Below, piece after piece: positions 1-64,000 of a stretch of 64,000 nucleotides of DNA (position 1 is the first letter of the stretch; the number at the start of each line of letters is the position of its first letter). Made by a program: the position numbers and the translations under genes. Source of the DNA: Pseudobutyrivibrio ruminis AD2017 (GTDB lineage Bacteria; Bacillota; Clostridia; Lachnospirales; Lachnospiraceae); the NCBI RefSeq assembly GCF_000424305.1, contig NZ_AUJQ01000004.1, positions 62,001-126,000 on the forward strand. Reading direction: 5' to 3'. The notes under the pieces were generated by a model. The model saw nothing but the letters and a program-made list of their open reading frames with translations. It was not told the DNA's origin and made no database searches.

Positions 1-256
1 CAATTGCCATACCTTCACGAATCTTGAAGTTAGCAACTGAGTTCTTAGCCTTTGTTGTAACTGCCTTCTGGCCTGTAATCATTTCCATATCCTTGACTGC
101 AGACTCAAGAAGCTTTGCATTGTCCTTTGCTTCGCCAACACCCATGTTGACAACGATCTTGTCGATCTTAGGAACTTCCATAATATTCTTGTATCCGAAC
201 TTCTCTACCATTGCTGGTACGATCTCATTAAGATACTGATCTTTTAATCTACTCAA
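1..256 (-). CDS. rplE: 50S ribosomal protein L5, 5' part only
   Basis: This is the N-terminal 85 residues of ribosomal protein L5, which binds 5S rRNA in the central protuberance of the large subunit. The reading frame runs off the left edge of the window, so about half of the usual 179 or so residues are missing. The peptide starts [15 protein letters not shown] and continues with the typical [11 protein letters not shown] stretch. The start codon is TTG at 256-254, preceded by AGGAG; there is no ATG in this frame until residue 16, and the family N-terminus fits the TTG. It follows rplX by 22 nt as part of the S10-spc cluster. Confidence 0.93.
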
Positions 257-278
257 CGAACTGTTCTCCTTTCTTCAA

Positions 279-590
279 TTAGTCAATCACTTCGCCAGTC
301 TTCTTAGCGAAACGGACTTTCTTATCTCCGTCCATCTTGAAGCCAACGCGTGTAGGCTGACCGTTATGAAGTAACATAACATTTGAAGCATCGATAGGAG
401 CTTCCTGCTCGATGATACCGCCTGCCTGGTTAGCCATGCTAGGCTTAACATGACGCTTAACCATGTTAACACCTTCAACTGTAACGGTGTTATTCTTCTT
501 ATCTACTGCGATAACCTTACCTTCGTTGTTAACATCGCCACCAGCAATGACACGAACTGTATCGCCCTTTTTAATTTTCATAGTTGCCAT
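279..590 (-). CDS. rplX: 50S ribosomal protein L24
   Basis: L24 is an assembly-initiator protein of the large subunit. The 103-residue product starts MATMKIKKGDTVRVIAGG, the KOW motif typical of the family, and contains the conserved VNMVKRHVKPS segment. The open frame extends 14 codons further upstream, but that stretch holds the Shine-Dalgarno AGGAGG, so the ATG at 590 is the start. It lies 13 nt after rplN in the ribosomal operon. Confidence 0.96.
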   Translation of the reverse strand: MATMKIKKGDTVRVIAGGDVNNEGKVIAVDKKNNTVTVEGVNMVKRHVKPSMANQAGGIIEQEAPIDASNVMLLHNGQPTRVGFKMDGDKKVRFAKKTGEVID

Positions 591-603
591 TCTACTCTTC
601 CTC

Positions 604-972
604 CTACAATACTTCTGGAGCGAGAGAAACAATCTTCATGAACTGCTTCTCACGAAGCTCTCTAGCTACAGGTCCAAAAATACGAGTTCCTCTTGGAGTC
701 TTGTCATCTTTGATGATGACTGCAGCATTTTCATCAAACTTGATATAAGAACCATCTTTACGACGGGCACCTTTAACTGAACGAACAACTACTGCCTTAA
801 CAACGTCACCCTTCTTTACAACGCCACCTGGTGTTGCATCTTTAACGGTAGCAGTAATTACGTCGCCGATATTGGCATATCTTCTTGTAGATCCACCCAT
901 AACACGGATAACAAGGATTTCCTTTGCTCCTGTATTATCGGCTACCTTTAATCTACTTTCCTGTTGTACCAT
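604..972 (-). CDS. rplN: 50S ribosomal protein L14
   Basis: L14 is a large-subunit protein at the subunit interface. The 122-residue product has the usual family length and begins [18 protein letters not shown], followed by the conserved [14 protein letters not shown] and [15 protein letters not shown] segments. A strong AGGAGG precedes the ATG. It is in the conserved order rpsQ-rplN-rplX. Confidence 0.97.
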
Positions 973-990
973 TATAGTAGCCTCCTTTAA

Positions 991-1245
991 TTATTTTGCT
1001 CTTTCGATTACTTCTACAAGTCTCCATCTCTTATCCTTAGAGAGTGGTCTTGTCTCCATAACCTTTACAGTATCTCCGATGTGAGCATCGCCGTTCTCAT
1101 CGTGAGCCTTAAGCTTATATGTCTTCTTAACGATCTTGTTGTAAAGTGGATGCTTTACATTGTCACGGATTGCAACAACGATTGTCTTATCCATCTTGTC
1201 GCTTACAACAACACCTGTACGTGTTTTTCTTAAGTTTCTTTCCAC
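991..1245 (-). CDS. rpsQ: 30S ribosomal protein S17
   Basis: S17 is a primary 16S rRNA-binding protein of the small subunit with an OB fold. The 84-residue product has the typical length and the signature motif region [20 protein letters not shown]. It sits between rpmC and rplN in the standard S10 operon order. Confidence 0.97.
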
Positions 1246-1285
1246 GTCTTTGTTCTCCTTTCAAATAGTTAAGATCCAAAACTAA

Positions 1286-1492
1286 TTATGCGTTCTTCTC
1301 AGCTTCTGTGATAACAGTCTGAATACGAGCGATGTTACGACGAACCTCACGGATTCTTGCTGTATTGTCTAACTGATTTGTAGCATTCTGGAATCTTAAG
1401 TTGAAAAGTTCTTTCTTAGCTTCTACGAGCTGAGCGTTAAGCTCTGCTACTGAAGTGTTCTTTAAATCTTCTACGTACTTTGTATTCTTCAT
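1286..1492 (-). CDS. rpmC: 50S ribosomal protein L29
   Basis: L29 lies near the peptide exit tunnel. The 68-residue product contains the family pattern [16 protein letters not shown] followed by a basic C-terminus with [13 protein letters not shown]. Its ATG overlaps the TAA of rplP by one base (TAATG), which suggests translational coupling. Confidence 0.97.
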
Positions 1493-1920
1493 TATGCTTC
1501 ACCGCCTTCTAAATCCTCACGGGAAACTATCTTGCACTTGCAAGGAAGTTTATGTGTAGCGAGACGAAGTGCTTCTCTAGCAACTTCCTCAGATACTCCT
1601 GAGATCTCGAATAATACACGGCCCGGCTTAACAACAGCTACCCAATATTCAAGTGTACCCTTACCTGAACCCATTCGAGTTTCAGCAGGTTTTGCAGTAA
1701 CTGGCTTGTCTGGGAAAATCTTGATCCAAACTTTACCACCACGCTTAATGTAACGTGTCATAGCGATACGAGCTGCTTCGATTTGGTTTGACTTAATCCA
1801 AGCTGGCTCCATTGCAACGATACCATACTCACCGTATGAAATCTTATTTCCTCTTGAAGCTTTACCAGCCATGTTTCCACGGAACTGTTTTCTATGCTTC
1901 GCTCTCTTTGGCATTAACAT
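1492..1920 (-). CDS. rplP: 50S ribosomal protein L16
   Basis: L16 organises the A-site region of the large subunit. The start at 1920 gives [15 protein letters not shown], the canonical L16 N-terminus, and 142 residues. The frame opens 16 codons earlier, but that stretch overlaps the end of rpsC and contains the Shine-Dalgarno GGAGG. The conserved [22 protein letters not shown] region is present in the middle. Only 1 nt separates it from the rpsC stop, and its own stop overlaps the rpmC start. Confidence 0.97.
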
Positions 1921-1921
1921 A

Positions 1922-2581
1922 TTATTCGGCTCCTCCTTCCACATTCTTCTTCTTTGGAAGTACTTCACCCTTATAGATCCATACCTTTACGCCAACCTTA
2001 CCATAAGTAGTGTCAGCCTCAGCGAATCCATAATCAATATCAGCACGGAGTGTCTGAAGTGGAATAGTACCTTCGTTGTAAGACTCGCTACGTGCCATAT
2101 CAGCACCACCAAGACGACCTGAACAGCTTGTCTTGATACCCTTGATGCCAGTCTTCATTGCTCTTGACATGCAAGACTTCATAGCTCTACGGAAAGATAC
2201 ACGGTTCTCAAGCTGACCTGCAATGTTCTCAGCAACAAGCTGTGCATCACGATCTGGTCTCTTGATTTCCTTAATATCTACAACAAGCTTATCGCTTGTC
2301 TGCTTCTGGAGCTCTGTCTTAATCTTGTCGATTTCAGCGCCGCCCTTACCGATAACTACGCCAGGCTTTGCTGTATAAACTGTAACCTTAACTCTACCAG
2401 CAGCACGCTCGATTTCAATCTTAGAAACGCCTGCAGCATAAAGCTTCTTCTTAAGAAATTTTCTGATATTATAGTCTTCAACTAAGTAGTCTGAGAAGTT
2501 CTCGCCCTCAGCATACCACTTAGAATCCCAGTCCTTAATAACACCGACTCTTAAGCCATGAGGATTAACTTTCTGTCCCAT
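1922..2581 (-). CDS. rpsC: 30S ribosomal protein S3
   Basis: S3 forms part of the mRNA entry channel of the small subunit. The 219-residue product starts [18 protein letters not shown], has a KH domain with the [12 protein letters not shown] loop (about residues 75-90), and ends with the C-terminal S3 domain containing [12 protein letters not shown]. Length and order (rplV-rpsC-rplP) are typical. Confidence 0.98.
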
Positions 2582-2592
2582 GTTTTGCCTCC

Positions 2593-2982
2593 TTAATTTT
2601 TCTGATCAAGCACTACTGTGATGTGGCTCATTCTCTTTTCGATTCTGTAAGCTCTACCCTGTGCTCTTGGTCTGATTCTCTTCATTGTAGGTCCCTTGTT
2701 TGCATAGCACTCAGCTACTACGAGGTCCTTACGATCTAAGCCGTTATTGTTCTCAGCGTTTGCAATAGCAGACTTAAGTAATTTTTCTATAACGCTTGAA
2801 GCGTATCTTGGATTGTACATTACGATAGCAAGTGCTGTATCAACATCCTTACCACGAATGGCATCAAGTACGAAACAAGCCTTCTGAACTGACATTCTAG
2901 CATAAGATAACTTTGCTGAAGGTCTTGTATCCTTTACATCGTTTCTCTCACGTTTAATTTGAGATCTATGTCCCTTAGCCAT
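2593..2982 (-). CDS. rplV: 50S ribosomal protein L22
   Basis: L22 lines the polypeptide exit tunnel. The 129-residue product contains the [22 protein letters not shown] core and the beta-hairpin region near [20 protein letters not shown]. An AGGAG motif precedes the start. It lies between rpsS and rpsC. Confidence 0.98.
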
Positions 2983-3004
2983 GATTAAAACTCCTTTCTG
3001 TTAA

Positions 3005-3286
3005 TTAGCGTACCTTTGACTTCTTTTCGTCCTTGCCGTGACCTCTGTAGGTTCTAGTAGCAACGAACTCACCAAGCTTGTGTCCAACCATATCTTCTGT
3101 TACGTATACTGGGACATGCTTTCTTCCGTCATGTACTGCAATTGTATGTCCAACCATCTGTGGGAAGATTGTAGAACGACGTGACCATGTCTTGATAACT
3201 GACTTGTCGCCGTTTGCGTTCATAGCGTCAACCTTCTTTAATAAGCTTGCATCAGCAAATGGTCCTTTTTTTAATGAACGTGCCAT
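3005..3286 (-). CDS. rpsS: 30S ribosomal protein S19
   Basis: S19 is a small-subunit head protein. The 93-residue product begins [19 protein letters not shown] and contains the signature [23 protein letters not shown]. Its length is typical and it lies between rplB and rplV. Confidence 0.98.
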
Positions 3287-3297
3287 GTGTATCCTCC

Positions 3298-4140
3298 TTA
3301 CTTGATTGCTCTACCATCGCGTCTTCTTACGATGAGCTTGTTAGACTGCTTATGTTTCTTTCTAGTCTTGAGACCAAGAGCAGGCTTGCCCCAAGGTGTA
3401 CATGGACCTGGACGTCCGATAGGAGCGCGGCCCTCACCACCACCATGTGGATGGTCATTAGGGTTCATAACAGAACCACGAACTGTAGGTCTGATACCCA
3501 TGTGTCTCTTACGACCAGCTTTACCAATCTTAACAAGGTTGTGATCACCGTTACCGATAACACCGATAGATGCACGGCAGTTAAGAGGTACCATTCTCAT
3601 TTCGCCTGAAGGAAGACGAAGTGTTGCATACTTTCCTTCCTTAGCCATGAGCTGAGCTGAGTTACCAGCTGAACGAACAAGCTGTCCGCCACGACCTGGA
3701 TAAAGCTCGATATTGTGAATAAGTGTACCAACTGGAATCTTCTCAAGTGGTAAGCAGTTACCAACTCTAACTTCAGCGTCAGCACCGTTCATAACTGTCA
3801 TGCCGTCTGTAAGACCAGCTGGAGCAAGGATGTAAGCCTTCTCACCATCTGCGTAGCAGATAAGAGCGATGTTAGCTGTTCTGTTTGGATCGTACTCGAT
3901 ACCAATTACCTTTGCAGGAATTCCATCCTTATTTCTCTTGAAATCGATAAGTCTATATTTCTGTCTGTTACCGCCACCGTGATGTCTAACGGTAATCTTA
4001 CCCTGATTATTACGACCAGCGTGCTTCTTTAATGAAACAACAAGTGACTTCTCTGGAGATGCCTTTGTGATCTCAGCGAAATCTGAACCAGTCATATTTC
4101 TTCTAGAAGGTGTATATGGGTTATATGTCTTAATTCCCAT
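3298..4140 (-). CDS. rplB: 50S ribosomal protein L2
   Basis: L2 is required for subunit association and peptidyl-transferase activity. The 280-residue product has the family length and the conserved C-terminal region near [19 protein letters not shown], which carries the essential histidine. It follows rplW after an 81-nt gap that contains two small hairpins (GCC-TAAA-GGC and a GCGC pair), larger than the other spacers of the operon but without an obvious regulatory motif. Confidence 0.98.
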
Positions 4141-4221
4141 TTTAGTTCTCCTTTCATGTACTCGTTTATTATCGCGCTCGACTGCGCATACATTAATTTA
4201 CTCTTGCCTTTAGGCTAAATC

Positions 4222-4521
4222 TTAAAGACCTGAGAAAATTTCGATATCTTTGCTATCAGCTGTAAGCTGTACGATAGCCTTCTTTGTCTTTGCTGTCTTT
4301 CCGTAAGTCATTCCACGTCTCTTTGTCTTGCCATCAGCGTTCATTGTGTTAACTGAAGCAACCTTTACTCCGTCGAACATCTTCTCAACAGCGTCCTTAA
4401 TCATTGTCTTGTTAGCTTCTGGATGAACTAAGAATGTGTACTTCTTCTCAGCCATAGCGTTCATTGACTTTTCTGTGATTACAGGCTTTAGGATTACGTC
4501 ATAATATTGTACATTTGCCAT
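4222..4521 (-). CDS. rplW: 50S ribosomal protein L23
   Basis: L23 sits at the tunnel exit and docks SRP and trigger factor. The 99-residue product starts [19 protein letters not shown], the conserved L23 N-terminus, followed by [19 protein letters not shown]. The ATG overlaps the rplD stop by one base (TAATG). Confidence 0.97.
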
Positions 4522-5141
4522 TATGCATATACCTCCTGAATCTGATCTACAGCAGCCTTTGTTACAACTACTGTGTTGTACTTAAGGATGTCATAAACGT
4601 TGATTGTGTTTGTAAGAGCTGTCTTTACTGTAGGAATGTTCTTTGCAGACATAACTACGTTCTTGTCGTTTGTATCAAGAACTACAAGAGCCTTTTCAAC
4701 GTTAAGGTTTGTAAGAACCTTTGCAAAATCCTTTGTCTTAATCTCGTTTAACTTAAGCTCGTCAACAACGATGAACTTGTTCTCGTTAACTGCAGAAGTG
4801 AGAACTGACTTAAGAGCTGCTCTCTTTTCCTTCTTGTTGAGCTTAAATGTATAATCTCTTGGTGTTGGAGCGAATACTACGCCACCACCTGTCCACTGTG
4901 GAGATCTTGTAGAACCCTGTCTTGCATGACCTGTTCCCTTCTGTCTCCAAGGTTTTCTACCACCACCAGAAACCTCAGAACGTGTCTTAGCTTTCTGTGT
5001 TCCCTGACGGTTATTTGCAAGCTGCTGGACAACTGCCATGTGAACTAAATGTTCGTTGATCTCAACTGCGAAGATGCTGTCGTTAAGATCCATGGTGCCA
5101 ACTTCTTTGCCTTCCATATTGTATACGGATACTTTAGCCAT
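4521..5141 (-). CDS. rplD: 50S ribosomal protein L4
   Basis: L4 has a long loop in the exit tunnel. The 206-residue product contains the loop region with [20 protein letters not shown] (about residues 60-80) and the [10 protein letters not shown] segment. It is cotranscribed with rplC upstream (29-nt gap) and coupled to rplW downstream by a TAATG overlap. Confidence 0.98.
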
Positions 5142-5170
5142 CGCTAAGTTCCTCCTTTCCTATCGTAAGA

Positions 5171-5854
5171 TTACTTTCCTGCTTTAACTGACTCTTTGAT
5201 TGTTACAAGAGACTTCTTTGGTCCTGGAACAGCACCCTTTACTAAAAGCAGATTGTTTTCAACGTCAACACGTACAATCTCAAGATTCTGGATTGTAACT
5301 CTTGTTCCGCCCATCTGACCAGGCATTCCCTTGCCCTTGAATACACGGCTAGGTGATGAACATGCACCGTTTGAACCCTGATGTCTGTGGAACTTAGAAC
5401 CGTGAGCCATAGGTCCTCTGTGCTGACCTAATCTCTTGATAGCACCCTGGAATCCCTTGCCCTTTGATGTAGCTGTTGCATCTACCTTGTCACCAGCCTC
5501 AAAGATATCAGCCTTGATTTCCTGAGCGAGTGCATAATCTGCACAATTATCAAATCTGAACTCTCTAACAAATCTCTTTGGCTCAACACCAGCCTTATCG
5601 AAGTGACCCTTCTCAGGCTTGTTTACGCCATTACGATGAATGATTTCTTTGCGTCCGTTAGCATCCTTATTAACAAGCTTAACCTTCTTGTCGATAAAGC
5701 CTACCTGAACTGCATCGTAACCGTCGTTTTCTACTGTTTTGATCTGTGTAACAACACAAGGACCAGCAGAAAGAACAGTTACAGGAATAAGCTCGCCGCC
5801 TTCACTGAAGACCTGAGTCATTCCGACCTTTGTAGCTAAAATAGCTTTCTTCAT
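5171..5854 (-). CDS. rplC: 50S ribosomal protein L3
   Basis: L3 is an early assembly protein near the peptidyl-transferase centre. The start at 5854 gives [20 protein letters not shown], the usual L3 N-terminus, with GGAGG 8 nt upstream; a start five codons earlier would bury that Shine-Dalgarno. The 227-residue product has the [19 protein letters not shown] signature region. The 170-nt spacer to rpsJ is unusually long for this operon. Confidence 0.97.
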
Positions 5855-6024
5855 GTTTCTTACCTCCATTTTCTACAGCGGAACGCTTCTTGCCCAACTT
5901 AATAACTGGGGTAGCGGAACCGTTCATCCTAGAACAGTGTCATATAAGTGGAACTAGATAAGAAATCTAAGTTGCTTCTATATAAAACCATCTTGGATGT
6001 TTACAAAATTTGTTTCGAACTCAA
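5855..6024 (-). other. Long rpsJ-rplC intergenic spacer with hairpin
   Basis: This 170-nt stretch inside the S10 operon has no gene. Reading in the operon direction it contains a hairpin CCCAGTT-ATTA-AGTTGGG around 5896-5914, two of whose pairs are wobbles. Similar GTTCCGCT words lie on either side of the hairpin. I could not match it to a known ribosomal leader. It may be a site of internal control or processing before rplC. Confidence 0.4.
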
Positions 6025-6336
6025 TTACTTGTTTTTGATGCTGATTTCAACACCTGCTGGCATCTCTAACTTAGAAAGTGCTTCAACAGTCTTCTGTGTT
6101 GGATCGATGACATCAATCAATCTCTTATGAGTTCTCTGCTCGAACTGCTCACGAGAGTCTTTGTACTTATGTACAGCTCTAAGAATTGTAACAACTTCCT
6201 TCTTTGTTGGAAGAGGTACTGGACCACTAACCTGTGCTCCGTTCTTCTTAACAGTCTCGATGATTTTCTTGGCAGATGAATCTACTAACTCGTGGTCATA
6301 AGCCTTGAGTGTGATTCTCATAACTTGATTTGCCAT
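6025..6336 (-). CDS. rpsJ: 30S ribosomal protein S10, first gene of the operon
   Basis: S10 (NusE) is a small-subunit head protein that also takes part in antitermination. The start at 6336 gives [19 protein letters not shown], with AGGAGG upstream; the open frame continues 22 codons further but contains the Shine-Dalgarno. The 103-residue product has the conserved [16 protein letters not shown] stretch. It is the first gene of the operon and follows a leader of about 250 nt. Confidence 0.97.
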
Positions 6337-6599
6337 AAAAAAAGTCTCCTCCTTTTTCGTTTTTCTTCTTTCTGAAAAAGCGAACAAGTGGCGACTGTAC
6401 ACTTACCCGTGTGTTTCATGCTTCAATTTTTAAAAATCGAATCAAGTTCTCACACGTCGTCTCCGCAAAGCGGACGGTTTTCTGTTGTACAGTGACTTGT
6501 CGTCAGTTTCCTAACTTGACATTCGCTCCACGGAAAACCAACCACAGCAAGCTGGGTTGCAACCTCACGCTTCATCGCTATCATGTCACAGCAAGTAAT

Positions 6600-6628
6600 A
6601 ATATACACGAGAAAGGGGGTATCTGCAA
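6600..6628 (-). promoter_or_regulatory. Likely S10 operon promoter
   Basis: On the minus strand TTGCAG (6628-6623) is followed by a 17-nt spacer and TATATT (6605-6600), a good sigma-A promoter. Transcription would start near 6592, giving a leader of about 255 nt before the rpsJ start. The leader contains inverted segments such as GTCCGC-TTT-GCGGAC near 6464-6478 that could fold. Apart from these promoters and an inverted repeat, the 449-nt region 6337-6785 holds no gene I can support. Confidence 0.6.
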
Positions 6629-6684
6629 GAAAAAGTAAGAAATAATTGTATTTTATTAAGAACAATCCATATTTCAACTATATA

Positions 6685-6712
6685 TTGTGGTCAAAATAAG
6701 AAACGACCACAA
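6685..6712. promoter_or_regulatory. Inverted repeat between divergent promoters
   Basis: TTGTGGTC at 6685-6692 and GACCACAA at 6705-6712 form a perfect 8-bp inverted repeat with a 12-nt spacer. It lies between the S10 promoter and the methyltransferase promoter. It could be an operator; there is no U-run that would make it a convincing terminator. Confidence 0.4.
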
Positions 6713-6719
6713 AAAGCCA

Positions 6720-6747
6720 TTGAAGAATAATAAAGTTTTCGTATAAT
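6720..6747 (+). promoter_or_regulatory. Promoter of methyltransferase gene
   Basis: TTGAAG (6720-6725), a 16-nt spacer and a perfect TATAAT (6742-6747) lie 38 nt before the methyltransferase ATG. The gene has a Shine-Dalgarno of the form AGAGGTAA. Confidence 0.6.
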
Positions 6748-6785
6748 TACTAAGTCAACATATTATATAGATAAGAGGTAACGAA

Positions 6786-7673
6786 ATGCAAGTAGCAAAT
6801 AATTGGAAAGATTATGAAATTATAGATTGCTCCTCAGGAGAAAAGCTAGAACGCTGGGGAGACTACATTTTACTTCGTCCAGATCCACAGGTAATCTGGA
6901 ACACTAAAAAAAGCTCTCCTTATTATAAGAAGCTAAACGGTCACTATCATCGATCTAACAAAGGTGGCGGTGAATGGGAATTCTTTGATTTACCTGAGCA
7001 GTGGACCATCAGCTACCCTATTTGTGAACACAATCTTACATTTAATATTAAGCCATTTGCATTTAAGCATACAGGAATCTTTCCTGAGCAGGCTGTAAAC
7101 TGGGATTGGTTCTCTTCTATTATTAATAAGGAAATAAAAGAAAAGAATCGTCCTGTTAAGGTCCTTAACCTTTTCGCATACACAGGCGGTGCTACACTTG
7201 CTGCTGCAGCTGCTGGTGCACAGGTTACTCATGTAGATGCTTCAAAGGGTATGGTTGGATGGGCTAAAGAAAACGCCATCTCATCTGGCCTCGGTGACGC
7301 ACCTATCAGATGGCTTGTAGATGATTGCCGTAAGTTTGTTGAAAGAGAAATCAGACGCGGAAACAAATACGACGGTATCATTATGGATCCTCCTTCATAT
7401 GGAAGAGGTGCTAAGAATGAGATTTGGAAGATTGAGGATGATATCTTCCCATTCATCGAGCTTTGCGAGCAGGTTTTATCAGATGATGCATTATTCTTCT
7501 TAGTTAACTCATACACTACTGGCCTTCAGCCCGCAGTACTTAACTACATGATTAGCACTGCTTTATTAAAGAAGCACCCTGGTACAGTTACAGCTGATGA
7601 AATTGGTTTGCCTGTAACAGATACAGGTCTTGTACTTCCATGCGGAGCTAGTGGACGTTGGATTAGAGCATAA
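6786..7673 (+). CDS. Class I SAM-dependent methyltransferase, RlmI-like
   Basis: The 295-residue product is predicted to methylate RNA, probably rRNA, using S-adenosylmethionine. The visible motifs are NLFAYTGGATLAAAAAGA (SAM-binding motif I, about residues 123-140), HVDASKGMVGWAKEN (the acidic residue that binds the SAM ribose) and DPPSYGRG (motif IV, about residues 201-208). This combination is typical of the RlmI/PF10672-type family. It lacks an N-terminal PUA domain that can be recognised, so the exact target base is unknown. A MATE transporter follows 34 nt downstream and is probably cotranscribed. Confidence 0.8.
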   Translation: MQVANNWKDYEIIDCSSGEKLERWGDYILLRPDPQVIWNTKKSSPYYKKLNGHYHRSNKGGGEWEFFDLPEQWTISYPICEHNLTFNIKPFAFKHTGIFPEQAVNWDWFSSIINKEIKEKNRPVKVLNLFAYTGGATLAAAAAGAQVTHVDASKGMVGWAKENAISSGLGDAPIRWLVDDCRKFVEREIRRGNKYDGIIMDPPSYGRGAKNEIWKIEDDIFPFIELCEQVLSDDALFFLVNSYTTGLQPAVLNYMISTALLKKHPGTVTADEIGLPVTDTGLVLPCGASGRWIRA

Positions 7674-7707
7674 TAGAAATTACTATAATATAGAAGGAAC
7701 GAGCACA

Positions 7708-9081
7708 ATGGAAGAAACAACTAAAATTAATCCACTGGGCACTGAGCCAGTTGGAACACTTCTTAGAAAATTTGCGATACCAAGCATTATCGCCATGCTT
7801 GTAGGTTCTCTGTACAACATGGTGGATCAGCTTTTCATTGGAAACTTTGTAGGGCCTTTAGGTAATGGTGCCACAAACATTCAGTTTCCATTATCAATAC
7901 TTAACGTATCTATTGCGCTTTTATGCGGTATCGGTTCTGCTTCTACTTTCAACCTTGCAATGGGTAGAGGCGAGACCAAACGAGCTGGTTATTATATAGG
8001 TAATGCTGTATCAGTTATGCTGATTGGAGGTCTTCTCCTTACAGCTATTACAGAAATATTCCTTGAGCCTATTCTTTTAGGCTGTGGCGCTACAGAAAAT
8101 ATTCTGCCTTATGCCATGGAATATTCAAGAGTCTGTGCTTTAGGCTATCCACTTTTTATCTTATCAGCTGGTGGGGCCCACATCGTTAGAGCAGACGGAA
8201 GTCCTAATATGACAATGGCCATCAACCTGACTGGTGCCATCATCAATACAGTATTAGACTTTTTATTTGTAGCAGTATTTGGATGGGGAATGAAAGGCGC
8301 TGCTGTTGCTACCATCATCGGACAATACATAGCAGGTATCATGGTGCTTGTTTATCTTACAAAGTTTAAGACTGTTAAGCTTGAAAAGAAGCACTTTGTT
8401 CCTAACATACATATTATTGCAGCTGTAACATCACTTGGAGCTGCACCATTCATTAACCAGATTGCTATGATGCTTGTGCAGATTGTAATGAACCACGTTA
8501 TGGGTCACTACGGTGCACAGTCAATTTACGGTTCAGATATTCCTATCACTTGTGCAGGAATCATTTCCAAGGTAAACGGTATATGCTTCTCGTTTGTAAT
8601 TGGTATCTCACAGGGATTGCAGCCAATCATCAGCTTTAACTACGGTGCCAAGAATTACAAGCGAGTTAAGGATGCTTACCACTTAGCTATTAAATTAGCT
8701 TTTTGCATAACAACAATCAGCTGGCTTTGCTTCCAGCTCTTCCCACGCCAGATTGTTTCAATCTTCGGTTCAGGAAGTGACCTTTACTTCGATTTTTGTA
8801 CTAAATACTTTAGAATATTCCTATTTGGTATTTGTACTGCTTTCCTACAGCCACTTTCATCAAACTTCTTTACATCAATTGGAAAGCCATACAAAGGAAT
8901 TTTCATGTCACTTACAAGACAGGTTCTTTTCCTTACACCACTTATCATTTGCTTGCCACTTATCTTTGGCTTCAACGGTGTACTTTTCGCAGGACCTATT
9001 GCAGATGTACTTTCATTCATCGTATGCTTCACTCTTGTAAGACGAGAGTTCAATCACCCTGAATTCAAAACAACAAAATAA
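7708..9081 (+). CDS. MATE family multidrug efflux transporter
   Basis: This 457-residue membrane protein is predicted to export drugs or other cationic compounds in exchange for Na+ or H+. It has about twelve hydrophobic segments and the MATE N-terminal pattern VGTLLRKFAIPSIIAMLVGS followed by LYNMVDQLFIGNFVG. A second copy of the pattern appears in the middle (APFINQIAMMLVQIVMNHVM), as expected for the two-lobed fold. The start at 7708 has AAGGA upstream; the frame opens earlier inside the preceding gene but without a ribosome site. It ends just before a strong bidirectional terminator. Confidence 0.88.
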   Translation: MEETTKINPLGTEPVGTLLRKFAIPSIIAMLVGSLYNMVDQLFIGNFVGPLGNGATNIQFPLSILNVSIALLCGIGSASTFNLAMGRGETKRAGYYIGNAVSVMLIGGLLLTAITEIFLEPILLGCGATENILPYAMEYSRVCALGYPLFILSAGGAHIVRADGSPNMTMAINLTGAIINTVLDFLFVAVFGWGMKGAAVATIIGQYIAGIMVLVYLTKFKTVKLEKKHFVPNIHIIAAVTSLGAAPFINQIAMMLVQIVMNHVMGHYGAQSIYGSDIPITCAGIISKVNGICFSFVIGISQGLQPIISFNYGAKNYKRVKDAYHLAIKLAFCITTISWLCFQLFPRQIVSIFGSGSDLYFDFCTKYFRIFLFGICTAFLQPLSSNFFTSIGKPYKGIFMSLTRQVLFLTPLIICLPLIFGFNGVLFAGPIADVLSFIVCFTLVRREFNHPEFKTTK

Positions 9082-9091
9082 ATATAAAAAG

Positions 9092-9139
9092 AATCACCCC
9101 AGTTTCCTATATAAGCTAATAGGACTGGGGTGATTTTAT
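9092..9139. terminator. Bidirectional terminator between convergent genes
   Basis: AATCACCCCAGT (9092-9103) pairs with ACTGGGGTGATT (9124-9135), a perfect 12-bp stem, with inner CCTAT/ATAGG pairing. It is flanked by A-rich and T-rich runs. It serves the MATE gene from the left and the second binding-protein gene from the right; the TAA of the latter starts at 9138. Confidence 0.88.
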
Positions 9140-10191
9140 TTAGGAGATGCAACGACATATTCAATGCCGTCTACCTTAATAGTTTCAACATCATCAAGGG
9201 TACTGAAAATGCTCTCTTCAACATAATTGAATTTCTCAGGCTCGCGGCCACGCTCAAGGCTTTGTATTAAGGCTGCGACTCTAGGGCCATGAAGTGGATT
9301 ACATTCGCCGATGCATGCAATCTTACCTTCCTTAGCATATGCCAAGGCCTCTCTATTGATTCCATCAAAGGAAAGAACCATTATCTCTCCGTTTTTAATA
9401 TCTGCACCAGCAGTTAAGCCTGCTGACTCGATTGCCTTAATGGCGCCGATTGCTTCGTTGTCGTTTTCACAGTATACAACGTTTATATTATCGTATTCAC
9501 GAAGTAATTCGCTCATTACCTCGCGGCCCTTTTCCTGGGTGAAATCTGCGTCCTTTAGGGCCACAATATCCCAGCCGTGTTCTATGGCTGCCTCGTTTAA
9601 TCCGCGGGAGCGACCTAGCTGCGCTGTGGAACCGAGGGTTCCCTGCAAATCAACTATATGAAGATCTTCTGAAGGAATATCGTTAGCTAAGGTGTATTGG
9701 TATAGCCATTCGCAAACCTTTTTCCCTTCAAGCTCGAAATCTGAACCAATCCAGCACTGATATAAGGACCTGTCTGCCACATCAACCATACGGTCAACAA
9801 GTATAACAGGAATCTTAGCCTCCTTCGCCTCCTCAAGAACTGAATCCCAACCTGTTTCCATAACAGGGGCAAGGACGATGTAATCAACATCCTGCTGGAT
9901 AAATGTACGGATTGCAGTTATTTGATTAGTCTGCTTCTGCTGGCCATCGTTGAATACTAGATTATAGCCATTGTTTATAGAAAAAGCTTCCTTCATGGAT
10001 GCAGTGTTGGCGCTACGCCAATCAGATTCTGCACCAAGCTGGGAAAATCCAACAACTATCCTTCCATCATCCTCATTTTCAGTTTGCTCTGTCAGAACAT
10101 CTTGTTCCGTGTTAACAGGACGACTGCTCCCGCAGCCAGCCAAAACCAGCAACGAGAGCAGAAGCCACATAAAAGTCTTTTTATTTTTCAT
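9136..10191 (-). CDS. Sugar ABC transporter substrate-binding lipoprotein (second in the cluster)
   Basis: This 351-residue lipoprotein should bind a monosaccharide outside the membrane and deliver it to the CUT2 transporter. It has a lipobox LVLAGC after a hydrophobic N-terminus and a periplasmic-binding-protein type I fold: VGFSQLGAESDWRSANTASM, DYIVLAPVMETGWDSVL and the NVVYCENDNEAIGAIKA segment. These match the YtfQ-like branch. It is the last gene of the operon, 5 nt after the second permease, and is clearly related to the binding protein at 13908-14942. A binding protein at both ends of the operon is unusual and may mean two substrates. Confidence 0.85.
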   Translation of the reverse strand: MKNKKTFMWLLLSLLVLAGCGSSRPVNTEQDVLTEQTENEDDGRIVVGFSQLGAESDWRSANTASMKEAFSINNGYNLVFNDGQQKQTNQITAIRTFIQQDVDYIVLAPVMETGWDSVLEEAKEAKIPVILVDRMVDVADRSLYQCWIGSDFELEGKKVCEWLYQYTLANDIPSEDLHIVDLQGTLGSTAQLGRSRGLNEAAIEHGWDIVALKDADFTQEKGREVMSELLREYDNINVVYCENDNEAIGAIKAIESAGLTAGADIKNGEIMVLSFDGINREALAYAKEGKIACIGECNPLHGPRVAALIQSLERGREPEKFNYVEESIFSTLDDVETIKVDGIEYVVASPK

Positions 10192-10196
10192 AAGTA

Positions 10197-11237
10197 TTAT
10201 ACTGCCTTTAATGCCTTCTTCTTATTAGCCATGATAACAGACTGAATCAAAAGGAACAAGCATAGCATTGCAGCAATTGTAATTCCTGTCCACCAAGCCT
10301 GGTCGAAACCTGCTGATGAAACGATGTTTTGGATGGTGCTAAGTGAAAGAACACCAAATAATGTTCCGATAATATTTCCAACACCACCTGTAAGCATTGT
10401 GCCACCGATGATTGATGAAGCGATTGCGTTCATTTCCATACCCATGGCATGAGATGCTGCACCAGAACCTACGTGGAGGAAATATACATATCCACCGATG
10501 CCAGCTAATACTGAGCAGATAAGGTGTGATAAGAACTTTGTACGTTTTACATTGATACCAAGCATCAAAGCGCTTTGCTTGTTACCACCAACAGCGTAGA
10601 AGCTGCGACCAAGCTTTGTCCAACGTAACACTACAAAAAGTACAAGCACAATGATAATTGCAACAACAACTCCGATTTCAACATAAGCAGGAACATATGC
10701 ACCAAGCTTGTTTGTTGAACCCATTCCTGGAACGTTGATACGTGTAAGCTTTAATGCTACGAACTTTTCGTTTGAAACGTTGAATGGTGCTGTGTTAACT
10801 ATTGTTGTCATACCTCTGGCAAAGAACATACCTGCAAGAGATACGATAAATGGCTGGATATCTAAGTATGCTACTAAAACACCCTGAACGATTCCATAAG
10901 CAAGTCCAATTCCAAGGGCAATAAGTACTGAGCCAAAGATTGAACCATCATGATAATCCAAATAAACTGCGCAGCACATTGATACAAGGGCTACAACACC
11001 ACCGATTGAAATATCGATTCCACCTGTTATCATTACAAGGCTCATGCCGCAGGATGTAATGATAAGCGCTGCATTTGCGTTCAAAATATTGAAGAATGCC
11101 TGTGGCTTAGTGAAGGCTCCACCAAGAATTAATGCAGCTCCAATATACATAAGAACAAATACTACTATTGTGATTGAAAGAAGGAGATTTGTATCGCTAA
11201 CACGTTTGAAGATACTTTCCTTATTTGCCTTTTCCAT
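10197..11237 (-). CDS. Sugar ABC transporter permease (CUT2, YjfF-like)
   Basis: This is a 346-residue inner-membrane permease of the CUT2 sugar class with about ten hydrophobic segments. It shows ITSCGMSLVMITGGIDISIGG, the characteristic (G)GIDLS-like motif of the family, and a second region near YAVGGNKQSALMLGINV. Its ATG overlaps the stop of the first permease by one base (TAATG). Together the two permeases would form a heterodimeric channel powered by the ATPase at 12309-13829. Confidence 0.9.
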   Translation of the reverse strand: MEKANKESIFKRVSDTNLLLSITIVVFVLMYIGAALILGGAFTKPQAFFNILNANAALIITSCGMSLVMITGGIDISIGGVVALVSMCCAVYLDYHDGSIFGSVLIALGIGLAYGIVQGVLVAYLDIQPFIVSLAGMFFARGMTTIVNTAPFNVSNEKFVALKLTRINVPGMGSTNKLGAYVPAYVEIGVVVAIIIVLVLFVVLRWTKLGRSFYAVGGNKQSALMLGINVKRTKFLSHLICSVLAGIGGYVYFLHVGSGAASHAMGMEMNAIASSIIGGTMLTGGVGNIIGTLFGVLSLSTIQNIVSSAGFDQAWWTGITIAAMLCLFLLIQSVIMANKKKALKAV

Positions 11238-12316
11238 TATGCCACCTCCTTCTTGTTTACAAACTTTTTGCTAAGCTGTCCAAGATAATCACGTACAGTT
11301 GGAGCTGAGAATACAACAAGGATAATAACTACAACTGCCTTGTATGCAGCAAGTGCATCAGAGCTTACCTCAAACTTGTAAAGAGTTGTTGTCAAGAACT
11401 GGATGACGTATGCAGCTAAAATTGAAGCCCAGATATTGAACTTACCACCTGAAAGTGAGTTACCACCAAGGGCAACTGCAAGGATGGCATCCATTTCGAT
11501 ATCCTTTGCAATTACTGAATAGTTAATTGTTGAAAGACGGCTTACCTTGATTAATGCTGCTACAGCAACACACAATCCTAAAATAACAAACGCTAGAACC
11601 TTGATTACTGTTGGATTGATACCGTTAAGTCTTGAAGACTTTTCGTTGATACCAACAGCCTGTGTATAAAGTCCTAAGTTTGTGAACTTAAGAACTAATG
11701 CAATGATGATAATGCATGCAATTGCAATAAATACTGTTGTTGGAATTGGGATTCCTGGAATGAATCCACCAAAATATGCAAACTTTGGATCTGGAACGAT
11801 TGGAAGCTCATTGTTGTTAATCCAAGCTGCGATTGAACGTCCAGCTGTGAACAAAATCAATGTTGCAATCATTGGCTGAATCTTAAATATGGCTACCAAT
11901 ACACCGTTGAACAATCCGCAAAGCATTCCAACTACACATGCTACCAAAAATGCTACGATTACAGGGGCAGCTAATTCTGTAGGTCTTGCAACACCGCCGC
12001 AAAGTACCCTAAGCATTGCAGAGCCTGCGATGGCAATTGTTGCACCAACGGAAATATCCTGTCCACCAGATGCCGCTGTAACAAGTGTCATACCAATTGC
12101 AAGGATTGCAAGCTCTGAGCCGTAATCCAAAATAGTAATAAGGTAACCAGATAAAACTGGGTTGCCTGCGTTGTTAAGTCCCATTGTAACCTTGAAGAAG
12201 GTTGGATCATGGAACAGGTTTATAAGTGCAAGTAACACTAATGCTAAAAGCGGAATAAACATCTGATTAGAAATCAGCCTTCGCCAAAAGTTGTTGTCTT
12301 TGTTTGTTTTACTCAT
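11237..12316 (-). CDS. Sugar ABC transporter permease (CUT2, YtfT-like)
   Basis: This is a CUT2 permease of 359 residues with many membrane segments, the motif LAIGMTLVTAASGGQDISVGATIAI and the downstream LYTQAVGINEKSSRLNGIN element. The chosen ATG at 12316 overlaps the ATPase gene by 8 nt and has GGAGG 11 nt upstream; a GTG four codons earlier (12328) would sit on the Shine-Dalgarno. It is coupled to the second permease through TAATG. Confidence 0.9.
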   Translation of the reverse strand: MSKTNKDNNFWRRLISNQMFIPLLALVLLALINLFHDPTFFKVTMGLNNAGNPVLSGYLITILDYGSELAILAIGMTLVTAASGGQDISVGATIAIAGSAMLRVLCGGVARPTELAAPVIVAFLVACVVGMLCGLFNGVLVAIFKIQPMIATLILFTAGRSIAAWINNNELPIVPDPKFAYFGGFIPGIPIPTTVFIAIACIIIIALVLKFTNLGLYTQAVGINEKSSRLNGINPTVIKVLAFVILGLCVAVAALIKVSRLSTINYSVIAKDIEMDAILAVALGGNSLSGGKFNIWASILAAYVIQFLTTTLYKFEVSSDALAAYKAVVVIILVVFSAPTVRDYLGQLSKKFVNKKEVA

Positions 12317-13829
12317 TTTCGCTTTCACCTCCGGCTATGGTTTTCATAATCTTGTTCTGGCTCAAATCATCCTCTGTTAACTCGCCAACGATTTTGCGAT
12401 CACGAAGAACGATAAGTCTTGAACAAGTACGGAGCATTTCGTCTGTTTCTGAAGAAATGAATGTAACACTCATACCCTCTGAAGCAAGCTCCAATACAAG
12501 CTTCTGAATATCTACCTTTGTACCAACGTCGATACCACGTGTTGGCTCGTCAAGGATGAGATATTCTGGGTGCATAAGCAACCAACGAGCTAAGATTACC
12601 TTCTGCTGATTTCCACCTGATAATGATTTGATTGGTGTATCAGCTGAAGCAGTCTTGATATTCAGTTTTTTAATATATTCATCTGCAAATTTATATTGCT
12701 CGGCCTTTGAGAATGGCTTGAAGAATCCAGTTAGAACCTGAAGTGCTAAGATAATATTCTCCCTAACTGACAAATCTCCAATGATACCGTCAACCTTTCT
12801 ATCCTCTGGAAGATATGCAATGCCGTTTTTCATTGCATCAAGAGGCTTTTGGATTTTAACATCCTTGCCGTGAACCTTAACCTTTCCAGATAGAACTCTG
12901 TCGGCACCAAAGATAGCACGGACGCTTTCTGATCTACCAGATCCAAGCAATCCGATAAAGCCGTTAACTTCACCCTTTTTAATGTAGAAATCAAATGGCT
13001 CGATGCCTGCATCACTCTGCAAGCCCTCTGCCTCAAAAATAGTTTCACCTGCGTCACTTCCGCTGTAAGTTTCATGCTCGCCCTTAATGTCTGAAAGGTC
13101 ATCCATTTCCTTTCCAAGCATCTTTGCTACCAGCTGAACGCGAGGTAAATCTTTTATTTCATACTCTCCCACTAACTGACCGTCGCGAAGAACTGTAATC
13201 TTGTCACATACCTCATACACCTGGTCAAGGAAATGTGTAACGAAGATGATTCCAACTCCTCTTGCCTTTAGGTCACGCATTAATCCGAATAGCTTTTCAA
13301 CTTCCTGTGCATCAAGTGATGATGTTGGCTCATCAAGGATTAATACCTTACAATCCATGTCTACCGCTCTTGCGATGGCAACCATCTGCTGAACTGCGAT
13401 AGAGCAGCTTGCTAACTGCTGTGTTGCAGACGCTGGAATATCAAGTGATTTTAATATACGGTCTGCATCCTCATTCATTTTTTTCCAATTTGTAAAAGCA
13501 CCTTCGGTACGTCCAATATACATATTTTCTGCAACCGTAAGGTTTGGACACAATGTAATTTCCTGATATACGGTACTGATACCGCTACGCTGTGCGTCCT
13601 GTGGTGAGTGAATCTGAACTTCACCCAATCCTTTCAAGCTAATAGTTCCTTCGTCCTTTGTGTAAACTCCGGTAAGGACCTTAATTAATGTAGATTTTCC
13701 CGCACCATTTTCCCCCATCAAAGCGTGAATCTCACCTTCATTCAAGGAAAAATCCACATTTGCTAAGGCTCGAACACCAGGAAAACTTTTGCAAATGCCA
13801 CGCATTTCAAGTACTCTGTTGTCTTTCAC
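12309..13829 (-). CDS. Sugar ABC transporter ATP-binding protein (two nucleotide-binding domains)
   Basis: This 506-residue protein carries two ATPase domains in one chain, as in MglA, RbsA and YtfR. The N-terminal domain has a normal Walker A (GENGAGKST, about residues 39-47) and LILDEPTSSLD. The C-terminal domain has a degenerate Walker A (GLLGSGRSES), a good signature LSGGNQQK and LILDEPTRGID. It would couple ATP hydrolysis to import through the two permeases. It is 78 nt downstream of the binding-protein gene, separated by a GC-rich hairpin. Confidence 0.93.
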   Translation of the reverse strand: MKDNRVLEMRGICKSFPGVRALANVDFSLNEGEIHALMGENGAGKSTLIKVLTGVYTKDEGTISLKGLGEVQIHSPQDAQRSGISTVYQEITLCPNLTVAENMYIGRTEGAFTNWKKMNEDADRILKSLDIPASATQQLASCSIAVQQMVAIARAVDMDCKVLILDEPTSSLDAQEVEKLFGLMRDLKARGVGIIFVTHFLDQVYEVCDKITVLRDGQLVGEYEIKDLPRVQLVAKMLGKEMDDLSDIKGEHETYSGSDAGETIFEAEGLQSDAGIEPFDFYIKKGEVNGFIGLLGSGRSESVRAIFGADRVLSGKVKVHGKDVKIQKPLDAMKNGIAYLPEDRKVDGIIGDLSVRENIILALQVLTGFFKPFSKAEQYKFADEYIKKLNIKTASADTPIKSLSGGNQQKVILARWLLMHPEYLILDEPTRGIDVGTKVDIQKLVLELASEGMSVTFISSETDEMLRTCSRLIVLRDRKIVGELTEDDLSQNKIMKTIAGGESENE

Positions 13830-13859
13830 CGGCTTATCTCCCTAATCTCTTTTTTGAAA

Positions 13860-13881
13860 GAGGCGCGGAAATCCGCGCCTC
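13860..13881 (-). promoter_or_regulatory. GC-rich hairpin between binding-protein gene and ATPase gene
   Basis: In the transcript GAGGCGCGG pairs with CCGCGCCTC around a 4-nt loop. It is followed by CTTTCAAAAAAG rather than a U-run, so it is a weak terminator at best. In many ABC operons such a hairpin protects the 3' end of the binding-protein mRNA and lowers expression of the distal genes. That role is inferred here. Confidence 0.6.
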
Positions 13882-13907
13882 ATGAATTACTATAGTTACA
13901 ATGACAA

Positions 13908-14942
13908 TTAGATTCCGTATGTATCAACGTCTTCCTGTGTAATTGTCTCAGCATCGAAGCCCTTCTCTTCCATGATTACAACCTTCTCTGCTGGAGCGCT
14001 TCCACTTTCGATTGTCTTGATGATTTCATCAATGTATGAAGCCTGGAATGGGTTGCACTGTCCATCATAGTTCCAGTTCTGAGCAAGAAGCTCTTCAAGT
14101 GCCCACTTGTTGCAGTCAAAGCCCATAACGATTACGTCTTTGCCAACACCGTGTGAGATACCAGCTGCATCAAGAGCTGCTACAGCACCCTTAGCCATAT
14201 CATCGTTCTCAGCGTAGATTACGTTGAAGTCCTTACCAGCATCGATCTGTGACTGAACGATCTGCTGTGCCTTCTCTGCGTTCCACTCAGCTGTCTGCTG
14301 TGCTACGATTTCCCAGTTGCTTTCTGCTGCTACCTTGTCATCAAGAGCGCCTGAACGACCCTGCTGTGCTGCAGAACCCATAACACCCTGAATGTGGATA
14401 ACCTTGTAGCTGTCTAAGCCCTGACCCTCAAGCCACTTAACTGCTGTCTCACCTTCTTTGTCCATATCAGATACGATAGAAGCATCATAGAGGCTCTCAT
14501 CAGCATCGATTGTACGGTCAAATAAGATTACGTGGATACCAGCATCCTTAGCATCCTGAAGTACGCTGTCCCAACCAGCTGTATCAGCTGCAGAAAGAAG
14601 TAAGTAATCAACATCATCCTGGATGAACTGCTGAGCTGCCTGAATCTGCTCATCGTTCTTTAAGCTGTATGCGAATGATGCATCATAGCCATTCTCCTTT
14701 GTGAACATTGCCTTTAAGTCAGCATCGTTAGCTGTACGATAACCAGACTCGTTAGGATCGTTGTTGATGATACCAACCTTGATTAAATCACCAGAAGCTT
14801 CTGTTGTCTCCTCTGTAGTAGCTGCTGTATCGCTACTTGTGTCACCTGTTGCTGCTGCATCGCCGCTGTCGCTGCCGCCGCATGCTACAAGACCCATTGT
14901 CATTGCAGCAACCATCATCATTGCTAAAACTTTTCTCTTCAT
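13908..14942 (-). CDS. Sugar ABC transporter substrate-binding lipoprotein (first in the cluster)
   Basis: This 344-residue lipoprotein has the lipobox GLVAC, a Ser/Thr/Asp/Glu-rich linker (residues about 22-50), then a type I periplasmic-binding fold: VGIINNDPNESGYRTANDAD, DYLLLSAADTAGWDSVL, FNVIYAENDDMAKGAVAALD. The pattern is closest to the YtfQ-like group (galactofuranose and related sugars), but the sugar cannot be assigned from the sequence alone. GGAGGGG precedes the start. It lies just downstream of the YesM/YesN pair and upstream of the transporter genes. Confidence 0.88.
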   Translation of the reverse strand: MKRKVLAMMMVAAMTMGLVACGGSDSGDAAATGDTSSDTAATTEETTEASGDLIKVGIINNDPNESGYRTANDADLKAMFTKENGYDASFAYSLKNDEQIQAAQQFIQDDVDYLLLSAADTAGWDSVLQDAKDAGIHVILFDRTIDADESLYDASIVSDMDKEGETAVKWLEGQGLDSYKVIHIQGVMGSAAQQGRSGALDDKVAAESNWEIVAQQTAEWNAEKAQQIVQSQIDAGKDFNVIYAENDDMAKGAVAALDAAGISHGVGKDVIVMGFDCNKWALEELLAQNWNYDGQCNPFQASYIDEIIKTIESGSAPAEKVVIMEEKGFDAETITQEDVDTYGI

Positions 14943-15057
14943 TTTTCCCCTCCTTATTAGGTCTAATTGATTTATGGGATTTCCCCCTTGTTGAGATTAT
15001 CTTAGCCCAGAAGGTTGGGATTTTACATTGATAAAAAAAAGTTTCTTGTTTGATTTT

Positions 15058-16404
15058 TTATTCCGTTTTTTGTAAAGTTTGATTTTCTACGATTTCGGTA
15101 GAATTTTTAGGGAGATGGACAGTCACCTTAGTGCCTTCCTGGTATTTACTGTCCACAACCAAACCGTAATCCTCTCCAAGATTAAGGCGAATACGTTCAT
15201 TTACATTGTAAAGACCATAAAGAATGTTTTCCTCTGGAACACTTTCCAGCAAGCCATTGTTTACTGCTGCAAGGCGTTCCTCAGTCATGCCGATTCCATC
15301 ATCTGCTACTTCTATATAGTAGGAATCCACAGTCTCCCATCCTTTTATAGTGATTTTTCCACCGCCACGTTTATTTTTTATACCATGATAAAGGGCATTT
15401 TCCACAAGTGGCTGAAGTGTAATTTTAGGAAGCCTGTTAGAAAACAGCTCCTCCGGCACATCTATTTCATATCGCAAAATATCCAAATATCTAATCTGCT
15501 GAATTTCCAGATAACTGGTAACATGCTGCAAATCTTCCTTAACGGTTACGATTTCTTTACCCTTATTAAGAGATGTTCTGAAGAAATCTGAAAGACTGCC
15601 TACCATGGCAATTACCTGCTTTTGATTGCCCGCCTCTGCGGACCAGACAATGGCATCCAATGTGTTGTACAAAAAGTGTGGATTAATCTGAGCCTGCAGC
15701 AATTCAAACTCCGCCTTTCGAAGCTGGCGCTGTTCCGCTCTAACCTGTTTTTCGATAGGCTCTGTGATTTGGATTGGTACAAAGATGGAATACACAACCA
15801 ATATAGAAATAATAACCATGAAAAAGCACACTGCAATTCTCATGAAATTAATTACATGAGCCCTGTTATTTTCCTGGGCAGTTTGCAGTTCCCTGTTTTC
15901 GTAGTAGATGTATTCGTTGATGGTATTTTGCACTAGGCCCGTTACAATTTGCACATCGTTTTCCCAGATGACCATATTTTCTTCGTATCGACCTTCAGTC
16001 TCAAGATTAGAAACAATTCTTTTGTTGTAGGTTTCCAGATTGTCCAGATATTTTTCAGCACTCTCCAAACGTTTTCTATTGTCATCGGTATCGGTGTACT
16101 GCTCAAGATTTTCAACTACACGTCTGGCATCAGTAAGAAGCCCCGGAAGCAGCGACTGCTCTGGGGTCTTGTTACCAACAATCAAAAGATATGTTTCATA
16201 GTCGTAATCATTTTTAAAATCCAATGAGAACTCGCTGGCCGTCACAACGGAGTTAAGCATTTTGTCGTATCTGGAATTTGTTTCCCAAAGATTGTAAAAA
16301 ACGTAGCCCAAGAAAAACAGGATTGGAATCAGCAAAAACAAATACGACATTCTTATTTGAAGTGCAAGCTTTCCCTGCTCTTTTTCGCTATTTTTGCTTC
16401 TCAT
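15058..16404 (-). CDS. Sensor histidine kinase, YesM type
   Basis: This is a 448-residue membrane histidine kinase. An N-terminal membrane helix (about residues 20-40), an extracellular sensor region of about 150 residues and a second helix (about 188-210) are followed by the His_kinase domain with the phosphorylated histidine in QINPHFLYNTLDAIVW and an ATPase domain with LVENALYHGIKNKRGGG and DDGIGM. Its start overlaps the stop of the YesN-like gene by 4 nt (ATGA), so the pair is translationally coupled. It probably senses the presence of the sugar, perhaps through one of the binding proteins, and signals to the regulator upstream. Confidence 0.92.
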   Translation of the reverse strand: MRSKNSEKEQGKLALQIRMSYLFLLIPILFFLGYVFYNLWETNSRYDKMLNSVVTASEFSLDFKNDYDYETYLLIVGNKTPEQSLLPGLLTDARRVVENLEQYTDTDDNRKRLESAEKYLDNLETYNKRIVSNLETEGRYEENMVIWENDVQIVTGLVQNTINEYIYYENRELQTAQENNRAHVINFMRIAVCFFMVIISILVVYSIFVPIQITEPIEKQVRAEQRQLRKAEFELLQAQINPHFLYNTLDAIVWSAEAGNQKQVIAMVGSLSDFFRTSLNKGKEIVTVKEDLQHVTSYLEIQQIRYLDILRYEIDVPEELFSNRLPKITLQPLVENALYHGIKNKRGGGKITIKGWETVDSYYIEVADDGIGMTEERLAAVNNGLLESVPEENILYGLYNVNERIRLNLGEDYGLVVDSKYQEGTKVTVHLPKNSTEIVENQTLQKTE

Positions 16405-18014
16405 TTCACTTCCTCTTTAGCTGTTCCACGATACTGTGTAGGTGTCATCCCCTGTGCCTTCTTAAAAGCATAAGAGAAATAATGAGAATCCTTGTAGCCT
16501 ACCATAGTTGCTATTTCGCTACTCTTTTTGCTAGTGCAGCGCAACAGCTCCTTAGCCTTAGTAATACGATAGTCTGTAAGATATTTTATGAAAGGCTGGC
16601 CTGTCTGCTGGCGGAAAACTGCGCTCAAATGATTTGGCGAAAAGTTTACGTATGCCGCCAATGTATTAAGGGAGAACTCCTCATCTGCATAGTTTTCCTC
16701 TATAAATTCGATGGCATCTCTAACCACATCATGATATCTGCTCTTAGATTTTTCCTCCCGAAGATTAATTGCCGCATCAATTATTCGCTTCATGTAGCCT
16801 ACCGCATTTTCCTTATTAAACATTATGCCCTTGTCGGAATCAAAGGATTCAATAAGGTTGCGGGATGCACCGATTTCATTTTCCACAAAATCAACTACAG
16901 TAAGATAGGTATCCATTGTCAGATACTGGCGGAACATGGTGGAATTCATGACACTGGCACCAAGCTCTCTAATAAATTCCTCAACGAAGAAGGTTACCTC
17001 GTTGCAGTCACCTCTGCGAAGGAACTCTATAACACGTTCATGTGCCATCTGCTTAGGATTAAGATCTGACAAAGACAGGTCATCATTTTCCTGAGCTAAG
17101 TGCTCGTTACCCCAGATGAATTTATTGGTCTCGCCTAAATGACGATGGGCAAATCCACGTCCTGCGCTATCAAATGACTCTGGGATCTCAGTGATATGGG
17201 TAACGGTTTTGCCTACACCTGCGAAGAATCTTATGTGACGATTCTCCTCAAACATGGACTCCATCTTGTTTATGCATTCCTTTAAAAGAGCATCCATCTG
17301 CTCATTTGAATCTGCCTTAAATAAAAATGCCTTGCCTTCCAGATGACGATCGAAAAGCAAAGCATTTTTCTCCTCGGCCATCTGTTTTAATCTGTCTTCC
17401 ATAGAAACAACGGTTCCAGAGTATTCCTCCATATCGTGTCTATCAGACCAGACCTTCAACAAAAGTATGTTGTAGCAAACTGCAGAAAGATCTAAGGACA
17501 AATCTCTTGCCTCGCCCATGAGACTAACTGTGTCTCTTCCGCCAGTTACCAATGAGTCGAAGAACCTAAGCTTTTCAGCCAGATTCTTTTCCTCCATTTC
17601 TCTTTCGTACTTTTCTACAATGGCCAATTCTTCTTTTTTATCTTTTATTTTTTGACCAAGGCTTTCCAATTCTTCTACTAATTTTTCACCGCTAATAGGC
17701 TTGCCTAAATATTTGGCAACGCCGATGTTCAACGCCTCCTGGGCATAGGCAAACTCCTCGTAGCCTGTGAGCAGGATGATTTCTGTAGAAGAATGCTCCT
17801 CCTTAATCATTTTGGACAAAGTTAGTCCATCCATAAATGGCATTTTGATATCCGTAATTACGATATCAGGAAGCTCCTTTCTAATCATAGGAAGTGCCAC
17901 CTCGCCGTCACCAGCTTCACCGCAGAATTCGAAGCCGTGACCCTTCCAATCAATGTTGTTCTTGATTGATTCGCGGACAAAATACTCGTCCTCAACTAAA
18001 AAAACCTTTAACAT
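16401..18014 (-). CDS. Response regulator with AraC-type HTH, YesN type
   Basis: This is a 537-residue response regulator. The receiver domain is at the N-terminus (VFLVEDE, then DIVITDIKMPFMDG with the phospho-acceptor Asp, and GKP). A long middle region follows, and a C-terminal AraC/XylS double HTH contains FSLNTLAAYVNFSPNHLSAV and KSSEIATMVGYKDSHYFSYA. The ATG at 18014 has GGGGGA 5 nt upstream; an upstream TTG would overlap that site. It is expected to activate the adjacent transporter genes when phosphorylated by the YesM kinase. Confidence 0.92.
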   Translation of the reverse strand: MLKVFLVEDEYFVRESIKNNIDWKGHGFEFCGEAGDGEVALPMIRKELPDIVITDIKMPFMDGLTLSKMIKEEHSSTEIILLTGYEEFAYAQEALNIGVAKYLGKPISGEKLVEELESLGQKIKDKKEELAIVEKYEREMEEKNLAEKLRFFDSLVTGGRDTVSLMGEARDLSLDLSAVCYNILLLKVWSDRHDMEEYSGTVVSMEDRLKQMAEEKNALLFDRHLEGKAFLFKADSNEQMDALLKECINKMESMFEENRHIRFFAGVGKTVTHITEIPESFDSAGRGFAHRHLGETNKFIWGNEHLAQENDDLSLSDLNPKQMAHERVIEFLRRGDCNEVTFFVEEFIRELGASVMNSTMFRQYLTMDTYLTVVDFVENEIGASRNLIESFDSDKGIMFNKENAVGYMKRIIDAAINLREEKSKSRYHDVVRDAIEFIEENYADEEFSLNTLAAYVNFSPNHLSAVFRQQTGQPFIKYLTDYRITKAKELLRCTSKKSSEIATMVGYKDSHYFSYAFKKAQGMTPTQYRGTAKEEVK

Positions 18015-18034
18015 AAATTCCCCCAATAAAACAA

Positions 18035-19324
18035 CTACTTACAAACAATCTGGTTACGACCGCCCTCCTTAGCCTCGTACAGATTGGCATCAGCTCTGCT
18101 TAAAGCCTCATCGCTTGATTCTCCTGGAATCATTGCCGTTAAGCCAAAGCTCATTGTTATTTGTCTGTCGGTATCTGGCACATAGATGGTTCGAATATCA
18201 TCCATTATTATTGATAGTTCTCGCTTGGCTATATCAAGCTCACGATTATCAAAAATAAGCAGGAATTCCTCGCCGCCCCATCTAGCCGCAAAGCCTTTGC
18301 CGACCATTCCCTTTTTTAGTTTAGCCGCCACCATTCTAAGGACCTCATCACCCATTTCATGTCCGTAGGTGTCGTTAACCTTTTTAAAGAAATCGATATC
18401 CGCAATACATACACAGTATTTCATTCCCATTTCTACTATGCGAACCCTTATTTCTTCTAACTTCTTGTCTGCAGAACGTCGATTGTTTAACTCAGTTAAG
18501 GCATCAAATTCAACGAGATTCTTAAGTGCTCTGGCCATCTTTTTACCATCATTGGCCAGACTCTTGATTTCGTCATCCTCTGCCATCAGCTCGCGAGGCA
18601 TTTCGTAATCGAAATCACCATTTGCCAGCTTGTTCATGTATCTGTCCATCTTATGGATTCGCTCCGCTAACTTTTTATTGAAGCACACCATGATAATGCC
18701 AAAGAAGATTGCTACAATTAAGCAGATTCCAATAATCGGCAAAACGTATTTGAAAACAGAGCTTTGAACATCCTCCGCTGAACGGCAAACTGCAATCATA
18801 CCAAGCTTTTCACCGTTTTCGCCAAAAACTGGCATATAGTATGCGAAGCTTTTTCTATCATATACCATTACATTATCATAAAATTTGCTTTCGCCCGTGT
18901 CATACACTTCGTTCTTAACAACGGCCGCAGCCTTAGTCCCCATGGCACTGTTGCCTTCTGAATCCACAAGTGTAGTGAGAACTCTTACGTCCTCATAGAA
19001 TATAGACACATCAATATTTCGTCTTTTCGAAAGCATCGACATAAGAGTGTTTTCACCATTCAGTAGCTGGTCCCCTTTGTATATTACCAGCTCTCCTTTG
19101 GTTTCATCTCTTTCGATATGAAAATCGCCATTATAAAATTTATCAAAAATAAGGCTTACTAAATCCGCATCATTTATCAGCTCTTTTTGAATATGATCTG
19201 TGATGGATTTTCTGACGATGCTGGCAGAAACTGCCACAATGGCAACTGTCATAAGTGTTAACGGAATCAGTGTCATCTTCAGCATCTGCTTTTTAAGACT
19301 GTTTTTTAACCCACTATCTGCCAT
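18035..19324 (-). CDS. Membrane GGDEF diguanylate cyclase
   Basis: This 429-residue protein has a membrane helix (about 20-37), a Cache-like extracellular region, a second helix (about 195-215), a HAMP-like linker and a GGDEF domain with an intact GGEEF active site (about residues 349-353). It should make cyclic di-GMP in response to an extracellular signal. The RxxD inhibitory site normally found five residues before GGDEF is not present in the preceding GKGFAARW, so product inhibition at that site is not expected. It lies 20 nt upstream of the YesN gene and is probably cotranscribed with it. Confidence 0.9.
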   Translation of the reverse strand: MADSGLKNSLKKQMLKMTLIPLTLMTVAIVAVSASIVRKSITDHIQKELINDADLVSLIFDKFYNGDFHIERDETKGELVIYKGDQLLNGENTLMSMLSKRRNIDVSIFYEDVRVLTTLVDSEGNSAMGTKAAAVVKNEVYDTGESKFYDNVMVYDRKSFAYYMPVFGENGEKLGMIAVCRSAEDVQSSVFKYVLPIIGICLIVAIFFGIIMVCFNKKLAERIHKMDRYMNKLANGDFDYEMPRELMAEDDEIKSLANDGKKMARALKNLVEFDALTELNNRRSADKKLEEIRVRIVEMGMKYCVCIADIDFFKKVNDTYGHEMGDEVLRMVAAKLKKGMVGKGFAARWGGEEFLLIFDNRELDIAKRELSIIMDDIRTIYVPDTDRQITMSFGLTAMIPGESSDEALSRADANLYEAKEGGRNQIVCK

Positions 19325-19341
19325 ACCCCTCTCCTTTTCAA

Positions 19342-19373
19342 AGCAAAAAAGAGTAGGCGATAAAGCCTACTCT
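19342..19373 (-). terminator. Terminator after cytidylate-kinase-like gene
   Basis: AGAGTAGGC (plus strand 19350-19358) and GCCTACTCT (19365-19373) form a perfect 9-bp stem. Read on the minus strand the hairpin is followed by TTTTTT, a classical Rho-independent terminator. It separates the kinase-like gene from the GGDEF/YesNM operon. Confidence 0.88.
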
Positions 19374-19379
19374 TCAAAA

Positions 19380-19976
19380 TTACTCTTGTGTTTTTAAGAA
19401 CTCAGATAGCATTTTAAATAGAGCATCTGCAGTAGCTTCAACGCCCATCAGGGAGCTGTTAATACAGAAATCATAACCCCTGCTATCTCCCCATTTCATT
19501 TTCGAATAATAGTTGTGGTAAGCCTTTCGCTTTTTGTCGTGACGATACATTTTTGCCTTAGCTTCGATTTTATTAAGCTTGTAAAGTCGGCAAATTCGCT
19601 CAGTCTTAGCTGCCTCATCACCCCTGATAAAAAGAGATATAAGTGCTGGGTTGTCTCTAAGGACATTTTCCGCACATCTTCCTACCACCACAAAGCTTTC
19701 TCCGCTTTCAGCCTTCTCTCTGATAAAATCGAACTGCAGCTTTGCTATTGTATCCTGCACACTAGAAGAATGACCGCGTACTGTACGAACAAGTCCCTGA
19801 CGCTTCATTTCCTCATGCTTGTGCAAATCCTCTGCGTCTATTCCATTTCTTTCCGCCATTTGATCAAGCATATTGCGATCATACATTGGAATGTTAAATT
19901 GTTCTGCAAGGCGGCTGGCAATTTCATGACCGCCGCTACCATATTCTCTACCAACTGAAATGATAAATTGCCCCAT
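19380..19976 (-). CDS. Cytidylate kinase-like family protein
   Basis: This 198-residue protein of the AAK6/cytidylate-kinase-like group (PF13189) has a P-loop-like segment ISVGREYGSGGHEIASRL at the N-terminus and a VVVGRCAENVLRD motif. The family is common in Clostridia and its members are nucleoside-monophosphate-kinase folds of mostly unknown substrate. It is not the housekeeping cmk. It is a single gene with its own terminator. Confidence 0.8.
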   Translation of the reverse strand: MGQFIISVGREYGSGGHEIASRLAEQFNIPMYDRNMLDQMAERNGIDAEDLHKHEEMKRQGLVRTVRGHSSSVQDTIAKLQFDFIREKAESGESFVVVGRCAENVLRDNPALISLFIRGDEAAKTERICRLYKLNKIEAKAKMYRHDKKRKAYHNYYSKMKWGDSRGYDFCINSSLMGVEATADALFKMLSEFLKTQE

Positions 19977-20069
19977 AAACTACCCCCTCTTCAGTATTAT
20001 CTATATTATTATTTTAAATGATTGTTGAACATAAGTCGAGATAATTGTCTTCTATATTCAGTTATAAAT

Positions 20070-21419
20070 CTACAAATATCTGAAAAAGATGTTTATCATT
20101 GAGATAACAAGCACAATAATTGTACCTGGCACAAGTTCCTTGCAGTATGTTGCCCAACTGATAGGATAACCTTCCTTACCTGCTGTAGAAATACCTACAA
20201 CGTTAGCGCTGGCACCGATTGGAGTCATGCTGCCGCCGATATCTGTACCGATAGCAAGTGTCCAAGCCATTGTGGAAAGGTCTACACCTGTAGTAGCTGC
20301 AAGTGTTCTGATAACTGGAATCATTGTAGCTGAGAATGGAATGTTATCAATAAATGCTGATGCAAATGCACTTACCCAAAGGATGATTGCAATCATAAGA
20401 TGAGCATTACCACCTGATACCTTAGCAATGAATTCTGCAATAACTACTAATACACCTGTCTCCTCAAGTCCACCGACTACGATGAAAAGACCGATGAAGA
20501 ATAACAATGTATGATAATCTACTCTCTTAAGAAGAGTAAGGGCCTTACGTCCTGCTGTTGCAAGAGTGATAAATGCAATAAATGTACCGATAAATGCAAC
20601 TGTAAGACCAGTCATTGAATGTGTAATGAGAAGCGCAATTGCAACAAGGAAGATAATTGTGCTAGTTAAAAATTCCTTCATGTTATCAATTTTAACTTCA
20701 ACATTGATTGTGCTTGGGTCTACCTTATCGGCAGGATCCTGCAATCTGTTTCTCATTGTTAAATAGAAATACAAAATGATTACAACAAGTGAAATAGCAC
20801 CGATTGCACCAGTGTTTTCTACGAAATCTGCAAAGGAATATCCAAGTGATGTTCCGATGATGATGTTTGGTGGATCACCACACATAGTTGCACTTCCGCC
20901 TAAGTTTGCGCAGAAGATTTCTGCCATAATTACAGGTACTGGATTGAACTTAAGAGTTCTGGCAAGTCGAATTGTAACTGCTGCCAAGAACAAAATAACT
21001 GTAATGGAATCGATAAACATAGCAAGAAACGATGAAAGAATCATGAATGATACAAAGATTCTAACTGGTTCAAACTTTGCAAGCTTAGCGATTTTAAGAC
21101 ATAACCAATCGAAGAAGCCGGCTTCTGCCATGCCTTCGACCATTACCATCATGCCCCATAAGAATATGATAGTAGCCCAGTTGACACCAGAGGTCTGTTC
21201 TGCTGACTCGCCTGCTGTATGCCAAAAGTTACGTGTAAAAATCCCTTTCACTGCCAGTGTGTTTAAAAATGCCTCCATGCTACGCATTCCGATACCAAAA
21301 ACGAAAATGCTGGTAAGCGCGCCACAGCCTAAAGTGACATAGTGCTTTGGGAATCTGTCCCATACAATAAGCACAAACATAGCCACAAAAATGACTATAG
21401 CCATAATTTCTGCTAACAT
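20070..21419 (-). CDS. SLC13/ArsB-NhaD superfamily ion permease
   Basis: This 449-residue protein with about eleven hydrophobic segments belongs to the ion-transporter superfamily that includes ArsB, NhaD and citrate carriers. It shows two repeats of the helical-hairpin motif: NLGGSATMCGDPPNIIIGTSLG, and GTDIGGSMTPIGASANVVG near the C-terminus. It probably moves an anion or Na+/H+. The substrate cannot be decided, and no arsenic-resistance genes lie nearby. A single-gene transcript seems likely. Confidence 0.78.
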   Translation of the reverse strand: MLAEIMAIVIFVAMFVLIVWDRFPKHYVTLGCGALTSIFVFGIGMRSMEAFLNTLAVKGIFTRNFWHTAGESAEQTSGVNWATIIFLWGMMVMVEGMAEAGFFDWLCLKIAKLAKFEPVRIFVSFMILSSFLAMFIDSITVILFLAAVTIRLARTLKFNPVPVIMAEIFCANLGGSATMCGDPPNIIIGTSLGYSFADFVENTGAIGAISLVVIILYFYLTMRNRLQDPADKVDPSTINVEVKIDNMKEFLTSTIIFLVAIALLITHSMTGLTVAFIGTFIAFITLATAGRKALTLLKRVDYHTLLFFIGLFIVVGGLEETGVLVVIAEFIAKVSGGNAHLMIAIILWVSAFASAFIDNIPFSATMIPVIRTLAATTGVDLSTMAWTLAIGTDIGGSMTPIGASANVVGISTAGKEGYPISWATYCKELVPGTIIVLVISMINIFFRYL

Positions 21420-21495
21420 AAATTACTCCCTTCATATACCAATATTTCTTCATATATTGTATACGAGGGGAGCAGATTTTTAAAGCAATATTTAA

Positions 21496-24231
21496 TTAAA
21501 TCTCAGCGCTATCCATGAGTTTTTTCATTGATGCAGAGTTCTTAATATTTGAAAGGACATTAATAACAGCCTGCTGCAAATCTCCTAAAGCAAGATAAGC
21601 GCCTCTGTTGATTCCTTTATATACAACAGCCTTGCCTCCATCTGTGAAATCCTCCACCTTACATAGGCCAAGTTCCTGATATCTAAGGACATTTTCATTT
21701 AATGGAACATCTGCTGCAACAGTGGTTCTAACGTAATCCGTACCATCCTTGTCTGGTAAGAATGAGCCCCATTTATAGTACTGAATCATAGGGTCACCGT
21801 ATTTATATGCCTTTTCTACCTTTTTGACGAAGCCATCCTCTGCAAATTCAGGTGTTGTCTCCATCATAGCCTGAAGCAATTCATCTGGATCAAAGCCTGG
21901 CATTATCAAATCGCAGCCTGCGTGGATATCGTAAGGCTTCTCTGATAGAGAGCCCCAGTCAGACAGTACAAAGCCTGTAAAGCCCCAGTCCTTTCTAAGG
22001 ATCTGGGTGTTAAGTCCTCTGTCAGATGAAGAATAAACTCCGTTAATCCTGTTGCCAGAATTAAGAATTCCAGCAGGTGAGGACATGAAGTTGCAAACTG
22101 AAAAGGCTCTTAAATAGATTTCGCCAAATGCACGTCTTGAAACATTAATGTTTACATCTGCTGTGCCAGTTTCCTGATTATATGTGGCTAGATTCTTTAA
22201 TATTACGTTTCGGCCTTCATATCTTTTTATTCCCATAACAAGTCCGCCACCCATTGTACCTGCAAGAGTTGGGTCCTCTGAATAGAATTCGTAGGCACGA
22301 CTTCTCATAGGATTTCTGTGGATATTAAGAGCTGGCGCAAGGCAAAAATCGATGTCGTAATATTCCATCTCGCGGCCCATGGCTCTACCCATTCTAACCA
22401 TAGCCCCCATATCCCATGTCTGGGCCATATTCATTGGCGATGGGAAATTGGTACAAGGCACCTCATCGATTCTAAGGCCTGATGGACCATCTGCAATATT
22501 AACAGCAGGAATGCCCAGTGTTGAAGTAAACTGGGATGTTGTACGACTTGATATCTTATATTTATATTTATCAACGTTAACATCAACCTTCAGTCTGGAC
22601 TCGCTATCTATCTTAGTCTCCCCGGTTGCACCTGCAACTATTCTGGCCATAATCTCTGGAGATAGTGAAGATACAAATTCTTCAATGGTGAACTTACCTC
22701 TCACCACATCAAAAAATGTTGCAACGCCGCATGGCTTAACATACTTTATACTCTCATGGGCTGCAAATGGCATAGCATACGAATTTTCGTTGATATATGA
22801 CACATACTTACTGCCCTCTTGGACATAGGTGGTAAATTCTGTAGACTGTGGAACGAATTTGTTCTCAGAATTATAATCGTCACCTTTTAGAGACGCTGAC
22901 ATTATAAAGCCTGTATTTTCCTGCTTTCTTTCAGGCGCCTGGATAAATTCCAATGGCTTTTTCAGTTCTATTACATTTGAAACGCTTTTTATTGTTGTGA
23001 ATTTATCTAGCACAACCTTTGCGCAAAGTTCAGTATCTCTTGAATTAACACCTAATCTGAATAGATAATCACCAGCTTCCATTACCCAGCCTGTGGATTC
23101 TTCATCGAATGAGCACAATGCCATTATTGGAATCTTTAATGTGATTTCTTCTGACTCGCCTGGCTTTAGCTTGCCTGTTTTGGCGAAGCCTACCAGTATC
23201 TGATAAGGCTTGTCGATATTACCCTTAGGCTGAGAGCAATAAACCTGTACTACCTGGCGACCTGCATGGCTTCCTGTGTTTGTAACCTTTACACGAAGCA
23301 TGATTGATATCCAGCTAGCCTCGAAATATTCAAGCTTTATATCGAAGGTGGTATAGCTAAGTCCATACCCAAAAGGATATAAAGGCGCAACATCAAAGGT
23401 ATCAAAATATCGATACCCTACGTAAACACCTTCCTTATAATCAATCTCATTGTTCTTTGAATTTTTATTTGTGACAGCTGAGCTGTAGCAGGTTGAATAA
23501 TCCTTGTACTTCTTTGCCCATGTTGCAGTCAATCGACCACATGGATTAACAGCACCAGTTAGCACATCGGCTAAAGAATTACCAGCTTCCATACCTGGAA
23601 TTCCCATTAAAACAATAGCCTTAACATTCTTTGCTCTGGCAAGCTGCCCCATTTCAATCATGTTTGTGTTAAGCACAAGAATAACATTTTCAAATGCCTC
23701 AAGCACCAGCTTAAGATTTGCCTGTTCAATATCGGAAATACGATATTCCCTCTCAAGCAGAGGACCTGCCCCAACCAAATTGTGTCTGATGACATAAATA
23801 CAGGTATCAGTTCCAAGGACAGCTTCTGCGATATCAGCCTTTGTGATTAGAACCTCAGGGGTCTCATATTTTTTTCCGGCAAAAGAATTCTTCTTAGATA
23901 ATGCTCTTACTTTTTTATCTTCTGGCTTGACTGCCTTTTCCATCTTTTCAAGCCATGTATCTGTAGAAAACGTAAATCCGTTTCCTAATAAACCATCTTT
24001 TACGCTTACATTTCCATCCGTATATACGTAATTAAAAAATAAACCAGTGTAAATGGTGTCAACTGCCCCTGCACCAAATAATGCTATTTTTCCTTTATTC
24101 ATAGGAAGAATACCATTATTTTTAAGCAAAACCATACTATCAGCGCCTAAAGCCCTAACTGCACTTCTATTCTCAGGAAACTGCATCTTTCCCGAGCGCG
24201 ACAGAATATTTTTGATGTCATCTAACTTCAT
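21496..24231 (-). CDS. GH3 glycoside hydrolase with permuted domain order
   Basis: This 911-residue predicted beta-glycosidase has the GH3 modules in reversed order. The alpha/beta sandwich domain (GADSMVLLKNNGILPMNKGK, then IVLMGIPGMEAGNSLADVL) and a fibronectin-III-like domain (VQVYCSQPKGNIDKPYQILVG) come first. The TIM-barrel domain with LGIPAVNIADGPSGLR and the nucleophile motif GFVLSDWGSL comes last. This order is known from some rumen Butyrivibrio and Ruminococcus beta-glucosidases. There is no signal peptide, so it acts in the cytoplasm, probably on imported oligosaccharides. The ATG at 24231 is preferred over an upstream TTG that overlaps the ribosome site. Confidence 0.88.
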   Translation of the reverse strand: MKLDDIKNILSRSGKMQFPENRSAVRALGADSMVLLKNNGILPMNKGKIALFGAGAVDTIYTGLFFNYVYTDGNVSVKDGLLGNGFTFSTDTWLEKMEKAVKPEDKKVRALSKKNSFAGKKYETPEVLITKADIAEAVLGTDTCIYVIRHNLVGAGPLLEREYRISDIEQANLKLVLEAFENVILVLNTNMIEMGQLARAKNVKAIVLMGIPGMEAGNSLADVLTGAVNPCGRLTATWAKKYKDYSTCYSSAVTNKNSKNNEIDYKEGVYVGYRYFDTFDVAPLYPFGYGLSYTTFDIKLEYFEASWISIMLRVKVTNTGSHAGRQVVQVYCSQPKGNIDKPYQILVGFAKTGKLKPGESEEITLKIPIMALCSFDEESTGWVMEAGDYLFRLGVNSRDTELCAKVVLDKFTTIKSVSNVIELKKPLEFIQAPERKQENTGFIMSASLKGDDYNSENKFVPQSTEFTTYVQEGSKYVSYINENSYAMPFAAHESIKYVKPCGVATFFDVVRGKFTIEEFVSSLSPEIMARIVAGATGETKIDSESRLKVDVNVDKYKYKISSRTTSQFTSTLGIPAVNIADGPSGLRIDEVPCTNFPSPMNMAQTWDMGAMVRMGRAMGREMEYYDIDFCLAPALNIHRNPMRSRAYEFYSEDPTLAGTMGGGLVMGIKRYEGRNVILKNLATYNQETGTADVNINVSRRAFGEIYLRAFSVCNFMSSPAGILNSGNRINGVYSSSDRGLNTQILRKDWGFTGFVLSDWGSLSEKPYDIHAGCDLIMPGFDPDELLQAMMETTPEFAEDGFVKKVEKAYKYGDPMIQYYKWGSFLPDKDGTDYVRTTVAADVPLNENVLRYQELGLCKVEDFTDGGKAVVYKGINRGAYLALGDLQQAVINVLSNIKNSASMKKLMDSAEI

Positions 24232-24373
24232 ACCAATAATAACTCCCAAAAAACTAGTAATTCCTTCTTTAAATTCTATTATACTATTTTATTTTATAAT
24301 TGAATATGATACTATTTTTCTATTTAAAATCTGTGATAGAATTGTTAAACTTAAACGTACAGGAGGATTTTTT

Positions 24374-25228
24374 ATGCTTAAAGACATGTTTGACCGAGAT
24401 TCATCCCTATCATTTGAGGTGTTCCCTCCAAAAAAGGAAGCGGATTTTTCCAATTGCTACAACATTTTGGATTCGCTGGCCACACTTAATCCTGACTTTA
24501 TCAGTGTTACATATGGCGCCGGCGGAAGCAACTCCAAAAAAACTGTAGAAATTGCATCTTATATCCAAAACAACCTTCACACTGATGCCATGGCGCATCT
24601 CACTTGTGTTGGTTCCACTGAGGAAGATATTTTAAATGTTACTGATGAACTAAAAAAAGTTGGCGTTAATCATGTGCTTGCCCTCAGAGGAGACAAGCCT
24701 AAGAACATGTCCGACGAACAATTTGAACAAAGAATCTTTCCACATGCAACTGATTTGATTCAGTTTCTTAATAAAAAAACTGATTTAGATATTTCAGCAT
24801 CATGTTATCCTGAAAAGCATCCTGAGGCCATTTCCATGGACAGCGACATCGCCTTCATGAAGATGAAGCAGGACATGGGTGCAAAGATGTTTATATCTCA
24901 GCTTTTCTTTGACAATACTGATTTTTACAGATTCGTAGAACGTGCCAAGAATGCCGAAATCACAGTTCCAATCGTTGCTGGTATCATGCCAATAACATCT
25001 GCCAAGCAGATTGGCTCAACTGTTACATTAGCAGGCTCATCTGTTCCAAAGGCACTTGCAGATATTTGTGCTAAATATGGTGATTCACCAGAAGACATGA
25101 GAGCCGCCGGCATCGAATACGCCGTTAATCAAATCAATGATTTAAAACGTTGCGGCATGGGGCACATCCACATCTACTGTATGAACAAGCCTAAAATGAC
25201 AGCAGAAATTTGTGACGCAATCAAATAG
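24374..25228 (+). CDS. metF: Methylenetetrahydrofolate reductase
   Basis: This 284-residue flavoprotein reduces 5,10-methylene-THF to 5-methyl-THF for methionine synthesis. It begins MLKDMFDRDSSLSFEVFPPK, and the SFEVFPPK segment is the family hallmark. FISVTYGAGGS and ALRGDKP follow, and AKMFISQLFFDN is in the middle. A perfect AGGAGG lies 7 nt before the ATG; the frame is open for a further 107 codons upstream, but that part is antisense to the GH3 gene and is not coding. cysE follows after 9 nt, which suggests a sulfur amino-acid operon. Confidence 0.95.
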   Translation: MLKDMFDRDSSLSFEVFPPKKEADFSNCYNILDSLATLNPDFISVTYGAGGSNSKKTVEIASYIQNNLHTDAMAHLTCVGSTEEDILNVTDELKKVGVNHVLALRGDKPKNMSDEQFEQRIFPHATDLIQFLNKKTDLDISASCYPEKHPEAISMDSDIAFMKMKQDMGAKMFISQLFFDNTDFYRFVERAKNAEITVPIVAGIMPITSAKQIGSTVTLAGSSVPKALADICAKYGDSPEDMRAAGIEYAVNQINDLKRCGMGHIHIYCMNKPKMTAEICDAIK

Positions 25229-25237
25229 GAGATTACT

Positions 25238-26119
25238 ATGGACGGAAAAAAGATTGAACAGGAAATACTTGAAATTACAGAAGAATTAATTAAAGATTAC
25301 AAATCCGACAGGGCAATCGACAAGATGGACACCTACCATCAGCCTAACAAGGACAGCATCATCGACATAACTAAGAAGCTCCTTAGAATCGTTTACCCTG
25401 GCTATTATCGCGACCATGTTTACAAGGTTTACAATGTAGAAACAAATCTTAACACTCTAATGGAGGATGTTGTTTACAACTTAAACAAGCAGATTGCTCT
25501 CATTCTTTGCTACAGACCTGATTTTGATGGTTGCTGCGAAGAAATCTGCTCTACAAAGGCAGAGGAATTATCACTTGCATTCCTTAAACGCATTCCTCAC
25601 GTTAGAGCACTTCTTGATACAGATTTGCAGGCTGCATTTGATGGAGATCCTGCTGCAACCAGCATAGATGAAATCATTTTTGCATATCCTGGTATTATGG
25701 CAATCACAATATATCGACTTGCCCATGAGTTGTACCTACTTGGGGTGCCAATCATTCCACGTATCATGACAGAATATGCACACTCTAACACAGGTATCGA
25801 TATTCATCCTGGTGCCACTATCGGCGAATATTTCTTCATCGATCACGGCACAGGTATTGTAATCGGCGAAACTACAGTCATCGGCAAAAATGTTAAGGTT
25901 TACCAGGGTGTTACTCTTGGTGCCCTCTCAACAAGAGGCGGCCAAAACCTTAGAGGAGTTCGCCGCCATCCTACCATTGAAGACAATGTAACTATTTATT
26001 CAAATGCTTCAGTGCTTGGTGGAGACACAGTTATCGGACACGATTCAATTATTGGAGGTTCTACATTTATTACTGAATCGGTGCCACCTGAATCTAGGAT
26101 ATATTATGATGTGAAATAA
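25238..26119 (+). CDS. cysE: Serine O-acetyltransferase
   Basis: This 293-residue enzyme acetylates serine to O-acetylserine, the precursor of cysteine. The C-terminal half has left-handed beta-helix hexapeptide repeats and the conserved GIDIHPGATIGEYFFIDHGTG motif. The N-terminal extension of about 170 residues is longer than in short Bacillus CysE and matches the EpsC-type proteins. It is cotranscribed with metF and followed at once by a long palindromic terminator element. Confidence 0.93.
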   Translation: MDGKKIEQEILEITEELIKDYKSDRAIDKMDTYHQPNKDSIIDITKKLLRIVYPGYYRDHVYKVYNVETNLNTLMEDVVYNLNKQIALILCYRPDFDGCCEEICSTKAEELSLAFLKRIPHVRALLDTDLQAAFDGDPAATSIDEIIFAYPGIMAITIYRLAHELYLLGVPIIPRIMTEYAHSNTGIDIHPGATIGEYFFIDHGTGIVIGETTVIGKNVKVYQGVTLGALSTRGGQNLRGVRRHPTIEDNVTIYSNASVLGGDTVIGHDSIIGGSTFITESVPPESRIYYDVK

Positions 26120-26219
26120 AAAACACTCTGTAGATAACAAGCTATTATAATTCTAAAGCGAAGCATATTAGCTGAGCGTAGAATTCATAATGCTTGTTAC
26201 CGTAACAGAGTGTTTTTTT
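26118..26219. repeat. Palindromic intergenic element, copy A; also a bidirectional terminator
   Basis: AAAAAACACTCTGT (26118-26131) pairs with ACAGAGTGTTTTTT (26205-26218). Inside lie AACAAGC/GCTTGTT and ATAATTCTA/TAGAATT arms, giving a nearly continuous hairpin of about 100 nt. It is closely similar to the elements at 50811-50907 and 51408-51500 (inverted relative to them). With A-runs and T-runs at the two ends it can terminate both cysE and the convergent gene at 26232. Confidence 0.8.
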
Positions 26220-26231
26220 CCCACAAATATG

Positions 26232-28508
26232 TTACATCTTCAGGTATTCCATACCTTGTTTTACCTCGTCGGGTACTACTCCCTCGTTCTTTTCCACTCT
26301 GTCGATTATGGTCTTCAGGTGGTTAAGAGCCTGGGAGCATTTTATTTCGTGGCGTGATATCATCTGCTCGTACATAGGATGGTTTGCCACCTTGGTACGA
26401 TATGCCTTGGCGAAGGTACAATGCTTGTTTAATATATTTCGCTCTGGCTTGTTTAGTCGGATACTTCCCTGAGCCTCGAAATTAATCCAAATAGTGTACT
26501 GCTTTGTGAAGGCCTCTCGCATGTTGTTGCGGGAAGACTTAAGCAGAGTCTTTACCTTTTCCTTATTTTCTGCCGACAGCTCCTTGTTCTTTCGATAGAA
26601 TGTGAAATAATCGTAGAAATCAGATGTTAGGCAATCACTTCCAATATCATTCCATCTAGAGCCCTGCTCCTTACGGCAAATCTCCCAACGGAAGGCGCCG
26701 CAGCAGTAAATCATCATCTTATCCAAATCATCGAATGTGAACATCGGAAATACGAATCGGCCTGGAGAATCTACCTTGATACCGCCGCACTCCTGCCACA
26801 TCATGGCACGCATACCACAGTTTGGAAGCAGGATGATATCTGGCTCCACGCGCTTAAGATATGGCTCGCTTTTTACGTTGGCGTCCATATCTGTGTAAAA
26901 TCCTTCTCGCAGGAAAATCTGATAATCCACGCTTTCGACCTTTTCCATGGCTTCCATAAGCTTAGAATGAGTCAGAAGCATTCTGGATGGTTCCATGCCA
27001 AAATCTTCCTTTGTCAAAACTGGACAGAAGGATGTCATCTTACCAGATGTGGTTCGGTTTGCTGAAACGAAGAAGTTGTTCATTTCAAACTTAACCTTCT
27101 GCTCCTGGTCCGCCATCCATTTAGGCATATCTGCCTCGGAAATATTTCCTGATTTACGCTCCTCCAAAACGAAGCCTCTGTAATCAAGGTCCAGCTCGTT
27201 TCGGCTTGGTTCACGCTTGCCGGCATACACCGCCCTAAGCCAGGTGTAGATTGTAAACATGTGCTCGCCTTCGCAGATGCTAGGCAATCTGTCCATAATA
27301 TCAGCAAGCTCGTTTGTGTATTCCTCACCTACGGCATCGTAATCTATGTAGCCGAAATTCAAAAACATGTTGATGATTGTATCAAGCTCACCGCCGTATG
27401 CTTCAAACTCCAGTGCTCTAAAGAAGGTCTTCTGATAAATCTCATAGAATATATCAACTGCCTTCTTTCTAACCTTTCTTTCGTTATCTTCCTTACCCTC
27501 TCTATCTGAAAGGGCAAGGTATTCTGCAATCTGTGCCTTGTATTCTGCTGTCTTATCTTCGTCGATTTCTGCAAACTCACAGATGTGCTCGAAGGTCTGA
27601 GTGAACTCGGCCTGCTTTTGCATCTTCGCCTCATCGAAGGCTGCTGCAGTGGCCTCGAAGTCATGGCTGTCATATTCACTCCAGCGCTGCTTGATAAGAG
27701 TCTTATCATACAGGCCCGATGTGGATATGAACTTGTACAGCATCTTCATCAGCTTAATAACGTTAGTCTGATCAGCTGCGCGCTCGGCAGCATAGATTCT
27801 CAGCCTGAAAATCTGATCAAACAAATCATTTCCATCTGTTGATAGAAGTACCGGAGCGAATTCATCCAGATAAAAGCCCATGGTTTCGGCGCATTCCATA
27901 GCACGAGCCATGTAGCCACAGCTGATTCCAATCACGCCATTTACTATTTCTGTTCGCTTGCCATAAATACTTTCTATCTCTTTATTATCTACAGAATTAA
28001 GGCTGTCGATGTAGTCGTGCTCCCAATCTAAGATTCCATCTTTAAGCTCAAGAGGCTCCATCTCCTCTAACATTGGAATCTCCCCAGGAGTCAGGCCCAC
28101 AGCCCTGCACTGCTTTCTGTATTCACCATTTATTCCGCGGCAGTAATCAGTGAAATCATCTACCTTTTTCTTGAGGTCATCGTAAATCTTAAATACATCA
28201 CGGCACTGTCTAAAGGCACCCTTAGCAAAACCAAAGATATACACTGGCTGTGCCTTAAAGATTCCTTCAAAGTCTGCCATGCACTTGTACGGACATTTGA
28301 TAACAGTGCAATCCTCTGCTGCAGTGTAATCAGCATCGTACTCATGATTCAGCGCATCAGAAAGCCCTGCCACCGTACCAGGTCCAAGGAGTAACTGCTT
28401 CCCTTTCCAGTCCTGACGCACAGCGCCACTCATAACTACATACACGCACTCCACCGCATCCCCTGCGTTTATTAACTTTTTGCCCTTTTCAATGGTGATT
28501 GGTTCCAA
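26232..28508 (-). CDS. Large protein with N-terminal cyclic-nucleotide-binding-like domain
   Basis: This 758-residue cytoplasmic protein is of unknown function. Residues about 1-110 resemble the Crp/cNMP-binding beta-roll (IEKGKKLINAGDAVECVYVVMSGAVRQDW, LLGPGTVAGLSD). The rest, about 640 residues, is mostly helical with many charged residues and no HTH, membrane segment or catalytic motif that I recognise. Late motifs such as LLPNCGMRAMMWQECGG and GRFVFPMFTFDDLDKMMIYC look conserved-domain-like. Homologues are probably common in Lachnospiraceae, but no function should be given. It has its own promoter. Confidence 0.7.
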   Translation of the reverse strand: MEPITIEKGKKLINAGDAVECVYVVMSGAVRQDWKGKQLLLGPGTVAGLSDALNHEYDADYTAAEDCTVIKCPYKCMADFEGIFKAQPVYIFGFAKGAFRQCRDVFKIYDDLKKKVDDFTDYCRGINGEYRKQCRAVGLTPGEIPMLEEMEPLELKDGILDWEHDYIDSLNSVDNKEIESIYGKRTEIVNGVIGISCGYMARAMECAETMGFYLDEFAPVLLSTDGNDLFDQIFRLRIYAAERAADQTNVIKLMKMLYKFISTSGLYDKTLIKQRWSEYDSHDFEATAAAFDEAKMQKQAEFTQTFEHICEFAEIDEDKTAEYKAQIAEYLALSDREGKEDNERKVRKKAVDIFYEIYQKTFFRALEFEAYGGELDTIINMFLNFGYIDYDAVGEEYTNELADIMDRLPSICEGEHMFTIYTWLRAVYAGKREPSRNELDLDYRGFVLEERKSGNISEADMPKWMADQEQKVKFEMNNFFVSANRTTSGKMTSFCPVLTKEDFGMEPSRMLLTHSKLMEAMEKVESVDYQIFLREGFYTDMDANVKSEPYLKRVEPDIILLPNCGMRAMMWQECGGIKVDSPGRFVFPMFTFDDLDKMMIYCCGAFRWEICRKEQGSRWNDIGSDCLTSDFYDYFTFYRKNKELSAENKEKVKTLLKSSRNNMREAFTKQYTIWINFEAQGSIRLNKPERNILNKHCTFAKAYRTKVANHPMYEQMISRHEIKCSQALNHLKTIIDRVEKNEGVVPDEVKQGMEYLKM

Positions 28509-28600
28509 AGTTTTCCCCCAATAGTTGCATATACCACAATGTCAATTATTCCCACTGGCCTGCCGGCACACTTTCCAGCAGGATACTACAAGTTACTATA

Positions 28601-28629
28601 ATTATAGAATTGTCTGAATATTATTGCAA
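28601..28629 (-). promoter_or_regulatory. Promoter of the cyclic-nucleotide-domain gene
   Basis: TTGCAA (28629-28624), a 17-nt spacer and TATAAT (28606-28601) on the minus strand form a strong sigma-A promoter. A leader of about 85 nt follows and contains a hairpin CCTGCTGG/CCGGCAGG near 28559-28582. Confidence 0.6.
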
Positions 28630-28671
28630 TTCCACAGGAATAAATTCACAAAAATTTAACGGCTGAGGGGA

Positions 28672-31701
<3,030 letters not shown>

Positions 31702-31706
31702 TTAAA

Positions 31707-32345
31707 TTATTTTGTACCGAAGATTCTGTCTCCAGCATCGCCAAGACCTGGGCAGATGTATGCGTCGCTGTTAAGCTCGCGGTCGATGTGACCTACATAA
31801 ATCTGAACGTCTGGATGTGCCTCGTGAAGAGCACGAACTCCTTCTGGAGCAGCGATGATAGCCATGAATTTGATGCGCTTACCACCGTGCTGCTTGATAA
31901 GGCTGATAGCGTCGATAGCTGAACCACCAGTTGCAAGCATAGGATCTGTTACAACGATAAGACGCTCTTCGATTGGGCTAGGAAGCTTGCAGTAGTATTC
32001 GTGTGGGATGTGTGTCTCCTCATCACGGTACATACCGATGTGACCAATCTTTGCTGTAGGAACGAGCTGCTGGATACCGTTAACCATACCAAGACCTGCA
32101 CGAAGGATTGGCACGATTGCCATCTTACGACCAGCGATAACTGGTGCCATGCACTTCTCGATAGGTGTCTCACATTCGATGTCTACTGTCTGTAAATCGT
32201 TAAGGGCTTCAAAAGCCTCAAGCATAGCTATTTCTTCTACAAGAGCTCTGAACTCTGCTGTTCCAGTGTTCTTGTCTCTGAGCATTGTAATTTTGTGCTG
32301 AAGTAAAGGATGTGTTAACTCTACTACATTATCTAACTTTTCCAT
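31707..32345 (-). CDS. upp: Uracil phosphoribosyltransferase
   Basis: This 212-residue enzyme converts uracil and PRPP to UMP in pyrimidine salvage. It has the conserved [12 protein letters not shown] and the PRPP-binding [17 protein letters not shown] motif, and ends with [15 protein letters not shown], typical of the family. It is 24 nt downstream of the uracil permease gene and forms an operon with it. Confidence 0.97.
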
Positions 32346-32369
32346 TAGATTCCTCCTAATATATCATAA

Positions 32370-33758
32370 TTATTTATTTGAGCTTGCATTATTTTCTGCA
32401 GCTTTAAATTTATCACCAGCTGGGATTACAGTATCCATTGCGCCATACTCGTAATCTCTGCCAGGGATTATCGCGTTAAGTAAGATTCCTGCGATTGCAG
32501 CAATAGCGAGGCTAGTAAGTGTGATGTCTGTGCCTGCTACTGTGAATGTAAGACCATCAGAAAATCCAAGGCCTGAAACAAGGATAACTGCTGCAATGAT
32601 AAGGTTTCTAGACTGTGTGAAATCTACCTTGTTTTCTACAACATTTCTTACTCCTATTGCACTTATCATACCATAAAGCATGAAGCTTATTCCACCTACA
32701 ATTGCGCTAGGCATTGTACCGATGATACCAGCCATCTTAGGGATGAATGAAAGAACGATTGCATAAACAGCAGCGATTCTGATTACCTTTGGATCGTGAA
32801 CCTTTGAAAGCTCAAGTACGCCTGTGTTCTCACCGTATGTAGTGTTTGCAGGGCCACCGAACATTGCTGAAAGTGATGTTGCAAGTCCGTCACCGATAAG
32901 TGTGCGGTGAAGACCTGGGTCAGAAACTAAATCCTCTCCAACTGTTGCAGAGATTGCTGACATATCACCGATGTGCTCCATCATAGTAGCGATAGCGATT
33001 GGTGCCATAACAAGGATTGCTGAGATGTCGAATTTGCAGATGAAGAAATCTGGCAAACCTACCCATGCAGCCTGGTTAACTGATGCGAAGTCAAATATTG
33101 CACTGCCGTCAGCATTTGTCATACCAAATGCATTGAAGATAAGTGCGCAAACATATGAAATTGTAACACCCATAAGAATTGGAATGATTCTGAAAATGCC
33201 CTTACCCCAGATATTGAAGATAATAACTACTGCAAGAGCTATAATAGCAAGAAGCCAGTTCTGCGAAGCGTTTGTGATAGCAGATGGCGCAAGTGAAAGT
33301 CCGATACAAATGATGATTGGGCCTGTAACAACAGGTGGTAAGAACTTCATAACCTTCTTAATACCAACCATTTTGATAACTACTGCAAGTACAAGATAAA
33401 GAAGACCTGCAATTACGATACCACCACATGCATATGGAAGCTTTTCGCCCATTGTCATGTTTTTGAAAATTCCTGTATTTAAATTAGCAACTGTGTGAAA
33501 TCCGCCAAGAAAAGCAAATGATGAACCAAGAAAAGCGGGAACTTTGAACTTTGAACAAAGATGGAAAAATAAAGTACCGATACCGGCGAAAAATAAAGTG
33601 ACTTGAATTGAAAGGCCTTGCCCTTCGAAATAATTGTTGACTAAAATAGGGACTAAAATAGTCGCTCCAAACATCGCGAATAAGTGCTGAAGCCCTAAAA
33701 TCAACATTTTTGGTCTGCCTAGTGTCGAGGCATCTTTGATTGGTGCATGTTCTCTCAT
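32370..33758 (-). CDS. uraA: Uracil permease (NCS2 family)
   Basis: This 462-residue membrane transporter of the nucleobase-cation symporter-2 family has about fourteen hydrophobic segments. It starts near LILGLQHLFAMFGATILVPIL, the family N-terminal signature, and has GLATSLSAMFGGPANTTYGENTGVL in the middle (NCS2 motif with the QxxGEN-like element). The C-terminus after residue 430 is polar. It is transcribed with upp, which makes uracil the likely substrate. Confidence 0.93.
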   Translation of the reverse strand: MREHAPIKDASTLGRPKMLILGLQHLFAMFGATILVPILVNNYFEGQGLSIQVTLFFAGIGTLFFHLCSKFKVPAFLGSSFAFLGGFHTVANLNTGIFKNMTMGEKLPYACGGIVIAGLLYLVLAVVIKMVGIKKVMKFLPPVVTGPIIICIGLSLAPSAITNASQNWLLAIIALAVVIIFNIWGKGIFRIIPILMGVTISYVCALIFNAFGMTNADGSAIFDFASVNQAAWVGLPDFFICKFDISAILVMAPIAIATMMEHIGDMSAISATVGEDLVSDPGLHRTLIGDGLATSLSAMFGGPANTTYGENTGVLELSKVHDPKVIRIAAVYAIVLSFIPKMAGIIGTMPSAIVGGISFMLYGMISAIGVRNVVENKVDFTQSRNLIIAAVILVSGLGFSDGLTFTVAGTDITLTSLAIAAIAGILLNAIIPGRDYEYGAMDTVIPAGDKFKAAENNASSNK

Positions 33759-33821
33759 ACATTTCCTCCTTAAATATACTCAAACTTTCAATATCCTATC
33801 ACAAATCTTTTTATAAGTCTA

Positions 33822-34586
33822 CTACAAAATAAAAAGATTTGCGATTAGTCCTAAAATCAAAAGATGTACTGGGTAGAATAAGTAAAAGAAAAGCCTAAGT
33901 GCTTTGTTATCCAATCCTCTGTTTCCTTCGTAAAAATACATAGGAATAAGCATAAGAAATGCCCACACTTCTATTGAGCCATCACAAACAGCAAGTACAG
34001 CTACACCTGTAGCAAATGATATCAGTCGGTCCATCTTAGTGCCGTTTCCTCGCCAAGCATACATAACTGCAATACAGCAAATGCCACCTGGACCATAATC
34101 AAGGTTAGTAAGATATGCAAAAAGCATTCCTGCAAGCAGTACCAAAATTTTCGATACATAAATAAGCTTAGTATCGATTGGCTTTTTTTCGATTTCTGAA
34201 ATCACATATAAAACGATTAGTCCAACCAACAGCTCCCATAAAACATTATTTTTTTCGAATGTAAATAATGTGTTTCTGCTCACAAGGTTAAATGGGATCT
34301 CTGAAATCAGTGCAACAAGTAATAATCTAAGGCCATATTTTTTGACATTGCGGGTGTGTAAAAAGCCTTCCACCAGCATGTAGCAGTAGATTGGAAATGC
34401 CATACGGCCTATATATCTCATCACATGGTATAAATCGATGGCATTGATAAATGAAAATGGCTCAATGCCCTGACTAATCATGTTTGCCACCAGCGTTACA
34501 CCCATGTGATCTATCAGCATAGTGATGACTGCTATTAATTTTAAATCTGTTCCTGTAATTTCAAACCCCGTCTGCTTTGTGCCCAT
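33822..34586 (-). CDS. TraX family membrane protein
   Basis: This protein of about 254 residues has eight or so membrane segments and the TraX hallmark TGTDLKLIAVITMLIDHMG at the N-terminus, followed by YIGRMAFPIYCYMLVEGFLHTRN. TraX from F plasmid acetylates pilin; chromosomal homologues in Firmicutes are probably acyltransferases acting on envelope molecules. The ATG at 34586 overlaps the preceding stop as TAATG; an ATG at 34601 is the alternative. Confidence 0.85.
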   Translation of the reverse strand: MGTKQTGFEITGTDLKLIAVITMLIDHMGVTLVANMISQGIEPFSFINAIDLYHVMRYIGRMAFPIYCYMLVEGFLHTRNVKKYGLRLLLVALISEIPFNLVSRNTLFTFEKNNVLWELLVGLIVLYVISEIEKKPIDTKLIYVSKILVLLAGMLFAYLTNLDYGPGGICCIAVMYAWRGNGTKMDRLISFATGVAVLAVCDGSIEVWAFLMLIPMYFYEGNRGLDNKALRLFFYLFYPVHLLILGLIANLFIL

Positions 34587-35062
34587 TATTTTACCAACCA
34601 TTCAATAAATTCTCTGACAGCCCCTCTTCCACCGTCCTTTTTAGATACAAAATCTGCTAAATCGATTACCTCATCACAAGCATCTGCTGGGCAGCCTACT
34701 AATCCGCCGGCTTCCTGAATGCGCTTCATACAATCGTAATCATTCATATCATCTCCACAGTACGCGCACTGTGAAAGAGCTACGCCAGATTTATCCAAAA
34801 TCTCTGTAAGCTTTGCAAACTTGTCACCAACACCCTGGTAGATTTCTGTAATACCAAGCTCCTTAGCTCTGTTTTCGACGATTCTGCTGGTGCGACCAGT
34901 GATGATAACTGGGATGATGCCATTTGGCATGCCGATATGGCAAATTCCGTAGCCGTCCTTTGCAGAGAAGGCCTTCATAGCCTCACCGTCCTGTCCCATA
35001 TATATGTGTCCGTCTGTAAGAGTGCCATCAACATCAAGCACTAAATATTTAATATTCTTCAT
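34586..35062 (-). CDS. HAD-family phosphatase, KdsC/YrbI type
   Basis: This 158-residue HAD hydrolase of the KdsC group has motif I LVLDVDGTLTDG, motif II VIITGRTS, and motif III GDDMNDYDCMKRIQEAG. KdsC makes KDO in Gram-negative bacteria; in a Gram-positive genome the protein more likely dephosphorylates a nonulosonate or another sugar acid. The precise substrate is unknown. Its ribosome-binding site lies inside the 3' arm of a terminator-like hairpin immediately upstream. Confidence 0.85.
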   Translation of the reverse strand: MKNIKYLVLDVDGTLTDGHIYMGQDGEAMKAFSAKDGYGICHIGMPNGIIPVIITGRTSRIVENRAKELGITEIYQGVGDKFAKLTEILDKSGVALSQCAYCGDDMNDYDCMKRIQEAGGLVGCPADACDEVIDLADFVSKKDGGRGAVREFIEWLVK

Positions 35063-35092
35063 AAAAAAACTCCTTAGAAAAACTCTAAGGAG
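35063..35092 (-). terminator. Terminator-like hairpin overlapping the RBS of the HAD gene
   Basis: In the transcript CTCCTTAGA pairs with TCTAAGGAG around GTTTT, followed by TTTTTTT and then the ATG of the HAD gene at 35062. The 3' arm contains AAGGAG, the only Shine-Dalgarno for that gene. The hairpin can therefore end the antiporter transcript and can hide the HAD ribosome-binding site in read-through RNA. Confidence 0.8.
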
Positions 35093-35103
35093 ATTTTAAC
35101 ATA

Positions 35104-36642
35104 TTATGCAGTAACTTTCCTCTGTGAAATACTTTTAATTGCAAGAAGTGTTCCAATCATGAGGGCGATACCGATGATTAAGCAGATGGCCCAGTTTCTA
35201 ATGAAACCTGAAATGATGTAAGAAACAAGGGATACTGCTGCAACTGTGATGGCGTATGGAAGCTGTGTGCTTACGTGTTTGATATGTTCACACTCAGCAC
35301 CGGCTGATGCCATGATAGTTGTATCTGAAATTGGTGAGCAGTGATCGCCACAAACGGCTCCTGCCATACATGCCGAAATAGCAATAATCATAAGCTCGTT
35401 GTTAATGTCACCGCCGAATACATTTACAACGATAGGAATGAGGATACCAAATGTTCCCCATGAAGTTCCAGTTGCAAATGCAAGGAAGATACCTACAACG
35501 AAAACAATTGCTGGAATAAGGTTCATAAGTGCTGCATTGTCTGCAATGTTTGCAACGATTCCAGCTACATATTCTGCAGCGCCAAGAGAATCAGTCATAG
35601 ACTTAAGTGTCCATGCAAATGTAAGAACAAGGATTGCAGGCACCATACTCTTGAAGCCCTCAGGGATAGCATTCATACATTCATTGAAGCTAAGAACCGA
35701 AGTCGCAAGGAAGAATACGATTGTGATAATAAGTGCAACTACTGAACCATAAACAAGTCCAACTGATGCATCAGAATTAGAGAATGCATCGATAAAGCTT
35801 GTGCCTTCGAAGAATCCGCCTGTGTAAATCATTCCGATAACGCAGCAGATGATAAGGGCTGCGATTGGAAGTACAAGGTGAATAACTTTACCTCTTTCAG
35901 AGATAGGTGGATGTGGCTGGTCCTCAGCACCTGTAAGGCTGGCTGCATCCTTCTTCTTTCTCTGTTTAACCTCTGCCATGTGCTTGAGCTCGGCAAGGTT
36001 CATTGAGCCGTAATCAAAATTCATGTAAGTGATGGTGAACATCATTACAAGTGTAAGCAATGCGTAGAAGTTGTAAGGGATGGCTCTGATGAAAAGTGTA
36101 AGGCCATTTGCCCCATCAACGAAGCCAGTTACTGCAGCTGCCCATGATGAAATAGGGGCGATGATGCAGACAGGAGCTGCCGTTGCATCGATAAGGTAAG
36201 CCAGCTTTTCTCTTGAAATGCCATGCTTGTCAGTAACAGGTCTCATAACCGAACCAACTGTAAGACAGTTGAAATAATCATCGATGAAGATAAGTATACC
36301 AAGGATGATTGTTGCGACCTGGGCGCCTGCCTTTGTCTTCACGTGAGTAACTGCCCATTTTCCAAATGCGGCGGAACCACCGGCTCTGTTCATAAGCATA
36401 ACCATGCTTCCCAAAACAACAAGGAATGTAAGGATACCTACGTTCCAGCTGTCTGAAAGCTGAGCAATCATTCCATCTACAAAGATGTGCTCCATTGCGG
36501 CAGTGATGTTGAAGCTAGCGTACAACAATCCGCCTGAAACGATTCCGATGAAAAGTGATGAATAAACTTCCTTTGTAATCAGCGCTAACAAAATAGCGAT
36601 AAATGGTGGAAGTAAAGACCATATAGTGTTAGTAAATTCCAT
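35104..36642 (-). CDS. Na+/H+ antiporter, NhaC family
   Basis: This 512-residue membrane protein has about twelve segments. It contains VLGSMVMLMNRAGGSAAFGKW, IDDYFNCLTVGSVMRPVTDKH and CGDHCSPISDTTIMASAGAECEHI, which are hallmark stretches of the NhaC family (PF03553). The start codon lies 14 nt inside the dapA end, so the two genes overlap and are likely coupled. It may exchange Na+ (or an amino acid such as lysine in some paralogues) for H+. Being downstream of a lysine riboswitch in one operon leaves a lysine-related transport role open. Confidence 0.88.
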   Translation of the reverse strand: MEFTNTIWSLLPPFIAILLALITKEVYSSLFIGIVSGGLLYASFNITAAMEHIFVDGMIAQLSDSWNVGILTFLVVLGSMVMLMNRAGGSAAFGKWAVTHVKTKAGAQVATIILGILIFIDDYFNCLTVGSVMRPVTDKHGISREKLAYLIDATAAPVCIIAPISSWAAAVTGFVDGANGLTLFIRAIPYNFYALLTLVMMFTITYMNFDYGSMNLAELKHMAEVKQRKKKDAASLTGAEDQPHPPISERGKVIHLVLPIAALIICCVIGMIYTGGFFEGTSFIDAFSNSDASVGLVYGSVVALIITIVFFLATSVLSFNECMNAIPEGFKSMVPAILVLTFAWTLKSMTDSLGAAEYVAGIVANIADNAALMNLIPAIVFVVGIFLAFATGTSWGTFGILIPIVVNVFGGDINNELMIIAISACMAGAVCGDHCSPISDTTIMASAGAECEHIKHVSTQLPYAITVAAVSLVSYIISGFIRNWAICLIIGIALMIGTLLAIKSISQRKVTA

Positions 36643-37513
36643 AAAGCTTCAAATTCTCCTTTAAAACATTTGCGTTAGCCTCTTCCATTTCTGTAAGAGG
36701 TTTTCTTAGAGGACCAACCTCATATCCCATAAGGTTTAGCGCCTTTTTAACAGGGATTGGATTTACCTCTGAAAACAGGCTGTCGATTAATGGAAGTGCG
36801 TCAAACTGCATTTCTGCAGCCTTTTTGAAATCTCCATCAAGACATGCCTGACATATATCATGAGTCTGCTTAGGTGCCACATTTGAAAGAACGGATATGA
36901 CTCCGATGCCACCTAAAGACATGATTGGCACAATTTGATCATCATTGCCGGAATAAACATCCATGCAGCCATCTGCTAAATGCATAAGCTTTGCAATCTG
37001 GCTGATATTTCCTGATGCTTCCTTAATGGCAACGATATTTTTAACATCCTTGGCAAGCTTAACTGCTGTTTCTGGAAGGATGTTGCAGCCTGTACGGCTT
37101 GGGACATTGTAGAGGATGCATGGGATGTTGATTGCATCTGCTGTATCTTTGAAATGCTCGTACAATCCACCCTGAGTTGCTTTGTTGTAATAAGGTGTTA
37201 CAAGAAGCACTGCATCTGCGCCAGCAGCCTCAGCTTCCTTTGACAGGTAGATGGCTGTTTCTGTGCTGTTTGAACCAGTGCCAGCAATTACTGGTACGCG
37301 GCCATTTACAGTTTTCACACAATGAGCGATTACATCGATGTGCTCTTCGTGAGAGAGTGTGGATGCTTCGCCTGTTGTGCCACAGATTACAATGGCATCA
37401 GTGCTGTTTTTGATTTGGTATTCGATTAGCTCATCAAGCTTCTCGTAATTAACTGTTGTGTCTTCGTTGAATGGTGTAACGATTGCTACTGCTGCGCCAG
37501 TAAATATACTCAT
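36629..37513 (-). CDS. dapA: 4-hydroxy-tetrahydrodipicolinate synthase
   Basis: This 294-residue enzyme condenses pyruvate with aspartate semialdehyde in the lysine/diaminopimelate pathway. It starts MSIFTGAAVAIVTPFNEDTT and has CGTTGEASTLSHEEH, the Tyr in LYNVPSRTGCN and the Schiff-base Lys in IVAIKEASGN. The ATG at 37513 has AGGAGG upstream; further upstream the open frame enters the riboswitch. Expression is controlled by the lysine riboswitch that precedes it. Confidence 0.96.
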   Translation of the reverse strand: MSIFTGAAVAIVTPFNEDTTVNYEKLDELIEYQIKNSTDAIVICGTTGEASTLSHEEHIDVIAHCVKTVNGRVPVIAGTGSNSTETAIYLSKEAEAAGADAVLLVTPYYNKATQGGLYEHFKDTADAINIPCILYNVPSRTGCNILPETAVKLAKDVKNIVAIKEASGNISQIAKLMHLADGCMDVYSGNDDQIVPIMSLGGIGVISVLSNVAPKQTHDICQACLDGDFKKAAEMQFDALPLIDSLFSEVNPIPVKKALNLMGYEVGPLRKPLTEMEEANANVLKENLKLYGIY

Positions 37514-37529
37514 TTTTCTCCTCCTAATA

Positions 37530-37562
37530 AAAAAAAGCTCCTCACCAAAAATGAGTAGCTTT
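37530..37562 (-). terminator. Riboswitch expression-platform terminator
   Basis: AAAGCTACTCA and TGAGGAGCTTT (minus strand 37562-37552 and 37544-37534) form a stem followed by TTTTTTT, 17 nt before the dapA ATG. This is the OFF-state terminator of the lysine riboswitch. Confidence 0.88.
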
Positions 37563-37576
37563 AAAATCCATTTTAT

Positions 37577-37751
37577 GATAGCTCCCCATCTTTTGCACAA
37601 ATACAATTGATGACAGTCATACGAATGTTATCCGTATGCCCAGGACAAGCAACTACAGTCACTGCTCTCCTTCGGCGAAATTCCCTTTTATCTCATATCA
37701 CTTGGGCCTGTCCCATCAATGAGATTACTAATGTTTCTCGCAACCTCTATC
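37577..37751 (-). promoter_or_regulatory. Lysine riboswitch (L box) aptamer
   Basis: Read on the minus strand the element has the L-box landmarks in order: GATAGAGGTTGCGA, AGTA, AAAGGGAA, CGCCGAAG, CTGGGCAT and GACTGTCATC, then GGGGAGCTATC, whose CTATC closes P1 with the initial GATAG. It lies between a strong promoter and the dapA terminator. Lysine binding would favour the terminator and switch off dapA and the NhaC gene. Confidence 0.93.
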
Positions 37752-37769
37752 TCTTATTAAGTTGTCCCC

Positions 37770-37798
37770 ATAGTACATCTTCACATACTATATGTCAA
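37770..37798 (-). promoter_or_regulatory. Promoter of the dapA transcript
   Basis: A perfect TTGACA (37798-37793), a 17-nt spacer and TACTAT (37775-37770) on the minus strand. Transcription would begin about 12 nt before the riboswitch P1 helix. Confidence 0.8.
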
Positions 37799-37810
37799 TA
37801 AAATTTTTCA

Positions 37811-38788
37811 TTAAAAATCTTTGGCAAAATATCCCTCAGCGGCGAGCACCACTGTATCTCCTTCTTTAAGCTTTAGTTCCGCCACAGGAATCAGTGCTTC
37901 GTTGTCACGCAGTACCACTGATGGAAGAAAATGCTGTGGTGGACTGATTTGATTGATGTTCAAACCCTTCCAGCAATGGGCGTCGTTGATATGTACTGTC
38001 AGCATATCAATATGTTCGTCTTTTGCAAAATTCTCCTGCTGCTTCACACGGGTGTACTGCTCCACGAAGCCAGCGCTGATGATACCAGTTGGGATGGCAA
38101 CCACTCCCACTCCGAAGAAGGCGGTAAGTATGGCCATCAGCCTGCCCATGACAGTAATTGGATAAATGTCGCCGTAGCCTACAGTTAGCAGTGTGGATAC
38201 AGACCACCATATTCCTGAAAAGGCGTTTTCAAAAACATCAGGCTGAGCGTTGTGTTCAGCGTAATAAACTCCAATGGAACTGGCTAGCATAAGAATCAGC
38301 ACGATTATCATGGAAGATGCAATCTGATTCTTCTTTTCCTTTAGGACTGAAAATATCACCGCAAAGGAATCGTATTGGCCGTTGATTCTAAACAGATGAA
38401 AGATTCGTACGATTCGAAGTATTCGAAATGCCACAAAGCCAGACAGGAAAAAGAATGGCAGTATGGTAAACAAATCTACAATTCCATCGTAGGAAAGCAA
38501 AAATTTCAAAATCGCTTTTGGTCTACTTACATTTGGATAAAGCAAATCTGCCGTCCAAATCCTAAGGCCATATTCAATGCAAAATATGAGGATTGTAACA
38601 AATGCAATCACATCCATTATTGGAAAATATGCAGATAGCTGACTGAAGGTTTCTAGCACCATAACCAGTATGTTTAAGGTGATGGTTATGGTAATGAAAA
38701 TGTCGAAAAATCTGCTTATGATATCGTCCTTGTTTCCAATTTGGATGATGTTAAAAACCCGCTGTTTAGTCAAAACATGTCCTCCCAT
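37811..38788 (-). CDS. Voltage-gated-type potassium channel with RCK_C domain
   Basis: This 325-residue six-helix channel has an S4-like helix RILRIVRIFHLFR with regularly spaced arginines, a pore with the selectivity filter TVGYGD (about residues 196-201), and a C-terminal RCK_C/TrkA-C-like domain ending with LKLKEGDTVVLAAEG that probably binds a ligand. It should conduct K+. The start is uncertain: a TTG five codons inside (38773) has a better-placed GGAGG than the ATG at 38788. It lies 5 nt after the amidase gene. Confidence 0.88.
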   Translation of the reverse strand: MGGHVLTKQRVFNIIQIGNKDDIISRFFDIFITITITLNILVMVLETFSQLSAYFPIMDVIAFVTILIFCIEYGLRIWTADLLYPNVSRPKAILKFLLSYDGIVDLFTILPFFFLSGFVAFRILRIVRIFHLFRINGQYDSFAVIFSVLKEKKNQIASSMIIVLILMLASSIGVYYAEHNAQPDVFENAFSGIWWSVSTLLTVGYGDIYPITVMGRLMAILTAFFGVGVVAIPTGIISAGFVEQYTRVKQQENFAKDEHIDMLTVHINDAHCWKGLNINQISPPQHFLPSVVLRDNEALIPVAELKLKEGDTVVLAAEGYFAKDF

Positions 38789-38793
38789 TTGTC

Positions 38794-39594
38794 CTACTGT
38801 TTTAACTTGAGTCCGTAGTAATTTGCGATACCAGTTGCATCTGCGATACCAAGCTGCTGGTACTGCTCAGGTGTGCTAAGGTGATTTAATCTATCTGATT
38901 CGTTTGTGCAGAAGGCATGCTCAACTATGATGCAAGGGATGCCTGCGCTCTTAGACTGGTTGATGAGTGCATAATAATCCTTAACGCTACCGTCTGGATA
39001 TTTACCAGATGTAGAATCTCTAGTAACGATACCTGTTCCGTTAGGGCAAAGCTTCCAATTGTTAACTGTAAGGCCTGTTCCTACAAGCTGTGTAAGAATA
39101 GACTGTCCAAGCTGGGAGCCCTGAACGCAAAGCTGTGGTCTGTAGTTTGGATTTGGGATGATTACCTTTGATCCGTTCTGTGATTTGTCTAAATCTGGGT
39201 CGTAATCGTTGTGAAGGCTGATAAGCACATCTGCTTTTGCATTCTTTGCGCAATTAACTCTTGCTGCAAGACATTTTGTTGCTGAATTAGGGTCAGCCCC
39301 GTATGGGCATTCTAATGTGTATCTTGTCATGTAAACTGTAACACCTGCATACTTTTCAAGCTCCTGCTTGCAGTAGTAAGCGATGTAAAGATTGGCAATT
39401 CCCTCTTCGAAGTTTTCATAATGGCAACCCAAATGTGTGGTGTCATGACCTGCATCAAGAACAACTACTATATTCTTTTTTGCTGAAGCCTTTTTTGCTT
39501 TTGCCTCAGACTCAAATGATGTAGCTGTAAAAAGTGCTACAACCATTGTTAAACCAAGCATTAAGCTGATTCCTTTTTTCAATAATCCTTTCAT
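38794..39594 (-). CDS. Secreted N-acetylmuramoyl-L-alanine amidase (Amidase_3)
   Basis: This 266-residue zinc amidase cleaves peptidoglycan between MurNAc and L-Ala. A signal peptide (about residues 1-32) is followed by VVLDAGHDTTHLGC with the first zinc His, an NYRPQLC region, the second His in DVLISLHNDYD, and CIIVEHAFCTNESD with the catalytic Glu. It has no separate wall-binding repeats. It is followed closely by the K+ channel gene. Confidence 0.92.
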   Translation of the reverse strand: MKGLLKKGISLMLGLTMVVALFTATSFESEAKAKKASAKKNIVVVLDAGHDTTHLGCHYENFEEGIANLYIAYYCKQELEKYAGVTVYMTRYTLECPYGADPNSATKCLAARVNCAKNAKADVLISLHNDYDPDLDKSQNGSKVIIPNPNYRPQLCVQGSQLGQSILTQLVGTGLTVNNWKLCPNGTGIVTRDSTSGKYPDGSVKDYYALINQSKSAGIPCIIVEHAFCTNESDRLNHLSTPEQYQQLGIADATGIANYYGLKLKQ

Positions 39595-39621
39595 AATTGC
39601 CTCCGTATATATATTTGATAG

Positions 39622-41118
39622 TTATAGTTTTTCAAAATTATCTATTATATGGCTGGCTAAAACGCCTTTTGTTCCGTAGATTTTGGATGCCTTCGCACCT
39701 GCTTTGCCGTGTAGATATGCTGCTGCACAGGCTGTGATTAATGTGCTTTCCGTAGCATTTTGACCAATTAGTGAAGCCATAAGTCCTGCCAGCACATCAC
39801 CTGACCCTGGGGTTGCCAGGCCTTCATTTCCACTGGTGATGAAGTGGGTCTTTTTGCCGTCAGTCACAATGGTGGTGTGATTTTTAAGCACTAGGATGCA
39901 GCCAGTTTCTCTGGCAAAATCCTTTGCCACCTGCTCCTGATTGATATTTATATCTGATACCTTAATATTAGTCAGGCGCTCCATTTCCTTAAGATGTGGT
40001 GTTAGAATCACTGGGATTCTTTTTGCTGCCTGAATTAGCAGTTCACGATTTTTAGCTGCAAGATTGATTCCATCTGCATCTATTACCACAGGCTTTGTGG
40101 CAGATTCTAAGGTCTTCTTTAGGATGTTTTCCGATGTTTCATCCATGCCAAGGCCTGGGCCAATTAGTATCACATCTGCCCCGTTAAGTTCAGATTGAAG
40201 CTCGGTTTCATTGTATTCATTATAACCCAAATACATTGCTTCAGGTAGATTTTGCCTGATGGATTCTGTGTTATTATTGTGAGTATAAATCTTTACCAGG
40301 CCAGCTCCTGACGATAGTGCTGATCTAGCAGACAGGTAGCAGGCACCATAGATATTTTCGCTTCCTGCGATAATCAAAAGCTTGCCGCAGCTGCCTTTGT
40401 TGGCATCCACTGGGCGTGGCTTGATATGATTTACGATGGCATCATCTATGATAGTGTCATAGTTAGTGTCAGCTTCGTTTAAGTATATGCCCACATCAGC
40501 TACTATTAATTTTCCTGCAGCCACCTTGCAATCGGCAAGGGTCAAGCCCTTTTTCATGTAGGCAAAGGTCACGGTTAAATCTGCCCTGATGCCTGCATCA
40601 CCTAGCAGATTTCCACATGTAGCATCATAGCCTGATGGGATATCCACAGCTACAACCTTGTTTGCCTTTTCATTGATGATAACTGCTGCTTTTTCAAAAT
40701 CTCCTCCAAGCCCACGGCTTAGGCCGATTCCAAACATGGCATCGATGGTCACGCTTGATTGTTCTATGGCTGTTTCATCAAATTTGTTTTCTATTGTTAT
40801 GCCGTAGCTTTCTGCTATGGCGATTTCCTGTTTTAGCTGGTCAGTGAACTTGTCAGGATTTCCCATAACAAAGCATCTGACGGTCATGCCCTTTAAATGA
40901 AGCAGGCGTGCCACTGCCACTCCATCCCCACCATTGTTTCCAGGACCACACACCACTGCAAACTTGTTGGCTTCAGGGAATTCCTGAGTGATGGCCTCCA
41001 CCACCTTCATGGCGGCGCGCTCCATCAGTACCAGAGAAGGCATCCTGTGCTCAGTCATTGTTTTGTTGTCACATTCTTGCATTTCCTGCGCTGATAATAT
41101 GTACTGCCCTATGTTCAT
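39622..41118 (-). CDS. nnr: Bifunctional NAD(P)HX epimerase / ADP-dependent dehydratase
   Basis: This 498-residue repair enzyme handles hydrated NAD(P)H. The N-terminal YjeF_N domain (about 1-215) has VVCGPGNNGGDGVAVARLL and VTIDAMFGIGLSRG. The C-terminal carbohydrate-kinase-like domain (about 225-498) has IIAGSENIYGACYLSARSAL, VVIDADGINL and the GLATPGSGDVLAGLMASLIG motif. The fusion and length are typical of bacterial Nnr. Confidence 0.95.
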   Translation of the reverse strand: MNIGQYILSAQEMQECDNKTMTEHRMPSLVLMERAAMKVVEAITQEFPEANKFAVVCGPGNNGGDGVAVARLLHLKGMTVRCFVMGNPDKFTDQLKQEIAIAESYGITIENKFDETAIEQSSVTIDAMFGIGLSRGLGGDFEKAAVIINEKANKVVAVDIPSGYDATCGNLLGDAGIRADLTVTFAYMKKGLTLADCKVAAGKLIVADVGIYLNEADTNYDTIIDDAIVNHIKPRPVDANKGSCGKLLIIAGSENIYGACYLSARSALSSGAGLVKIYTHNNNTESIRQNLPEAMYLGYNEYNETELQSELNGADVILIGPGLGMDETSENILKKTLESATKPVVIDADGINLAAKNRELLIQAAKRIPVILTPHLKEMERLTNIKVSDININQEQVAKDFARETGCILVLKNHTTIVTDGKKTHFITSGNEGLATPGSGDVLAGLMASLIGQNATESTLITACAAAYLHGKAGAKASKIYGTKGVLASHIIDNFEKL

Positions 41119-41193
41119 AATAATCCCCTTTTGTAGTGTGATGTCTCTTTTTTATATACTATACCACATTTAGATATCAAGTTTCCCCTTAAC

Positions 41194-41225
41194 TAAAAAA
41201 GACCAGGGCTACACCCTGATCTCTT
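41194..41225 (-). terminator. Terminator after secreted lipase gene
   Basis: GATCAGGG and CCCTGGTC (minus strand 41221-41214 and 41208-41201) form an 8-bp stem with one G-T pair, followed by TTTTTTAG on the minus strand. Confidence 0.8.
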
Positions 41226-41253
41226 TTATGAATGTTTTATGTATAATTGCAGC

Positions 41254-42435
41254 TTATTCTGCTACAGCTTCAGTCTCAACAACTTCTGTTTCTTCTGTCT
41301 CTGTTTCTACAGATTCTGTTTCAACAGACTCTTCTACTGTTTCAGCTTCAACTACTTCAGCATCAGCTTCAATTACTTCAGGAACTTCTGTTTCAACAGG
41401 AGCAATTTCAGTTACCATAGCAAATGTTGTAAACTGATTTAAAGCATCCTCTGACATGTATCCATCAGCAACTGCCTGCTTAGCTAAGTCATAGCACTCA
41501 GCTGGTGTCTTCTTAGGAGCGATTGATGATCTAACTACTGATGTTGTTCCATAGAATGATGTATAGAATGATGTAGTAGCGAAGTTTAATGTAAGCATTC
41601 TGCTACCTGTTTCTACGCCTAAAACACTTCCTCTCTTCTCACCAGCGCAATCGTAGTTGCCCCAAACGTCTTCACGTAAGTAGCTATCGCAGTGAGCAGC
41701 AGATGAATCTCCGTTGTAACCACCATCTTCATGGTTAACACCTGCGTACTGCCATACAATATTAAGCACTGAAGAAATGCTGTAGAATGTGTTCTTATCA
41801 CTGCTATCACCAAGTCTCTTTACCATGCCTTCACGACTAAAGCCCTTGATAAGAGGTGAACCAAATGTAACTGTGTTAAGTACTTCATAATTGTCCTTGA
41901 TGTACTTATCAGCAGCAACCTGCTGCGCAACCATTCCACCAAGGCTGTGACCGGCAAGAATAATGTTGCTGCCTGCAGGAATTCTATCGATAATAGCATT
42001 CTTTACATTTAATACGTATTCATTACTTAATTCAAAACCTGCCTGAAGGTCTTCCTTAACAGTTGTAGTCTGATTTTCAACAATTGTCTCTGTTCCTGAA
42101 AGTGCAACTACGTATACTTCCTTGTCCTCAGCGCCCCAATAAGTATTATAAGTCATTCTACCTTCTGTGATAGAAATAGGACCAGCTGACTGATAATCTG
42201 CATAGCCAACCTTTGTAAGTGTTGCCATCTGAGCAGCATTCTCAATATTTACAGTCTCACCATTCTGGATTTTATAAACCATATCCATGATCTTAAAATC
42301 TGTTTCTGTGTGAAGAACATAATTTGTATCTCCACCTGCTGGAAGAATTGAACCAGCCTCTGCAACCATTGGATTAACCAAAATAGTAGTAGCCACAAGA
42401 GCAGCAGCTAACATTCTAAAAACTCTTTTACTCAT
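41254..42435 (-). CDS. Secreted class 3 lipase-like alpha/beta hydrolase with acidic tail
   Basis: This 393-residue exported protein has a signal peptide (about 1-28) and a lipase core with the nucleophile elbow IILAGHSLGGMVAQQVAADKY, followed by VTFGSPLIKG, typical of class 3 lipases. The last 45 or so residues are a low-complexity Glu/Thr/Val tail with repeated ETE and VE units. That tail has no known anchor motif. The ATG at 42435 is preceded by GGAG about 13 nt upstream; the earlier start has no ribosome site. The substrate is unknown (lipid or acylated glycan). Confidence 0.82.
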   Translation of the reverse strand: MSKRVFRMLAAALVATTILVNPMVAEAGSILPAGGDTNYVLHTETDFKIMDMVYKIQNGETVNIENAAQMATLTKVGYADYQSAGPISITEGRMTYNTYWGAEDKEVYVVALSGTETIVENQTTTVKEDLQAGFELSNEYVLNVKNAIIDRIPAGSNIILAGHSLGGMVAQQVAADKYIKDNYEVLNTVTFGSPLIKGFSREGMVKRLGDSSDKNTFYSISSVLNIVWQYAGVNHEDGGYNGDSSAAHCDSYLREDVWGNYDCAGEKRGSVLGVETGSRMLTLNFATTSFYTSFYGTTSVVRSSIAPKKTPAECYDLAKQAVADGYMSEDALNQFTTFAMVTEIAPVETEVPEVIEADAEVVEAETVEESVETESVETETEETEVVETEAVAE

Positions 42436-42636
42436 AATTATTTTTACTCCTTTTCTATTGCGGAAATAATATATCAGCAATATTGTCCTAATGCAAGCCA
42501 AAATTAATTCAATAAATGGAGTAGTTTTTGTGATTATTGCGATTTGTCACACAATGTATTTTTACAAGTATATATTGTTATATTTCTATCTTTTGTTTCC
42601 ATACTGCTTCCATATATAACTTTTGTTCCTCTCGGG

Positions 42637-42656
42637 CCGCCTTTACCGATTTTTAT
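42637..42656 (+). repeat. 20-bp direct repeat, copy 1
   Basis: The 20 bases here are identical to 44342-44361. The second copy encodes the IKIGKGG segment of the DinD remnant; this first copy overlaps the 3' end of the RhuM pseudogene. The pair encloses 1.7 kb. The remaining region 42436-42636 holds no gene that I can support. Confidence 0.7.
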
Positions 42657-43563
42657 TTCTTAGTTGCTCTTTTTCTCTTCTTCACTTCTTTTTCCAGACC
42701 TTTGACACTTTTAAGATACTCTTCTTCCACCGGAGATAATGTATTCTCCTGATACTTTCGATATTCCGCCTTTGCCTTCTTTATAGCCTCATCATGGCTT
42801 ACTTTGCCAGAATCTTCAAGGAGCTTTCTGTTCCCAGATGTAAGAATAGAATCCAACTGTTCAACATAATCAATCATATACATTGGCTTATGTTCAATGC
42901 CGGCAGTTCTCCTGAAAAGGAAGTTAATCCCATAAAAGGCTTATTAGCATCTGCTCTTTCATAGATCACTTCTGCCGCAGTATGACCGTGTGCCGCGTAA
43001 TGAAGCTTGTTCTGAACAATCTTAAAAAACTGTATAGACTCATCACTCTTTGGATTGTAATCAACACTGGTTGCATACAAATCCAGAACCTGACGATAAA
43101 GAACCTTTTCTGAAGAACGGATATCTCGAATCCTGTCAAGAAGTTCTTTCCAGTAATTACCACCGCCATTTCCTTTTAGACGCTCATCGTCAATTGTAAA
43201 TCCCTTGATTATATATTCTTTCAAACGTTGCGTAGCCCACTTACGGAAATGCGTCGCTGTTGAAGATTTAACTCGATAACCCAAAGAAATTATCATATCA
43301 AGGTTATAAAATGGGAGTTCTCTTGTGACCTGTCTGTTTCCTTCCATCCGAACCTGTCGGAATTTCCGACAGGTTGAATTATCATCTAATTCACCCTCGT
43401 CGTAAATATTCTTAATGTGATCAACTACGTTTGTTCTGGATGTTTGAAACAGCTCTGCCATCTGTTGCTGTGTCAGCCATACAGTTTCATCCTCCATTCA
43501 GACATCCAGCTTAGTCAATCCATCCTCTGTCTGATATATAATGATTTCTCCATAATTATCCAT
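42653..43563 (-). pseudogene. RhuM family protein, broken by a nonsense codon and an internal deletion
   Basis: RhuM proteins are about 330 residues and of unknown function, often found in genomic islands. The expected start MDNYGEIIIYQTEDGLTKLDV (43563) runs into a TGA at 43500-43498, where homologues have an Arg before MEDETVWLTQQQM; a CGA-to-TGA change would explain it. The frame then continues for 207 codons to FMGLTSFSGELPA, after which about 30 residues of the family are missing and the frame shifts. The C-terminal part IEHKPMYMIDYVEQLDSILTSGNRKLL is in another frame and ends at 42653. A 25-bp perfect palindrome lies in the coding region. Confidence 0.85.
43351..43375. repeat. 25-bp perfect palindrome in the RhuM pseudogene
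   Basis: AACCTGTCGGAA at 43351-43362 and its exact reverse complement at 43364-43375 flank a single central base. It encodes the TCRKFRQV part of RhuM. Confidence 0.9.
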
Positions 43564-43645
43564 AATGTTCTGCTCCTTAGTTTTCATATTCTACATTTCT
43601 TCAAGTCTCTCTATCTTTTTCAGTGCCTGCCCCAGCCCGAAGTGC

Positions 43646-44179
43646 TTATAACACATATTCCATCTGTACATCAAATGGCTCCTCATCTGCAATCCAGGGT
43701 ATTATCTCCTCGGCATGCACGCATCCCAATGCCTTATACGCAGCCTGAGATTCTTTTGATGAATGAGCGGAAATGTATAGCTTTTTTGCACCATGTTCCT
43801 TTGCCGCCCCCGCTGCTTTCTCAAAAAGCTTTCTTCCAACTCCCATACCCCTGAATGGTTCTGATACTTGAAATGTAACAAGCTGGACATACTGTCCATT
43901 TGTTCCTAATCTTTTTGTACCAACCGTGATATATCCTATCAAATACGTCTCTTCAAATGCCCCATAATCTATCATGTCCCCATATAGATTATTTGCTATT
44001 GCCGACGCTTCTTCTCTGCACTTATCAAGACTCCATTCTTCCACAAATGAAATAGGCAGAAGAATCCAGTTTCCATCCACATTTCTCCAGCACTCCGTGA
44101 CAACCTGATGCCTAATAAAGTTATCCAGTGAATGGGAATTAAAGTTATCTTCAGTTAGTCTCTCAACTCTTATTTCCAT
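43646..44179 (-). CDS. GNAT family N-acetyltransferase
   Basis: This 177-residue acetyltransferase has a GNAT core in its second half: LVTFQVSEPFRGMGVGRKLFEKA contains the acetyl-CoA-binding RGMGVGR (R/Q-x-x-G-x-G/A), followed by KLYISAHSSKESQAAYKALGC. The N-terminal third resembles streptothricin-acetyltransferase-like proteins, but the substrate is unknown. It appears intact although both neighbours are broken. Confidence 0.85.
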   Translation of the reverse strand: MEIRVERLTEDNFNSHSLDNFIRHQVVTECWRNVDGNWILLPISFVEEWSLDKCREEASAIANNLYGDMIDYGAFEETYLIGYITVGTKRLGTNGQYVQLVTFQVSEPFRGMGVGRKLFEKAAGAAKEHGAKKLYISAHSSKESQAAYKALGCVHAEEIIPWIADEEPFDVQMEYVL

Positions 44180-44341
44180 ACCTCAATGTCCTTTATGTTT
44201 TTTCATCTTCTATTGCACCAATTTCCTCATATAGCTTATTCATGCGCTCCCTATTCTGTATCAGTAGAAAGCTTGCCTGAGTTTTCTGCAATCAGATAGC
44301 ACGCATATCGAATGAGCATATAATCATCAACTTCTCGATTA

Positions 44342-44361
44342 CCGCCTTTACCGATTTTTAT
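44342..44361 (+). repeat. 20-bp direct repeat, copy 2
   Basis: Identical to 42637-42656, in the same orientation, 1705 bp away. This copy is within the DinD remnant. Confidence 0.7.
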
Positions 44362-44387
44362 CATTTTGCTGACGTCAGCAAAATGAT
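44360..44387. repeat. 28-bp perfect palindrome in the DinD remnant
   Basis: ATCATTTTGCTGAC at 44360-44373 is followed directly by its exact reverse complement at 44374-44387. On the minus strand it encodes DHFADVSKMI. Confidence 0.92.
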
Positions 44388-44516
44388 CCGTTACAGTTAT
44401 CCCATTGTTTTCACAAGAAGTCTTTCTCCTCCTGCTACTTCCAACTTTCCCATAATACGAACCCACATAAGCGGTTCAGTTCCACCGTGGTATCAGTGGC
44501 AATCCTGTTTGCTTTT

Positions 44517-44542
44517 TAAAGTGGTCGAATTCGACCACTTTA
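44517..44542. repeat. 26-bp perfect palindrome at the ORF6N gene stop codon
   Basis: TAAAGTGGTCGAA at 44517-44529 is followed directly by TTCGACCACTTTA at 44530-44542. Its last three bases form the TAA stop of the ORF6N gene. No U-run follows, so it is not a classical terminator. Confidence 0.92.
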
Positions 44543-45595
44543 CAACTTTAATTTATTATTACTAAGTAATAGCTCTATAATGTCTTTGTACTTATCCTTG
44601 TCTCGATCTTCCAGAATAGTTGTTATTCTTGCCCCAGAATCTTTAGAGGATGCTCCACATAGGTAAATCTTTTCACTATCCAATCCATAATCAAGAATAA
44701 TATATCTATCGTGAAATACACCACCAGATTCATATAGCTCAATATCTAGTCCTGTATACTGTTTTCTAAAATCTGTATATTCAATAGCAGTTAGTCCCTT
44801 CATCAAATTATCGCTGTATACTCTTATTTTGACTCCATCTTTTGCATGTGCAAGTAGTTGTAAGGTCTTTGTACTAATATAATTATCAACTACATAAATT
44901 GAACTACTTGCTTGTGAATATATTTCTGCGTATGCCACATCTGAATCAAATATTTGTCCATTATAAAATAAATATCCACGACATGCATTGGCTTCACTAA
45001 AATTCTCAAAGATTTCTGCTAGCTCAGATTTACGGACGACATCTGATAATTCTCCCATAGCAATAGCAATATCATCTTCAACTTGATTTAGACTTTTCTT
45101 TATTTCGGCTATACTTTGAGTCGTATTTGTCACTTGCATAGATAACTGTAGCATCTGTCTGTTAGATGGAAGCATTTCATTAGAAACAATGTAATCTTTC
45201 ATCTTTTTAAATGTTCTTACTAACGCTCTACTTTGCTTAATTGCAAGGTCACCTCTTAAAACAGTCATCAGCATATATACGCCTTGCTCTGTAAATGCAT
45301 AAGGCGTATAGCGCGAGCCGCCCCAACTTGAGGTGAAATTTTTGCACCTCAAAATATCATCAAATTCTGTTTTTGTAAGGCGAAACATAAACTCGTCACC
45401 CTCAAATTTTTTAGCATTATTCTTCACCTGGCGGTTAAAGTTCTTGGTTTCATATCCATATATTTCTGCCAAATCTGAATCAAGCATCACCTTTACACCA
45501 CGTACTTCATATAGTTTTTCTTTCAAAAGTTCTTCCGTGATTTCTACTGGAACTATTTCAGTATTTTCGACCACTTCCTTCTTTTTATCGTCCAT
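44540..45595 (-). CDS. ORF6N DNA-binding domain protein with PLD-like C-terminal domain
   Basis: The 351-residue protein has an N-terminal ORF6N domain (about residues 20-110: VRGVKVMLDSDLAEIYGYETKNFNRQVKNN and YAFTEQGVYMLMTVLRG), a helical linker (about 120-200) and a C-terminal phospholipase-D-like region. The latter has a degenerate HKD-type motif GVFHDRYIILDYG and CGASSKDSG. ORF6N and KilA-N domains are common in phage antirepressors and island regulators. The PLD-like part may act in DNA binding or be a relict nuclease. Palindromes with the same core occur in its promoter and inside the domain-coding part. Confidence 0.82.
   Translation of the reverse strand: MDDKKKEVVENTEIVPVEITEELLKEKLYEVRGVKVMLDSDLAEIYGYETKNFNRQVKNNAKKFEGDEFMFRLTKTEFDDILRCKNFTSSWGGSRYTPYAFTEQGVYMLMTVLRGDLAIKQSRALVRTFKKMKDYIVSNEMLPSNRQMLQLSMQVTNTTQSIAEIKKSLNQVEDDIAIAMGELSDVVRKSELAEIFENFSEANACRGYLFYNGQIFDSDVAYAEIYSQASSSIYVVDNYISTKTLQLLAHAKDGVKIRVYSDNLMKGLTAIEYTDFRKQYTGLDIELYESGGVFHDRYIILDYGLDSEKIYLCGASSKDSGARITTILEDRDKDKYKDIIELLLSNNKLKL
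45328..45352. repeat. Intragenic palindrome in ORF6N gene (same core as promoter copy)
   Basis: TTGAGGTG at 45328-45335 and CACCTCAA at 45345-45352 flank a 9-nt A/T-rich centre (AAATTTTTG). It lies in the part encoding LRCKNFTSSW. The core TTGAGGT, AAATTTTT, ACCTCAA is shared with the promoter copy at 45609-45641. Confidence 0.85.
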
Positions 45596-45608
45596 ATTTT
45601 CCTTTCAA

Positions 45609-45641
45609 AATCTTGAGGTCAAATTTTTCGACCTCAAGATT
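45609..45641. promoter_or_regulatory. Palindrome upstream of ORF6N gene, likely operator
   Basis: AATCTTGAGGTC at 45609-45620 and its exact reverse complement at 45630-45641 flank a 9-nt A/T-rich centre (AAATTTTTC). It is 14 nt upstream of the start codon (45595), a good position for an autoregulatory operator. Confidence 0.7.
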
Positions 45642-45663
45642 CTATGTCTTAACCTTAATATTT

Positions 45664-45687
45664 AAAGTGTTCACTTCTGAACACTTT
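45664..45687. repeat. Palindrome at the stop of the small HTH gene
   Basis: AAAGTGTTCA at 45664-45673 and TGAACACTTT at 45678-45687 form a perfect 10-bp inverted repeat with a 4-nt loop. It overlaps the TGA stop at 45671-45673. Its outer part AAAGTG...CACTTT resembles that of the palindrome at 44517-44542. Confidence 0.8.
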
Positions 45688-45967
45688 TTGAAGTCCCTGC
45701 AATTTTCTGCAATTCTTTATAATATGCCAGATAACGATAAGCAGTCCTCCTGCTTACATCACCCTCTGCTACAATCTCTGAAAGAGTCATGCCATTCTCA
45801 TATTTAAAAATAAAATCATTGTATGCAGACATCCATGCTTCATCATGTTTTTTACGTCCACCGAAGTTACGATTACGGAGCGTTTCATTTTCCGCCTTTA
45901 GCTCGGCAACCTCTTTTTCTAATTCTTTTATTCTCTTAAGAGCTTCATCAAGTGTTGTAATCTTCAT
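45671..45967 (-). CDS. Small coiled-coil/HTH protein
   Basis: This 98-residue protein has an N-terminal coiled coil (LDEALKRIKELEKEVAELKAEN) and a C-terminal HTH that resembles the resolvase/Hin type (MTLSEIVAEGDVSRRTAYRYLAYY). It may be a small regulator or the remnant of an invertase-like protein. The start at 45967 has AGGAGG 8 nt upstream. It is the first gene of the accessory island transcript and has a consensus promoter. Confidence 0.75.
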   Translation of the reverse strand: MKITTLDEALKRIKELEKEVAELKAENETLRNRNFGGRKKHDEAWMSAYNDFIFKYENGMTLSEIVAEGDVSRRTAYRYLAYYKELQKIAGTSKSVQK

Positions 45968-45993
45968 TTTGTGCCTCCTCGCTTTATGGCACA

Positions 45994-46038
45994 ATTATAA
46001 TTCCACTCCGCTTGTGTGTCAATATGATTTGTGACACA
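45994..46038 (-). promoter_or_regulatory. Consensus promoter with overlapping operator-like inverted repeat
   Basis: A perfect TTGACA (46022-46017), a 17-nt spacer and a perfect TATAAT (45999-45994) on the minus strand. An inverted repeat TGTGTCA-N10-TGACACA (46015-46038) overlaps the -35 box and is well placed for repression. Confidence 0.75.
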
Positions 46039-46106
46039 AATATCTCTCGCATTTCCAATCTTGTAGCCTATTTTGAAGATGATAACTTTTAGGATAGCAT
46101 TATTAA

Positions 46107-46130
46107 AGGGTCTGGCAATCGCCAGACCCT
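46107..46130 (-). terminator. Hairpin after rlmD
   Basis: AGGGTCTGGC and GCCAGACCCT form a perfect 10-bp stem with loop GATT (minus strand), followed by TTAATAATG. The U-run is weak but the stem and position suit a terminator for the rlmD transcript. Confidence 0.6.
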
Positions 46131-46174
46131 CTACTAGCCCTCTCAAGTTAACCCCTCAAGATCTTTGATTATCT

Positions 46175-47563
46175 TTAAATATAATTTTTGGACAAAAGTG
46201 CACACGTTTCTGTATGCATTGTATGCCCGAACTGATCGCAGACGGTATACTTCTGCAGATGATAGCCGTTTTCTTCCAAATGCTTCAGGTCGCGGGCCAA
46301 AGTGGCGCTGTCGCAGCTGACGTAGACGATGCGGGATGGCGCCATGGCAATCATGGTATCTAGGGCAACTACATCGCAGCCTTTACGTGGTGGGTCTACC
46401 ATGATGACGTCTGGGTGAGACATCTTTTCGTAGATTTCTGGAAGGACTACTTCTGCCTCGCCGCAATAGAATTCTGCATTATCTAAGCCGTTAAGCTTGG
46501 CGTTGGCCTTGGCGTTTTCGATGGCCTGTGGCACAACCTCGATACCGATGACGCGGCCTGCGTGCTTTGCCATGGAAAGGGAAATGGTTCCGATTCCGCA
46601 ATATAAATCCCACACATCCTCACTTCCATGCAAATCAGCATATTCTAAAGCCTTACTATATAATCTTTCCATCTGGTCATGGTTGACCTGATAAAAGGAA
46701 TTGGCGCTGATGTCAAAGGAAATAGTATCACCGTTTGTAAGTGTGATGCTGTCGCGGATGGTTTCCTTGCCATAAAGCACCTTAGTCTCATAGCCCATGA
46801 TGACATTATCACGACGAGTGTTGATGTTGAGCACCAGTGATGCTAGAGAAGGCTCAACGGTTTTCACGTGAGAAACAAGTGAATCCACTTTCGGCAGTGA
46901 TTCTCCATTTACTACCACACAAACCATAGTCTCGCCTGTAGCCTTACCCTCGCGAACTAGGACGTGACGAATCAACCCCTTACCACTCACTTCATCATAA
47001 GGAGCTACGCCACATTCCTTCATATAATCAATTATCGCATATACGATATCCATACTCTTCTCAGAGCAAATCTTACAATCATCAGCTGGTACGATGCGAT
47101 GGCTTCTGGCGCCGTAAAATCCTGCGATGATGTTTCCATCCTTGTCCACGCCGATAGGCACCTGGGCCTTGTTACGGTAACGAAGTGGGTCTGCCATGCC
47201 AAGAATAGGCTCACGGATGTTGTCTACAAAGGCACGATCATAGCCACCAATCTTTACAAGATTGTTAGCAACGATGTTGTCCTTAATCTCCAGCTGCTTC
47301 TCATAAGCTACCTGCATAATCTGGCAGCCGCCGCACTGTTTAGCATTAGGGCAGGCAGGCTGAACACGGTATGGGCTAGGTGTCACGACCTCCTTCAAAG
47401 CGGCGAAGCAGTATGTCTTTTTCACCTTGGTGATAATGACGTCACACTCATCCCCTACTACTGCATCTTTGACAAAAATGGTCACACCATCTGTGTGACC
47501 AATTCCTGCGCCTTCAAGGGACATATCTTCAATTGTAAGTCTTACAATATCATTCTTATTCAT
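46175..47563 (-). CDS. rlmD: 23S rRNA (uracil-C5)-methyltransferase, RlmD/RumA family
   Basis: This 462-residue enzyme methylates a uracil in 23S rRNA. A TRAM domain (about 1-60) is followed by an iron-sulfur cluster site CPNAKQCGGCQIM with a further Cys in DDCKICS, the SAM-binding region VWDLYCGIGTISLSMA and the catalytic loop IVYVSCDSATLARDLKHL. Firmicute paralogues differ in target (U747 or U1939), so the number of the base is not certain. Its ATG overlaps the yhaM stop by one base. Confidence 0.92.
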   Translation of the reverse strand: MNKNDIVRLTIEDMSLEGAGIGHTDGVTIFVKDAVVGDECDVIITKVKKTYCFAALKEVVTPSPYRVQPACPNAKQCGGCQIMQVAYEKQLEIKDNIVANNLVKIGGYDRAFVDNIREPILGMADPLRYRNKAQVPIGVDKDGNIIAGFYGARSHRIVPADDCKICSEKSMDIVYAIIDYMKECGVAPYDEVSGKGLIRHVLVREGKATGETMVCVVVNGESLPKVDSLVSHVKTVEPSLASLVLNINTRRDNVIMGYETKVLYGKETIRDSITLTNGDTISFDISANSFYQVNHDQMERLYSKALEYADLHGSEDVWDLYCGIGTISLSMAKHAGRVIGIEVVPQAIENAKANAKLNGLDNAEFYCGEAEVVLPEIYEKMSHPDVIMVDPPRKGCDVVALDTMIAMAPSRIVYVSCDSATLARDLKHLEENGYHLQKYTVCDQFGHTMHTETCALLSKNYI

Positions 47564-48513
47564 TAATTCTTTCCTGTTCTACGGATGTTTGAATCAAGCA
47601 GACGGTTAAAGCCCTGCCATGCAAGATTGTTCTCATCAACATTCTCAAGTGCCTCGTAGATAGTCTCAAGCTTTGCATCGATGTTATCTGCAAAAGAAAG
47701 TGCGATAGCTTCGGCAATAGCTGGCTTCTTAGGTGAGCCAAATTCCAGTTCGCCGTGGTGAGATAAGATGCAGTGGATAAGCTCCTTACGCTTTACCTCA
47801 GGGAAGCCTGGGATATCATCGATGGCGCGGTCTACCATGTTAGCGCCCACGTAGATGTGACCTAAAAGCTGGCCCTCATCTGTATAATCGTTGCGAGGGA
47901 AGTCTGAAAGCTCCCTAACCTTTCCGATGTCGTGGAAGATGGCTGCTGTGATAAGTAAATCTCTATCTAAAAATGGGTACTGCTTGCTGAAATAATCGCA
48001 GTTGGTTGCAACTGAAAGTGTGTGCTCAAGCAAGCCGCCAGTAAATCCATGATGCACTGACTTAGCAGCAGAATGTGCCTTGAAGGCTTCGATGAAATCC
48101 TTGTCCTCAACAAAGTATTTTCTAAGGAGCGCCTTCATGTATGGTGCTTTGATGGAATTAATAAGCGCCATCAAATCGTTCCACATAACGCCGATGTCCT
48201 TCTTACTAGAAGGGATGTAATCTGTGATTTCGAATTCGCCAGCGTTAGCCTTGCGAAGTCTTTTTATATTGAACTGCAATGCACCGTTCCAGCTGGTGAT
48301 ATCACCTGTAACAGTGATGAAATCCAGCTCATCGTAATCGCTGATTCCCTCAGAATCAACATCCCAGATTTTGGCGTCGATAGTGCCTGTTTTATCGCAT
48401 AATGTAAGCGATTCGAATGCCTTACCAGTCTTAGAAATGCCTGCAGTTTTTTTCTTGCAAAGATAAGTTTCTGTTCCTCTGTCTCCCTCTTTAAGTGTGT
48501 TAATGTATTTCAT
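47563..48513 (-). CDS. yhaM: 3'-5' exoribonuclease YhaM family protein
   Basis: This 316-residue protein has an N-terminal OB-fold nucleic-acid-binding domain (KTGTIDAKIWDVD, DFITVTGDITSWNGALQFNIK) and an HD domain with GGLLEHTLSVA and AAIFHDIGKVREL. Bacillus subtilis YhaM has the same architecture and length and degrades RNA and DNA from the 3' end. The ATG at 48513 has GGAG 6 nt upstream; longer frames lack one. It is cotranscribed and coupled with rlmD. Confidence 0.9.
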   Translation of the reverse strand: MKYINTLKEGDRGTETYLCKKKTAGISKTGKAFESLTLCDKTGTIDAKIWDVDSEGISDYDELDFITVTGDITSWNGALQFNIKRLRKANAGEFEITDYIPSSKKDIGVMWNDLMALINSIKAPYMKALLRKYFVEDKDFIEAFKAHSAAKSVHHGFTGGLLEHTLSVATNCDYFSKQYPFLDRDLLITAAIFHDIGKVRELSDFPRNDYTDEGQLLGHIYVGANMVDRAIDDIPGFPEVKRKELIHCILSHHGELEFGSPKKPAIAEAIALSFADNIDAKLETIYEALENVDENNLAWQGFNRLLDSNIRRTGKN

Positions 48514-48699
48514 AAAATTCTCCATTCTAAGCTCCAAAGGAGCGGCGCAGCGTTGCTGCAAAAATCTTACTTAATTATAAGGTATGCGGGGGAGATAATC
48601 AATGTAATGATGATGGTCGAAAATATAAATTATTTCTTCTTTTTTTAGTCGTTTTCGCACTTTTTATGTGGTAGGATTTTTATAGATGCGAATGGGGAT

Positions 48700-48748
48700 T
48701 TGCCCTCATCCGCCCTGCGGTCACCTTTCCCCAGAGGAGGAAGGCTTA
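48700..48748 (+). repeat. Dispersed repeat of the CCCTCATC type, copy D
   Basis: The sequence runs from GCCCTCATCCGCC through TGCGG and CACCTTTCCCC to GAGGAAGGC, with inner complementarity. It is similar to 61105-61160. Repeats of this kind (CCCTCATC ... CTTCCCC ... GGGGAAGG) are, to my knowledge, scattered through many Clostridia genomes; I could not verify this here. This copy sits in the 5' leader of the GH42 gene, 16 nt before its ATG, so it is probably transcribed with it. Nothing else was recognised in 48514-48763. Confidence 0.65.
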
Positions 48749-48763
48749 AGATAGGAGAAGATT

Positions 48764-50806
48764 ATGGAAAGAAAAAAATTGTTTACTCAGGTAGATGGGC
48801 TGCTGCATGGAGGGGATTATAACCCTGAGCAGTGGTTGGATAGACCTGACATTTTGGAAAAAGATATTAAATACATGAAGGATGCCCACATCAACACAGT
48901 CACAATGGGTGTGTTTTCCTGGGCTGTGCATGAGCCAACTGAGGGCAACATCAACTTCGACTGGCTGGCTGAAATCATGGATAGACTTTATGAGAATGGG
49001 ATTTACACAGTGCTGGCAACACCTACTGGTGCCCGCCCTGCCTGGTTGGATGAAAAATATCCATCTGCAATGCGTTGCAATGAAATGGGCGTGAGAAATC
49101 ACCATGGAGTTCGCCACAATCACTGTATGCAATCACCTGAATTCCGTGAGAAGGTCCGCATTATGGACTCTAAACTGGCTGAAAGATTTGCGGGACATCC
49201 AGGGCTTTTGATGTGGCACATTTCCAACGAACTTGGAGGATATTGCTACTGCGATACTTGTCGTAAAAAATTCCAGGAGTGGCTTGCTGATAGATACGAC
49301 CACGACATCGAAAAATTAAATAAGGCTTGGTGGACTACATTTTGGTCTCACAAATTCAATAGCTTCGACCAGATTGACCCACCTTACGCAAACGGTGAAA
49401 ACTGCGTCCTTGGATTGAATCTTGATTGGAAGAGATTTTCTACCTGGTCTGCAACAGATTTCATGAGATTTGAAATTGATACACTTCGCAGTGCAGGCGC
49501 TAAAGAACCTACCACAACTAATTTCATGGAGATGTTCTACGACTACGATTACCATTACATGAAGGATTTCATCGATGTAATCAGCTGGGACAACTATCCA
49601 GAAATGCACAACAACTGGCAGACAGATGCTGACCATCTGTTGGAGCGTAGCTTTAACCATGCACTTTTTAGAAGCATGAAAAGGGATAAACCATTTATGA
49701 TGATGGAGTCGGCTCCTGGACTTGTGAACTGGCGTCCATTCAACAAATACAGAAGACCTGATATGCATGAGCTGATTTCCATGCAGGCAGTTGCAACAGG
49801 TTCTGATACTGTTCAATACTTCCAGATTAGAAAGAGCCGCGGTTCTTCTGAACAGTGGCACGGCGCTGTCATCGACCATATCGGCACAAACGACACTCGC
49901 GTTTTCAAAGAGGTTGCAAAGCTTGGCGAGGATTTAGAATCTATCTCTGAAGTAGCCGGCACACTTTCCGACAACAAGGTTGCCATTATTTTTGACTGGG
50001 ATAACCGTTGGGCCATTGATGATGCCTGGGCTCTTGCAAAGGAAACCAAGAAATTTGATGAGACCTGCATGAATATCTACAACGTGTTCATGAAGCTTGG
50101 CGTCGAGCCAGATATCATTTCATCTGACATGGATTGGAGCGGCTACAAAATCATCTGCGCTCCTATGTTATATGTGCTTCACGACGGCGTTGGTGAAAAG
50201 ATTGCAGATTTTGTAAAAAACGGCGGTCAGTTTATGAGCACATATTTCACCGGATATGTTAACAAGGATTTGCTTGCAAACCTTGGCGGATTCCCTGGTG
50301 ATGGATTGTCCGAAGTATTCGGTCTTCGCTCTGAAGAAATCGATACACTCTATCCTGAAGACAGGAACAGTATCAGCATCATCGACAGAGCCGGAAAGCC
50401 TTCTCATTCAATTGAGGTTAGGGATTATCAGGAATTGCTTAGAGATGTCACTGCCGATGTTTTGGCTAGATACAATGGTGATTACGTTGCTGGCAAGCCT
50501 GCCATTACACGCAACAACTACGGTGATGGACGTGCTTACTATGTGGCATGCCGCACAAAGCAGGAAGATATTGAATTCATTTATCGTGAGATGTTGGAGC
50601 ATGCACATATCGCATATACGAAGTTACCTGCGGGAATCGAGAAGCACACTCGCTACGCTGAAGACTGTGCGTACGACTTCTACCTCAACTGCACAACCGA
50701 GGAAATTGTTGTGCCTAACGTAACTGGTACTGACCTTATTACAAAAGATAAACTGGCCGGCTCGCTGTCGCTCAAGGGCTACCAGATAGCTGTAATACGA
50801 AGATAA
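48764..50806 (+). CDS. Beta-galactosidase, GH42
   Basis: This 680-residue cytoplasmic glycosidase removes terminal beta-galactose, probably from galacto-oligosaccharides made by GH53. The catalytic domain starts with GGDYNPEQWLDRPDILEKDI, has the acid/base Glu156 in MWHISNELGG, a cysteine cluster CYCDTC that may bind zinc, and the nucleophile Glu315 in MMMESAPG. A trimerisation domain (about 390-600) and a small C-terminal beta domain follow. No signal peptide is present. It is followed by palindromic element B. Confidence 0.94.
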   Translation: MERKKLFTQVDGLLHGGDYNPEQWLDRPDILEKDIKYMKDAHINTVTMGVFSWAVHEPTEGNINFDWLAEIMDRLYENGIYTVLATPTGARPAWLDEKYPSAMRCNEMGVRNHHGVRHNHCMQSPEFREKVRIMDSKLAERFAGHPGLLMWHISNELGGYCYCDTCRKKFQEWLADRYDHDIEKLNKAWWTTFWSHKFNSFDQIDPPYANGENCVLGLNLDWKRFSTWSATDFMRFEIDTLRSAGAKEPTTTNFMEMFYDYDYHYMKDFIDVISWDNYPEMHNNWQTDADHLLERSFNHALFRSMKRDKPFMMMESAPGLVNWRPFNKYRRPDMHELISMQAVATGSDTVQYFQIRKSRGSSEQWHGAVIDHIGTNDTRVFKEVAKLGEDLESISEVAGTLSDNKVAIIFDWDNRWAIDDAWALAKETKKFDETCMNIYNVFMKLGVEPDIISSDMDWSGYKIICAPMLYVLHDGVGEKIADFVKNGGQFMSTYFTGYVNKDLLANLGGFPGDGLSEVFGLRSEEIDTLYPEDRNSISIIDRAGKPSHSIEVRDYQELLRDVTADVLARYNGDYVAGKPAITRNNYGDGRAYYVACRTKQEDIEFIYREMLEHAHIAYTKLPAGIEKHTRYAEDCAYDFYLNCTTEEIVVPNVTGTDLITKDKLAGSLSLKGYQIAVIRR

Positions 50807-50810
50807 AATA

Positions 50811-50907
50811 AAAGCCACCTAGTTACGGCTACAAGCCTAATTAATTCTCCGCTTCACTAATGTGAAGCTAAAGAATTATTAGAGCTTGATGCCTACTAGA
50901 TGGCTTT
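50811..50907. repeat. Palindromic intergenic element, copy B
   Basis: AAAGCCACCTAGT (50811-50823) pairs with ACTAGATGGCTTT (50895-50907), with inner TTAATTCT/AGAATTATT and GCTTCAC/GTGAAGC arms. It shares the GTTACGGC-ACAAGC and AATTCT...AGAATTATT blocks with elements A and C. With the flanking A- and T-rich runs it can end the GH42 transcript and the convergent one. Confidence 0.75.
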
Positions 50908-50921
50908 CTTTATCTTATAAT

Positions 50922-51329
50922 CTACATATTACGGTTGAGTGACACCACGAGCACGTCGTCGCTATCTTCGTCGGCTACCAGGTAGTCGGTGATTTCCACA
51001 CGGCGAAGAATGCCGTCGTCCCCTTTTTGGATAACGCGGATTTCCACCTTGTCTGTTCCGTTTTCGTATTCCTTCAGAAGATTTTCCCTTGAAAATGTAT
51101 TTTTAAAAAGCTCTCTGTCCATTTCGTGCATGGTGCTGGCTCCCGATTCAATGAGCTCGTCAAAGCTGCCAGCCACATCACATTTGGTGGATGTAAAATC
51201 CTTGTAGGTCAAAAAGCTATAGGTGTTCTTAGTCAAGTTGCCCAGTATCATCAGTGGATACTGCTTGAACAATGCCTGACTAAGTAATTTTTGAATACTA
51301 ATACTATTTTTCTTATTATCTGCTCCCAT
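50922..51329 (-). CDS. Stand-alone PAS-like domain protein
   Basis: This 135-residue protein looks like the PAS-like module often found before GGDEF domains in Lachnospiraceae: YPLMILGNLTKNTYSFLTYKDF, FDELIESGASTMHEMDRELFKNTFSRENLL and a final VEITDYLVADEDSDDVLVVSLN. No output domain is attached. It may act as a single-domain sensor or be a leftover from a longer gene. The start at 51329 has GGGGAG 8 nt upstream. It lies between palindromic elements B and C. Confidence 0.55.
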   Translation of the reverse strand: MGADNKKNSISIQKLLSQALFKQYPLMILGNLTKNTYSFLTYKDFTSTKCDVAGSFDELIESGASTMHEMDRELFKNTFSRENLLKEYENGTDKVEIRVIQKGDDGILRRVEITDYLVADEDSDDVLVVSLNRNM

Positions 51330-51407
51330 GATTCTTGCTCCCCTAAATACGTTGTGCAAGAAATACTATACTGCTTCTTTGGGAAAAATGCAAAGAATTT
51401 AGGTTGT

Positions 51408-51500
51408 GGGCAATCTGTTACGGCAACAAGCAAAATTATTCTACACTCGGCTAGGATGCCTCGCTTAAGAATAATTTTTCTTGTTACCTACAGATTGTTC
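51408..51500. repeat. Palindromic intergenic element, copy C
   Basis: CAATCTGT (51411-51418) pairs with ACAGATTG (51490-51497), with inner AACAAG/CTTGTT and ATTATTCT/AGAATAAT arms. Its reverse complement aligns almost base by base with element A at 26118-26219. It lies just after the metY stop. Confidence 0.8.
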
Positions 51501-51506
51501 GCTACG

Positions 51507-52784
51507 TTATTTTAATGCCTGGGCGATATCGGCTACGAGGTCGGCGGAGTCTTCTAGGCCGCATGATACACGGATGAGGCCTGCTGGGATGCCGGCTGCT
51601 TCTAGCTGTTCATCTGACATCTGGCGATGTGTTGATGTGGCTGGGTTTAGGCAGCAGCTTCTTGCGTCAGCTACGTGTGTTTCGATTGCGATAAGCTTAA
51701 GCTTCTTCATAAAGCTTTCTGCAGCTGCACGACCGCCTTCAAGCTCGAAGGATACTACGCCGCAGCCGCCATTTGGAAGGTACTTCTGAGCGATTTCATA
51801 GTACTCATCTCCTTCAAGACCTGGGTATGTAACCTTCTTAACCTGTGGCTGCTCGCTTAAGAATTTAGCAACTGCAAGTCCGTTTTCTACATGGCGAGGC
51901 ATGCGCACGTGAAGTGATTCCAGACCAAGATTTAAAAGGAATGCATTCTGTGGTGACTGGATGCATCCAAAATCACGCATAAGCTGTGATGTACATTTTG
52001 TAATGAATGCACCTTCCTTACCGAATTTCTCAGCATAAGTGATTCCGTGGTAGCTTTCGTCTGGAGTGCAAAGTCCTGGGAATTTGTCAGCATGAGCCAT
52101 CCAGTCGAAGTTGCCTGAATCTACAATACATCCACCTACTGCAGCGCCGTGACCGTCCATGTATTTTGTAGTTGAATGTGTAACGATATCTGCTCCCCAT
52201 TCAATTGGTCGGCAGTTTACAGGTGTTGGAAATGTGTTATCAACAATAAGAGGTACACCGTGTTCATGTGCAACCTTGGCAAACTTTTCAATATCAAGCA
52301 CTGTAAGAGCTGGATTAGCAATAGTCTCACCAAATACTGCTCTGGTGTTATCCTTGAATGCAGCGTTAAGCTCTTCCTCTGATGCCTTTGGAGATACGAA
52401 GGTCACATCTACGCCCATCTTTCTCATAGTAACTTCGATAAGGTTGAAGGTACCACCGTAGATAGATGATGATGCAACGATGTGGCTACCGCATTCGCAG
52501 ATATTGAAAAGTGCAAAGAAGTTTGCAGCCTGGCCGCTGGATGTAAGCATTGCAGCTGTACCACCCTCAAGAGCCGCAATCTTTGCAGCAACATAATCGT
52601 TAGTAGGGTTCTGTAATCTTGTGTAGAAATATCCGGAAGCCTCTAAATCAAAAAGCTTTCCCATATCCTCACTGGTGTCATATTTAAAAGTGGTGGATTG
52701 CACGATTGGAATCTGGCGTGGCTCGCCGTTTCCTGGAGTGTATCCAGCCTGTACACATTTAGTTCCGATGCCTTGATTAGTCAT
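51507..52784 (-). CDS. metY: O-acetylhomoserine sulfhydrylase family enzyme
   Basis: This 425-residue PLP enzyme of the Cys/Met metabolism family makes homocysteine from O-acetylhomoserine and sulfide. The N-terminus GTKCVQAGYTPGNGEPRQIPIVQSTTFKY and the PLP-Lys motif IVTHSTTKYMDGHG are typical of MetY, as is the length (about 425 versus 380 for MetB/MetC). It works in the same pathway as metF and cysE elsewhere in the window. No SAM riboswitch or T box was recognised upstream. Confidence 0.92.
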   Translation of the reverse strand: MTNQGIGTKCVQAGYTPGNGEPRQIPIVQSTTFKYDTSEDMGKLFDLEASGYFYTRLQNPTNDYVAAKIAALEGGTAAMLTSSGQAANFFALFNICECGSHIVASSSIYGGTFNLIEVTMRKMGVDVTFVSPKASEEELNAAFKDNTRAVFGETIANPALTVLDIEKFAKVAHEHGVPLIVDNTFPTPVNCRPIEWGADIVTHSTTKYMDGHGAAVGGCIVDSGNFDWMAHADKFPGLCTPDESYHGITYAEKFGKEGAFITKCTSQLMRDFGCIQSPQNAFLLNLGLESLHVRMPRHVENGLAVAKFLSEQPQVKKVTYPGLEGDEYYEIAQKYLPNGGCGVVSFELEGGRAAAESFMKKLKLIAIETHVADARSCCLNPATSTHRQMSDEQLEAAGIPAGLIRVSCGLEDSADLVADIAQALK

Positions 52785-52817
52785 TAAACATATCCTCCTG
52801 TATATTTACAATTAAAT

Positions 52818-52843
52818 AAGGAGCGTAATCAAATACGCTCCTT
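52818..52843 (-). terminator. Hairpin between sod and metY
   Basis: AAGGAGCGTA and TACGCTCCTT form a perfect 10-bp stem with a 6-nt loop, followed on the minus strand by ATTTAATTG. It probably ends the sod transcript, although the U-run is short. Confidence 0.65.
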
Positions 52844-52881
52844 ACACTTTAACACATTAAAGGACTAATTTAAATAAATTG

Positions 52882-53499
52882 TTAACAGCAGATTTCTTTA
52901 TATCTGGCAGAAACCTTGCTCCAATCCAGAATTTCCCAAAATGCCTTAATATAGTCAGGTCTTAAATTTTTATATTTAAGATAATATGCATGCTCCCACA
53001 CATCTAACGCAATCAGTGGAATCATGCCCTTGCCCTCGGAAATAGGATTGTCCTGATTTAAAGATGTAGACACCGCCAGCTTTCCTGATTTATCCGCTGA
53101 AAGCCAGGCCCAGCCAGAACCAAACTGTCCTGCTGCAGCTGCAGACATCTGCTCCTTCAAAGCATCCAGGCTACCAAAAGTTTTATCGATGGCTGCTGCC
53201 AATTCACCTGTAGGCTCCTTCGCAGGATTAGGGGAGAACATTTCAAAATACAGATTGTGATTGTAGTAACCACCACCCTGATTTCTTAAGCCTTTTCTCA
53301 AGGTTTCATCACTGACTTTATCTAAGCTTGCCAACAGCTCCCCTGCTGATAGATTAGCCATTCCCGCTTTTTCAGCCAGATCATTGAAATTCTTAGTATA
53401 GGTAGCGTGATGTTTGCCATGGTGTGTCTCCACTGTCTCCTTATCAATGTAAGGCTCCAGGGCATCTGTAGCATAAGGTAATTTAATCTGTTCGTACAT
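52882..53499 (-). CDS. sodA: Superoxide dismutase, Mn-type features
   Basis: This 205-residue Fe/Mn superoxide dismutase has the metal ligands in HHGKHHATY, NHNLYFEMF and DVWEHAYYLKY. The sequence GGGYYNH has Gly where Fe enzymes carry the active-site Gln, and LNQDNP carries that Gln in the C-terminal domain, the pattern of Mn enzymes. The ATG at 53499 is 9 nt from GGAG; another ATG two codons upstream is too close. The upstream region up to 53640 holds only a weak promoter candidate (TAGACA, 16 nt, TATCTA). Confidence 0.92.
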   Translation of the reverse strand: MYEQIKLPYATDALEPYIDKETVETHHGKHHATYTKNFNDLAEKAGMANLSAGELLASLDKVSDETLRKGLRNQGGGYYNHNLYFEMFSPNPAKEPTGELAAAIDKTFGSLDALKEQMSAAAAGQFGSGWAWLSADKSGKLAVSTSLNQDNPISEGKGMIPLIALDVWEHAYYLKYKNLRPDYIKAFWEILDWSKVSARYKEICC

Positions 53500-53630
53500 G
53501 TGCATACTCTCCTTTCAAATAAACCATTGATACTCAAACATTAAATGTTTTCACATTTTAGATACCGAAAGTACAGTCTATGTCTAATCCATGTTAAATC
53601 TATATAAAATATATTGGGCAATCAATTTTT

Positions 53631-53929
53631 TACTATCTGTTGTAGTTTTTTTCATTTTAGATAGTAGTCCTTTTGAACAACATTACTATCTATTTTAATT
53701 TTTCTTTCTCAGATAGTAGTCTGTTATTTGCTCACTACTATCTATATACATTTTTTCTTCTTCAGATAGTAACCGCCACAATCCTTCTTACTATCTAGAA
53801 GCTATTTTTTCCTACAGATAGTAGCCTTGTCATACAGCCCTACTACCTAGCAAGCTTTTTTATTCCTCAGATAGTAGACCTCTTCAAAATCACTACTATC
53901 TATTTAAAAAATCTTCTCTTAGATAGTAA
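53631..53929. repeat. Array of 12 alternating inverted 8-mers with 52/53-bp period
   Basis: AGATAGTA starts at 53659, 53711, 53764, 53816, 53869 and 53921. Its reverse complement TACTATCT starts at 53631, 53684, 53736, 53789, 53841 (as TACTACCT) and 53894. From each AGATAGTA to the next TACTATCT is always 25 bp; from TACTATCT to the next AGATAGTA is 27 or 28 bp in strict alternation. The 17-bp segments inside the pairs differ in sequence, while the 19-20-bp segments between pairs are pyrimidine-rich with a central T-tract (the last one is A-rich). The array fills the space between sod and the acyltransferase gene and supplies the last codons and stop of the latter. Confidence 0.95.
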
Positions 53930-55042
53930 AAAGGCTTCGATAGCCACATCCACCAGCAGTGGCAGGGCCACGCCGACGATGGTGTAAATAAGAAGCACGT
54001 ATTCTGGTGCGTCGAAGATTACTGGCCAGGAAGCAACCATGTACAACGGCTTGCCAACTGCCAGGCAGTAGCAAACTGAAACCAGCTTGAACGCAAGGAT
54101 GTGCATAAACAGGATGGACATGGTGTGCTTGCCGATGAAGGTAAGCCAGCCGCCTACAATATTATTTTCTAAATCCGATGCAAGAGATGCAAGCATTGCC
54201 ATACCAAGGAAGGTAGTGGCTATTAAAAATAGTGGATTTACGATGGCTGATTTGGAAAGCTCTAAGGTTCCGAAAGGAAGTAATGCAAGTAACAATGCAA
54301 ATGCCACTGGTGCTAAGCAGATCACTACCCACTTCTTACCAGACAATTTAGCCAAAAAGCCACCATCTACAAAAGCACGTGTAACCACGCCCATCAGATA
54401 ACAGCTGTACACTCCAAAGAACTGCAAGTGTCTGTCGGCAATAGGTGCCTCAGAAGCAAAGCCTATAGAAATAGCATAAGTCACTATCAAATTGCAGGCC
54501 ATCAAAGCCACAAGCACTAAAACTCTGGCCTTCTGGCCTAATCCTCTAATCACATACTCCACAAAACAATGAATAACGCAAACCAAAAACAGCACGATTA
54601 AAAACCAGCTGGCGCTGCCCATCTGTGGGATGTCCTTAAGAGTGAGCACATTATAAACATCCACTATCAGCTCCTTAATACCCTTGCGGTGCATCAGTGT
54701 CTGAGCCGCCTTTTGGATGAAGATAACATCCTCCTTGAAGGCTCCATTATCAGTGTAGAAATTCAGGCTGATAAACAGATTGTTAAGTATCGCATAAACG
54801 ATATTAAATCCCATATAAGGAAGCAACAATCTGCGAACGCGGGAAAAGAAATATCCCTCCGCCTGCTGCAGGCTGGCGCCATGTGCCTTATTAAAGCAAT
54901 ATCCACTTACAAAAATAAAAACGGGCATGTGAAATAAATAGATGAAGTCACGAGCCACACCAAAGGTGTGCCCGTAAACCATCAGTATTATCGCAATGCC
55001 CTTAATAATATCTATATTGTTATTTCTAGTCTTAGTATCCAT
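53900..55042 (-). CDS. Acyltransferase family 3 membrane protein
   Basis: This 380-residue integral membrane O-acyltransferase (PF01757) has about ten segments. It has the N-terminal IDIIKGIAIILMVYGHTFG, with the conserved His, and FHMPVFIFVSGYCFNK. It probably adds acetyl or another acyl group to a surface glycan. Its stop codon and last nine residues (LLSKRRFFK) lie inside the repeat array, so the 3' end may have been rewritten by the array. The start overlaps the NeuD stop as TAATG. Confidence 0.9.
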   Translation of the reverse strand: MDTKTRNNNIDIIKGIAIILMVYGHTFGVARDFIYLFHMPVFIFVSGYCFNKAHGASLQQAEGYFFSRVRRLLLPYMGFNIVYAILNNLFISLNFYTDNGAFKEDVIFIQKAAQTLMHRKGIKELIVDVYNVLTLKDIPQMGSASWFLIVLFLVCVIHCFVEYVIRGLGQKARVLVLVALMACNLIVTYAISIGFASEAPIADRHLQFFGVYSCYLMGVVTRAFVDGGFLAKLSGKKWVVICLAPVAFALLLALLPFGTLELSKSAIVNPLFLIATTFLGMAMLASLASDLENNIVGGWLTFIGKHTMSILFMHILAFKLVSVCYCLAVGKPLYMVASWPVIFDAPEYVLLIYTIVGVALPLLVDVAIEAFLLSKRRFFK

Positions 55043-55659
55043 TAGTCAATCTTTTTTGCGGGAACTCCCACATAAGTTCCTTCTTTAATGATGTTTTTCA
55101 CAACTACAGCGCCTGCACCGATAGTACAGTTAGAACAGATGGATAGATTATTGCTAACCACTGCACCTATGCCAATCCATGTGTTGTCACCGATGGCAAC
55201 TGTTCCTGCAGTGTGTGCTCCAACTGAAATGTGTGCGTAATCTCCAATCATGTTGTCATGATCCACCGATGCACAGGTGTTGATGATAACTCCATCTCCA
55301 ACAGTGGTGCCAGGATTAACCACTGCCCCTGCCATTACTACTGTACCAACGCCGATTTTGGCGTCATAGGCGATAACTGCGCTAGGGTGAACCAAAGTAA
55401 CAACATTTGCCCCTTTGCTTATAAGCTTTTCCTGCACCTTACGGCGGATTTTAGCATCACCAATTCCAACGATAAAATCGTATTTTTCATTGATGAAATT
55501 ATCTAAATCAGTATCTTCATCCGCAACAGGATATTCGCCAAGCATATCGATAGTAGGATTTAAATCTACAAATACGATATTGTCATATCCCTCTTCAAGT
55601 GCAATTTCTGCAATAACCTTGCAGTGGCCACTAGCGCCCATAATAGCTATACTTTTCAT
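55042..55659 (-). CDS. NeuD/PglD-type sugar O-acetyltransferase
   Basis: This 205-residue enzyme has an N-terminal Rossmann-like part (IAIMGASGHCKVIAEIALEEGYD) and C-terminal hexapeptide repeats (VGTVVMAGAVVNPGTTVGDGVIINTCASVDHDNMIG with the catalytic His). The family acetylates amino sugars or sialic-acid-type sugars used for glycans. It is coupled by TAATG overlaps to the genes on both sides. Confidence 0.9.
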   Translation of the reverse strand: MKSIAIMGASGHCKVIAEIALEEGYDNIVFVDLNPTIDMLGEYPVADEDTDLDNFINEKYDFIVGIGDAKIRRKVQEKLISKGANVVTLVHPSAVIAYDAKIGVGTVVMAGAVVNPGTTVGDGVIINTCASVDHDNMIGDYAHISVGAHTAGTVAIGDNTWIGIGAVVSNNLSICSNCTIGAGAVVVKNIIKEGTYVGVPAKKID

Positions 55660-56621
55660 TACTCGTTCCTCTCTTCCCCGTTTTTAGTGATAATACTATC
55701 AACTATATATATTGGACGATTTTTCACTTCCGCAAAAATAATCGCCAAATATTCTGAAATAAAACCAAGTATGATAAACAGTACTCCAAACATAAAGCTG
55801 ATAAGAACTACAAGTGTTGAATATCCATCTGGTGCATTTCCAAGGAAGAACTGCACGATAGAATAGATTATCAAAATAAATGAAAATGCAAGTGATACCA
55901 TACCAGCATAGATTCCCATTTTAAGTGGCGCATCTGAGAAATTGCAGATAGCGTTAAGTGAAAGCTTTACAAGTGCCTTAAGGTTGTAGTTGCTTTCTCC
56001 TGCTACTCTGGCACTGGCCTTGAATTCTAATGTAGTTTTTTTGAAGCCAACATTCTGCACATAGCCGCGTAAGAATCTAACACGCTCGCGATAATCCTTC
56101 TTAAGCACAAGTGCTACCCTACGGGATATTCCGAAGAAATCAGAAGAATTGTTTTCAAAATTGGCCTTGGACATCTGATTCATAACCTTATAGAAGGCTG
56201 CAGATGTTACCTTTTTGAAAAGGCCTGCATCCTCTCTTTCGGTGCGGACCATGGATATTACATCATATCCCTCGTCAAATTTGGCGATGATGGCTGGGAT
56301 AGATTCTGGTGGATGCTGTAAATCGGCGTCCATGCATACGATTCCATCACCTGTGGCCACATCAATGCCTGCAATCATAGCAGCCTCGTGACCTCTGTTG
56401 GCTGCAAAATTAACAACGATTACATGGTCATCTGCTGCAGCAAATTCCTTAAGCAAATCAAGGCTTGCATCACGGCTTCCATCATTAACGAATATAAGCT
56501 CATAGTCCCACCCAGCATTACCACAGGCTTCCTTAAGGATGGGACTGGTGTGGTCGTAAAACTGTTTAAGACCAAGCTCCTCATTATATACTGAAACAAC
56601 TATCGAAATTTTCTTTGCCAT
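55659..56621 (-). CDS. Glycosyltransferase family 2, polyprenyl-phosphate type
   Basis: This 320-residue enzyme has a GT-A domain with VVSVYNEELGL, LIFVNDGSRDASLDLL, MDADLQHPPE (DXD-like) and ends with two membrane helices (about 235-255 and 268-290). This matches the GtrB/DPM1-like enzymes that load a sugar onto undecaprenyl phosphate. The GtrA-family gene nearby (58383) fits such a system. Its stop overlaps the NeuD start. Confidence 0.92.
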   Translation of the reverse strand: MAKKISIVVSVYNEELGLKQFYDHTSPILKEACGNAGWDYELIFVNDGSRDASLDLLKEFAAADDHVIVVNFAANRGHEAAMIAGIDVATGDGIVCMDADLQHPPESIPAIIAKFDEGYDVISMVRTEREDAGLFKKVTSAAFYKVMNQMSKANFENNSSDFFGISRRVALVLKKDYRERVRFLRGYVQNVGFKKTTLEFKASARVAGESNYNLKALVKLSLNAICNFSDAPLKMGIYAGMVSLAFSFILIIYSIVQFFLGNAPDGYSTLVVLISFMFGVLFIILGFISEYLAIIFAEVKNRPIYIVDSIITKNGEERNE

Positions 56622-56640
56622 AATTTTCCCTTTAATAAAA

Positions 56641-56686
56641 AATTTAGCGCCGAAGCTGACATCATCAGCCCCGACGCTTGTATTAT
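56641..56686 (-). terminator. Terminator after DUF5722 gene
   Basis: On the minus strand AGCGTCGGGGCTGA pairs with TCAGCTTCGGCGCT (with G-T pairs) around a short loop, followed by AAATTTTTTATT. It separates the DUF5722 gene from the downstream glycosyltransferase group. Confidence 0.75.
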
Positions 56687-56717
56687 ACCATATCTTATGA
56701 TGGCAAAGTATTTTTAT

Positions 56718-58301
56718 TTATCTAGGTGCCAAAAGTGTGTTTAAATCCACACCAGCCATACCGCTTGCCTTAGCGATAGTTGCTGGGTTTTCAGCATCCC
56801 TGTACATTTCATATGAAACCTTTGCATGATTTGTTGTATCAAGAAGGCCATTTGCAAGTCCCTGTGGCATTTCGATGATTGGGTCGTCCTTCTCTCTTGA
56901 AAGTATGATTCCATCGATGTGGCTGTTGTTGTTTGCAACCATGATTGCATAAACAATAGATACTGCCTGTGCTTCCTGTCCGCCAGAAGATGTGTATCCC
57001 TGCTCAGAAAGCTTAACTGATCTTACTGCGCCAGATGGTGATAAGAATGCTGGCTGACTTAAGAAGTCTGTAAGAACATCGATATTGTAAACTGAAATAT
57101 ATTTTGTGTTCTGGTTTCTCTGTACCTTCTCTGTTGGTACCCAAGCCATATTATTAGTTAAAGGATAATTGTATGCATGGAAAGCAAGTCTCCAATCAAT
57201 GTTACCCTGGCTTGCGATATAGTTGTTGAATTGAGTAAGGAATGCTCTTGAGCTGTGAGCGCCCTTGCTTGAAGCGTTCCAAGCATGATCAACACATGTG
57301 TAAACATTTGCATTAGCATTTACTGATTTGATTGCGTTGTAGCAAACACGGAATGCGTTAGCATATTCTGCTGTGTACTGTGGAAGATTATTACCACAGT
57401 TCATGTAGTTCCACTGTCTCCAAGCGTTAACCTCATTACCGATGATGAAGTTATCAACCTTTGCAGTCATACCGAAGAATGGTAAACCGCTGTATCTTTG
57501 TGCTAAGAATGTACATGCAGCTGCAAGTGTCTCTGCACCTTCAGTTGTTGTAGCATTGAGACCATAATAAGAATGCTTGCCTAAACCATCATATGCGTAA
57601 GGGCTGATGAAGTTTGTCATTGCATTTTTATCGCAAACAAGAACTAATGAAACCTGTACTCCCTGGGCATATAATCTTGCGATAAAGTTATCATATGCTG
57701 AGATATAAGCTGTGTTAAAGCTATAAGATTTTCCGTTGTATACGTAAGGTGTGCCACGTCCGTTTGAAATTCTCTGAAGTTCAAGTGTTACTGTAGCCTG
57801 TTTTGCACCAAGCTGAGCGAATGTACGCATACCCATGTTTGAAGAGCTTCCTTCTGCTAATAAGCCCTTCTTGCCGCTTTCAACTCTTGCAATCTTATGA
57901 CTACCAATTGAATCTGGATTAAGAATAAACATGCTGTTTGAAGCTGGCTTTAATGCGCCACCCTTCATAACGCAAACTGTAAACTTCTTAAATAATAAAG
58001 ATGCTTCAGTATTATATCCTAATGGTGCTGTAAATGAAGCTGCAGCTGATACTGGTGCCTGAGCCACATCAATACCTGTAGGTGCTGCCTGATTTACATC
58101 AGAAGCAATCAAATGATACACCCCATCGTCAGATGAAACTGCACCCTGAGATGTAACTACTACGTTACCATCCTGAATGACTACAGCCGCAATTGTTACC
58201 TGGCTAGCAGCCTCTGCTGTAAGTGCTGGTGTTGATAAAAATGTAGTTACTACAAAAGCAAACGCCATCACTAAACTCGCAATACGATTAAAAACTTTCA
58301 T
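56718..58301 (-). CDS. Secreted DUF5722-type putative glycoside hydrolase
   Basis: This 527-residue exported protein has a signal peptide (about 1-32, ending AEAA). A beta-rich N-terminal part is followed by a predicted TIM-barrel region with VSLVLVCDKN, FIIGNEVNAWRQWNYMNCGN (a GNE motif like catalytic acid/base motifs of clan GH-A) and VKLSEQGYTSSGGQEAQA. The pattern resembles DUF5722 (PF18989). It may cleave the cell's own surface glycan or a plant glycan. It lies among surface-polysaccharide genes, and its ribosome site is inside a hairpin. Confidence 0.75.
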   Translation of the reverse strand: MKVFNRIASLVMAFAFVVTTFLSTPALTAEAASQVTIAAVVIQDGNVVVTSQGAVSSDDGVYHLIASDVNQAAPTGIDVAQAPVSAAASFTAPLGYNTEASLLFKKFTVCVMKGGALKPASNSMFILNPDSIGSHKIARVESGKKGLLAEGSSSNMGMRTFAQLGAKQATVTLELQRISNGRGTPYVYNGKSYSFNTAYISAYDNFIARLYAQGVQVSLVLVCDKNAMTNFISPYAYDGLGKHSYYGLNATTTEGAETLAAACTFLAQRYSGLPFFGMTAKVDNFIIGNEVNAWRQWNYMNCGNNLPQYTAEYANAFRVCYNAIKSVNANANVYTCVDHAWNASSKGAHSSRAFLTQFNNYIASQGNIDWRLAFHAYNYPLTNNMAWVPTEKVQRNQNTKYISVYNIDVLTDFLSQPAFLSPSGAVRSVKLSEQGYTSSGGQEAQAVSIVYAIMVANNNSHIDGIILSREKDDPIIEMPQGLANGLLDTTNHAKVSYEMYRDAENPATIAKASGMAGVDLNTLLAPR

Positions 58302-58302
58302 A

Positions 58303-58349
58303 CAAAAATAACTCCTTTAATTTTGATGCTCAAAAATTACAGGAGTTAT
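58303..58349 (-). promoter_or_regulatory. Long hairpin that hides the RBS of the DUF5722 gene
   Basis: In the transcript ATAACTCCT pairs with AGGAGTTAT, with an inner TAATTTTTGA/TCAAAATTA helix. The hairpin is followed by TTTTG and the ATG at 58301. The 3' arm contains AAGGAG, the only Shine-Dalgarno. It may end the GtrA transcript and also control translation of the next gene. Confidence 0.7.
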
Positions 58350-58382
58350 AATATCATAAATTTATAAAAAATGTGTGAATTT

Positions 58383-58829
58383 CTATAACTTTTTCGTTTT
58401 TGCAAAAACAAGAAACTTGCTGAGAATATAATTTGTAACTGTTACTACAACTGCAGATACCAATGTTGCCACCCAGTCTCTTGATAATCCACAGATTACT
58501 GCTGGCAAAAATCCTGGAAGAAATGCCATAATTAATGCGTCTAAGAAATAAGTAACTACTCTTGAAGACGTGAAGCTAGCAAATTCTTTTATCTTATTAG
58601 GATTAGTGCTTTTGAAAACGAACTTACGGTTTGTAAAGTATGCAAATAACACACCTGCAATCCAGCGAATTAAAACAGCTAGTTGCATATGCAGCTGGTT
58701 CCCATTAACATCTAATACGAATCGACATAATCCGTAAGCAATCCAACTGACAATTGTAGTAAGTACTCCTACCACTAAATAGTTGATGATTTCTTCATGA
58801 GCAAAATATAAATCTTTAATCTTTTTCAT
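58383..58829 (-). CDS. GtrA family membrane protein
   Basis: This 148-residue protein has four membrane helices and the family pattern YLVVGVLTTIVSWIAYGLCR, FAYFTNRKFVFKS and NYILSKFLVF. GtrA-like proteins help to flip lipid-linked sugars or anchor partner enzymes in surface-polysaccharide synthesis. It is 14 nt downstream of the GT4 gene. Confidence 0.92.
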   Translation of the reverse strand: MKKIKDLYFAHEEIINYLVVGVLTTIVSWIAYGLCRFVLDVNGNQLHMQLAVLIRWIAGVLFAYFTNRKFVFKSTNPNKIKEFASFTSSRVVTYFLDALIMAFLPGFLPAVICGLSRDWVATLVSAVVVTVTNYILSKFLVFAKTKKL

Positions 58830-58843
58830 TATGACTTCCTTTT

Positions 58844-59887
58844 CTATTGCTTTATTCCATATAGTTTACAAAGTACTGCTTTATATTTTTCAATATCATT
58901 TACTTCGGCAGAACGCTTAAGCTGATTCTCCTTCAGGGTGTTGTATAGCTTTTCATCTGAAAGTACATTAACTATCTTATGTGCAAAATCCTTATCATCA
59001 TCTGATAAATATCCGTTATATCCATCAGTAATCAAATCTATCATTCCATCTGATGGTGTGCTGATGATTGGTGTACCAAGAGCCATTGATTCAAGGGCAA
59101 CCATAGGTGTGCCTTCCCATCTGGAAGTAAGAACCATCAGCTTAGAATCATGTAACAGCTTAAGTGGATTGCTTTGATATCCCAGGAAGCTCACATTATT
59201 ATCAAGTTTAAGCTCAGTGCATAGCTGTTTTAATTCCTCCTCATCTTCGCCTGTTCCTGCTATTCCTACTTTTATATTAGGATATTCGTCCGCTATAAGA
59301 CGTGTGATTTGCAGTAATCTATGGAGATTCTTTTGGTAAACCATTCTACCTACAAAAACCATATCGTAATCATAGGTGTTAGGATCTAATTCCATTCTGT
59401 TATGAAGTTCATTAGTGTCGATGGCATTGTATAGGATAACACTCTTTTTCTTTAAAGGGCCATGGAAGGCATAGCCTTCAAATGAACTCTGGGAAACCCA
59501 TATAATATTTCTAGCCTTCATGGCTGCATAAAAATATGCAATAGACTTTGGAGAAATACCCCTGCTATTATAGGCATTATTATGTATATGAGAAATAAGT
59601 GGGATGGAACCACATGCTTTTGCTGCAAGAAATCCTGCACGCATGTCATGAGCATGGATTACATCAGGCTGATATGCGACAATTACACGTTTTAATTCTG
59701 AAGTGTTCATTTTTTCTACTGGATAGAAATTAATTTCACGCTCTTCTAACGCTTTTCTAACTGTGCCATCAGGACTACAATATGCCATCTCTACATCATC
59801 GTCAGACTTGAACATGTTAATAATCTGGCATACAACATTCTCAGCTCCTGAATATATATGAGAACTTAGGATGTGTAAAATCTTCAT
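58844..59887 (-). CDS. Glycosyltransferase family 4
   Basis: This 347-residue GT-B enzyme has an N-terminal domain beginning MKILHILSSHIYSGAENVV and IHAHDMRAGFLAAKACG, and a C-terminal domain with VFVGRMVYQKNLHRLL and the nucleotide-sugar-binding TSRWEGTPMVALESMALGTPII motif (E-x7-E). It would transfer a sugar to the growing surface glycan. The acceptor and donor are unknown. Confidence 0.93.
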   Translation of the reverse strand: MKILHILSSHIYSGAENVVCQIINMFKSDDDVEMAYCSPDGTVRKALEEREINFYPVEKMNTSELKRVIVAYQPDVIHAHDMRAGFLAAKACGSIPLISHIHNNAYNSRGISPKSIAYFYAAMKARNIIWVSQSSFEGYAFHGPLKKKSVILYNAIDTNELHNRMELDPNTYDYDMVFVGRMVYQKNLHRLLQITRLIADEYPNIKVGIAGTGEDEEELKQLCTELKLDNNVSFLGYQSNPLKLLHDSKLMVLTSRWEGTPMVALESMALGTPIISTPSDGMIDLITDGYNGYLSDDDKDFAHKIVNVLSDEKLYNTLKENQLKRSAEVNDIEKYKAVLCKLYGIKQ

Positions 59888-59904
59888 AACTTATCCTTTC
59901 ATAA

Positions 59905-59938
59905 AATAATTGTAGCCGTATACGCGACTACAATTATT
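59905..59938 (-). terminator. Hairpin between capG-like gene and GT4 gene
   Basis: AATAATTGTAG and CTACAATTATT (perfect 11-bp arms) enclose an inner CG/CG pairing. On the minus strand it is followed by TTATG, so termination is probably partial. It may lower expression of the downstream glycosyltransferase genes. Confidence 0.6.
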
Positions 59939-59943
59939 ATTTA

Positions 59944-61101
59944 CTATATATCTTTTCGCCAAACCATCTTGTTAACAACACCTGTGTAAGACTGGATAAT
60001 CTTTACAACCTTTGTTGAAACATTTTCTTCGATGTAATCAGGTACTGGTATACCATAGTCACCCTCTTCGTTCATATCGATGGCTGTTGTAACGGCCTGA
60101 AGAAGTGAATGCTCGTCAATACCTGCAAGCACGAAGCAAGCCTTATCAAGAGCCTCTGGACGCTCTGTAGATGTACGGATACATACTGCTGGGAATGGGT
60201 TGCCAATGCTTGTAAAGAAGCTTGATTCTTCAGGAAGTGTACCTGAATCTGAAACTACTGCAAAGGCATTCATCTGCAGATGATTGTAATCGTGGAAGCC
60301 AAGTGGCTCGTGCATGCGAACACGTGGGTCAAGCTTGAAGCCTGTTGATTCTAATCTCTTACGGCTACGTGGATGGCAGCTGTAAAGGATTGGCATATCA
60401 TACTTTTCAGCAAGCTTGTTGATTGCTGTAAAAAGTGATGTGAAGTTCTTTTCTGTATCGATGTTTTCCTCGCGGTGAGCGGAAAGAAGGATGTACTTCT
60501 TTGGCTCAAGGCCAAGCTTATCAAGAACATCTGATGACTTAATCGCATCTAAGTTCTCATGTAATACTTCTGCCATAGGAGAGCCTGTAACATAAGTACG
60601 CTCCTTTGGAAGACCGCATTCTGCAAGGTAACGTCTGGCGTGCTCTGAGTATGCCATGTTTACATCTGAAATGATATCTACGATACGACGGTTGGTCTCC
60701 TCTGGGAGGCACTCGTCCTTACATCTGTTTCCAGCTTCCATATGGAAGATTGGGATGTGTAATCTCTTTGCTGCAATAGCAGAAAGACATGAGTTTGTAT
60801 CGCCTAAGATAAGAAGAGCGTCTGGCTGAATTTCTACCATGAGCTCGTAAGATCTGGCAATAATGTTGCCTACTGTCTGGCCTAAGTTGTCGCCTACAGC
60901 ATCCATGTATACGTCTGGGTCGTCTAGCTGAAGGTCCTTGAAGAATACGCCATTAAGATTGTAGTCGTAGTTCTGACCTGTGTGTGCTAAGACGCAGTCG
61001 AAGTACTTGCGGCACTTTTTGATTACGGCGGCAAGACGGATAATTTCGGGTCTTGTGCCTACTATGATTAATAATTTTAGTTTTCCGTTGTTTTTGAACA
61101 T
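59944..61101 (-). CDS. capG: UDP-N-acetylglucosamine 2-epimerase family (CapG/FnlC type)
   Basis: This 385-residue epimerase begins MFKNNGKLKLLIIVGTRPEI and has AHTGQNYDYNL, ILGDTNSCLSA, HMEAGNRC and VVSDSGTLPEES, all typical of non-hydrolysing 2-epimerases. In the order capE-capF-capG it would perform the last step to UDP-N-acetyl-L-fucosamine. The open frame extends 38 codons upstream, but that part covers the dispersed repeat E; the weak GAGGG before the ATG comes from that repeat. Confidence 0.9.
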   Translation of the reverse strand: MFKNNGKLKLLIIVGTRPEIIRLAAVIKKCRKYFDCVLAHTGQNYDYNLNGVFFKDLQLDDPDVYMDAVGDNLGQTVGNIIARSYELMVEIQPDALLILGDTNSCLSAIAAKRLHIPIFHMEAGNRCKDECLPEETNRRIVDIISDVNMAYSEHARRYLAECGLPKERTYVTGSPMAEVLHENLDAIKSSDVLDKLGLEPKKYILLSAHREENIDTEKNFTSLFTAINKLAEKYDMPILYSCHPRSRKRLESTGFKLDPRVRMHEPLGFHDYNHLQMNAFAVVSDSGTLPEESSFFTSIGNPFPAVCIRTSTERPEALDKACFVLAGIDEHSLLQAVTTAIDMNEEGDYGIPVPDYIEENVSTKVVKIIQSYTGVVNKMVWRKDI

Positions 61102-61104
61102 AAT

Positions 61105-61160
61105 TTTACCCTCATCAGTCAGCTTCGCTGACAGCTTCTCCCAAGTTGAGAAGCCTTTTA
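61105..61160 (+). repeat. Dispersed repeat of the CCCTCATC type, copy E, inside the cap operon
   Basis: The sequence runs from ACCCTCATCAGTC through AGCTTCGCTGACAGC to TTCTCCCAAGTTGAGAAGCC, with two inner hairpins. It is related to 48700-48748. It fills the whole space between the capF stop (61160-61158) and the capG start (61101), and it supplies both the end of the spacer and the ribosome-site region. Confidence 0.7.
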
Positions 61161-62378
61161 TACTTTTTCGAAATATGTATCTGGTCTGTCCTGCTCCAGG
61201 AGTTCGTTGGCCCACATGAATGTTATTAGATCTTCACTATTCGATAGATTAACAATATTATGTGCATAACCGGGCAACATGTGAACTGCCTGGATTTTCT
61301 CACCACTTACTTCGTATTCTATCATTGGAAATGGCTGGCCATTTTCATCTACACCTACGCGGCGCTGTTGGATGAGACCGTGGCCTGATACAACGATAAA
61401 GAATTCCCATTTAGTATGGTGCCAATGCTGTCCCTTTGTGATACCTGGCTTACTGATATTTACTGAAAACTGGCCGTGGTCTGCTGTCTTAAGAAGCTCT
61501 GTAAATGAACCACGGTTGTCTACGTTCATCTTTAAATCAAAGCATGCCTTATCCTTTGGAAGGTAGCTAAGATATGTGCTGTATAGCTTTTTAGCAAAGC
61601 TGCCATTTGGGATGGCTGGCATCATAAGTGTGGAAGGCTCGGCTACAAAGCTATCAAGAAGCTCTACTATTTCGCCTAATGTCACACGATGAGAAACAGG
61701 AACATAACAATAGCGTCCTGCTGTATCAGGTATCACCTGACCATCCTCATCATAATCACATCTGTGCTCATCGCCACGAAGGGCGTTTATCATTTCGTTA
61801 ACTAAATCATCTATGTATACAAGCTCAAGCTCTGTAGTTGGATCATTAACTGTAATTTCAAGACCGTTAGCCTTGTTGTTGCAGAATGTAGCAACAGCTG
61901 AGTTGTAGTTAGGACGGCACCATTTACCAAAGAGATTTGGGAAACGGTAAACTAATACCTTAGAGCCTGTCTCCTGTCCATATTTAAAAATAAGTTCCTC
62001 ACCAGCAAGCTTGCTTTTGCCGTAATCGCTACCTGCATATCTGCCTAAAAGTGTAGCCTGGATAGATGATGAAATCATTACAGGACATGTGTTGCCATGC
62101 TTTTTAAGTGTGTCTAAAAGTGTGCTGGCAAACCCAAAATTTCCTTCCATGAATTCAGCTGTATCTTTAGGACGATTAACACCTGCAAGATTAAATACGA
62201 AATCGCAATCGCTACAGTATTTATCAAGCTCCTCTAAGGTGGAAGCTCTGTCGTATTCGTAGATAACAATCTCTTCGTCAAGGCTATGGAACTTGTCCCT
62301 GCCATCGGCGGCACATTTGAGTGTCTCTACTAAATTTTTACCCACAAATCCGGCTGCGCCAGTAACTAGTATCTTCAT
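61158..62378 (-). CDS. capF: Bifunctional CapF-like reductase/epimerase of UDP-FucNAc synthesis
   Basis: This 406-residue protein has an N-terminal SDR domain (MKILVTGAAGFVGKNLVETL, the GxxGxxG nucleotide-binding motif; FNLAGVNRP) and a C-terminal cupin domain (about 285-406) with GQHWHHTKWEFFIVVSGHG, the metal-binding His cluster. CapF of Staphylococcus aureus has the same architecture and acts between CapE and CapG. It is coupled to capE through a TAATG overlap. Confidence 0.93.
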   Translation of the reverse strand: MKILVTGAAGFVGKNLVETLKCAADGRDKFHSLDEEIVIYEYDRASTLEELDKYCSDCDFVFNLAGVNRPKDTAEFMEGNFGFASTLLDTLKKHGNTCPVMISSSIQATLLGRYAGSDYGKSKLAGEELIFKYGQETGSKVLVYRFPNLFGKWCRPNYNSAVATFCNNKANGLEITVNDPTTELELVYIDDLVNEMINALRGDEHRCDYDEDGQVIPDTAGRYCYVPVSHRVTLGEIVELLDSFVAEPSTLMMPAIPNGSFAKKLYSTYLSYLPKDKACFDLKMNVDNRGSFTELLKTADHGQFSVNISKPGITKGQHWHHTKWEFFIVVSGHGLIQQRRVGVDENGQPFPMIEYEVSGEKIQAVHMLPGYAHNIVNLSNSEDLITFMWANELLEQDRPDTYFEKV

Positions 62379-63421
62379 TATTTATTCCAATTCTCTAACA
62401 TTTCTCTAACATAGTCAGTAGTCATAATCTTATCAACAGTGCCCTGAACATCAAGACGCTTTGTGTTGTGTGATGTGTAAGCATCTGCTGCCATAGTGTG
62501 AACCTGTCCGTCTACGAAGAACTTATCATAGTTAAGGTCACGTCCGTCAGGAAGAACGCGGTAGTAGTTACCCATATCTACGGAACGAACGCACTCTTCG
62601 TTAGTCATAAGAGTTTCGAATAATTTCTCGCCGTGGCGTGTACCGATGATTTTTGTACCTGTGTCGCCAAAGAGCTGCTGAACAGCCTTTGCAAGGTCGC
62701 CAATTGTGCTGGCATCAGACTTCTGAACGAATAAATCACCTGGCTCGCCGTGCTCAAAAGCAAACATAACAAGAGCAACTGCCTCGTCAAGATTCATAAG
62801 GAAACGAGTCATGTTAGGGTCTGTGATTGTGATTGGGTTACCTGCCTTAATCTGGTCGATGAAAAGAGGGATAACTGAACCACGTGAGCACATAACGTTA
62901 CCGTAACGTGTAGTACAGATAGTAGTCTTACCGGCTGCAACACGAGCGTTTGCGCCGATAACCTTTTCCATCATGGCCTTTGAAATACCCATAGCATTGA
63001 TAGGGTAAGCTGCCTTATCTGTTGAAAGACAAACAACACGCTGTACGCCAGCTTCTACTGCTGCGTGAAGAACGTTGTCAGTACCTTCTACGTTTGTACG
63101 AACAGCTTCCATTGGGAAGAATTCGCATGAAGGAACCTGCTTAAGTGCTGCTGCGTGGAAGATGAAATCTACTCCTGGCATAGCGTCCTGAACTGAACGC
63201 ATGTTACGAACATCGCCAATGTAGAACTTAACCTTACCTGCAAGGTCTGGGTGCTCAGCCTGAAGCTGATGTCTCATATCATCCTGCTTCTTCTCATCAC
63301 GTGAGAAAATACGGATCTCCTTTAAATCTGAATCTAAGAAATGCTTAAGTACAGTGCTTCCGAATGAGCCTGTACCACCTGTAATCATAAGTGTTTTATC
63401 TTTGAATAATTCGCAATTCAT
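62378..63421 (-). CDS. capE: UDP-GlcNAc 4,6-dehydratase (CapE/FlaA1 type)
   Basis: This 347-residue SDR enzyme carries out the first step from UDP-GlcNAc towards UDP-N-acetyl-L-fucosamine. It has ITGGTGSFGSTVLKHF (nucleotide binding), FHAAALKQVPSCEFFP and the active-site segment STDKAAYPINAMGISK, typical of the inverting 4,6-dehydratases. It is the first of the three cap genes in transcription order in this window and lies 23 nt after the aminotransferase gene. Confidence 0.94.
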   Translation of the reverse strand: MNCELFKDKTLMITGGTGSFGSTVLKHFLDSDLKEIRIFSRDEKKQDDMRHQLQAEHPDLAGKVKFYIGDVRNMRSVQDAMPGVDFIFHAAALKQVPSCEFFPMEAVRTNVEGTDNVLHAAVEAGVQRVVCLSTDKAAYPINAMGISKAMMEKVIGANARVAAGKTTICTTRYGNVMCSRGSVIPLFIDQIKAGNPITITDPNMTRFLMNLDEAVALVMFAFEHGEPGDLFVQKSDASTIGDLAKAVQQLFGDTGTKIIGTRHGEKLFETLMTNEECVRSVDMGNYYRVLPDGRDLNYDKFFVDGQVHTMAADAYTSHNTKRLDVQGTVDKIMTTDYVREMLENWNK

Positions 63422-63444
63422 TGCGTTTCTCCTCTATATTTATA

Positions 63445-64000
63445 TTAACCTTTGAATTCATTAACTGCATTAATAACAGCTTCAATTTCTTCTGATGTAA
63501 GTTCTGGGAACATTGGAATTGTTACTCCGTGCTCTGCCAAATCTTCTGCAACAGGGAAATCACCATGCTTGTAGCCAAGTCCCTTGAAGCATTCCTGCTC
63601 ATGCATTGGAACTGGGAAGTAAACTCCTGTAGCAATTCCCTTTTCTTCCATGTATGCTCTGAAAGCGCTGCGATTTTCAACCTTCATTGGATATACATAG
63701 AAGATGTGTTCATTATGCTCACCAACTACTGGCTTTGTGAAAAGTGGATTAGTAATCTTTTCATTATATGTAGCTGCAATCTGTCTGCGGCGCTCGTTCC
63801 AAGCATCCAAATGTGGAAGCTTAACTGAAAGCATTGCTGCCTGAAGAGCATCCAAACGTGAATTGAAGCCTACAAGGTAATTGTAATATTTAGGTAAGTT
63901 ACCGTGGAAATCGATTTTAGATTCATCGAAGTCCTGACCGTTTAATCTGGCATATGTGTATGCACCGTTAAGACCTGAACCGTGAACACGGTAAGCCATG
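63445..64000 (-). CDS. DegT/DnrJ/EryC1/StrS aminotransferase, 3' part only
   Basis: This is the C-terminal 184 or more residues of a PLP sugar aminotransferase: GFNSRLDALQAAMLSVKLPHLDAWNERRRQIA, then HIFYVYPMKVENRSAF, ATGVYFPVPMHEQECF and the final FPELTSEEIEAVINAV. The frame is open to the window edge and the catalytic Lys region lies outside, so the Met at 63999 is internal. Such enzymes make amino sugars for surface glycans, which fits the cap genes. Confidence 0.9.
   Translation of the reverse strand, partial: MAYRVHGSGLNGAYTYARLNGQDFDESKIDFHGNLPKYYNYLVGFNSRLDALQAAMLSVKLPHLDAWNERRRQIAATYNEKITNPLFTKPVVGEHNEHIFYVYPMKVENRSAFRAYMEEKGIATGVYFPVPMHEQECFKGLGYKHGDFPVAEDLAEHGVTIPMFPELTSEEIEAVINAVNEFKG

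Follow-up and report, generated by a model that had tools for sequence, protein, structure and literature searches.

Helically phased arrays of inverted 8-bp words and an associated family of nuclease-like genes in Pseudobutyrivibrio

In Pseudobutyrivibrio ruminis AD2017 a regular array of short inverted words stands upstream of a superoxide dismutase-like (sod) gene, and the last codons of an acyltransferase-like open reading frame (ORF) run into its far end (Table 1). The DNA analysed, here called the window, is a stretch of 64,000 nucleotides (positions 62,001 to 126,000 of contig NZ_AUJQ01000004.1, assembly GCF_000424305.1). Orthologs of the acyltransferase-like ORF match it only up to residue 369-372. 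The original prediction had described twelve 8-mers in alternating direction, and a recount bears this out: eleven are exact copies of AGATAGTA or TACTATCT, and the twelfth, at 53841, is the R/Y variant TACTACCT. The array ends at 53928 and not, as had been given, at 53929. The distances reported for this copy are confirmed, with starts 25 bp apart from AGATAGTA to TACTATCT and 28, 27, 28, 27, 28 and 27 bp apart from TACTATCT to AGATAGTA, which makes a period of 52/53 bp. Exact pairs separated by 14-20 nucleotides occur four times in the window, and none of 100 dinucleotide-shuffled windows gave any; Tandem Repeats Finder reported the array in part only (53789-53902). Elsewhere the window holds short tandem repeats of 15 and 21 bp (41262-41381) and, on the minus strand, two ordinary RNA elements, a Lysine riboswitch (RF00168, 37571-37757) and an S10-Clostridia leader (RF03136, 6497-6583).

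Table 1. Coordinates of the array, its parts and its flanking genes in the window
Feature	Position	Strand	Remarks
Whole array, six units	53631..53928	-	A-tract strand is the minus strand, the coding strand of both flanking genes
Unit 1	53631..53666	-	36 bp, TACTATCT-N20-AGATAGTA
Unit 2	53684..53718	-	35 bp
Unit 3	53736..53771	-	36 bp
Unit 4	53789..53823	-	35 bp
Unit 5	53841..53876	-	36 bp; left half-site is the R/Y variant TACTACCT
Unit 6	53894..53928	-	35 bp; contains the end and stop codon of the acyltransferase ORF
Five 17-bp links	53667-53683, 53719-53735, 53772-53788, 53824-53840, 53877-53893		
Acyltransferase-like ORF	53900..55042	-	380 aa; last codons within the array; name from translation
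Superoxide dismutase-like gene	52882..53505	-	downstream of the array; name from the original prediction and the translation

The first word of the window array is TACTATCT and its last is AGATAGTA, and the same start and end words are found in 58 of the 62 arrays described below, 40 times exactly and 18 times with at most two mismatches in one or both end words. Because arrays open and close in this way, the repeat unit is TACTATCT-N19/20-AGATAGTA (in general form TACTAYCT-N19/20-AGRTAGTA), 35-36 bp long with an A/T tract in its middle, and the 17-mer is a link. The window array is made of six such units joined by links of fixed length. The 25-bp distance on which the original pairing was based stands, whereas the pair that it defines is not the unit, its 17-mer being the link and the A/T tract lying inside the unit proper.

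The window copy is one of many. The exact pair occurs 25 times in the 2.9-Mb AD2017 genome and, with at most one mismatch, 42 times against none for the reversed control pattern, and these pairs are spread over at least about a dozen places. Pairs with at most one mismatch were found in 12 of 41 genomes (AD2017 included), 11 of which belong to the genus; the twelfth (G037), from another family of the order Lachnospirales, in which Pseudobutyrivibrio is placed, has two such pairs against one in the control. A three-word pattern run against 84,980 species genomes, a scan that may omit records of or near AD2017, returned 49 loci in nine genomes, every record being titled Pseudobutyrivibrio. Neither the viral contigs searched with the array pattern nor the plasmid DNA searched for the array gave a match.

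The window, ten further stretches of its own genome and the 49 loci together hold 62 arrays, all different in sequence, from the AD2017 genome and nine Pseudobutyrivibrio genomes; they fall into 35 locus groups, so that orthologs are counted more than once. Exact neighbours lie 27 bp (n=222) or 28 bp (n=58) apart within units and 25 bp (n=229), 24 bp (n=4) or 14-15 bp (n=13) apart over links, and other distances are rare or due to missed words. Six units are present in 23 arrays, five in 12, seven in 11, four in 10 and eight in 4, with extremes of ten units in one array and of two in another, which runs into a contig end. Strict 52/53 alternation is peculiar to the window copy, other arrays being all-52, all-53 or mixed. 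The expectation that spacing and half-sites are conserved holds across all 62 arrays, and the period, whose loss with changing copy number had been named as grounds for rejection, is kept from 2 to 10 units (27/28 and 25 bp) except in 13 exact links, which fall short by 10-11 bp. That these short links are independent one-turn deletions was considered and dropped: they are counted as few events because most stem from one dispersed repeat and one small array family. Arrays of AGGTAGTA, at L050, L056, L062, L064, L068 and L069, mostly have one short 6-bp link and are embedded in a dispersed repeat whose copies, in P. xylanivorans and in one case in P. ruminis CF1b, resemble each other over ~160-560 bp.

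Each inverted pair could form a stem of 8-10 bp, and the A-strand is co-oriented with genes, features that would suit an RNA hairpin element, a terminator series or another transcript-level structure, and a hairpin per pair had indeed been suggested. However, the variable Y/R positions of paired half-sites covary no more than in within-array shuffles. Among 288 distinct units 187 are matched against 184.9 expected (P 0.39), among 230 distinct links 155 against 150.7 (P 0.18), and C-A mismatches in the 288 units number 45 against 46.1 expected from the shuffles. Two positions within one half-site are, on the other hand, mutually dependent (P 0.002), as would be expected if one protomer reads each half-site. 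No Rfam family matched the array at gathering thresholds, and the spacing of the words is quantised in helical turns (see below). Because its paired half-sites do not covary, the array is best regarded as a DNA site and not as an RNA hairpin; the RNA-structure reading is largely refuted and must be considered highly improbable.

As judged from ORF-based gene calls, which define the neighbours of each array, the arrays are essentially intergenic and lie between many unrelated genes, the few overlaps with ORFs being gene ends or doubtful small ORFs. The gene preceding the array is on the A-strand in 24 of 30 locus groups, and a divergent (promoter) setting is found in 2 of the 27 with both flanks known; relative to codirectional neighbours the A-strand is co-oriented in 15 locus groups and opposed in 3. 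The end of the window array 125 bp upstream of the sod start would fit the cooperative operator for sod that was among the functions first proposed. Of 26 genomes searched for the sod/acyltransferase junction, four relatives have it, but the array is absent in two (G014 and G006) and a single half-site is kept in the other two (G041 and G018). Since the same junction is array-less in two relatives and has one half-site in two, the array is no conserved sod operator; as a conserved function this was ruled out, and the chance that the array serves sod in this way is practically negligible. The window array is probably one dispersed copy, a special task for sod being unlikely. The array-less (2/4) and remnant (2/4) junctions are compatible with loss as well as with gain, so the absence of the array in relatives could reflect loss instead of gain; no target duplication was identified and no fresh transposition was seen.

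A candidate partner gene lies elsewhere in the AD2017 genome (L013), where a gene for a 262-aa protein (G000:C1:75114-75899) follows a comEC-like gene (named from its translation) and sits between two seven-unit arrays. It is likely to be the cognate gene for AGATAGTA in this strain. The protein, whose family is mostly 260-290 aa long, ends in a PD-(D/E)XK nuclease domain and matched no NCBIfam model and no Pfam model above its curated cut-off. E160, D191, E206 and H207 are present in 73 of 73 aligned sequences (68 distinct genes, five seen twice), and conserved acidic residues in a restriction-enzyme-like core place the protein in the PD-(D/E)XK superfamily, with catalytic roles that are predicted by analogy. 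The AlphaFold model, for which five sequences were used, has a mean pLDDT of 77 and a pTM of 0.49 (the other four models were poor, at 52-58); it predicts an N-terminal helix, then a three-stranded sheet and a long helix, ahead of the nuclease core. Foldseek with this model gave no match at E<=0.001, the best being to the Bax1 and MunI nucleases (E 0.01-0.12) with R2 endonuclease proteins weaker, and searches of solved structures returned no credible relative. Among the PHROGs, the nuclease half weakly matches resolvase/endonuclease and unknown families (~1e-4).

The protein family is multi-copy, with up to 11 matches in each of 25 of 26 genus genomes. In a sample of the order it was found in 44 of 295 genomes and 17 of 129 genera, and in a sample of the phylum 7 of 398 genomes had a match, the two outside Lachnospiraceae in the nuclease half only. 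Some copies are fragmented or interrupted by stop codons (G009 C1:1985564-1986332 and, at L087, C1:887916-888680), so copies decay. With an identity cut-off of at least 60%, which was picked after the data were seen, the gene is present in 6 of 10 genomes with at least five array pairs and in 0 of 15 without (P 0.001). Of the four array-bearing genomes without such a gene, G005 and G022 have relatives of 47-48% identity with TACTACCT arrays, and the best relatives found in G006 and G023 are 40% and 44% identical; in G017 a relative of 54% identity has no array. Arrays would then outlive or do without the gene, or the drafts are incomplete.

The association of arrays with family genes extends to other words. 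Seventy family loci, comprising those returned by family searches and 20 chosen places, with further listed members left out, were scanned with a finder that assumes no word but an alternation of 23-29 bp. Upstream chains of at least four words were found at 44/70 loci and of at least five at 35/70; the downstream figure is 6/70. With wrong spacings, chains of at least five words were found at 2 loci (centre 20 bp), 4 loci (36 bp) and 0 loci (46 bp), while a control centred on 31 bp, which overlaps the true 28-29 bp distance, gave 24/70 for at least four words and 7/70 for at least five; in shuffled background a chain of at least four appeared at 2/46 loci. A second finder, which assumes no period, detected upstream word families at 54 of 75 family loci; among 320 control windows from the AD2017 genome it reported 3, one of them a dispersed CACTTAA array. 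Twenty-one of the 75 loci have no word family by this finder, and for some of them little upstream DNA was available (under 400 bp at 5/70 loci). Five further family loci, in G042, gave 0/5 arrays with the 23-29 bp finder, and at two of these the period-free one reports arrays with a period of 63 or 74 bp; mismatch-rich chains at L016 and L038 were excluded from the array count. Of 22 distinct genes with at least ten words, 18 have their upstream array at a distance of 27-150 bp from the point where the protein match begins. The words found include TACTAYCT, TACTGCCT, TACAGTG, TACCACTAG, ACCACTGG, ATGCATCCC, CACTTAA, TGTATGGG, GACACGAA, GACACGCA, TTACGTCT and TACGGACT, and on sequence grounds the subfamilies each have words of their own. 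Exact pairs of CACTGTA and CTAGTGGTA number three and two in the AD2017 genome; the two CTAGTGGTA pairs and one of the three CACTGTA pairs adjoin their own gene, so not every paralog is seen with spread arrays.

Despite their different words, these arrays share one geometry. Same-direction spacings cluster at 50-54, 61-65, 71-76, 93-96 and 103-106 bp. Of the 75 spacings in the range 56-100 bp, which come from 29 genes, every one deviates by no more than a quarter turn from a whole multiple of 10.5 bp, where half would do so by chance; over 30-115 bp, 346 of 349 are in phase and 3 are out, most being the 52/53 period itself. The formal phasing P per gene, 4e-9, is too small because some genes are orthologs. 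Even so, array periods are 63-64 bp upstream of the family genes at L089, L128 and L169, and 74 bp at L104, L133 and L175. The helical phasing put forward in the original prediction is thus upheld, with whole-turn spacings of ~52, 63 and 74 bp.

Word and protein also vary together. In 31 array-bearing genes out of 40, with near-identical proteins removed though the genes remain related, word similarity follows N-terminal identity once C-terminal identity is controlled for (partial r 0.32, a value that 0 of 2000 permutations attained), and C-terminal identity with the N-terminal half fixed gives a partial r of 0.05 (P 0.19). This bears on the idea that the arrays belong to another DNA-organising protein, the nuclease gene merely accompanying them. 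Chromosome-organising arrays are known in principle, and a close gene was not found in some array-bearing genomes; yet it is with the N-terminal half of the nuclease-family protein that the words change, subfamily by subfamily, and an organiser of a different kind is quite improbable.

A protein that does no more than control its own gene through the upstream array, with the dispersed arrays as its regulon and nothing mobile, would account for arrays being commoner upstream than downstream of family genes, for their distance from the start of the protein match (27-150 bp in 18/22) and for the 15 to 3 bias of the A-strand. It accords poorly, however, with dispersed arrays that adjoin unrelated genes, with the scarcity of divergent settings (2/27) and the gene that commonly precedes the array on the A-strand (24/30), and with the existence of an array-less sod/acyltransferase junction, and an invariant nuclease site would be superfluous for an operator. 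Such a purely regulatory role is therefore unlikely.

Similar array copies at different places in a genome are what is expected of a mobile element, and several were found. The array at L012:5257 and those at L012:7697, L014 and L059 have linking sequence that is 74-80% alike over 197 bp, and one array pair is 96% alike over 274 bp. Among the matches listed, L012 and L014 arrays are 78-96% alike in aligned stretches, and in some pairs the likeness breaks off near the array ends; between arrays at different loci it extends from about -12 to +3 bp relative to these ends. In the MAG RUG12053 (L052) the partner gene is missing from the comEC locus and a single array stands there, the outcome expected if two flanking arrays had recombined. 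Not all arrays of other words accompany a family gene: at L162, L036, L045 and L048 none was detected at E 1e-4 in the stretches of 8-20 kb that contain the array. At L045 (5266-5427 and 5472-5870) and L048 (782-1022 and 1041-1231), arrays of two words directly adjoin each other, as if they shared preferred landing sites.

The nuclease domain raises the alternative of defence, in which the enzyme would attack foreign DNA and the arrays would retain, sequester or tag that DNA on the chromosome. The C-terminus of the 262-aa protein matches the PADLOC candidate PDC-S68 (E 1e-24 to 5e-25), and genomes carry several paralogs with differing words. The match is, however, confined to the last ~150 residues and to the end of a long profile; in the best of three PDC-S68 profiles, residues 111-260 align with positions 1074-1218 of 1221. 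The viral contigs searched with the protein contain no relative, and distant relatives are found in three 'Bacteriophage sp.' records. A defence role is thus distinctly unlikely. One record of that name, the 4.2-kb, UNVERIFIED MT839528.1 (L140), encodes a distant family member with no upstream array found. Five plasmid records match the protein over 25-44% of the query, in its nuclease half; the annotation is AAA family ATPase in four, and the fifth has none. A phage origin was dropped, with 0 viral contigs for either the array pattern or the protein, as was a plasmid origin, plasmid DNA having no match to the array and the protein matches being confined to the nuclease half.

Collectively, these results favour, with a probability of about 0.7, a reading in which the arrays would be multi-copy binding sites of cognate nuclease-family proteins, dispersed as non-autonomous elements; we infer both the binding and the mobilisation. 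The N-terminal domain would read the 8-bp word, as its correlation with the word suggests. Protomers would dock on the alternating half-sites, with same-direction sites on one face of the helix and inverted sites between them; the spacings would put same-direction sites five turns apart in the window array and six or seven turns apart in other subfamilies, and the outcome would be one long cooperative complex over several units. At its own gene the upstream position would place this complex where control of expression is possible. In the final and least certain step, the conserved nuclease centre may cleave or nick DNA and so start new copies of the array at other sites, from which dispersed, lineage-varying arrays would result; spread into intergenic sites would most likely proceed through such nuclease-initiated copying. 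A bolder version, which is offered tentatively, is that of a selfish genetic pair in which protomers of a word-specific nuclease line up on one face of its phased array, the array is copied intergenically via nuclease-induced repair, and paralogs that have diverged to many independent words act as several orthogonal systems within one genome.

No description of these arrays or of the nuclease-family protein was found in the open-licence literature, and the protein family is without a name in the libraries searched. That its genes mostly lie next to arrays of their own words points to an undescribed family of array-paired proteins. Its significance would lie in an unnamed multi-copy gene family of Lachnospirales tied to a DNA code, with more than ten words, one architecture and spacing in helical turns. 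Such a family may offer a naturally occurring collection of candidate protein-word pairs for learning rules of DNA recognition, and it may explain intergenic repeats in other genomes of the order.

Among known systems, CRISPR has a similarly regular repeat-spacer appearance, but its near-identical direct repeats of more than ~20 bp are absent here, where only half-sites and the A-tract are kept and half-sites are inverted within the unit; the original prediction had rightly set the array apart from it. Iterons and other phased operator arrays likewise have several binding sites in helical register, whereas the sites described here alternate in direction, their words vary between paralogs, and the arrays are dispersed beside unrelated genes. 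With PDC-S68 the family has in common a homologous C-terminal nuclease-like domain, but the preceding ~1,070 profile positions are unmatched and the family is array-associated. The closest parallel is with the REP/BIME/REPIN-RAYT systems, which combine dispersed alternating intergenic repeats with a cognate, co-evolving gene, can have several gene/repeat pairs per genome, and have repeats that are proposed to be non-autonomous elements (PMC2817692; PMC3116915). The window-type arrays are similarly dispersed, intergenic, alternating and variable between relatives, with a gene beside its own word (at 44/70 or 54/75 loci, depending on the finder) and a word that tracks the N-terminal half in 31 genes. 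The partner is, however, PD-(D/E)XK-like and not a Y1 transposase, the half-sites lack stem covariation, the words are spaced in whole helical turns, and arrays are of 4-8 units in 60 of 62 cases and mostly upstream of the gene. A PF01797 (Y1/HUH) search gave 0 matches in the whole AD2017 genome and was positive in 5 of 14 control genomes; because the genome has no PF01797 match, membership of REP/RAYT was rejected. The best reading, by analogy, is that the array/nuclease pair would work like REP/RAYT without its transposase, a possible second route to REP-like dispersed repeats.
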